Assembly: GCA_019510125.1 (NCBI GenBank)
Contig: JAEKKX010000004.1
Coordinates: forward strand, 186,001-250,000
Reading direction: 5' to 3'
Origin: Lysobacterales bacterium
GTDB taxonomy: Bacteria > Pseudomonadota > Gammaproteobacteria > Xanthomonadales > Xanthomonadaceae
Length of the DNA stretch: 64,000 nt
Part shown: positions 1-64,000 of the stretch, piece by piece
Position numbering within the stretch: position 1 is the first letter of the stretch
Layout of the letters: each line of letters starts with the position of its first letter
Program-made: the position numbers and the translations under genes
The notes under the pieces: generated by a model
Told to the model about the DNA's origin: nothing
The model's input: only the letters and a program-made list of their open reading frames with translations
Databases searched by the model: none

Positions 1-379
1 CGAGGACGTAGTCGAGGCTGCGGCGATCGGCCAGCGCACCGGCCACGGCGATCCTCGCCCCGGGCGCCGGGGTCAGCGCGATCACGACGGTGTCGGCGGA
101 CTCCGGGCCGATGGCGAGCGCCGGCTCGGCGCGCAGCTCGCCGGCGTCCTGGTCGCCCGTGCGCAGGGTCAGCGCCACCCGGTCGAAGCGCATGGGCACG
201 CTGCTGTAGTTCTGCAGGCGCAACTGGACCGTCCAGCGGCCGTCGGCGCCGACGCTCAGCTCCTGGATGCTGGCGGAAGGCTCGGACACCCGGCGCACCG
301 GGCCGGAGGCGCAGCCGGCCACCGCAAGGACCACCACGGCGACGACCGCGGTCGTCGCCCGAACCATCCAACGCTGCAT
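1..379 (-). CDS. Putative lipoprotein (partial, runs off the window start)
   Basis: Minus-strand translation begins MQRWMVRATTAVVAVVVLAVAGCASGPVRRVSEP, with a signal peptide and lipobox LAVAGC; open to the window edge. Confidence 0.7.
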   Translation of the reverse strand, partial: MQRWMVRATTAVVAVVVLAVAGCASGPVRRVSEPSASIQELSVGADGRWTVQLRLQNYSSVPMRFDRVALTLRTGDQDAGELRAEPALAIGPESADTVVIALTPAPGARIAVAGALADRRSLDYVL

Positions 380-460
380 TGCACGCTCCAAGACAGGACC
401 CGCGGCCATACTAGCGCGACCGGGCCGCGGACCGTACGCCCCGGTAGGTTCGGGCGTCGT

Positions 461-1018
461 TCAGCGGACCGGACCGCTCACCACCAGCGCTTCGAGGTCG
501 TAGCCCATCGCCTCGGCCTGCGCCTTCAGCGCCTCGAAGCGCGCGCGCTCCATCTCCGGCGTGCGCGACAGGATCCACAGGTAGTCGCGCCCGGGCTCGC
601 CGACCATCGCCCACTGGTAGTCCGGGTCCAGCGCGATCACCCAGTAGTCGGCCCAGGTCAGCGGCAGCCAGGACAGCCAGTCCGGCGCGAACCGCACCTG
701 CAGCCGGCCGGGATGGTCGGGGTCGCGGCGGGCCACGCCGTTCGCTTCCAGGGTTTCGCCGTCCCCGGTCGCGCAGCGGTTGGCGACCCCGACCAGATCG
801 TCGTCGCGGAGCGTGTACTGGGCGATGACATCGCCGGTGCACTTGCGCTGGAAGAACATCGGCAGCCGGGCGATCTCGTGCCACTCGCCGGCGTAGCGGG
901 TGATGTCCAGGGTCTCGACCGAGGTGACTTCGGCCGGTCCGGCCGCCTGCGCGGCGGCGGTGGCCAGGGACAGCCCGGCGCCGAGGAGGAGCAGGATCGA
1001 GCGGCTGAAGCGTCCCAT
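461..1018 (-). CDS. blc: Lipocalin family protein (Blc-like)
   Basis: MGRFSRSILLLLGAGLSLATAAAQA signal; ITRYAGEWHEIARLPMFFQRKC lipocalin motif; DYLWILSRTPEM C-terminal motif. Confidence 0.85.
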   Translation of the reverse strand: MGRFSRSILLLLGAGLSLATAAAQAAGPAEVTSVETLDITRYAGEWHEIARLPMFFQRKCTGDVIAQYTLRDDDLVGVANRCATGDGETLEANGVARRDPDHPGRLQVRFAPDWLSWLPLTWADYWVIALDPDYQWAMVGEPGRDYLWILSRTPEMERARFEALKAQAEAMGYDLEALVVSGPVR

Positions 1019-1162
1019 GACGGCCTCCGGGCGGGCCGCGGCGGCGCGGCGGCCCGATCTTAGCGCAAGGGCGACGGTGGCCGCGTCCTGCCGGGCGTCG
1101 CGCAGGCCCGGCATCGTCCCGGTCGTGGCCGCCTGCGTCGGCGGCGGGCGCCGCCGGCGATC

Positions 1163-2410
<1,248 letters not shown>

Positions 2411-2591
2411 CGGATTCCCCCGCGCCGTGAAGACAGGCGCAACCGGGCCAGTTTACCTGCCGCGCCTACGGCCCCGCCCATGCGTGCAGACGCCCGCGCC
2501 CGCATGCCCGCCCGCATCGCGCGCACAGGGACACCGATGCGCCCCACACGATCACACCCGCCCCCGCGAGCCCATCCCCCCGCCGGCCCCG

Positions 2592-2625
2592 GTAGGGTGG
2601 CGGTGAGCGCAGCGAACCCCACCAC
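2592..2625. repeat. Dispersed intergenic repeat-like sequence (GTAGGGTGGCGGTGAGCGCAGCGAACCCCACC)
   Basis: Imperfect palindrome resembling a widely dispersed GTAGGGTGGG...CCCACC repeat type; intergenic. Confidence 0.45.
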
Positions 2626-2676
2626 CCGGCGTCACACCTGCGCCGACCTCCCTGGCGGGCGACGCCAGCCGCCTCC

Positions 2677-2742
2677 CATCATCCCGAGCCAACGGCGAGG
2701 GACCTGCTTTCCGCCGTCATCCCGGCGCAGGCCGGGACCCAG
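2677..2742. repeat. Two adjacent REP-like elements (CATCATCCCGAGCC..GGCGAGGGACCTGC and CGTCATCCCGGCGCAGGCCGGGACCCAG)
   Basis: Both carry the [C]GTCATCCCG...GGGA core; the second is a near-perfect palindrome (TCCCGGCgcagGCCGGGA). Confidence 0.6.
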
Positions 2743-2745
2743 CCT

Positions 2746-3082
2746 TGCCCCTTCGAGGCGCAGCGTTGCCCCTCCAACCCGCACCCGTGCCCCTTTTTGG
2801 CGCACCGCTGCCCCTCGGAGCGCCAACGTTGCCCCTTTTACCTCCATCGATGCCGCTTTTTTCGCCATCGCGATCGTCGAAAAGGGGCAATGCAGGCCCT
2901 CGAAGGGGCAACGCTGCCGCTTTTTTCGCCACGCGTGCCCCTTCGAGGCGCAGCGTTGGCCCTTCGAGCGGCAGGCGTGCCCCTTTTTGGTGCAACGCTG
3001 CCGGTCCAAGGGCCATCGCTGCCGCTTTTTTCGGCATCGATGGCCCTCCAAGCGGTAACGCCGTCCCTCGCGGGCGGAGGCG
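2746..3082. repeat. Degenerate tandem array, 21-bp period, ~16 units, with two central units inverted
   Basis: Units in strict 21-nt register: TGCCCCTTCGAGGCGCAGCGT (2746 and again 2936), TGCCCCTTTTTGGCGCACCGC (2788), TGCCGCTTTTTTCGCCATCGC (2851), inverted CAGGCCCTCGAAGGGGCAACG (2893), TGCCGCTTTTTTCGCCACGCG (2915), TGCCCCTTTTTGGTGCAACGC (2978), TGCCGCTTTTTTCGGCATCGA (3020). Confidence 0.9.
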
Positions 3083-3096
3083 CTGCCCCGGCAGCG

Positions 3097-3381
3097 TCAG
3101 CCCGCCGGCTCGATCACCAGCCGCCCGGCGTCCACCCGCACCTGCACGCGCTGGCCCGGCGCGAACCCCGCCCGCTCCAGCCACACGCCACTCAGGCGCA
3201 GTACCGGGAAGCGACGACTGCCCGTCCAGAACCCGTCGCGGCGGTGCTGGTAGCTGGAGTAGGTGAGGGTGAGCTGCCGCGTGTCGGCTGTGGCGAGGGC
3301 ACGGGCGACCGGCGCGACGGCCGGCCGGTGGGGCGCGAAGTGGTGGTCATTGAATGTTCCTAGCGAAGTGTTCGAATGCAC
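3097..3381 (-). CDS. symE: SymE-like toxin (SymE family), probable GTG start; an ATG further upstream at 3504 is an alternative
   Basis: C-terminal RQLTLTYSSYQHRRDGFWTGSRRFPVLRLSGVWLERAGFAPGQRVQVRVDAGRLVIEPAG matches the SymE pattern (RxLTVxY...IPxIxLxGxWLExAGFxxGxxVxVxVxxGxIVL). Confidence 0.75.
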   Translation of the reverse strand: MHSNTSLGTFNDHHFAPHRPAVAPVARALATADTRQLTLTYSSYQHRRDGFWTGSRRFPVLRLSGVWLERAGFAPGQRVQVRVDAGRLVIEPAG

Positions 3382-3426
3382 CCCCTGTTCAGAGGGGGCG
3401 GCCGGGTGCTTGAACACGGTGCTAGG
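3359..3426. promoter_or_regulatory. Long imperfect stem-loop overlapping the symE-like translation start region
   Basis: Nested arms CCTAGC/GCTAGG (3359-3364 / 3421-3426), GTGTTC/GAACAC (3368-3373 / 3412-3417), GCACC/GGTGC (3378-3382 / 3405-3409), plus inner C-run/G-run. Confidence 0.75.
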
Positions 3427-3644
3427 CCCGCCCGCAGTTTTTCCCTTACGGGTCTTGCATGGCTGCGGACACCCGACCACAGGTAAAACTCGCCCTCCGC
3501 ACATGGGCGTGCGGAAACAACGGGCGCAAAAAAACCGCCTGCCTGTCGGGTGCGGTGTACCGCCTAGCGAATGAAGGTGTGTTCAGCACCTGCGGCGACT
3601 CTAGTCCTGCGCCTGCGACCGGTCAATGCGCCAGACCCCAACCC

Positions 3645-3688
3645 CGTCATCCCGAACACCCGCGCAGCGGGTGGAGGGATCTGCTGTT
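3645..3688. repeat. REP-like element (CGTCATCCCGAACACCCGCGCAGCGGGTGGAGGGATCTGCTGTT)
   Basis: Same GTCATCCCGA...GAGGGA[TC]CTGCT core as the copy at 2677-2709; internal hairpin ACCCGCgcaGCGGGT. Confidence 0.6.
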
Positions 3689-3767
3689 CGGGCCCGTGCC
3701 CCAGCGGGTGTCGCCTCCCGCACGGAAACGGTAAAGTTCCGGCTTCGATGCAAAGGCGGGAAAACGC

Positions 3768-5222
3768 GTGTTCGAACAGACTTTCAAGAACATCGACGAT
3801 GTTCTGCACAAGGACGCCGGCTGTACCAGCGAACTGGATTACACCGAGCAAAGCTCGTGGCTGTTGTTCCTCAAATATCTCGATGCCCTCGAACAGGACA
3901 AGGCCAACGAGGCCAAGCTCGAAGGCAAGCGCTACGACTACATCATCGACAAGGCCTACCGCTGGGAGACCTGGGCCGCGCCCAAGGGCAAGGACGGCAG
4001 GATCGACTACAACAAGGCGATGACCGGTGCCGACCTGCTGAGGTTCGTCAATCGGAAACTGTTCCCGTACCTGGCCGGGTTCAAGCAGCGCGCGGAAAGC
4101 GCCGACACCATCGAATACAAGATCGGCGAGGTGTTCGGCGAGATCAAGAACAAGCTGCAGAGCGGCTACAGCCTCCGCGATGCGATCGATCTGGTCGACG
4201 AGCTGCGCTTCCGCTCGCAGACCGAGAAGCACGAGCTGTCGCACCTGTACGAAGCCAAGATCAGGAACATGGGCAACGCCGGGCGCAACGGCGGCGAGTA
4301 CTACACGCCGCGCCCGCTGATCCGCGCCATGATCAAGGTGGTCGACCCGAAGATCGGCGAGCGCATCTACGACGGCGCCTGCGGCTCGGCCGGCTTCCTG
4401 TGCGAGGCCTTCGACTACCTGCTTCCGAAGGCGCAGAAGGCCGCCGACCTCAATGTCCTGCAGAAGAAGACCTTCTTCGGCAAGGAGAAGAAGAGCCTCG
4501 CCTACGTCATCGGGATCATGAACATGATCCTGCACGGCATCGAGGCCCCCAACATCATCCATACCAACACGCTGGGCGAGAACATCAACGACATCCAGCA
4601 ACGCGACCGCTACGAGGTGATCCTTGCCAATCCACCGTTCGGCGGCAAGGAACGCAAGGAAGTCCAGCAGAATTTCCCGATCAAGACCGGCGAAACCGCG
4701 TTCCTGTTCCTGCAGCACTTCATCAAGTCGCTGAAGCCGCACGGCCGGGCGGCCATCGTCATCAAGAACACTTTCCTCAGCAACACCGACAACGCCTCGA
4801 CCAGTCTGCGCAAGCTGCTGCTGGAAAGCTGCAACCTGCATACCGTGCTGGACATGCCCGGCGGCACGTTCCTGGGCGCGGGCGTGAAGACCGTGGTGTT
4901 GTTCTTCGAGAAAGGTGCGCCGACGCGCAAGGTCTGGTTCTACCAGTTGAACCCGGGCCGCAACATGGGCAAGACCAACCCGCTCAACGACGACGATCTG
5001 GCCGATTTCGTGGCGAAGCAGAAGACGTTCGCCGCTTCGGCGCAGAGCTGGTCGGTGGATGTGGCCGACATCGGCACTGCGACGTGGGATCTGTCGGTTA
5101 AGAATCCGAATGGTGGCGATGCGGTGGTGCTGCGGACGCCGCAGGAGATTCTGGATGAGATTGCAGTGCTGGATGCGGAGAGTGCTGAGGTGCTGGCGGT
5201 GATTCGGGGGCTTGTCGCGTGA
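3768..5222 (+). CDS. hsdM: Type I restriction-modification system, M subunit (N6-adenine methyltransferase)
   Basis: 484 aa; YYTPRPLIRAMI, DGACGSAGFL, EVILANPPFGG (NPPF motif). GTG start. Confidence 0.95.
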   Translation: MFEQTFKNIDDVLHKDAGCTSELDYTEQSSWLLFLKYLDALEQDKANEAKLEGKRYDYIIDKAYRWETWAAPKGKDGRIDYNKAMTGADLLRFVNRKLFPYLAGFKQRAESADTIEYKIGEVFGEIKNKLQSGYSLRDAIDLVDELRFRSQTEKHELSHLYEAKIRNMGNAGRNGGEYYTPRPLIRAMIKVVDPKIGERIYDGACGSAGFLCEAFDYLLPKAQKAADLNVLQKKTFFGKEKKSLAYVIGIMNMILHGIEAPNIIHTNTLGENINDIQQRDRYEVILANPPFGGKERKEVQQNFPIKTGETAFLFLQHFIKSLKPHGRAAIVIKNTFLSNTDNASTSLRKLLLESCNLHTVLDMPGGTFLGAGVKTVVLFFEKGAPTRKVWFYQLNPGRNMGKTNPLNDDDLADFVAKQKTFAASAQSWSVDVADIGTATWDLSVKNPNGGDAVVLRTPQEILDEIAVLDAESAEVLAVIRGLVA

Positions 5223-6427
5223 AGCAGGGGTGGGAAATCAAGCCATTGGGCGAAATCTGTACGATCAAGCCACCTAAGGCTGAGGCAAGAGCCAAGCTTT
5301 CCGATCGGGACGAAGTGTCTTTTGCTCCGATGGAAGACCTCGGCATCGGTGTGAAGTACATGCAGCCGCTTCGTGCTCGTCAGCTTGGTGAAGTGAGCGG
5401 AAGTTATACTTACTTCGCTGAGGGTGATGTCCTGCTGGCGAAAATCACACCATGCTTTGAGAACGGCAAGTTGGGTATTGCGCGCAATCTCCATAATGGC
5501 GTTGGCTTCGGTTCCAGCGAGTACATCGTCCTTCGGCCAAAGCCTTTATTGGATGCCGAATTTCTCTACTACTATCTCTTGCGGCCGAAGTTCACGGAGG
5601 AGGGCGCCCGGACAATGACGGGCGCTGTTGGTCACAAGCGTGTCGCTAAAGAGTTCATTGAGAACTATCCGGTGCCGCTGCCATCCTTACGCGAGCAGCG
5701 CCGCATCGTCGCTATCCTTGATAGAGCGTTGGATGGTATCGCCACCGCTAAGGCCAGCGCTGAGAAGAATTTGCAGAACGCAAGCTACCTATTCCGAAGT
5801 CACCTAGAACATTTTTTCTTGCGACACTGTGAGTTATTTGATTCGTCGTCTCTTGAGGCGCTTGCGGATAGTGATTCGCCGATCACATACGGCGTTGTGA
5901 AGCCCGGGGGCGAGGGAGATATTGCGTTTGTTCGCGGTGGTGACATTGCGCAAGGGCGTGTCCTCATGGAGCAACTTCGTACCATCGATGAAACGGTCTC
6001 TCGCCAGTACCGCAGAACTCTACTCAGAGGGGGCGAGCTTCTGATCTCCCTGGTTGGACAGCCGGGTCAAGTGGCTGTCGCCCCTGAAGAACTGAAGGGG
6101 GCGAATATCGCACGACAGGTTGGTCTCATTCGCCTCAGCAAACAGGCTGATGCCAACTACGTTAGGTACTTCTTGCAGTCGCCGGTGGGCCAAGCGGCAC
6201 TTGGAGCCAAGCAGTCAGGTTCGGTCCAGCAAGTAATCAACCTTGGAGAATTGCGGGAAGTTATGGTGCCAATCCCGGTCCTCTCAGTGCAGCGTGATGC
6301 GGTCAAGTCCTTGGATGCGTTTTCTGCGAGTATCGAGCGGCTTACGAGAGTGATGCAGTCGAAGCTGGCTGCGCTAGATGACTTGAAGAAGTCGCTCCTC
6401 CATCAAGCCTTCACCGGGCAGTTGTAA
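5219..6427 (+). CDS. hsdS: Type I restriction-modification system, specificity subunit
   Basis: 402 aa with two TRD/conserved-helix halves: PLPSLREQRRIVAILDRALD...LFRSHLEHFF and AALDDLKKSLLHQAFTGQL; GTGA overlap with hsdM. Confidence 0.95.
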   Translation: MKQGWEIKPLGEICTIKPPKAEARAKLSDRDEVSFAPMEDLGIGVKYMQPLRARQLGEVSGSYTYFAEGDVLLAKITPCFENGKLGIARNLHNGVGFGSSEYIVLRPKPLLDAEFLYYYLLRPKFTEEGARTMTGAVGHKRVAKEFIENYPVPLPSLREQRRIVAILDRALDGIATAKASAEKNLQNASYLFRSHLEHFFLRHCELFDSSSLEALADSDSPITYGVVKPGGEGDIAFVRGGDIAQGRVLMEQLRTIDETVSRQYRRTLLRGGELLISLVGQPGQVAVAPEELKGANIARQVGLIRLSKQADANYVRYFLQSPVGQAALGAKQSGSVQQVINLGELREVMVPIPVLSVQRDAVKSLDAFSASIERLTRVMQSKLAALDDLKKSLLHQAFTGQL

Positions 6428-6535
6428 AAGGCGTCTGGGAATGATTGTGATCGAGTCTCGTGCTAAGCGTTTTTTTATTGGATCGATGGCGCCGAGCTGG
6501 CCGAGCACCCAAGATCTGGCTATGTGCCGCACTGG

Positions 6536-6662
6536 GCCTGACGTTCTTGATCGGGTTTTGACCCGGGGCCGTCCTTGGTCTGGTGCTTACAGCTGCGCTT
6601 CAATGAAATCAAATGCTTACGATGTTTCGAGTGAGCCTGAATTCTTGATCGGGTTTTGATCC
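6536..6662 (+). repeat. Pair of ~28-bp direct repeats in the hsdS-hsdR spacer
   Basis: GCCTGAcgTTCTTGATCGGGTTTTGAcCC (from 6536) and GCCTGAaTTCTTGATCGGGTTTTGATCC (from 6635), offset 99 bp. Confidence 0.8.
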
Positions 6663-6677
6663 AATGGACGGACCAAC

Positions 6678-9017
6678 ATGAACGAAGCCGAGACCCGCGC
6701 CGAACACATCGATCCCGCCCTCAAGGCGGCGGGCTGGGGCGTGGTGGAAGGCAGTCGCGTCCTGCGCGAGCATCGGATCACGCTCGGGCGGTTGCAGGGC
6801 GGTGGTCGCGCGAAGCCGGAGGTCGCCGACTACGTGCTGGTCTACCGCAACACCAAGCTGGCGGTGATCGAGGCCAAGGCCTGGGGCCGGCCGTACACCG
6901 AGGGCGTCGGGCAGGCGAAGGCCTATGCCGCCAAGCTGGCGTTGCGTTACACCTTCGCCACCAACGGGCAGGCGATCTACCGCATCGACATGCAGAGCGG
7001 GCAGGAGGGTGATGTCGCCGCCTACCCGACGCCCGACGAACTCTGGGCGCTGACGTTCGCCGAGCGCAATGTCTGGCGCGACCGCTTCGCCGTGGTGCCG
7101 TTCGAGAACCGCAGCGGCAGCTGGGACCTGCGTTACTACCAGGAGACCGCCATCCAGCGCGTGCTGGAGAAGGTCGCCGACGGCGCGGATCGCATCCTGC
7201 TGACGCTGGCGACCGGCACGGGCAAGACCTCGATCGCGTTCCAGATCGCGTGGAAACTGTTCGAGGCGCGCTGGTCGCTGAAACGCGACGGTGCCCGCCA
7301 GCCGCGCATCCTCTTCCTTTCGGACCGCAACACGCTGGCGGACCAGGCGTTCAACGACTTCAATGCCTTCGCGGCCTTCGAGGAGCGGGCGCTGGTGCGG
7401 ATCGAACCCGGCTCGATCGCCAAGGCGGGCGCCGTCCCGCGCAACGGCGCCGTGTTCTTCACCATCTTCCAGACCTTCATGAGCGGGCCGCCGAAGGACG
7501 GCCAGCCCTCGCCGTACTTCGGCGAATACGCCAAGGACTTCTTCGACTTCATCATCATCGATGAATGCCACCGCGGCGGCGCCAACGACGAAAGCACGTG
7601 GCGCGACATCCTCGACTATTTCTCGCCGGCCGTGCAGTTGGGCCTGACCGCCACGCCCAAGCGCAAGGACAACGTCGACACCTATCGCTACTTCGGCGAA
7701 CCCGTGTACGTGTATTCGCTGAAGGAAGGCATCAATGACGGGTTCCTGACGCCGTTCAAGGTCAAGCAGATCGCCACGACGCTGGACGAATACGTCTACA
7801 CGCCGGACGACCGCGTGATCGAGGGCGAGGTCGAGGCCGGCAAGCGCTACGAGGAGAAGGACTTCAACCGGATCATCGAGATCCGCGAGCGCGAGGTCTA
7901 CCGCGTCCGCCTGATGATGGACCTCATCGACCAGCGGCAGAAGACCTTGGTGTTCTGCGCCACGCAGGATCATGCGCTTGCGGTGCGCGACCTGATCAAC
8001 CAGATGAAGACCAGTCCCGATCCGCTGTACTGCGTGCGCGTGACCGCCGCCGACGGTGCATTGGGGGATCAGTACCTGCGCGATTTCCGCGACAACGAAA
8101 AGACCATCCCGACCGTGCTGACCACCTCGCAGAAGCTGTCGACGGGCGTGGATGCGCGCAATGTGCGCAACATCGTGCTGATGCGGCCGGTGGGCTCGAT
8201 GATCGAGTTCAAGCAGATCATCGGCCGCGGCACGCGGCTGTACGAAGGCAAGGAGTACTTCACGATCTACGATTTCGTGAAGGCGCATCACCATTTCAGC
8301 GATCCCGAGTGGGACGGCGAGCCGGTCGAGCCGGACGAGAAGAAGCCGCGCGGCGGGCGTGTGGAAGACCCGGCGGCCGATCCGGCCGAGGACAAGCCGC
8401 CGACCGTGCCGAGGCCCGAGAAGGTCAGGATCAAGCTGGCCGACGGCAAGTCGCGCCGCATCCAGCACATGATGGCGACGACCTACTGGAGCGCCGATGG
8501 CCGGCCGATGTCGTCGGCGCAGTTCCTCGAAGCGCTGTTCGGCGCGTTGCCGGAATTCTTCAGGGACGAGGACGAGTTGCGCCGGCTCTGGGGCGATCCG
8601 CAGACCCGCAAGGCCTTGCTGGAGGGGCTTGCGGACAAGGGATTCGGCCACGAAGCACTGGTCGAAATGCAGGCCATCATCGATGCGGAGGACAGTGACT
8701 TGTTCGACGTGCTGGCCCACGTTTCGTTTGCCGCCGAACCCGTGTCCCGCGAGCGGCGAGCGCAGGCCGCGAAGACGGCGGCAGAGCAGGCATTGACGGA
8801 CCCGCAGCGTGCTTTCGTCGACTTCGTGCTGTCGCAGTACGTCGCGCAGGGCGTGGATGAACTGGAGCAGGAAAAGCTGTCGCCCTTGCTGAAGTTGCGG
8901 TATCGGGACTTGAACGACGCTTTCGATGCGCTGGGCGATCCGGATCGGGTACGAGCCCTCTTCGTCGGCTTCCAGAAGCACCTTTATGCCAAGTCGATAC
9001 GCGGGGACAAGGTTTGA
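6678..9017 (+). CDS. hsdR: Type I restriction enzyme, R subunit (DEAD/DEAH-type helicase-nuclease)
   Basis: 779 aa; LATGTGKTSIAFQ Walker A, FIIIDECHRGG DEAD-type motif, LGLTATPKR, IIGRGTRLYEGK; N-terminal ADYVLVYRNTKLAVIEAKAWG nuclease-like motif. Confidence 0.95.
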   Translation: MNEAETRAEHIDPALKAAGWGVVEGSRVLREHRITLGRLQGGGRAKPEVADYVLVYRNTKLAVIEAKAWGRPYTEGVGQAKAYAAKLALRYTFATNGQAIYRIDMQSGQEGDVAAYPTPDELWALTFAERNVWRDRFAVVPFENRSGSWDLRYYQETAIQRVLEKVADGADRILLTLATGTGKTSIAFQIAWKLFEARWSLKRDGARQPRILFLSDRNTLADQAFNDFNAFAAFEERALVRIEPGSIAKAGAVPRNGAVFFTIFQTFMSGPPKDGQPSPYFGEYAKDFFDFIIIDECHRGGANDESTWRDILDYFSPAVQLGLTATPKRKDNVDTYRYFGEPVYVYSLKEGINDGFLTPFKVKQIATTLDEYVYTPDDRVIEGEVEAGKRYEEKDFNRIIEIREREVYRVRLMMDLIDQRQKTLVFCATQDHALAVRDLINQMKTSPDPLYCVRVTAADGALGDQYLRDFRDNEKTIPTVLTTSQKLSTGVDARNVRNIVLMRPVGSMIEFKQIIGRGTRLYEGKEYFTIYDFVKAHHHFSDPEWDGEPVEPDEKKPRGGRVEDPAADPAEDKPPTVPRPEKVRIKLADGKSRRIQHMMATTYWSADGRPMSSAQFLEALFGALPEFFRDEDELRRLWGDPQTRKALLEGLADKGFGHEALVEMQAIIDAEDSDLFDVLAHVSFAAEPVSRERRAQAAKTAAEQALTDPQRAFVDFVLSQYVAQGVDELEQEKLSPLLKLRYRDLNDAFDALGDPDRVRALFVGFQKHLYAKSIRGDKV

Positions 9018-9051
9018 GCTGAATGCTTTCCTTTCGCGCCTCCCGGCACTC

Positions 9052-9729
9052 CTACGTGACGGGACTGACTTTCCTCGTCGCGACTTCCGTCGCTCCCACG
9101 AGATGGGGCGCTTGTGGTGGATCGCTTGACGGCGTGCTGTTGTACGCATCGCGCACATGCAACGTCCACACCGCCTTCCCCTGCGCATCGACGCGGGCGG
9201 CGGCGACGCAGGGGCGTTCGGGGATGCCGCGCGGGCGGCGGCCTTGCGACAGGGCGGCGAGCAGGGCGGTGGGGTCGTGGCGGAAGCGGACGAGTTGCAC
9301 GGGCGGTGGGCCGGTGCGGGCGCGTTCGAGTTCGAGGGTGGCGCGTTCGTAGGCGACGACATCGTCGAGGTAGCGCAGGCGCAGGCGGCGCTGCACGAGC
9401 CAGTCGCAGAAATCGACGGCTTCGGGCAGGAAGTAGAAGCTCGCCGGCGGGTGGTCGCGCCAGAAGCGGGCGAGCTCGTCGCACAGGCGGCGGGTGCCGA
9501 GGACGCGGCAGGTGAAGGGCAGCAGGCCGCGCAGTTTGCCCAGGCGGAAGCCCTTGTGCAGGGTGCGGTTGATGCCGAGGCCGGGGTCGCGGGCGATCCG
9601 CTGCAGGCGCGCGGTTTCGCGTGCGTCGAGCTCGCTGCCCGGTACGTCGTCGCCGGCGGCGACGCGATCGCGGAAGTCGGGGTCGAGGATCAGCCGGACC
9701 ATCGCGTCCTGGAAGTGGGCGAGGCTCAT
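9052..9729 (-). CDS. MNIO (DUF692) partner protein, BufC/TglI-like
   Basis: MSLAHFQDAMVRLILDPDFRDRV...LPFTCRVLGTRRLCDELARFWRDHPPASFYFLPEAVDFCDWL; 4-nt overlap with the upstream DUF692 gene. Confidence 0.65.
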   Translation of the reverse strand: MSLAHFQDAMVRLILDPDFRDRVAAGDDVPGSELDARETARLQRIARDPGLGINRTLHKGFRLGKLRGLLPFTCRVLGTRRLCDELARFWRDHPPASFYFLPEAVDFCDWLVQRRLRLRYLDDVVAYERATLELERARTGPPPVQLVRFRHDPTALLAALSQGRRPRGIPERPCVAAARVDAQGKAVWTLHVRDAYNSTPSSDPPQAPHLVGATEVATRKVSPVT

Positions 9730-18656: not shown

Positions 18657-18828
18657 CCAGACGGGGACGCCCCGGCGGCGAAAGCCCTCCCCTCCGACCG
18701 ACGGCGGCCTCCGGGCCGCCGTCGGCGCGTCGCGGGCCCGGAAGGCGACCCCGCGGCTGGGGCGGGGCCGCCCTGTGCGATAATCCCGCGTTTACACCGA
18801 GCGGCCATGACGGCCGAGCCACGCCCCC

Positions 18829-20634
<1,806 letters not shown>

Positions 20635-20728
20635 GCGGGACGCGGCGCCGGACGACGCGGGCGGCGCACCGTCCGCCCGCCCACGGCATCGCCTCCCGGC
20701 ACCCCATTCACGATTCGAAGGAACACCC

Positions 20729-21547
20729 ATGGTCTGGTTCGAAATCCTCCTGGTCGCGCTGACCCTGATCACCGGCGTCATCTGGCTGATGGACAAGCTC
20801 TTCCTCGCCAAGCGCCGGGCGCGCGCCGACGGCCTGCTGGACGGCGCCGAAGAGCCGGTGGTCGTCGATTACGCCCGCGCGTTCTTCCCGGTGCTGGCGC
20901 TGGTGCTGGGGCTGCGCAGCTTCGTCGCCGAACCGTTCCGGATCCCGTCCAGCTCGATGATGCCGACGCTGCTGATCGGCGATTTCATCCTGGTCAACAA
21001 GTTCGCCTACGGCCTGCGCCTGCCGGTGACCAACACCAAGGTCCTCGACATCGGCGAGCCGCAGCGCGGCGACGTGGTGGTGTTCCGCTACCCCGGCACC
21101 GGACCGCAGGACCCGAACACCGGCGCCGACTACATCAAGCGCGTGATCGGCCTGCCGGGCGACACCATCGAATATTCGGGTCACACCCTCTCGATCAACG
21201 GCAAGGCGCTGGAGTACGTGCCGGACGGGGAGTTCACCGGCACCGGCCGCAACGCCGAGATGAACGGCGCCGCCCGGCTGACCGAGAAGTTCCCGGGCCA
21301 CGAGCACCAGGTCCTGGAGCTGCCCGACCAGTTCCAGGACCCGCGCGGGGAGGGGACGTGGACGGTCCCGGCGGGCCATTACCTGGTGATGGGCGACAAC
21401 CGCGACCGCAGCGATGATGGTAGATTCTGGGGATTCCTGTCGGAGGACAGGCTGCGCGGCAAGGCCTTCCTGGTGTGGCTCAACTGCAGCGGCTGGTTCT
21501 GCTCCGACGGATTCGATGCCTCGCGCATCGGCAACGGCATTCCCTGA
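20729..21547 (+). CDS. lepB: Signal peptidase I
   Basis: RSFVAEPFRIPSSSMMPTLLIGDFILVNKF, VIGLPGD, VMGDNRDRSDDGRFWGFL. Confidence 0.97.
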   Translation: MVWFEILLVALTLITGVIWLMDKLFLAKRRARADGLLDGAEEPVVVDYARAFFPVLALVLGLRSFVAEPFRIPSSSMMPTLLIGDFILVNKFAYGLRLPVTNTKVLDIGEPQRGDVVVFRYPGTGPQDPNTGADYIKRVIGLPGDTIEYSGHTLSINGKALEYVPDGEFTGTGRNAEMNGAARLTEKFPGHEHQVLELPDQFQDPRGEGTWTVPAGHYLVMGDNRDRSDDGRFWGFLSEDRLRGKAFLVWLNCSGWFCSDGFDASRIGNGIP

Positions 21548-21614
21548 GTCCGGCCCGGCCGGCCGGGTCCATCCAGAGATCGTCCACGACCATATCGCCA
21601 GAGGGGACACGGAT

Positions 21615-21995
21615 ATGCGACGCAAGCAGAGCGGCATGACCTTCACCAGTTTCGTCATCGTGATGGCGGTCGTCGGTTTCTTCCTTTTCATCTTCATGAA
21701 GCTGTTCCCGATGTACCAGGAATTCTTCTCGGTGAAGAGCGCGCTGAACGGCCTGTCCGCCGAGCCGGACATCGCGACCCAGGCGCCCGAGCAGATCAAG
21801 GACAAGTTCTTCAAGCGGCTGTACGTCAGCTATTCGGAGAACGTGAAGCCGCAGAACGTGCGCTTCGAGAACCGCGGCGGCGCGCAGGTCATGCACGTCG
21901 ACTACGAAGTCCGCAAGCCGCTGATCTACAACCTGGACGTGGTCGGCAAGTTCAGCGCCGAGCAGGTCTTCGGCGGCAAGCCCGCGGCGCAGTGA
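21615..21995 (+). CDS. DUF4845 domain membrane protein
   Basis: [44 protein letters not shown]; located between lepB and rnc as is typical. Confidence 0.85.
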
Positions 21996-22008
21996 TGCCG
22001 GTCCGGCG

Positions 22009-22674
22009 ATGAGCGTCGCCGCTTCCTGCGGCGGCCACGTCTTCCGCGATCCGGCGCTGCTGGAACGCGCACTGACCCACCGCAGCGCCGCCGCCGTCCA
22101 CAACGAGCGCCTCGAATTCCTCGGCGACGCCCTGGTCGGGGCGATCGTCGCCGAGGCGCTCTACGCGCGCTGGCCGAAGGCGGCCGAAGGCGAGCTCACC
22201 CGCGCCCGCGCCGAACTGGTCCGCGAGTCCGCGCTGGCGGCGCTGGCGCGCAGGCTCGACCTGGGCCCGCGCATCCTGCTCGGTCCGGGCGAAATGAAAT
22301 CCGGCGGCCACCGCCGCGAATCGATCCTTTCCGACGCCCTGGAAGCGGTGGTCGGCGCGATCTACCTCGACGCCGGTTTCGAGGCCTGCCGCGCGGCCGT
22401 GCTGCCGTGGTTCGCCGAGGCGATCGAGGCCCTGCCGCCGCCGCACAAGCTGGGCAAGGACGCCAAGACCCGCCTGCAGGAATGGCTGCAGGCCCGGCAA
22501 CGGCCGCTGCCGACCTACTCGCTGCTGTCCGAGAGCGGCGAGGAACACGCCAAGACCTTCCGCGCCGAGTGCGCGCTCGGCGAGCCGCCGCTGCGTCGCG
22601 AAGGCGAGGGCGCTTCCCGGCGCGCCGCCGAACAGGCCGCTGCCGAAGCGGTGCTGGGCGCGCTCGACGCCTGA
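22009..22674 (+). CDS. rnc: Ribonuclease III
   Basis: [12 protein letters not shown] signature; C-terminal dsRBD; 221 aa. Confidence 0.97.
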
Positions 22675-22822
22675 TCCCGGACGACGGCGCTCGACGCAGG
22701 CGCCCGTCCGACCGCCCCGACGCCGGGGATTTCCACTCGCCGGTTGTCCGGTCGCGCGCGGCTTTGTCGTGACCTTGGCTGCGCCCGCAGCGTGCGGGCG
22801 ACACCGCCAACGGACCCACGCC

Positions 22823-23308
22823 ATGACCCGTTCCTCGACGCTGCCCATCGTCGTGCTGTCCCTTGTCGTCCTCGCGCAGGCGTGGCTGCTGCACGGCCGC
22901 GGCGCGTCGCCCGCGCGCATCGCCGCCGCGGCCGGTGGCGCGGAGACCGCCGGCAGCGCCGAGCCGGCCGCGCCCGATGCCGACCCCGTCGCGGTCGCGG
23001 TGATGGCCCGCCTCGACCGCATCGACGCCCGCCTCGCCGCGCTGGACGACGCGCGCGTAGCGGCAGGACCCGCAGTCGTTCCGCCGGCGTCTCGGTCGGA
23101 ACCGCCATCGAGCGACCGCATCGATCCACGCACCATCGCCGACGCCGATCGCCGCCTCGCCGCGCTGCTGCCCGACCGCGACATCGACCGCGGCGCCTGG
23201 GCGCGCTGGCAGGCCGCGCTGGCCTCGCTGCCCGCCGAAGAACGCTTCGCCCTCTCCGCCGCGTTCGCCCGCGCGGTAAACGAGGACCGCCTCCGCTGGC
23301 GTCCCTGA
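22823..23308 (+). CDS. Hypothetical membrane-anchored protein
   Basis: MTRSSTLPIVVLSLVVLAQAWLL N-terminal TM; C-terminal ARWQAALASLPAEERFALSAAFARAVNEDRLRW. Confidence 0.6.
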   Translation: MTRSSTLPIVVLSLVVLAQAWLLHGRGASPARIAAAAGGAETAGSAEPAAPDADPVAVAVMARLDRIDARLAALDDARVAAGPAVVPPASRSEPPSSDRIDPRTIADADRRLAALLPDRDIDRGAWARWQAALASLPAEERFALSAAFARAVNEDRLRWRP

Positions 23309-23345
23309 CGCCGGCCGTCCATCCACCCCAGGGAGATCAACCGCC

Positions 23346-23732
23346 ATGAAGCCGACAGTCCTCGTTCCGTTCGCGGCGCTCGCCATCGCCGCCGCCCCGC
23401 TCGCGTCCGCCGGCACGCGCGCGGTCTACCAGGTCGTGATCAACGACAGCGCGCGCTGGGCCAACGGCACGCTGACCGATGCCCGCGGTTCCGCCGACAG
23501 CGTCCAGGGCATGGGCTGCTACCACAACGCGACGTCCGCCGGCTGCTTCGCCACCAACGCCGCCGGCGTGTCGCGCACCTGCACCACGGTCAACGCCCAG
23601 TTGATCGAGGTCATCCGCCACGTCGGTCCGGAGGCCTACGTCTATTTCCAGTGGAATACCGACGGCACCTGCAACTACGTGCTGGTCGAGAACAACTCGC
23701 GCTTCAAGCCGGGCTCCGCCTCGGGCTTCTGA
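23346..23732 (+). CDS. Hypothetical secreted Cys-containing protein, 128 aa
   Basis: Signal MKPTVLVPFAALAIAAAPLASAGT; four cysteines in the mature part. Confidence 0.65.
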   Translation: MKPTVLVPFAALAIAAAPLASAGTRAVYQVVINDSARWANGTLTDARGSADSVQGMGCYHNATSAGCFATNAAGVSRTCTTVNAQLIEVIRHVGPEAYVYFQWNTDGTCNYVLVENNSRFKPGSASGF

Positions 23733-23816
23733 TCGGGGCGCCTCGTCCCGGGCGGCCCGGCGCTGGCGGTCCGGCGCGGGCGGCCGGCGACGCCCGCCCG
23801 GGCTTACAATGCCGGC

Positions 23817-24752
23817 ATGAGCGAACCTTCCCATCGCGCCGGCCACGTCGCCGTCCTCGGCCGCCCGAACGTCGGCAAGTCGACCCTGATCAACGCCCTC
23901 GTCGGGGCCAAGGTCAGCATCGTCTCGCCGCGCCCGCAGACCACCCGCCACCGCATGCTCGGCATCGCCAGCTTCCCCGAAGGACAGCTCGTGCTGGTCG
24001 ACACCCCCGGCATCCACGCCGACAAGGGCAAGGCCACCGCCTCGGCGATGCACCGGATGATGAACCGCGCCGCCCGCGGTGCGCTGGAAGGCGTGGACGC
24101 CGCGCTGCTGGTGATCCGCGCCGGGCAGTGGGACGAGGAGGACACGCTGGCCTACGACGCGCTCAAGGGCGCGGGCATCCCGACGGTGCTGGTCGTGAAC
24201 CAGGTCGACCGCCATCCCGACAAGACCACGCTGCTGCCGTTCCTGGCGCAGGTCAGCGAAGGCCGCGACTTCGCCGCGGTGGTGCCGCTGTCGGCGCTCA
24301 AGCGCAGCGGCCTGCCGTCGCTGCTCAAGGCCGTGCTGCCGCTGCTGCCCGAGCAGGACGCGCTGTACCCCGAGGACGAGATCACCGACAGGAGCCAGCG
24401 CTTCCTCGCCGGCGAACTGGTGCGCGAACAACTGATGCGCCAGCTCGGCGCCGAACTGCCGTACGCGACCACGGTGGAGATCGAGCGTTTCGAGGAGGAG
24501 GCGGTCAAGCGCAAGGGCGCGCCGCCGGAGACGATGTACCGGATCGGCGCGGTGATCTGGGTCGAACGCGACGGCCAGAAGGCGATCGTCATCGGCAAGG
24601 GCGGCGCCCGCCTGCGCGAGATCGGCACCAAGGCGCGCCAGCAGATGGAGCGCATGTTCGGGGTGAAGGTCTTCCTCGAAACCTGGGTCCGTGTCCGCGA
24701 CGGCTGGTCGGACGACGAAGCCGCGCTGAAGGCGTTCGGGTATTCGGACTGA
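23817..24752 (+). CDS. era: GTPase Era
   Basis: [43 protein letters not shown] domain [12 protein letters not shown]. Confidence 0.98.
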
Positions 24753-24765
24753 GCCGGGCGCAGTA

Positions 24766-25275
24766 ATGGATCGGCACCAGCGCGTACTGCCCGAGCTGAG
24801 GCAGGCCGTGGTCGGGCGCACGATCGGACATGTCTGGCGAGGGCACGGTTCCGCGATCTTCCTCGAATTGGGCGCTCCGACCTCCTCGACTCGCGCGGAT
24901 GGTCAGCCGGGGCAACCGCGCGGAGATCTTTCCATCGGGATCGAATGGAACTGGCGCTTCGAGCGAGCGCGTTCGATCCTTGGCGGGACCTGGAGCGACG
25001 AACGACGCTGGCCGGCTTTCTTCCGTTCGATCCTGGGGCAATCGGTTCGCGACCTGGCGTTGCTCGGAACGCTTCCCGAGATCGAGCTGACGTTTTCCAA
25101 CGACATGCGCCTGCGATCGTTCATGAACGACGCCGGTCAACCGCAGTGGTCGGTCATCGAGCAGCGGCCCGGCCACATGCGGACATGGTGCGTGCAGCGT
25201 GGTCGCATCGTGTGCGTAACCCGGAACGTGGCATCCACCTCGCTTGTCCGGGTGTCCATGCAGGGCGATGCCTGA
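24766..25275 (+). CDS. Hypothetical protein, immunity-protein-like
   Basis: 169 aa; [22 protein letters not shown]...[24 protein letters not shown]...[32 protein letters not shown] overlap with recO. Confidence 0.65.
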
Positions 25276-26057
25276 TGCGCTACACCGCCGAACCTGCGTT
25301 CGTCCTACATGCGCGCGCCTGGCGCGAGACCAGCCTGCTGGTCGAGGTGCTGAGCCGCGAGCACGGGCGCGTGGGGCTGGTGGCGCGCGGCGTGCAGGGA
25401 CCGAAGAAGCACGTGCTGCGCGCGGCGCTGCAGCCGCTGCAGCACATCCGCTTCGACGGCGTGCAGCGCGGCGAACTCGCGCAGTTGCACGGCGCCGAGG
25501 CGATCGACGAGGCGCCGCGCCTGCAGGGCGAGGCGATGCTGGCCGGCTTCTACCTCAACGAACTGATGCTGCGTCTCGCCCCGCGCCACGACGGCGTCGG
25601 CGCGCTGTACGCGATCTACGGCGAGACCCGCGCGCGACTGGCGCTGGTCGACCTGCCGCTGGCGTGGACGCTGCGCCGGTTCGAGCGCGACCTGATCGAG
25701 GCGCTCGGCGTGGGCTTCGCCTGGGACGCCGACGGCGACGGCCGCGACATCGACCCGGCCGCGCGCTACGTGCTCGACGCCGAGCACGGTCCGCGACGGT
25801 TGCTCGGCGATGTCGCCCGCCGTGAAACCGCGACCGGCCGCGCGCTGCTCGATCTCGCCGCCGACCGCGAACCCTGCGCCGAGGACATGCCGGGCCTGCG
25901 CCGGGCGATGCGCGCGCTGTTGCTGCATCACCTCGGGGGGCGCGGGCTGAAGTCGTGGGAACTGATCGCGGCGCTGCCGCGGGGCGCGCCCGTGGCTGCT
26001 CAGACGGACGACGCGATGTCGTCCGACAGCGCGGGCGACGCCGCCAGCGTGTCCTGA
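25275..26057 (+). CDS. recO: DNA repair protein RecO
   Basis: [38 protein letters not shown]; RecO C-terminal domain. Confidence 0.95.
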
Positions 26058-26836
26058 ACCGCGGCCTCGAATCGGGCCAGCGCTTCGCCGTCGCCGGGAC
26101 GCGCGCGCAGCGCATCGACCGCCGCCGCCATCCGCGCCGCGCCCACGAAGCCGCAGCTCGCCTGCAGCCGATGCAGCTGGGCGCGGATCGCCGCGACATC
26201 GCCAAGGCGTGCGTCGGCGATCACGCAACCGGCGGCGGTCGGCAATTCCTGCAGGAACAGACCGCGCATCGCGGCGACGTGCGCGCGGCTGCCGTTGAGC
26301 GCCCGCAGCGCGACGGCGTCGTCCCAGACCGGAAGTTTCGCGCCGACGCCGACGCCGGCGATGCGGCGGGCCGGCGGTTCGAGCGGTGCTTCGAGCGGTG
26401 GTTCGAGCGATGCTTCGATCGGCGTTTCGGGCGGCATTCCGGCCGGCGTCGATCCGTCCGGATCGCCGAGCGCCCGCCGCACGCCGGCCTGCAGTGCCGC
26501 CACCGACAGCGGCTTGAGCAGCACGGCGTCGAACCCGGCGGCGATCAGCGCGTCCAGCGGTTCGCGGCGCGTCTCCGCGGTGTGCGCCAGCGCGGGCGTG
26601 CGCAGCCCGCATGCGCGCAGTTCCGCGAGCAGCGATGCGCCGTCGCCGTCCGGCAGGTGGGCGTCGAACAGCCACAGGTCGCAGCCGTCGGCCCGCCGGC
26701 GGGCTTCCGCCAGCGAGCCGGCGACATCGACCCGGGCGGGCAGCGCTTCCAGCGCCGACGCCAGGAACGCCGCGCTCACCGGATCGTCCTCCAGCAGCAG
26801 GAGGCGGGGCAGGGGCGGGGCGGCGGATGCGTTCAT
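26000..26836 (-). CDS. Response regulator receiver + Hpt domain protein
   Basis: [18 protein letters not shown]...[13 protein letters not shown]...LLKPLS receiver; Hpt-like helical C-terminus [21 protein letters not shown]. Confidence 0.8.
26376..26447. repeat. 12-bp tandem repeat (~6 units, degenerating) in the REC-Hpt linker
   Basis: GGTTCGAGCGGT GCTTCGAGCGGT GGTTCGAGCGAT GCTTCGATCGGC GTTTCGGGCGGC ATTCCGGCCGGC. Confidence 0.9.
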
Positions 26837-26860
26837 CGCGGCTCGTATACGCTGACGGCC

Positions 26861-28945
26861 ATGTCGCCCCGCATCTTACGCACCCCGTTCGCGCTCGTGT
26901 TCGCCGCGCTCGTGCTGGCGGCGTGCGCGTGGCCGCACGCGGCGCTGGCGCGGACCGCGACCGCGACGATCGCGCGTGTGACGACCGGGCTCGCCACCCT
27001 CGACCGCGTCGAGGTGCGGCTGGACTGGCCCGCGGAAGCGGAGGCGGGCACGCTGCAACTGCACGTCGGCGCGCTGTCCGCGCCGTCGCTGGGCTACGCC
27101 TTCCGCGACCTGCGCTGGCGATGCCCGCTGCGTCGCGACGGTGCCGGCGGCTGGCGCTGCGCCGGCGAGGTCGCCTCCGGCGGTGCGCGACCGATGCGGC
27201 TCGACGTCGCGCTCGGCGCGGCGTTCACCGATGTCGTGCTGGCGCAGGGCGAGGCCCGGGTCGAAGTGCACCGCCAGGCCGCCGCGCCCGACGCGACGCG
27301 GGTCGATCTGGTCCGCGTGCCGCTGCTGTGGACCCAGGCCCTGCTCGACCGCGCCTGGTCGGCGGGCCGGCTCAAGCAGGGGCGCGCCGATGCGCGATTG
27401 ACGGTCGATGCGCCGGCCAACGCGCCGCTGCGGGTCTCCGGCCCGCTCACCATCGCCGGCGCCGGGCTGGAGACCGCCGACGGCGCCATCGCCGCGGAAA
27501 ACCTCGGCGGCCGTTTCGCGCTCGACATGCGCTTCGACGGTCCGCGCACGAGCGTCGGCCTCGACGGCGCGCTGCAGGGCGGCGAATTCCTCTACGGCAG
27601 CGCCTACGTCGCGCTGCCCGCGACGCCGGTGGGATTGACGATCGCCGCCGCCGGCGACCCGCGCGGCTGGCGGCTGCCGACGATCGCCTGGCGCGACGGC
27701 AAGGCGCTGACGGCGCAGGGGCAGGCCGCGTTCGATCCCGGCGGCGGCCTGCAGGCGCTCGACATCGCGCTCCGCAGCGACGATCTCGCGCCGCTGCCGG
27801 CGCGCTATCTCTCCGGCTGGCTCGGCAGCGCCGGTCTCGGCGATCTGGCGCTGGACGGCGCGCTCGACGCCCGCCTGCGCCTGGATGGCGAAGGCCTGCG
27901 CGACGCCGAGGCCAGGCTGTCGCAGGTGACCCTGCGCGACGGCAAGGACCGCTTCCGCTTCGACGGCCTCGACGGCGACGTGCGCTACGTCGGCGGGGCG
28001 ACGCCGGCGTCGAGCGACCTGGCGTGGCGCGGCGGACAGCTCTACGGCCTCGCGTTCGGGGCGACGACGCTGGCGCTGCGCAGCGCCGACGGCCGGATCG
28101 GCCTGCGCAGCCCGGCGACGCTGCCCGCGGTCGGCGGCAGCCTGCGCTTCGACCGCTTCGAGCTGCGGCCCCCGGCCGGCGAACGACGGCTGGAAGCCGG
28201 CTTCGGCCTGACCCTCGACGGCATCGACATCGGCCGGCTCGCGCAGGGCTTCGGTTGGCCCGCCTTCCGCGGCACCCTCGGCGGCCGCATCCCGGACGCG
28301 CGTTACGCCAACGACCGGCTCAGCTTCGAGGGCGGGCTCGACATGGCGATCTTCGACGGCCAGGTGCACGTTTCGTCGCTGGCGATGGAGCGGCCGTTCG
28401 GCGTGGCGCCCACGCTGTCGGCGGACGTCGCGCTGCGCGGGCTCGATCTGCTCGCGGTGACCGAGGTGTTCGACTTCGGCAGCATCAGCGGCCGCCTCGA
28501 CGGCAGCATCCGCGACCTGCGCCTGGTCGACTGGACCGCCACCGCCTTCGACGCCGAATTCCACACCGTCCCGCGCAAGGGCGAGCGCCAGCGCATCAGC
28601 CAGCGCGCGGTGCAGAACATCTCGAGCGTCGGCGACGCGTCGTTCGTCAGCACCCTGCAGGGCAAGCTGATCGGGCTGTTCGACGACTTCGGCTATCGCC
28701 GCATCGGCATCGCCTGCCGGCTGCAGAACACGGTCTGCACGATGTCGGGACTCGAGGGCGTCGCGGGCGGCGCCGCGGCCGATGCCCCGGAAACGTCCGG
28801 TTCAGCCGGCGGATTTACCATCGTCGAGGGCGCGGGCCTTCCGCGCCTGCGGGTGGTCGGGTTCAACCGGCACGTCGATTGGCCGACGCTGGTGGAACGC
28901 CTCCAAGCGGTCGGCAGCGGCGACGTCGCCCCGGTCATCCACTGA
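26861..28945 (+). CDS. ydbH: AsmA-like / YdbH-family intermembrane transport protein
   Basis: 694 aa secreted protein with long beta-rich repetitive central region; LAQGFGWPAFRGTLGGRIPDARYANDRLSFEGGLDMAIFDGQVHVSSLAMERPFG and RRIGIACRLQNTVCTMSGL C-terminus; followed by a DUF1318 (YdbL-like) gene. Confidence 0.7.
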   Translation: MSPRILRTPFALVFAALVLAACAWPHAALARTATATIARVTTGLATLDRVEVRLDWPAEAEAGTLQLHVGALSAPSLGYAFRDLRWRCPLRRDGAGGWRCAGEVASGGARPMRLDVALGAAFTDVVLAQGEARVEVHRQAAAPDATRVDLVRVPLLWTQALLDRAWSAGRLKQGRADARLTVDAPANAPLRVSGPLTIAGAGLETADGAIAAENLGGRFALDMRFDGPRTSVGLDGALQGGEFLYGSAYVALPATPVGLTIAAAGDPRGWRLPTIAWRDGKALTAQGQAAFDPGGGLQALDIALRSDDLAPLPARYLSGWLGSAGLGDLALDGALDARLRLDGEGLRDAEARLSQVTLRDGKDRFRFDGLDGDVRYVGGATPASSDLAWRGGQLYGLAFGATTLALRSADGRIGLRSPATLPAVGGSLRFDRFELRPPAGERRLEAGFGLTLDGIDIGRLAQGFGWPAFRGTLGGRIPDARYANDRLSFEGGLDMAIFDGQVHVSSLAMERPFGVAPTLSADVALRGLDLLAVTEVFDFGSISGRLDGSIRDLRLVDWTATAFDAEFHTVPRKGERQRISQRAVQNISSVGDASFVSTLQGKLIGLFDDFGYRRIGIACRLQNTVCTMSGLEGVAGGAAADAPETSGSAGGFTIVEGAGLPRLRVVGFNRHVDWPTLVERLQAVGSGDVAPVIH

Positions 28946-29011
28946 CGGCGCTCGATCGGCGACCGGAGACATTCGATACACTCGGCCACAGTCATCCACG
29001 GGAGAAAACGC

Positions 29012-29659
29012 ATGCGTCGTCTGTTCGGGCTCACGATGGCGTCCGCGCTGGTGCTCAGCGCCTGCGTCACCATCAACGTGTACTTCCCGGCCGCCGAGGC
29101 CAAGGAAGCCGCCAAGGTCTTCGTCGAGAAGGTGCTGGACCAGGCCGACGCCCCGGCCCCGCAGGCCGCGCCGTCCGGCGGCGGCATGGCGCTGCAGGCG
29201 CCGCGCCCGCGCCCGGAGCCGGCCCGCTTCGTCGTGGAGCTACCGGCCTCGGGTGGTTTCGACCCGCTGATGCTGCTCGGCATCTCCCCGGCGATGGCCC
29301 AGAGCCAGCCCGACTTCAACATCCAGACGCCCGCGATCCAGGCGATCCAGGCGCGGATGGAACAGCGTTTCGACAGCCAGTTGCGGCCGCATTTCGACTC
29401 CGGCGCGCTGGGCTTCGGCGACGACGGCCTGGTCGTGGTCCGCGACCCTGCCGCGCTCGCGCTGAAGGATCGCGTGCCGGTCAACAACGCCGTCGCCGAC
29501 GAGAACCGTGACCGCAAGGCGGTCTACCGCGAGATCGCGGTCGCCAACGGCCATCCGGAATGGGAAGGCCAGATCCGCAGCGTGTTCGCCCGCCAGTGGA
29601 TCAGCAGCGCTAAGTCCGGCTGGTGGTATCAGCAGGGCGGGGCGTGGAAGCAGAAGTGA
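29012..29659 (+). CDS. ydbL: DUF1318 (YdbL-family) lipoprotein with YnbE-like N-terminus
   Basis: Lipobox LSAC; ITINVYFPAAEAKEAA-type N-term (VTINVYFP); ENRDRKAVYREIAVANGHPEWEGQIRSVFARQWISSAKSGWWYQQGGAWKQK. Confidence 0.75.
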   Translation: MRRLFGLTMASALVLSACVTINVYFPAAEAKEAAKVFVEKVLDQADAPAPQAAPSGGGMALQAPRPRPEPARFVVELPASGGFDPLMLLGISPAMAQSQPDFNIQTPAIQAIQARMEQRFDSQLRPHFDSGALGFGDDGLVVVRDPAALALKDRVPVNNAVADENRDRKAVYREIAVANGHPEWEGQIRSVFARQWISSAKSGWWYQQGGAWKQK

Positions 29660-30072
29660 GCGGAAGCGATAAGCCGCGCCTCGTCATCGATGGCGCGGCT
29701 TTCGATACGCTGGAAGGGTTTTTTCAGCATTTTTCCGAGATTGCGCTCGATGGCAGCACATGGGGGCGCAACCTTGATGCCTTCAACGACGTGCTCCGGG
29801 GCGGATTCGGAACCCCGGAGGGCGGTTTCATTCTCGAATGGCGGAACCACGTGCTTTCACGGCTCCGGCTGGGCCATGCGGAAACGGCCCGGCAATACGA
29901 ACGGATGCTGCAGACGTGCCATCCCAATCATGTGGCTCGGCTCGAGTCCTTGCGGCGTGATGCCATGAGAGGGGAGGGGGCGACGGTCTTCGATTGGATC
30001 ACCGGGATCATTGCCGACCATGGCCCCGGGGGTGATGAGTCCGAGGATGGGATCGAACTTGTCTTGAGTTGA
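29656..30072 (+). CDS. Barstar family protein (orphan)
   Basis: VIDGAAFDTLEGFFQHFSEIALDGSTWGRNLDAFNDVLRGGFGTPEGGFILEW matches barstar; GTG start overlapping the upstream stop. Confidence 0.8.
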   Translation: MSGSDKPRLVIDGAAFDTLEGFFQHFSEIALDGSTWGRNLDAFNDVLRGGFGTPEGGFILEWRNHVLSRLRLGHAETARQYERMLQTCHPNHVARLESLRRDAMRGEGATVFDWITGIIADHGPGGDESEDGIELVLS

Positions 30073-31499
30073 TGCCCGTTCCACCCGATTGGTGGAATGA
30101 GGCTGGCGCGCGCCGCCATGCGACAATCGCGGCCCGCTTTTCGCCCGACGACCCGCCCGTGGCCCGCAACCGCATCGACCAGACCCCGTTCGCCCTCGAC
30201 ATCCTCGACCTGAGCCACGACGGTCGCGGCGTCGCCCGCCGCCCGGACAAGGACGGGCAGGCCGGCAAGGCGGTGTTCGTGTCCGGCGCGCTGCCGGGCG
30301 AGCGGGTGATGGCGAAGCAGACCGCGAAGTCGCGGCACTTCGACGAAGCCGCGACCGTCGAGGTGCTGGTCGCCTCGCCGGACCGGGTCGAGCCGCGCTG
30401 TCCGCACTTCGGCACCTGCGGCGGCTGCGTGCTGCAGCATCTCGCCGAGGATCGCCAGATCCTCTACAAGCAGCAGGTGCTGCTCGACAACCTGCAACGC
30501 ATCGGCCACGTCGAAGCGAAGACGCTGCTGCCGCCGCTGGTCGACGCCGCGTGGGGGTATCGCCGCAAGGGCCGGCTGTCGGTGCGCCGGGTCGAGAAGA
30601 AGGACAAGACGCTGGTGGGCTTCCGCGAAGCCGACCCGCGCTTCGTCGCCGACCTGCGCGAATGTCACACCGTGATCCCGGCGATCGGCCTGAAGCTCGA
30701 GGCGATCGGCGCGCTGGTCGACGGCCTCGACGCGCGCCGCGACATCCCGCAAATCGAATTCATCGCCGGCGACGCCACCGTCGCGCTGATCTTCCGCCAC
30801 CTGCAGCCGCTGGGCGAGCGCGACCGCGAGGCGCTGACCGGGTTCGCGCAGGCGCACGGGTTCGCGGTCTTCCTGCAGCCCGGCGGCATCGATTCGGTGC
30901 AACCGCTGTGGCCGCAGGATCCGCCGCTGTCGTTCGCGCTGGCGCCGTGGAACGTGGAACTGCGGTTCCGGCCGCTGGATTTCATCCAGGTCAACGCCGG
31001 CCTCAACGAGAAGATGATCGCGCGCGCGCTGGAGCTGCTCGACGTGCAGCCGGACGATCGCGTGCTCGACCTGTTCTGCGGGCTCGGCAACTTCACGCTG
31101 CCGCTGGCGCGCGTCGCGCGCGAGGTCGTGGGCGTGGAAGGCGAAGCCGGGCTGGTGGCGCGCGCGCGCGAAAACGCGGCGCACAACGCGCTGGCGAACG
31201 CCCAGTTCCATGCCGCCGACCTCGCGCAGGATCTGTCGGGGCACGCGTGGATGCGCGCGGGCTTCGATCGCCTGCTGCTGGACCCGCCGCGCTCCGGCGC
31301 CGACGGCGTGCTGAAGCAGTTGCCGCTGAAGGGGCTGAAGCGGATCGTCTACGTGAGCTGCCATCCGGGCTCGCTGGCGCGCGACGCCGGCTACCTCGTC
31401 AACGAGCGCGGCTGGACGCTGGAATCCGCCGGCGTGATGGACATGTTCCCGCACACCGCGCACGTCGAATCGATCGCGCTGTTCTCGCCGCCGCGCTGA
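30072..31499 (+). CDS. rlmD: 23S rRNA (uracil-1939-C5)-methyltransferase
   Basis: CPHFGTCGGCVLQHLAEDRQ Fe-S motif; DLFCGLGNFTLPLAR; LLLDPPRSGADGVLK; YVSCHPGSLARD. Start uncertain (internal GTG possible). Confidence 0.93.
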   Translation: MPVPPDWWNEAGARRHATIAARFSPDDPPVARNRIDQTPFALDILDLSHDGRGVARRPDKDGQAGKAVFVSGALPGERVMAKQTAKSRHFDEAATVEVLVASPDRVEPRCPHFGTCGGCVLQHLAEDRQILYKQQVLLDNLQRIGHVEAKTLLPPLVDAAWGYRRKGRLSVRRVEKKDKTLVGFREADPRFVADLRECHTVIPAIGLKLEAIGALVDGLDARRDIPQIEFIAGDATVALIFRHLQPLGERDREALTGFAQAHGFAVFLQPGGIDSVQPLWPQDPPLSFALAPWNVELRFRPLDFIQVNAGLNEKMIARALELLDVQPDDRVLDLFCGLGNFTLPLARVAREVVGVEGEAGLVARARENAAHNALANAQFHAADLAQDLSGHAWMRAGFDRLLLDPPRSGADGVLKQLPLKGLKRIVYVSCHPGSLARDAGYLVNERGWTLESAGVMDMFPHTAHVESIALFSPPR

Positions 31500-31598
31500 C
31501 GGCGGCGCCCTCCGCACCGGCCGTGCGCACCGGCTGGATGCGACGACGCCCGCGTCACCGGACGCGGGCGTCGTGGTCTTCGCGCTCTTGCGGGCGGA

Positions 31599-32435
31599 TC
31601 AGCCCAGCGAGCGAGGCGCGATGGTCGGCGCGTCCTGCTGCGGCTGTTCCTGGGCCTGCCCCTGCGCCTGCGGCGAGGGCTTCGGCGGTTCGATCATCGC
31701 CTGGGCGCTGCTGACCTCCAGCGGCTGCTGCTTCGCCTGGTCGACGGCGACGGCCGCGTAGACCGCATCCGGCGCGCCCGGCGTGCGGCCCTGGATCGCG
31801 AACAGGCGGTCGTTGCCTTCGCTCAGCGCGACCGACAGGTTGGCCGGGTCGAATTTCGACCGATCGAACCCCGGGGTCTGCGACAGGTGCGCGGTGAGCG
31901 CGCCGGCGGTGTTCGCATGCTCGGAAGGATTCAGCGACAGGCGGCTGGCGTCCTGTGCGCCGATGCCCTTGTGCACGGCGTCGTAGACGGCGTTGAGCGG
32001 ATGGTGGATCTGGTCGAGCCACACCAGGCCGCCGAGGCTGTGCGCGGCGTGCGAGGCGTGCGACGCGGAGTGGGATTTCGAGGCGTGCGCATGCCCGCCC
32101 GGATGCTCCAGCCGCCATTCCTGGATGCGCAGCGCGCGCTCGGCTTCCATCTGCAACTGCATCTTGATTTCGCTGTTGTCGACGCCGTCGTCCGCATGGC
32201 GGCGCATCGCGAGGACGCTTTGCTGTTCGGCGGCGGAGAGCTTGCGCTCGTGCGGCATGAGCGTCGCGCCGGGATCGAGCCCGTCCGAACTCATGGCCGG
32301 GATCGCGTCCCGTGAGGCGGTGTTGGTGTGTTCGGTGAGTTCTCGCCCCAGGGAGCCCGGGGTGTCCGGACGGTCGTGTCCGGGCGCATGGTCCGCATCG
32401 GCGGCGTGACGATCTCGCGGCGTTTCGCTGTGCAT
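31599..32435 (-). CDS. XVIPCD-containing protein, putative Xanthomonadales T4SS effector
   Basis: C-terminus HHPLNAVYDAVHKGIGAQDASRLSLNPSEHANTAGALTAHL...FDPANLSVALSEGNDRLFAIQGRTPGAPDAVYAAVAVDQAKQQPLEVSSAQAM followed by a Gln-rich tail (QAQGQAQEQPQQD). Confidence 0.75.
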   Translation of the reverse strand: MHSETPRDRHAADADHAPGHDRPDTPGSLGRELTEHTNTASRDAIPAMSSDGLDPGATLMPHERKLSAAEQQSVLAMRRHADDGVDNSEIKMQLQMEAERALRIQEWRLEHPGGHAHASKSHSASHASHAAHSLGGLVWLDQIHHPLNAVYDAVHKGIGAQDASRLSLNPSEHANTAGALTAHLSQTPGFDRSKFDPANLSVALSEGNDRLFAIQGRTPGAPDAVYAAVAVDQAKQQPLEVSSAQAMIEPPKPSPQAQGQAQEQPQQDAPTIAPRSLG

Positions 32436-32704
32436 GGCGATGTTCCTTGTGCGGTTGGACGATCGGCATTCGTCAGTTTCGCCCGGCCGGCCGAGAATTG
32501 TTAAAAATTCGCTAATCGCCAGGCAACCGCGTTCATCCTAGCACGCGTCCCGGCCCGCTGCGCAAGCGGGCGGACGAGCGGGCAGGGCCTGCGCGCAGGG
32601 CCTGCGGCTGGGGGCAGCGGCTGGGGGCAGCGGCGTGGGGACGGCGTGCGGCGCTGCGCCTACAATGTCGGCCCCCGGCGCGCCCGGACCGCAGACGGCT
32701 TCCC

Positions 32705-33238
32705 GTGCCCCTCGAGATCGAACGCAAATTCCTGGTCACCGACGACCGCTGGCGCACGCTGGCCGAGCGCACGATGCCGATGGCCCAGGGCTACCTCAAC
32801 GATCAGGACGCGCTGGAAAGCGGGCGCCAGCAGGTGTCGGTGCGCGTGCGCCTGGAAGGCGACGAGGCGCGGCTCAACCTCAAAAGCCGCGAGCTGGGCC
32901 ATACCCGCGAGGAATACGACTACCGCATTCCGGTCGAGGACGCCCGGGCACTGCTGGCGCGCTGCGTCGGCGGCCTCATCGACAAGCGCCGGCACTTCGT
33001 CGTCCATGCCGGGCGCCTGTGGGAAGTGGACGAATTCCTCGGCGACAATGCCGGCCTGGTGGTCGCCGAGATCGAACTGGAATCCGCCGACGCACCGTTC
33101 GAGCGTCCGCCCTGGCTGGGCGTCGAGGTCACCGACACGCTGCGCTACTACAATCTCGCGTTGGCCGCGCGCCCGTACTCGCAATGGTGCGAGGACGAAC
33201 GCCGGGGCCGCGATCTGGAGGCATCCCCATGCTCGTAA
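32705..33238 (+). CDS. CYTH domain protein (inorganic triphosphatase-like)
   Basis: MPLEIERKFLVTDDRW ExExK motif; CYTH fold residues. Confidence 0.92.
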   Translation: MPLEIERKFLVTDDRWRTLAERTMPMAQGYLNDQDALESGRQQVSVRVRLEGDEARLNLKSRELGHTREEYDYRIPVEDARALLARCVGGLIDKRRHFVVHAGRLWEVDEFLGDNAGLVVAEIELESADAPFERPPWLGVEVTDTLRYYNLALAARPYSQWCEDERRGRDLEASPCS

Positions 33239-34236
33239 TCGGCGTCGCCGGTCCTGAACTCACCGCGCAGGAGCGCGACTGGCTGCAGCACGAGGCCTGC
33301 GCCGGCGTCATCCTGTTCAAGCGCAATTTCGTTTCGCGCGCCCAGGTCGCGGAGCTGTCCGCGGCGATCCGCGCTGCGGCGCCGCGGCCGCAGTTGGTCT
33401 GCGTCGATCAGGAGGGCGGCCGCGTGCAGCGTTTCCAGGACGGCTACAGCGCGCTGCCGCCGCTGGAGGGATTCGGCCGGCGCTACGCCGACGATCCCGC
33501 CGCGGCGCTGGCGCTGGCCGAGGAGCATGCGTGGCTGATGGCCAGCGAGGTGCGCGCCAGCGGCGTCGACCTGAGCTTCGCGCCGGTCGTCGATCTGGGC
33601 CGCGGCAACCTCGCGATCGGCGATCGCGCTTTCTCGGACGATCCGCAGGTGGTCGCCGCGTTCACCCGCGCCTACGTGCGCGGCATGCACGCCGCGGGCA
33701 TGGCCGCGACCCTGAAGCATTTCCCGGGCCACGGCTCGGTGCGCGAGGACACCCATTTCGACGTCGCGGTGGACGATCGTCCGCTCGACGCGATCCGCGC
33801 CCAGGACCTGGTGCCGTTCGTCGCCGGCATCGACGCCGGCGCCGATGCGGTGATGCTGGCGCACGTGACCTATCCGCAGGTCGCGCCGGAGCCGGCGGGC
33901 TATTCGCCGTACTGGATCGAGACGATCCTGCGTCGCGAGATGGGCTTCCGCGGCGTCGTGTTCTCCGACGACATCGGCATGGCCGCGGCGTTCTCCGCCG
34001 GCGGCGTGAAGCAGCGGATCGACGCCCACCTCGACGCCGGCTGCGACGTGGTGCTGGTCTGCCATCCGGAACTCGTCGAGGAATCGCTGGCGGCGGTCCA
34101 GGGCCGTGCGCTGAACACGATGGCGCTGGCCGGCCTGCTCGGCCGCGGCGCGTTGGGCTGGGACGGCCTGCTCGCCGACGATCGCTACGGACGGGCGCAG
34201 GACAGGCTGCAGGCGCGGCCGGGAGCGGCGGCATGA
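33229..34236 (+). CDS. nagZ: Beta-N-acetylhexosaminidase NagZ (GH3)
   Basis: LVCVDQEGGRVQRF, LKHFPGHGSVREDTHFD, GVVFSDDIGM. Confidence 0.97.
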   Translation: MLVIGVAGPELTAQERDWLQHEACAGVILFKRNFVSRAQVAELSAAIRAAAPRPQLVCVDQEGGRVQRFQDGYSALPPLEGFGRRYADDPAAALALAEEHAWLMASEVRASGVDLSFAPVVDLGRGNLAIGDRAFSDDPQVVAAFTRAYVRGMHAAGMAATLKHFPGHGSVREDTHFDVAVDDRPLDAIRAQDLVPFVAGIDAGADAVMLAHVTYPQVAPEPAGYSPYWIETILRREMGFRGVVFSDDIGMAAAFSAGGVKQRIDAHLDAGCDVVLVCHPELVEESLAAVQGRALNTMALAGLLGRGALGWDGLLADDRYGRAQDRLQARPGAAA

Positions 34237-34793
34237 GCGCGCCGCGCCTGGCCGAAGTGCTGCCCGCCGCCGACGTGCTGTTCGATCGCGCGGCGCTGGA
34301 GGCGGCGATCGCCACGATGGCCGACGCGATCGTCCCCGAGTACGCCGGCGACGCGCTGCCGCCGCTGTTCGTGACGATCATGCACGGCGGCATGCCGTTC
34401 GCCGCGCAGCTCGCGTTCGCGCTGGGCGAGCGCGGGCTCGATCTCGAATTCGATTACCTCCACGCCACCCGCTATCGCGGCCAGACCTCCGGGTCCGGGC
34501 TGGCGTGGCTGCACCGTCCGGCGACGCCGATGCGCGGTCGCCGGGTGCTGCTCGCCGACGACATCCTCGACGAGGGCCACACCCTGCTGGCGGTGAAGCG
34601 CTGGTGCGAGGACCAGGGCGCGCAGGACGTGCGCGTCGCGGTGCTCGCGGTGAAGCGGCACGACCGTCGCGTCGAAGGCATCGACGCCGATTACGTCGGC
34701 CTCGAGGTGCCGGACCGCTACGTGTTCGGCTACGGCATGGACTATCGCGAACAGGGCCGCAACCTGCCCGCGATCTACGCGCTGGCGGACTGA
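34233..34793 (+). CDS. hpt: Hypoxanthine-guanine phosphoribosyltransferase family protein
   Basis: [21 protein letters not shown] motif; [11 protein letters not shown]; 4-nt overlap with nagZ. Confidence 0.9.
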
Positions 34794-34795
34794 CC

Positions 34796-35563
34796 ATGAC
34801 CGCACCCATCGCACTCGCGGTCGTCGGCGGCACCGGCCTGTACCGGCTGGCCGAGCTGCAGGACGTCGAAACCCACCAGCCGCCGACGCGCTACGGCGCG
34901 CCGTCGGGACCGGTGCGCGTCGGCACCCTGGCCGGGCGCCGCGTCGCCTTCCTCGCCCGCCACGGCGAGGGCCATTCGGTGCCGCCGCACCGCATCAACT
35001 ACCGCGCCAACCTCGCCGCGCTGCAGGCCGTCGGCGCGACCCGGGTGCTCGCCCTCAACACCGTGGGCGGCATCGGCGAACGCTTCGGGCCGCGCGTGCT
35101 GGCCTGTCCGGACCAGTTGATCGACTACACCTGGGGCCGCGTGTCCACGCTGTGCGAGGAGCCGGGCACCGAGGTGCTGCACGTCGACTTCGGCGATCCG
35201 TACACGCCGTCGCTGCGCGCCGGGATCCTGGCCGCGGCCGCGCGCGCCGGCGTCGCCGTCGTCGACGGCGGCTGCTACGGCGCCACCCAGGGGCCGCGCC
35301 TGGAAACGAAGGCGGAAATCGCGCGCATGCGTCGCGACGGCTGCGACCTGGTCGGCATGACCGGCATGCCGGAAGCGGGGCTCGCCCGCGAATTCGGCCT
35401 CGAGTACGCCTGCCTCGCGATCGTCGCGAACTGGGCGGCCGGCGCGGGCGCCGTCGCCGACGAAGTGATCACCCTCGAAGACGTGCTGGCGAACGTCGAA
35501 GCGGCGAGCGCCGGTCTCGGCCCGCTGCTGGCGGCGATGCTCGAAGCGCCGGGCGTCGGCTGA
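34796..35563 (+). CDS. mtnP: S-methyl-5'-thioinosine/adenosine phosphorylase (MtnP-like)
   Basis: [45 protein letters not shown]. Confidence 0.9.
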
Positions 35564-35667
35564 GGCGCGCGGAACTCTTGCGCGCGGGTCCGGGACATGC
35601 ATACTCGCGCCTGTGCGCCCGTTCCCGGGCCGCACGTTACCGCATCCCAATCGAGGTCATCAGGAAT

Positions 35668-35877
35668 ATGCCGTACGGAACAGTGAAGTGGTTCAACGAC
35701 GCCAAGGGATTTGGCTTCATCGCTCCCGAAGATGGGAGTGCCGACGTGTTCGTGCATTTCTCCGCAATCAATTCGAAGGGCTTCCGCAGTCTGCAGGAAG
35801 GCCAGCGCGTCAGCTACGAAGTGACCACGGGGCCGAAAGGCGCCCAGGCCGCGGGTGTCACTCCCGTGACCGCCTGA
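35668..35877 (+). CDS. Cold-shock protein (CspA family)
   Basis: [31 protein letters not shown]. Confidence 0.98.
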
Positions 35878-35906
35878 GTCGCGTCGCGTGTCTCATCCCG
35901 ATTCCA

Positions 35907-35931
35907 GGCCCCGCTCCGGCGGGGCCTTTTT
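35907..35931 (+). terminator. Rho-independent terminator
   Basis: GGCCCCGC-TCCG-GCGGGGCC-TTTTT 30 nt after the csp stop. Confidence 0.9.
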
Positions 35932-35949
35932 CGTAGGCGGACGACGGGC

Positions 35950-37185
35950 ATGAAGGCGACGCTGCGCATCGCGATCGTCGGCTACGGCACCGCCGGCCAG
36001 GCCCTGGCGGTGGCGCTGGGCCGCGACGGCCATGCGGTCGAGGTGTTCGAGCGCGTGCCGGAGCCCGGTCCGGTCGGCGCCGGCTTCCTGCTCCAGCCGA
36101 CCGGCCTGGGCGCGCTGTGGGCGCTCGGTCTGCTGCCGCAGGCGCTGGCGCACGGCGCGCCAGTGGGGCGCCTGTACGGCGAGACCGTCGACGGCCGTCC
36201 GGTGATGGACATGCGCTATCGCGAACTGCATCCGGCGATCTTCGGCCTGGGCATGCAGCGCGGCGCGATCTTCCGCCTGCTCGACGCCGCGTGGACCGAG
36301 TCGCGACGCCTGCACTGCGGTCGCGCCATCGTCGCGATCGATCACGCGCGCGGCACGCTGCGCGACGACCGCGGCGACGAACACGGCGGCTTCGACCTGA
36401 TCGCGATCGCCGACGGCGCGTCGTCCGCGCTGCGCGCCGGGATCGGCGGGGTCGCGCTCGATCGTCCCTACCCGTGGGGCGCGCAGTGGTGCCTGGTGCC
36501 CGCCGATGGCTGGCGCTGGCCGGACGAACTGCGGCAGCGCTACCGATTGGCGCGGCGCATGGTCGGGCTGCTGCCAGTGGGCACGCGGCCGGACGATCCG
36601 ACGCCGCGCCTGAGTTTCTTCTGGAGCCTGCCGGTCGCCGAACTCGCCGGCGCCGGACGCGACCCCGACCGCTGGCGCGCCGACGTGGCGGAGATCTGGC
36701 CGGAGGCGCTGCCGACGTTGTCCGCCATCGACGTCCCGGAGGGGCTTGCGCAGGCGCGCTACCGCGACTGCGTGATGCGGCGCTGGCATCGCGGCCGCGC
36801 GGTGCTGGTCGGCGACGCCGCGCACGCGATGAGCCCGCAACTGGGGCAGGGCGCGAACATGGCGCTGGTCGATGCGCTCGCGCTGCGCGACGCATTGCGG
36901 GCGGCGCCGACGCTGCCCGAAGCGCTCGTGCGCTACGAACGCGGGCGCCGCGTCCACCTGCGCGCCTACCACTTCTGGAGCCGCTGGCTCACGCCGCTGT
37001 TCCAGTCCGATCGCGACCGCGTCGCCGCCGTGCGCGACCGCGTGTTCCATCCGCTCTCGCGCCTGCCGGGCGGGCGCGGGCAGTCGCTGCGCGTGCTGAC
37101 CGGCACCCGCAACGGCTGGTTCGGGACGTGGCCGCTGCCGCCGGCGTTCGTCGATGCCCTGCGCGGGGCCGCGCCGTCGCGCTAA
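35950..37185 (+). CDS. FAD-dependent monooxygenase (UbiH/salicylate hydroxylase-like)
   Basis: IAIVGYGTAGQALAVALGRDGHAVEVFER; RAVLVGDAAHAMSPQLGQGANMALVDA. Confidence 0.9.
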   Translation: MKATLRIAIVGYGTAGQALAVALGRDGHAVEVFERVPEPGPVGAGFLLQPTGLGALWALGLLPQALAHGAPVGRLYGETVDGRPVMDMRYRELHPAIFGLGMQRGAIFRLLDAAWTESRRLHCGRAIVAIDHARGTLRDDRGDEHGGFDLIAIADGASSALRAGIGGVALDRPYPWGAQWCLVPADGWRWPDELRQRYRLARRMVGLLPVGTRPDDPTPRLSFFWSLPVAELAGAGRDPDRWRADVAEIWPEALPTLSAIDVPEGLAQARYRDCVMRRWHRGRAVLVGDAAHAMSPQLGQGANMALVDALALRDALRAAPTLPEALVRYERGRRVHLRAYHFWSRWLTPLFQSDRDRVAAVRDRVFHPLSRLPGGRGQSLRVLTGTRNGWFGTWPLPPAFVDALRGAAPSR

Positions 37186-37219
37186 TGTCGGGGTTCCACC
37201 GCCGCGACGGGAGCGCGCG

Positions 37220-38932
37220 ATGCCCGAGCCGAATGCCGGCCAGTCGATGTCCGGGACGCACGTCGTCCGCAACCAGCCGCCGGAGTTCGGCCCCTGCGAC
37301 CTGTGGGCCGGCGACGCCGCCCTGCGCGAGGCGGTGGCGCGCGAAGGCGGCGCGGCGTTCGCGGCCCATCTCGGCGACTACGGCCGGCTGGCCGGCGACG
37401 CGCTGTACCGGCTGGGTTTCGACGCGCATCGCGACCGGCCGCGGCTGCGCACGCACGACCGCTTCGGCCACCGCATCGACACTGTCGAATTCCATCCGGC
37501 GTACCACGCACTCATGGACGCGGCGATCGCCGGCGGCGTCGCCGGGCTGTCGTGGGCGCCGCAGGCGTGGGCGCTGCCGCAGGCCGGTGCGCACGCGGCG
37601 CGCGCGGCGCTGAGCTACCTGCACCACCAGGTCGAGCCGGGCACGAGTTGCCCGCTGACCATGACCCACGCCGCGGTGCCGGCGCTGCGCCGCGAACCGG
37701 CGCTGCGCGAGTGGGCCGACAAGGCCGCGTCCGCGCGCTACGACCATCGCGACGTGCCGATCGCCGACAAGCCCGGCGTCACCCTCGGCATGGGCATGAC
37801 CGAGAAGCAGGGCGGCAGCGACGTGCGCAGCAACGAGACCGTCGCGACCCCGCTGGCCGGCGACGACTATGCGCTGGTCGGGCACAAGTGGTTCTTCTCC
37901 GCGCCGATGAGCGACGGCTTCCTGGTGCTGGCGCAGGCGCCCGGCGGCCTGAGCTGCTTCCTGATGCCGCGCCGCCTGCCCGACGGCGCGCGCAACGCGT
38001 TCCGGGTGATGCGCCTGAAGGACAAGCTCGGCGACTGGTCGAACGCCTCGTCCGAAGTCGAATTCGACGGCGCCCGCGCGCACCGCATCGGCGAGGAAGG
38101 GCGGGGGGTGTCGGTGATCCTCGAGATGGTGATGCTGACCCGCCTCGACTGCATGCTCGGCTCGGCGGCGGAGATGCGCATGGCGCTGCTGCAGGCCTGG
38201 CACCACTGCCGGCACCGGGTCGCGTTCGGCCGGCGCCTGATCGAGCAGCCGCTGATGCGCAACGTGCTGGCCGACCTCGCGATCGAATCCGAGGCGGCGA
38301 CCGCGTTCGCGCTGCGCGTGGCCGGCGCGGTCGATCGCGCCCCGGCGGACGCGCACGAGGCGGCGTTCGCGCGGGTGGCGACCGCGATCGGCAAGTACTG
38401 GATCTGCAAGCGCGCGCCGGCCTTCGTCAACGAAGCGCAGGAATGCCTCGGCGGCGCCGGCTACGTCGAGGAATCGCTGCTGCCGCGGCTGTACCGGCAG
38501 GCGCCGCTCAATTCGATCTGGGAGGGCAGCGGCAACATCCAGTGCCTGGACGTGCTGCGCGCGCTGCAGCGCGAACCGGGCGCGGCGCAGGCGCTGCACG
38601 ACGAGCTGGCGTCCGCGACCGGCCGCGACCCGGTCTTCGACGCCGCCGCCGCGGCGCTCGCAGGCGACCTGGCCGGATGGCGGACGCTCGACGCCGACGC
38701 CGCGCAGGCGTCGGCGCGCAGGCAGGTCGAGCGTCTGGCGCTGGCGCTGCAGGCGGTGACCCTGGTCCGTGGCGGCAGTCCGCTGGCGGGCGCGTTCTGC
38801 CGCAGCCGGCTGGGCGGCGGGCGCGGGCTCGTGTTCGGCACGCTGGACGACGCCGACGCCGTCGATCGCGCGCTGGCGCGGCTGGACGGGGCCGCAGCCG
38901 CGCCGATCCCGGCGCAGGGAGCGGCGGCATGA
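37220..38932 (+). CDS. aidB: Acyl-CoA dehydrogenase, AidB-like
   Basis: PLTMTHAAVPAL, GMTEKQGGSDVRSNETVA, EEGRGVSVILEMVMLTRLDCMLG, WEGSGNIQCLDVLRAL. Confidence 0.88.
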   Translation: MPEPNAGQSMSGTHVVRNQPPEFGPCDLWAGDAALREAVAREGGAAFAAHLGDYGRLAGDALYRLGFDAHRDRPRLRTHDRFGHRIDTVEFHPAYHALMDAAIAGGVAGLSWAPQAWALPQAGAHAARAALSYLHHQVEPGTSCPLTMTHAAVPALRREPALREWADKAASARYDHRDVPIADKPGVTLGMGMTEKQGGSDVRSNETVATPLAGDDYALVGHKWFFSAPMSDGFLVLAQAPGGLSCFLMPRRLPDGARNAFRVMRLKDKLGDWSNASSEVEFDGARAHRIGEEGRGVSVILEMVMLTRLDCMLGSAAEMRMALLQAWHHCRHRVAFGRRLIEQPLMRNVLADLAIESEAATAFALRVAGAVDRAPADAHEAAFARVATAIGKYWICKRAPAFVNEAQECLGGAGYVEESLLPRLYRQAPLNSIWEGSGNIQCLDVLRALQREPGAAQALHDELASATGRDPVFDAAAAALAGDLAGWRTLDADAAQASARRQVERLALALQAVTLVRGGSPLAGAFCRSRLGGGRGLVFGTLDDADAVDRALARLDGAAAAPIPAQGAAA

Positions 38933-39441
38933 GCCCGACGTTCGCCCGCACCGCGCTGGCCGCGGCGCTCTCGTGCGTCATCGTCTCCGCGTCGTCGGCG
39001 CCGGCAGCCTGGCCGCCGCCGCTGGCGCCCGTCGCCGAGCGCGCCGACGCGATCCGCGTCGACAAGTCCGAACGGCGCATGGAGCTGCTGCGCAAGGGCA
39101 AGGTGATCCGCAGCTACCGCATCCTGCTCGGCGATGCGCCGGTCGGGCACAAGCGCCAGCAGGGCGACGAGCGCACGCCGGAAGGCCGCTACACCATCAC
39201 TTTTCGCAACGGCGCCAGCCGCTTCCACCTGTCGCTGCGGGTGTCGTATCCGAACGCCGCCGACGTCGCGTGGGCGAAGGCGCACGGCGTCGATCCCGGC
39301 GGCGACATCATGATCCACGGCGGCACGCCGCCCGGTTACCGGCGCGACTGGACCGACGGCTGCATCGCGGTCACCAACGCCGAGATCGAGGAGATCTGGC
39401 GGCTGGTGCCGGTGGCGACGCCGATCACGATCGCGCCCTGA
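38929..39441 (+). CDS. L,D-transpeptidase family protein
   Basis: YkuD-type motif IMIHGGTPPGYRRDWTDGCIAVTNAEIEEIW. Confidence 0.92.
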   Translation: MSPTFARTALAAALSCVIVSASSAPAAWPPPLAPVAERADAIRVDKSERRMELLRKGKVIRSYRILLGDAPVGHKRQQGDERTPEGRYTITFRNGASRFHLSLRVSYPNAADVAWAKAHGVDPGGDIMIHGGTPPGYRRDWTDGCIAVTNAEIEEIWRLVPVATPITIAP

Positions 39442-39493
39442 GACGCCGCCGCCGGCGACGGGCCGGGGCCGCCCCGCGCCCCCGGGCGGCCGG

Positions 39494-39523
39494 TTGCGCG
39501 CGCCCCCCGGACCTGTGTTAAAT
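39494..39523 (+). promoter_or_regulatory. Putative sigma70-type promoter (TTGCGC-N18-TTAAAT)
   Basis: -35-like TTGCGC 39494-39499 and -10-like TTAAAT 39518-39523 ~120 bp upstream of the H-NOX-like gene. Confidence 0.4.
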
Positions 39524-39642
39524 GCCCGCTGGTTCAAGGGACGCCTGCGCCGCGGGGGAGCGGCAGGGCGAAGGACGCCGCGATCGCGGCGGTTGCGCGC
39601 TTCCGAAGGTACGGAAGGCGCCCAGGGTGTCAGGGAGCGTCG

Positions 39643-40221
39643 ATGTACGGGGTGATTTTCGATTTTCTGCGCAGCTACGTCATCGAACGCCATGGCGGCC
39701 GCGCGACGTGGGACGCGCTGCTCAAGGAAGCCGGCATCGGCTACAAGGTCTACTTCCCGGTCGCCCAGTACCCGGACGAGGAGATGGTCAAGCTCGCGAC
39801 CACCGCGGCGCGCATGCTCAATGCGCCGTTGACCACGGTGCTCGAGGATTTCGGCGATTTCGTCGGGCCGTCGCTGGTGACGTACTACGAGATGTTCGTC
39901 AAGCCGGAGTGGCGCACGTTCGAGGTGCTCGAGAACGCCAGCTACAAGATCCACGACGCCATCCACAAGCACAATCCCAGGCGCAACCCGCCCGAACTGC
40001 GGACCTACCGCCAGGACGAGGACCGGATGCTGCTGACCTACTACTCCGAGCGCCGCCTGTGCTTCGTGGCCAAGGGCATCGTCCGCGGCCTGGCCAAGAA
40101 GTACGGCGAGGACATCGAGGTCCGCGAGACCCAGTGCATGCACCACGGGGCCGGACAGTGCCACATGGAGATCACCCGCCGGCCGGCCCTCGGCAGCGGG
40201 GGGGGCTATGGAGTAAGGTAG
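39643..40221 (+). CDS. Heme NO-binding (H-NOX/HNOB) domain protein
   Basis: MYGVIFDFLRSYVIERHGGRATWDALLKEAGI; IHDAIHKHNPRRNPPELR (proximal His region); YYSER (YxSxR heme-propionate motif); C-terminal CMHHGAGQCHMEI. Confidence 0.82.
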   Translation: MYGVIFDFLRSYVIERHGGRATWDALLKEAGIGYKVYFPVAQYPDEEMVKLATTAARMLNAPLTTVLEDFGDFVGPSLVTYYEMFVKPEWRTFEVLENASYKIHDAIHKHNPRRNPPELRTYRQDEDRMLLTYYSERRLCFVAKGIVRGLAKKYGEDIEVRETQCMHHGAGQCHMEITRRPALGSGGGYGVR

Positions 40222-42936
<2,715 letters not shown>

Positions 42937-42987
42937 ACGGGCGACGTCCCGCTTGCCCGCCGCCGCCCCCTCCTCCAGACTGCGCCC

Positions 42988-43503
42988 ATGAAGATTACCC
43001 GTCTGATCCTCGGCCTCGTCCTGCTGCTCCCGCTCGCCGGCTGCGGCTTCCACCTGCGCAACGCGCTGGTGCTGCCGGCCGACCTCGGCCCGCTCGCGGT
43101 GACCGCGCGCGACCCGTACAGCCCGCTGGCGGACGCCCTGGCGCGGGCCATGGAGCGCGCAGGCGCGACCCCGGCCGCGGCCGACGCCGAGGGCGCGACC
43201 CGGCTGGAAGTGCTGTCGGAGAAGTGGAACGACCTGCCGATCGCGATCGACACCTCCGGCCGCGCCCAGGAATTCAGCCTCCGCTACGCCGTGGTGTTCC
43301 GCCTGCGGCGCGCTGACGGCAGCGAGATCCTGCCGCAGCAGGCGGTGGAACTGTCCCGCGACTACATCGCGCCGCCGGCCGACTCGATCGGCCGCAACAG
43401 CGAGCGCGAACTGCTGGTCGACGAAATGCGCAAGGACATGACGGCCGCGATCCTGCGCCGCATCGACGCCGCGCTGCGCGGCGCCCCGGCCGGGGCGCCC
43501 TGA
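42988..43503 (+). CDS. lptE: LPS-assembly lipoprotein LptE
   Basis: LLLPLAGCGFHLRN; gene order leuS-lptE-holA. Confidence 0.93.
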   Translation: MKITRLILGLVLLLPLAGCGFHLRNALVLPADLGPLAVTARDPYSPLADALARAMERAGATPAAADAEGATRLEVLSEKWNDLPIAIDTSGRAQEFSLRYAVVFRLRRADGSEILPQQAVELSRDYIAPPADSIGRNSERELLVDEMRKDMTAAILRRIDAALRGAPAGAP

Positions 43504-43526
43504 GCGCGGCGCGCCCGCCGCCTCCG

Positions 43527-44585
43527 ATGGAACTCACTCCCGAACGCCTGATCGCCCAGCTCGACAACGAGCCGCTGCGTCCGGTCTATCTGATCGCCGG
43601 CCCGGAGCCGCTGCGCGTGCTGGAAGCCGCCGACGCAGTCCGCGCCCGCGCCCGCGACGAGGGCGTCGCCGAGCGCGAGGTGCTCGACGCCGACGGCCGC
43701 GATTTCGACTGGGGCCGGCTGACCGGCAGCCTCGGCGCGATGAGCCTGTTCGCGAGCCGGCGCCTGATCGACCTGCGCCTGCCCTCGGCGAAGCCGGGCA
43801 AGGACGGCGCCGAGGCGATCCTCGACTTCTGCGCGCATCCGCCGGACGACGTGGTGCTGCTGATCACCGGCGAGGACTGGAGCCGCCAGCACGGCGGCAA
43901 GTGGAGCGAGGCCGTCGCGAAGACCGGCCACCACGCCATCGCCTGGACCCTGAAGCCGCACGAGCTGCCCGACTGGGTCGAGCGCCGGCTGCGCTCGCGC
44001 GGCCTGCGCGCCGACCGCGACGCGGTCGAGCGGCTGGTCGAGCGGGTCGAAGGCAACCTGCTCGCCGCGGCGCAGGAGATCGACAAGCTGGCGCTGCTCG
44101 GCGACGGCACCGCGATCGACCTGGCGCGGATGGAGGCCTACGTCGCCGACGCCGCGCGCTTCGACGTGTTCCGCCTGGTCGACGCCGCGCTCAACGGCCA
44201 GCCGGCGCTGGTGGTGCGGATGCTGCATGGCCTGCGCGCCGAGGGCGAGGCGGTGCCGGCGCTGATGGGCATGCTGGTGATGGAACTGCAGCGCGCCGCG
44301 GCGCTGGCGCGGGCGCAGGCCCGCGGCGGCAATCTCGCCGCCGAGTTCAAGGCGCAGCGGGTCTGGGACGCCAAGCAGGCGGTCTACCGCCGGGCGCTGC
44401 AGCGGCACGACGCCGCGCGCTGGGAGCGGTTCGTGATCGAGGCCGGCCGGGTCGACCGCATCGCCAAGGGCCGCGCCCGCCCGGGCGAGGAGCCCGCCGA
44501 CGCCTGGCTGGCGCTGGAACGCCTGCTGGTGGCGGTCGCCGAGTCCCGCGGCGCGCGCCTGCTGGCCGGCCGCGCGACGGGTTGA
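43527..44585 (+). CDS. holA: DNA polymerase III subunit delta
   Basis: MELTPERLIAQLDNEPLRPVYLIAGPEPLRVLEAADAVRARA; operon context. Confidence 0.95.
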   Translation: MELTPERLIAQLDNEPLRPVYLIAGPEPLRVLEAADAVRARARDEGVAEREVLDADGRDFDWGRLTGSLGAMSLFASRRLIDLRLPSAKPGKDGAEAILDFCAHPPDDVVLLITGEDWSRQHGGKWSEAVAKTGHHAIAWTLKPHELPDWVERRLRSRGLRADRDAVERLVERVEGNLLAAAQEIDKLALLGDGTAIDLARMEAYVADAARFDVFRLVDAALNGQPALVVRMLHGLRAEGEAVPALMGMLVMELQRAAALARAQARGGNLAAEFKAQRVWDAKQAVYRRALQRHDAARWERFVIEAGRVDRIAKGRARPGEEPADAWLALERLLVAVAESRGARLLAGRATG

Positions 44586-44588
44586 TCC

Positions 44589-45266
44589 GTGCTGCGCGTC
44601 TTCTACGGCGGCACCTTCGACCCGGTGCACAACGGCCATCTGGCGATCGCCCGCGCCGCGCGCGACGCGCTGGCGACGATGGTCCGGCTGCTGCCCGCCG
44701 CCGACCCGCCGCACCGCGCCGCGCCCGGCGCCACCGCCGAGCAGCGCGCCGCGATGCTCGATCTCGCGCTCGAAGGGCAGGGCGGCCTGCGCGTGGACCG
44801 GCGCGAACTGGCCCGCACCACCCCGAGCTGGACCATCGACACCCTGCGCGAGCTGCGCGCCGAATTCGGCGAGGCCGCGCCGCTGGCCTTCGTCGTCGGC
44901 GCCGACAGCCTGCACGGCCTGCCGGGCTGGCGCGAACCGCAGGCGCTGGTCGCCGGCGCGCACTGGGTCGTCGCCGAGCGCCCGGGCAGCACCCTCGACG
45001 AGCACCTCCCGCCGGAGGCCTCGCGGCTGGTCGCCGGACGCTGGACCCGCGATCCCGAGGACCTGCGCCGCAGCCCGGGCGGGCGGGTGCTGCGCCTGCG
45101 CCACCCGCTGCAGCCGGAATCGGCGACCGACATCCGCCGCCGGATCGCCGACGGCGAGACCTGGCACCACCTCGTGCCGCCCGCGGTGGGCCGCTACATC
45201 GTCGAACACCACCTGTACGGCGCGACCCCGGTGACGGTCCGGCCGCCATCGGCACCGCGGGTATAA
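44589..45266 (+). CDS. nadD: Nicotinate-nucleotide adenylyltransferase (GTG start)
   Basis: FYGGTFDPVHNGHLAIARAA; GADSLHGLPGW. Confidence 0.96.
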   Translation: MLRVFYGGTFDPVHNGHLAIARAARDALATMVRLLPAADPPHRAAPGATAEQRAAMLDLALEGQGGLRVDRRELARTTPSWTIDTLRELRAEFGEAAPLAFVVGADSLHGLPGWREPQALVAGAHWVVAERPGSTLDEHLPPEASRLVAGRWTRDPEDLRRSPGGRVLRLRHPLQPESATDIRRRIADGETWHHLVPPAVGRYIVEHHLYGATPVTVRPPSAPRV

Positions 45267-45293
45267 TCCGGCCATTCCACCCGAGGACCGCTC

Positions 45294-45701
45294 TTGTCCA
45301 GTTCCAGCAACGCGCACGTGATCAAGACCGTGCTGCCCACGCCGCCCCCGGCCGCCGACGTCCTGCTGCGCCAGGTCCGGGCCGCGGTCGAGGACCTCAA
45401 GGCCAAGGATGTCGTCGAGATCGACGTCCGCGGCAAGACCAGCGTCTGCGACTTCCTGCTGATCGCCTCGGGCACCTCGACCCGTCACGTCAAATCGATC
45501 GCCGACGAGGCGGTGAAGAAGGTCAAGGAGCTCGACGTCATGCCGCTGGGCGTGGAAGGCGAGCGCGAGGCCGAATGGGTGCTGGTCGATCTGGGCGACG
45601 TCGTGCTCCACGTCATGCTGCCGCGGGTGCGCGAGTTCTACGCGCTGGAGCGGCTGTGGACCGTCGGCGACCAGCCGCCGGAGCACGCCGACGCGGACTG
45701 A
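45294..45701 (+). CDS. rsfS: Ribosome silencing factor (TTG start)
   Basis: [61 protein letters not shown]. Confidence 0.95.
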
Positions 45702-45756
45702 GGTCCGCCGCCGGTCGTCCATCCCGCCATTCCGCCGCACGTCCCGGAGACGTCCG

Positions 45757-46215
45757 ATGAGCGACCCCTACAACTCCGGCGCCGGCGGCTCGCCGCCGCC
45801 GCTGCCCGCGTCCAGGCCCGCTTCCGCGGCCGTGCCGGCGCAACGCCCGCGGATGGCGCCAGCCACGCTCGGCGACACGATGGTCACCACCGCCTTCGCG
45901 CTGCCCGGCTACCGGGTCGTCGAGAATCTCGGCATCGTCCGCGGCATCGTCGTGCGCTCGCGCTCGGTGGTCGGCAATTTCATCGGTGGCCTGCAGACGC
46001 TGTTCGGCGGCAACATCACCATCTACACCGAGCTGTGCGAGCAGGCCCGCGCGGACACCTACCGCGACATGGTCGCCCACGCCCGCCAACTGCGCGCGAA
46101 CGCGATCATCGGCATGCGCTACGACGCCACCGAGGTCATGGCCGGGCTCACCGAAGTGCTGTGCTACGGGACCGCCGTGGTCGTGGAGGCCGTCGTCGAG
46201 CCGGCCGAAGGCTGA
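45757..46215 (+). CDS. YbjQ/UPF0145 family heavy-metal-binding domain protein
   Basis: [55 protein letters not shown]. Confidence 0.9.
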
Positions 46216-46225
46216 TCGGGCGGCG

Positions 46226-46696
46226 ATGAAGGCCCGCCTCGTCGCCGTCGGCGAACGCGCCCCGTCCTGGGTCGCGGAAGGCTTCGCCGAGTACCGCAAG
46301 CGACTGTCGCACTGGCTGCCGCTGGACCTGGTCGAGATCGAGCCGGGCCTGCGCGGCAAGGGCCGCGATCCGGCGCGCGCGACCGCCGACGAAGGCGCGC
46401 GCGTGCTCGCGGCGCTGCCGAAGTCGGCGCAGATCGTGGCGCTGGACGGCCGCGGCCGGCAGCATTCCTCCGAACAGCTTGCGCAGCGGCTGGAGCACTG
46501 GCGCGCCGGCGGCCGCGACCTGGCGTTCCTGATCGGCGGCCCGGAAGGCCATGCGCCCGAGGTGCTGGCGCGCGCCGACGAGCAGTGGTCGCTGGGGCCG
46601 CTGACGCTGCCGCACATGCTCGTCCGGCTGGTGCTGGCCGAACAGCTCTATCGCGCCGCCGCGCTGCTGGCGAACCATCCGTACCACCGGGCCTGA
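46226..46696 (+). CDS. rlmH: 23S rRNA (pseudouridine1915-N3)-methyltransferase
   Basis: 156 aa; LIGGPEGHAPEVL, WSLGPLTLPHMLVRLVLAEQLYRA. Confidence 0.97.
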   Translation: MKARLVAVGERAPSWVAEGFAEYRKRLSHWLPLDLVEIEPGLRGKGRDPARATADEGARVLAALPKSAQIVALDGRGRQHSSEQLAQRLEHWRAGGRDLAFLIGGPEGHAPEVLARADEQWSLGPLTLPHMLVRLVLAEQLYRAAALLANHPYHRA

Positions 46697-46987
46697 GCGG
46701 TTTCACCGCCCTGCGCCGCGCGCCGCGGCGTGCGCGAACGGCCCCGCGGCGTGCGCATGCGCACAGCGCGCGCGTGTGCGCAGCCGCGAAAGCGCGCGTC
46801 CGGCCGTTCATTGATGAATTGCGTCACGGTTTCCGTGGCCGCGGCCGTCTACCGTGCCGGGCGTGCCGCTGCGGCGGCGCCTCCGCGCGCCGCCCGCCGA
46901 CGGCCGCGGTTCCTTCCCCCGTTCGGCGCGAGCGCCGGCGGCACGCCCTCCGCGGCATGTGCCCCCGCGCTGTCCGCAGGTGAGCCC

Positions 46988-48979
46988 ATGCGTTCCTTCC
47001 CGATTCCGTGCTTGGCCGTGTCCCTCCTGCTGCTGCTCGCCGGCTGCGATGTCGATCGCCTCCAGATCCGTATCGGCGAAAACGCGGCGGCCCGCCGCCC
47101 GGCGGCCGCGGTCGCGGTCGCGCCGCGCACCGTGCTCGCGATGCGCCCGCAGACCCCGCCGGCCGGGGCCGCCGCGCAACCGCTCGCGGCCGCCGCCGCG
47201 GGTCCCACCGCGATCCGCCCGCTGCTGCCGGCCGCGGAACGCTACGGCAACCTCGACGTCCGCCTGCATCCGGTCGAGGGCGTGCCTGCGGGCGTCCCGC
47301 AACTGGTGACCTTCGGCGTGCCGTTCCCGCGTGGTTCGATCGACGCCGCCGGGCTGTCGACGGTGCGTGTGCTCGACGCGAAGGGGGGCGAGATCCCCGC
47401 GCACGTCGAACAGCTCACGCCGTGGCGGCACGTCAGCGACGCCGCGATCGACGGCAAGTCGGTCCGCGTCGCCCGCATCCAGTTGCGCTACAGCTTCGCC
47501 GCGCCGTATCCGGCGTCGGAAGCGATCCGGGTCGAATGGGGTTACCGCGCCCGCGCCGCGGACGTGGCGACGCTGGAGAATCCGCGCAACGGCTGGCAGC
47601 CGGTGACCAGCGGCAGCTTCGTCGCCGGCGACGGCGTGTCCGAGCCGAAGGTGTACGCGGTGCTGCCGGCGGCGACGCTCGCCCGCGGCGTGCTGCGGAT
47701 CGGGCCGATGCAGCCGTTTGCGCCGGAGATCGCCGCGACCCGCGACGACCCCGCGACCATGGACGCCACCGAGCACTATCCGCAGTACACCGAGCAGATG
47801 TACGCGGCCAAGAATTTCTTCTACGCGCACATCGGCGAGGACGACCCGCGGGTCACCGCCGCCAACCAGATCCCGTACAAGGGCGCCGAGGGCGAGCCCT
47901 GGCTGTACGACCGCGTGTCCGCGTTCTACGGGCTGTACTTCCGCAGCGGCTTCTTCAAGGCGCTGCGCGAGTCGGTGCGCGCGGCCGAGTTCTACCGCGT
48001 CAACCTCTACCCGCAGGGGACCACGCCCGACAGCGCGGTCGGCGCGTTCAAGCTGAAGAATCCGAATCCCGCCGCCTACATCGGCGCCAACGGTGCGATG
48101 TACAGCTACGGCGAAGGCCTGGCCTACACCTACTGGCTCACCGGCGACGACCTGGCGAAGGACGGTGCGAAGCTCGCGGCGAAGGCGCAGCAGGACGCCA
48201 ACGACGAACCCGACCGTTGGTCGCCCACCAGCAGCTACACCGAGCGCCACATGGCGTTCAAGCTGATGGCGATGATCGTCGGCTACGAGCTCTACGGCGA
48301 CGTGCCGTACAAGACCGGCGCGTCGAAGACCTACCGCGAGCGCGTGCAGACCCTGCTCGACAACCTGGTCTGGCACCAGAACGGCGCCGGCGGCGCGCTG
48401 CCGGCGAACCGCATCGACGGCGGACTGTGGAAATACGGCAGCCAGGAGGGCAACGGTCCGCAGGACCAGCTCGTGGTGAGCTTCTGGCAGACCCCGTTCA
48501 TGGTCGATGCGATGGTCCGCGCCTACGTGCTGACCGATCGCGCCGACGTCGCGAACTTCATCCGCCGCACCGGCACCGCGCTCAAGTACGGCGGCAAGTC
48601 GTATCCGCCGGCGCAGCGCCAGTACTACACCGACCAGCCGGAGAACCTCGGTCTGGTCGATTACGTGACCCTGGTCGACGGTTCGACCTACGCCGCCGAC
48701 GGCGTCGGTCCGGAGCACGCGCTCGAGGTCGCCGGCGCGCTCGGCTGGGCGTACTACTTCAGCCGGCTGACCAACCAGCGCGACGACACGCTGAAACAGG
48801 CCGCGAACGACCTCTACCGCACCTACGACTACGAAGTGAACGACTGGACCCGGCCCACCGCGCCGGAGCTCGGCCTCACCGCGTACCGCACCAATCCGCC
48901 GCGCCGCTACAACTGGACCTACAAGACCAGCGGCAGCCTGTCGTGGTGCCTGTCGGACGTGCGTCGGGTCAGCAACTGA
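46988..48979 (+). CDS. Large secreted lipoprotein with PcRGLX/YetA-like N-terminal and alpha/alpha-toroid-like region (possible polysaccharide-active enzyme)
   Basis: Lipobox LLLAGC; VRLHPVEGVPAGVPQLVTFGVPFPRGSI...VRVLDAKGGEIPAHVEQLTPWRH; helical repeats with conserved Trp/Tyr. Confidence 0.6.
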   Translation: MRSFPIPCLAVSLLLLLAGCDVDRLQIRIGENAAARRPAAAVAVAPRTVLAMRPQTPPAGAAAQPLAAAAAGPTAIRPLLPAAERYGNLDVRLHPVEGVPAGVPQLVTFGVPFPRGSIDAAGLSTVRVLDAKGGEIPAHVEQLTPWRHVSDAAIDGKSVRVARIQLRYSFAAPYPASEAIRVEWGYRARAADVATLENPRNGWQPVTSGSFVAGDGVSEPKVYAVLPAATLARGVLRIGPMQPFAPEIAATRDDPATMDATEHYPQYTEQMYAAKNFFYAHIGEDDPRVTAANQIPYKGAEGEPWLYDRVSAFYGLYFRSGFFKALRESVRAAEFYRVNLYPQGTTPDSAVGAFKLKNPNPAAYIGANGAMYSYGEGLAYTYWLTGDDLAKDGAKLAAKAQQDANDEPDRWSPTSSYTERHMAFKLMAMIVGYELYGDVPYKTGASKTYRERVQTLLDNLVWHQNGAGGALPANRIDGGLWKYGSQEGNGPQDQLVVSFWQTPFMVDAMVRAYVLTDRADVANFIRRTGTALKYGGKSYPPAQRQYYTDQPENLGLVDYVTLVDGSTYAADGVGPEHALEVAGALGWAYYFSRLTNQRDDTLKQAANDLYRTYDYEVNDWTRPTAPELGLTAYRTNPPRRYNWTYKTSGSLSWCLSDVRRVSN

Positions 48980-49094
48980 GTCGATGCGCGGCAGGCGTCG
49001 CGCGCGACCTGTCTGTCGCGCGCCACGTGCATCGCCGCACGACGCATGGCGCGGGCCGCGTGGGTGCGGCCCGCGCTGCGCCCGGGCGCGGGCC

Positions 49095-50165
49095 TCAGCC
49101 CGCGTAGCGCGGATAGTCGGTGTAGCCCTTCGGGCCCGGCGTGTAGAACGTCGCGCTGTCCGGCGCCGCCAGCGGCGCGCCGTCGCGGATGCGCTCCGGC
49201 AGGTCGGGGTTGGCGATGAACGCCGCGCCGAACGCGACCGCGTCCACCTTGCCGGCGGCGATCGCCGCGTCGGCTTCCCCGGGGGTGTAGCCCATGTTGC
49301 CGATCAGCACGCCGTCGTAGACCTCGCGCGCCGGGGTCAGCACGTCGCCCTGCTGCTGGCCGAGGAAATCGCCGCGCATGACGTGCCAGTAGGCGAGGTC
49401 GTAGTCGTTGAGGCGCTTGCCGAGCCAGCGGACCAGGCCGACCGGATCGCTGTCGCGCATGTCGTTGTAGCCGTTGAGCGGCGACACCCGCAGGCCGACG
49501 CGACGGCTGCCCCAGACGCCGCAGACCGCCTCCAGCACTTCCAGCAGCAGGCGCGCGCGATGTTCCAGCGGCCCGCCGTAGGGACCGCTGCGGCGGTTGC
49601 TGCCGTCGCGCAGGAATTCGTCGAGCAGGTAGCCGTTCGCGCCGTGGACCTCGACGCCGTCGAACCCCGCGGCCAGGGCGTTGCGCGCGGCCGCGGCGAA
49701 GCCGGCGACGATGCCGGGCAGTTCGGCGTCCTCGAGCGCGCGCGGCACGACGTAGTCGACCTTGCCCTTCGGCGTGTGGACCTGGTCGTTCTCGATCCGC
49801 AGCGCGCTGGGCGCGACCGGCTGCGCGTCGTCGTTGAGGTCGGGATGGCAGGCGCGGCCGCCGTGCCAGAGCTGCAGCACGATCCGTCCGCCGGCGGCAT
49901 GCACGGCGTCGGTCACGCCCTTCCAGCCGGCGATCTGCGGCGCGCCGTAGATGCCCGGCTCGTGCCAGAACGCGGAGTTGCCGGCCATCGCCATCGTCGC
50001 CTCGGCGATGATCAGGCCCGCGCTCGCGCGCTGCGCGTAGTACTCGGCGATCAGCGGCCCGGCCACGTGGTCGTCTTCGGCGCGGCAGCGGGTCAGCGGC
50101 GCCATCAGGATGCGGTTGGGCAGCGACAGGTCGCCGGCCTGCAACGGGTCGAACAGGGACGTCAT
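49095..50165 (-). CDS. Alkene reductase / old yellow enzyme family (NemA-like)
   Basis: LSLPNRILMAPLTRCRA, LWHGGRACHPDL, DGVEVHGANGYLLDEFLRDGSNRRSGPYGG, AFGAAFIANPDLPER. Confidence 0.93.
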   Translation of the reverse strand: MTSLFDPLQAGDLSLPNRILMAPLTRCRAEDDHVAGPLIAEYYAQRASAGLIIAEATMAMAGNSAFWHEPGIYGAPQIAGWKGVTDAVHAAGGRIVLQLWHGGRACHPDLNDDAQPVAPSALRIENDQVHTPKGKVDYVVPRALEDAELPGIVAGFAAAARNALAAGFDGVEVHGANGYLLDEFLRDGSNRRSGPYGGPLEHRARLLLEVLEAVCGVWGSRRVGLRVSPLNGYNDMRDSDPVGLVRWLGKRLNDYDLAYWHVMRGDFLGQQQGDVLTPAREVYDGVLIGNMGYTPGEADAAIAAGKVDAVAFGAAFIANPDLPERIRDGAPLAAPDSATFYTPGPKGYTDYPRYAG

Positions 50166-50388
50166 CGGGAGGTCCTGGGTGAGGGGCGATCAGTGTCGCA
50201 GCCCGACCCCGGCGCGATTGCAGACGATTGCGGAACGCAGCGGCGCATCGGCCGCGAAGAAGCCGCCGGTCGCGCGTCGGCGACCGGCGGCGGTCCGGGC
50301 CCGTTCGCGAGGGAACGACGGGACCCGGGCAACGCGCAACGCGCAACGGGCGGCGGCCTCGGCCGCGCGCTTCCCGGCCGCGCTCCCG

Positions 50389-51084
50389 TCAGCCGCGCTC
50401 CAGCGAGAAGTTCACCGGCACCAGACCGTAGACCTGGATGGCGCGGCCCTCGCGGATCGCGGGCCGGAACTTCCACTTGCGCAGCACCTGGCGCTTCGCC
50501 GCGTCGTCCAGCCGGCGATTGCCGCTGCTGCGCTGGATCTCCACCTCCAGCGGCGTGCCGTCCACGTCGACCAGCACCTTCAGCACCACCGTGCCCTCGA
50601 CCCCGGCCATCAGCGCTTCGCGCGGGTAGCTCGGCGGCGGTGCGAGCGCGTACTGCAGGCTTTCGGTGGTCAGCGGACCGGTCGGCGGCGGCGGATCGAT
50701 CTTCGCGACCTCGGTGCCGGTGTTCGCCGGCGGCGGGATCGACATCTCCGAGGTGGCGTCGGACAGCACCGGTGGCGGGGGCTCCACGATCGGCTGCTGG
50801 CGCACCACCGGCGGTGCGGTCTGGGTGTGCGGCTTCGGCGGCGTGACCTGCTGGATCGGCGGCGGCGGCGGGGGCGGCTTCGGCGGGTCGAGCGAAACGA
50901 TCGTGGTGTTTTCCGGCGGTGCGATCGCGACCGGCGCAGACACCGGCACCAGCAGCAGCATCAGCGCGGCGATGTTCAGCGCGATCGCACCGGCGAGGCC
51001 GGCGATGCGGGCGGGCTGGACCGCGGCGAGCGCCTGGCCGAAGCCGGCGGGGCGGGCGTGGGCGTGCGAAGCGGCGAGGATCAT
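50389..51084 (-). CDS. Energy transducer TonB
   Basis: N-terminal TM, Pro-rich segment, C-terminal YPREALMAGVEGTVVLKVLVDVDGTPLEVEIQRSSGNRRLDDAAKRQVLRKWKFRPA. Confidence 0.93.
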   Translation of the reverse strand: MILAASHAHARPAGFGQALAAVQPARIAGLAGAIALNIAALMLLLVPVSAPVAIAPPENTTIVSLDPPKPPPPPPPIQQVTPPKPHTQTAPPVVRQQPIVEPPPPVLSDATSEMSIPPPANTGTEVAKIDPPPPTGPLTTESLQYALAPPPSYPREALMAGVEGTVVLKVLVDVDGTPLEVEIQRSSGNRRLDDAAKRQVLRKWKFRPAIREGRAIQVYGLVPVNFSLERG

Positions 51085-51201
51085 GGCGCACCTCCGTCGT
51101 GGGATTCGACGATAGGAACGGCGCAGCGCCGGCCGCGGGGTTGGAGCGACGAAACTTTTTTTGCTGGGCCGGAAGCGCGACGTTTCCAGCGCCCGAAATG
51201 C

Positions 51202-51225
51202 GACACCCGCCGGAGGGCGGGTGTC
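51202..51225. terminator. Hairpin GACACCCGCC-GGAG-GGCGGGTGTC downstream of SIMPL-domain gene
   Basis: Perfect 10-bp stem; no U-tract. Confidence 0.5.
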
Positions 51226-51267
51226 GGGGGAAAACGCCTGGAGGCGGACGCAGGGGGCGGATGCGGC

Positions 51268-52005
51268 TCAGTCGCCCAGTTCGAACACCACGTCCAGGTT
51301 CGCCGACAGCGAGGTCTCGCCGGGCGACACCGGCGGCGAGCCGGCGTCCATCGCCGCCATCTTCATCATCGGCATGGGACCGGGGGCGGCCATGCCGCCG
51401 CCTTCGCCGATGCTGACGATGCGCTTGATCCGCATGCCCAGCGTCGAGGCGTACATCGCGGCGCGGGCCTGGGCCTGCTTCAGCGCGTTGCGGCGGGCTT
51501 CGTCGTAGACCGCGTCCGGCTGGTCGATCTCGAAGCTGGGGCCGTTGATCTGGTTGGCGCCGTTGGCGACCAGCGCGTCGAGCACCTTGCCCAGCTTGTC
51601 GAGGTCGCGGACCTTGACGTTCACGGTGTTGTTGGCCTGGTAGCCGGTGATCGTCGGCGGCTGGTTCTCGGCGTAGCGATACTGCGGGAACAGGCCGATG
51701 CCGGCGGTCTGCACGTCGCGCTCGGCGATGCCGGCGGCGCGGATCGCGGCCATGACCTTCTCCATCTGCGCCGAATTGGCGCGCATCGCGGCGTTGGCGT
51801 CGGCCGCCTGGGTGACCACGCCGGCGGACAGGGTGGCGACGTCCGGCTTGCGGCTGGCGTGGCCCTCGGCGGAGACCGAGAGCAGGGTGCCGCGCTCGGC
51901 GGACGGGGAGGACTGGGCGGAAGCGGTCATGGCGAGACCCGGAAGCAGGAGGAAGGCGAGGACGGCGGCGAAGCGGGGCAGCGGGGAAGCGGGGCGGGGC
52001 GACAT
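51268..52005 (-). CDS. SIMPL (DUF541) domain secreted protein
   Basis: Signal peptide; LLSVSAEGHASRKPDVATLSAGVVTQ...ARRNALKQAQARAAMYASTLG. Confidence 0.9.
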   Translation of the reverse strand: MSPRPASPLPRFAAVLAFLLLPGLAMTASAQSSPSAERGTLLSVSAEGHASRKPDVATLSAGVVTQAADANAAMRANSAQMEKVMAAIRAAGIAERDVQTAGIGLFPQYRYAENQPPTITGYQANNTVNVKVRDLDKLGKVLDALVANGANQINGPSFEIDQPDAVYDEARRNALKQAQARAAMYASTLGMRIKRIVSIGEGGGMAAPGPMPMMKMAAMDAGSPPVSPGETSLSANLDVVFELGD

Positions 52006-52131
52006 GCGGGGCTCCTTGTCGAGGCGATGCGTCGGAATGGTCCGGGGGACCGGGTGAACGCTCTGTGAGCCCGGTCGGGGTTCGCCGAGGGGGCGGTCGG
52101 GCGGATGCGATCGGCAAGGTATCCTAGCCGG

Positions 52132-64000: not shown

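Follow-up and report, generated by a model that had tools for sequence, protein, structure and literature searches.

A palindromic 21-bp repeat array downstream of symE in a Lysobacteraceae genome, probably an orphan of a two-part chromosomal module

The array and the genes around it

The window, a stretch of 64,000 nucleotides from the genome of a Lysobacterales bacterium, contains a short tandem repeat array close to a gene for a SymE-domain protein, an sRNA-Xcc1 homolog and the genes of a type I restriction system (Table 1). The true start of symE probably lies inside the open reading frame (ORF) listed, and the array reaches close to its other end, the decayed unit at the array's edge starting about 15 bp past the symE stop. 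The match to the sRNA-Xcc1 family reaches 71.5 bits (gathering threshold 53), and a scan of positions 2400-3800 against Rfam gave no match to SymR, the antisense partner of SymE, which leaves room for an unrelated antisense RNA. In the comparison with genomes G010 and G001, DNA homology ends at both edges of the block formed by sRNA-Xcc1, symE and the array. This block is inserted, together with hsdMS(R), between nhaP and DNA that is contiguous in genome G003. The space between nhaP and the array (2590-2745) is filled with the dispersed-repeat-like sequences GTAGGGTGGCGGTGAGCGCAGCGAACCCC and CATCCCGGCGCAGGCCGGGACCCAG. An integron cassette of Xanthomonas carries sRNA-Xcc1 upstream of symE in the same orientation (PMC12444791). 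The window has the same order and orientation, but its copy is part of a restriction island in the chromosome, and the 21-bp array follows at the 3' end of this copy.

Table 1. Coordinates of features in the window and of an ORF that recurs near related arrays
Feature	Position	Strand	Basis or remark
Array, 15 degenerate palindromic 21-bp units	2746..3061	.	segmentation, unit profile
Array, first six units	2746-2871
Array, degenerate unit after one extra base	2873-2893
Array, last eight units	2894-3061
Two units supposed to be inverted	2873..2914	.	first decayed, second a palindrome scoring alike both ways
Edge unit, decayed (16th)	3062..3082	.
symE ORF	3097..3504	-	SymE_toxin at aa 76-133, PF08845, E 2e-15
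sRNA-Xcc1 homolog, upstream of or overlapping the 5' part of the symE ORF	3392..3478	-	Rfam RF02221
sRNA-Xcc1/symE/array block	2761..3604	-	homologous as one unit to G010, similarly G001
hsdM, type I restriction system	3768-5222	+	N6_Mtase/HsdM_N
Presumed hsdS, type I restriction system	5219-6427	+	similarity to L022/L029 Methylase_S proteins
hsdM and presumed hsdS together	3768..6427		in the same insertion as the array
hsdR-like helicase ORF, same island	6678..9017	+	helicase motifs read off the translation
VEVPPQFIALCEDSGASPQAALRGMAAMVCGL ORF, locus L023	5966-6700		no Pfam match
VEVPPQFIALCEDSGASPQAALRGMAAMVCGL ORF, locus L024	5569-5970		no Pfam match
VEVPPQFIALCEDSGASPQAALRGMAAMVCGL ORF, locus L026	6868-7440		no Pfam match
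VEVPPQFIALCEDSGASPQAALRGMAAMVCGL ORF, locus L028	7249-7710		no Pfam match
VEVPPQFIALCEDSGASPQAALRGMAAMVCGL ORF, locus L027	3066-3527		no Pfam match

The array had been described in an earlier note, made from the window sequence, whose observation is confirmed in part and whose interpretation is partly supported. The 21-nt periodicity is real: self-identity of the array at lags of 21, 42 and 63 nt is 0.54, 0.52 and 0.51, where dinucleotide shuffles give 0.28 +/- 0.025 (z = 10.3, 8.9 and 8.1), and at 0.60 it is the strongest 21-bp periodicity of the 64-kb window, the runner-up having 0.48. Scored with a unit profile derived from other arrays rather than from the window's own, 14 of the 15 units reach 11-23 bits, a level to be compared with the 6.5 bits below which 99.9% of background positions fall. 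In profile searches, matches in the window's own genome go down to E 3e-13. Where about 16 units in strict register were first reported, segmentation gives 15 units and a decayed 16th in a near-strict register, with a single extra base near 2872, as also reported; length differences between orthologous arrays are mostly whole units. The units at 2746 and 2936, described as identical, do match exactly.

Each unit is a degenerate palindrome of the form TGSCCCTYNRASSGSCA-NCGN, with the consensus TGSCCCTYNRASSGSCANCGN over 138 units from ten arrays. The units fall into two core classes with CGAR-like or T-tract/A-tract centres, in agreement with the two cores, CGAG and TTTTT, that had been noticed in the window. 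There is one dyad at position 9 of the unit and a second in the NCGN spacer, and consequently the entire array is nearly symmetric. This palindromy makes the central inversion proposed for two middle units mostly unnecessary: the unit at 2894 scores 15.9 in the forward and 16.8 in the reverse direction, and its neighbour at 2873, being degenerate, fits neither (-13.1 and -2.6).

Related arrays and the array-associated protein

The window genome belongs to the Lysobacteraceae and has Lysobacter-like metagenome-assembled genomes as close relatives. Of the 11 genomes of the genus, 5 have arrays that are detected by a profile built from genus arrays only (R1), and in the family as a whole the count is 20 of 199, some of the weaker matches being unconfirmed as arrays. 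Three further arrays are found in a genome of another family of the same order (G511), and the rest of the phylum yields weak single matches only. The earlier note was prepared to give up its interpretation if no related arrays turned up elsewhere; they are present in many genera.

Arrays of the genus adjoin type I restriction-modification genes, a D12 methylase with a HerA-like ATPase, Mza genes and other DNA methylases, a defence-island neighbourhood that is suggestive but not general. At the orthologous arrays L023 and L024 the cargo on one side is HerA and D12 methylase in the former and Mza in the latter, as at a cargo-exchange hotspot, and at L026 and L028 it is methylases versus a 1542-aa protein. 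A small repeated ORF containing VEVPPQFIALCEDSGASPQAALRGMAAMVCGL also recurs near arrays of the genus (Table 1).

Many arrays that were located by array sequence alone have beside them a gene for a protein of about 150 aa, which we call array-associated protein (AAP). It was recognised via GC3-based gene calling around the arrays, starts with MSQNL, contains the motif MGxKSExFCRQTL and forms one antisense cluster when the flanking genes are clustered by ORF length. AAP has no significant match in Pfam, NCBIfam or PDB and no recognised DNA-binding domain, and the AF2 model, made with two sequences (pLDDT 44.5), is of too low confidence for use. An alignment-based search finds AAP in 80 of 249 genomes of the family, with up to 12 copies per genome. 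The arrays in G047, G087, G161 and G174 adjoin AAP, and as they are detected by R1, the motif of the window array belongs to the AAP-linked class.

Among 52 AAP loci, a 21-bp array lies downstream of the gene in 30 and upstream in 5, and 21 is the best of the lags from 10 to 40 in the downstream sequence of 32. About a third of the AAP loci carry no detectable array, and several arrays (for example G001:C8, G049 and G050) have no directly adjoining AAP. Just past the AAP stop codon there is an intrinsic terminator in 35 of the 52 loci (0.2 expected from shuffled sequences), and where both are present the terminator generally precedes the array. The gene is thus followed first by the terminator and then by the array, which places the array outside the normal AAP transcript. 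AAP genes of another gammaproteobacterial family (G986) also carry 21-bp arrays, with CTTGCGCGCAAGGCTTTTTGG-like motifs.

Several AAP copies of G986 (loci L253-L263) appear to be in two pieces, 1-44 and 42-148, possibly as a result of frameshift or decay. A distant AAP-like hypothetical protein (WP_100922920.1; L252 3001-3468) is encoded without a 21-bp array on the Thiodictyon plasmid pTs417; found only at E up to 10, it hints at a wider AAP superfamily.

The motif of the array is specific to the locus and differs wholly even among paralogs of one genome, those of G125 having GCTCGG/CCGAGC, CCAAACG, TCCGGAAG/GATTCGGGAAG and GGGTCGC. The period stays at 20-22 bp across the AAP-linked arrays and is mostly 21, and for the majority of 33 arrays palindromy is significant (p<0.05). 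Two arrays downstream of AAP show that the unit length has some latitude: the period is 20 in part of L235, adjoining a 21-bp block, and 22 in L251. Array motifs become more alike as AAP identity increases (Mantel r = 0.46 for all pairs, 0.42 between genera and 0.39 after centring on composition; p = 0.001 for each), and hence gene and array are inherited as a unit. The correlation is compatible with recognition of the array by AAP, and co-inheritance by itself would explain it without binding. This comparison shows the array class to consist of 20-22-bp palindromes in tandem that form one part of a two-part chromosomal module.

The window has a palindromic array of this kind and no adjoining AAP, and a search of its genome found no AAP gene, so the window array has probably been orphaned and retained next to symE and the type I restriction system. 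In a genome of the same genus, G007, symE, an array and AAP occur at one locus, where symE and AAP point towards the array from either side. The nhaP locus of G003 contains AAP without an array, that of the window an array without AAP. The simplest history would be that AAP was lost and the array retained beside symE, a loss that we can only infer since the window genome has no AAP and a remnant was looked for in the window and not found.

Alternative readings of the array

The earlier note placed the array beside a SymE-like gene, and within the genus this linkage is real: in three relatives (G001, G008 and G010) the array comes after symE, with the block conserved between them and the window genome, and both G007 loci have a 21-bp array next to symE. 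The window genome's second symE lies about 400 bp from a mini-array of three to four units, here upstream of the gene (L025 6851-6914 and 7294-7509; G000:C27). The SymE protein of E. coli is a MazE-like DNA-binding and nucleoid-condensing protein with predicted bridging tetramers (PMC11894785), which makes SymE a reasonable second candidate for binding the window array. SymE might thus bind an array located 3' of its own gene, with the array serving to titrate or anchor the protein. Such an operator or decoy is unlikely, though it is the best of the alternatives. The linkage is not general: 30 symE loci from other members of the family are without an array except for one low-complexity case (1 of 58 control flanks), which rejects SymE as a universal partner, and symE is missing from the neighbourhood of most of the family's arrays. 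AAP is the more general partner.

Somewhat less probable again is a neutral minisatellite, that is, a tandem repeat without function that has spread through slippage or recombination. The sporadic presence of the arrays, the gain and loss of whole units among orthologs, the many divergent units and the orphan copies are all as one would expect of it. However, a neutral repeat should vary in both period and gene neighbour, and the constancy of both counts against this explanation: the 20-22-bp period and the palindromy are held despite unrelated motifs, and the placement downstream of AAP is steady across genera and in another family.

The earlier note had also considered a structured RNA and a remnant encoding heptapeptides, both of which are disfavoured. 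The palindromic units, their palindromy despite differing locus sequences and the proximity of symE would suit an array whose transcript forms hairpin after hairpin, such as an antisense regulator of symE or the RNA partner of AAP in a system resembling type III toxin-antitoxins. Yet compensatory changes in stems are absent from both sets of units in which we looked for covariation within and between units (138 and 174 units). In the set of 138, complementary bases within the unit do not exceed their frequency in shuffled data, and positions 3 and 15 show significant anti-complementarity; the units of other genera behave in the same way with the outer pair 1-17 in G161 as the sole positive. 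The array also lies beyond the AAP terminator and has no significant Rfam match. We reject a structured RNA array on the covariation results and regard an RNA element in general as improbable. The conserved features of the unit are half-sites, of the kind that a DNA-binding dimer would contact, which, together with the near-strict register and the whole-unit length differences, point to constraint on the DNA itself.

As for coding, the reading frames of the window array are poor in stops (2 across six frames), as had been pointed out, but this is unremarkable for such units (P=0.11) and related arrays have stops in every frame. Changes between orthologous arrays are most frequent at the third positions of one frame (73 of 334, against 46 and 27 at the others), a pattern that resembles coding at first sight. 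But the 4-fold site at position 6 of the unit is nearly invariant, having changed in 1 of 48 cases, one of the most variable positions is 13, a first codon position, and single-base indels occur among related arrays. With no conserved open frame, we reject a heptapeptide-coding repeat.

The idea that the arrays are island boundaries or recombination hotspots at which defence cargo is exchanged draws on the defence genes and differing cargo at arrays of the genus and on the insertion of the window interval relative to G003, but it is very improbable given that most scanned arrays of other genera have no defence neighbour and that neither an integrase nor a target duplication was identified. A CRISPR array is rejected because the units are contiguous, divergent and without spacers. 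An origin from plasmids or phages is rejected as well, since the window array has no match in plasmids, nor a related array in phages, at E 1e-3; AAP has no plasmid or phage matches at the same threshold and no relative in viral contigs.

Proposed mechanism and comparison with known systems

The arrays and AAP genes share observed regularities of period, palindromy, gene-terminator-array order, linkage and co-inheritance. The reading that we favour, with a probability of about one half, is that the window array is an orphan of an AAP-terminator-array module in which AAP binds its own array. A dimer or higher oligomer of AAP would recognise the palindromic units as double-stranded DNA. The 21-bp spacing, equal to two helical turns, would set all the sites on one face of the helix, and from such sites a phased, bridged or wrapped nucleoprotein scaffold could be built. 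Recombination of whole units would add and remove array units, and because gene and array are inherited together during this turnover, each AAP paralog would keep its private motif. The array in the window would then be either a remnant or a site reused by another DNA-binding protein, with SymE as the obvious candidate. Of the three readings in the earlier note, a protein-binding scaffold is still the best. More tentatively, AAP and its array may constitute an undescribed class of module, in which a small helical protein recognises private two-turn palindromes and paralogs co-diversify into several distinct protein-DNA address systems within one genome.

A search of the literature, largely without subscription papers, turned up neither such arrays nor AAP. 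The module is widespread in bacteria and apparently undescribed, and the novelty concerns the module, of which the window holds the array half only. Arrays that change their sequence at constant period and palindromy while paired to an unannotated protein family had no counterpart in the protein, RNA and literature resources searched. If the binding is true, these loci offer pairs of protein and DNA that have diversified together in nature, and they give a testable function to a protein family present in about a third of the sampled Lysobacteraceae genomes. A puzzling repeat near symE becomes a concrete question of which protein uses the array. Other phyla may also contain similar small proteins and palindromic arrays of 20-22 bp.

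Three known systems invite comparison. Type III toxin-antitoxin systems (ToxIN-like) combine a small protein gene with a short tandem-repeat array and a terminator that separates the two, and the AAP module has the same components. It differs in that the array is mostly downstream, where ToxN has its repeats upstream, in that AAP matches no Pfam family and in that no RNA structure constraint is seen; we rejected this identity on the first two grounds. Iterons and plasmid partition sites (parS/parC arrays) resemble the AAP arrays in having helix-phased repeats of about 20-22 bp that are presumed to be bound by a cognate protein, but the AAP arrays are chromosomal and many per genome, and the flanking proteins identified include no replication or ParA gene. 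REP/BIME elements and their RAYT transposases (REPtrons) are likewise gene-associated arrays of intergenic palindromic units in gammaproteobacteria (PMC3733652). REP/BIME units and their dispersal with RAYT were rejected as identities because the unit consensus is without a GTAG or CGTC head tag, the arrays number a handful per genome at most and the scanned flanking proteins include no RAYT or other transposase. The AAP arrays differ from REPtrons, in addition, in that the motif is private to each copy of the gene.
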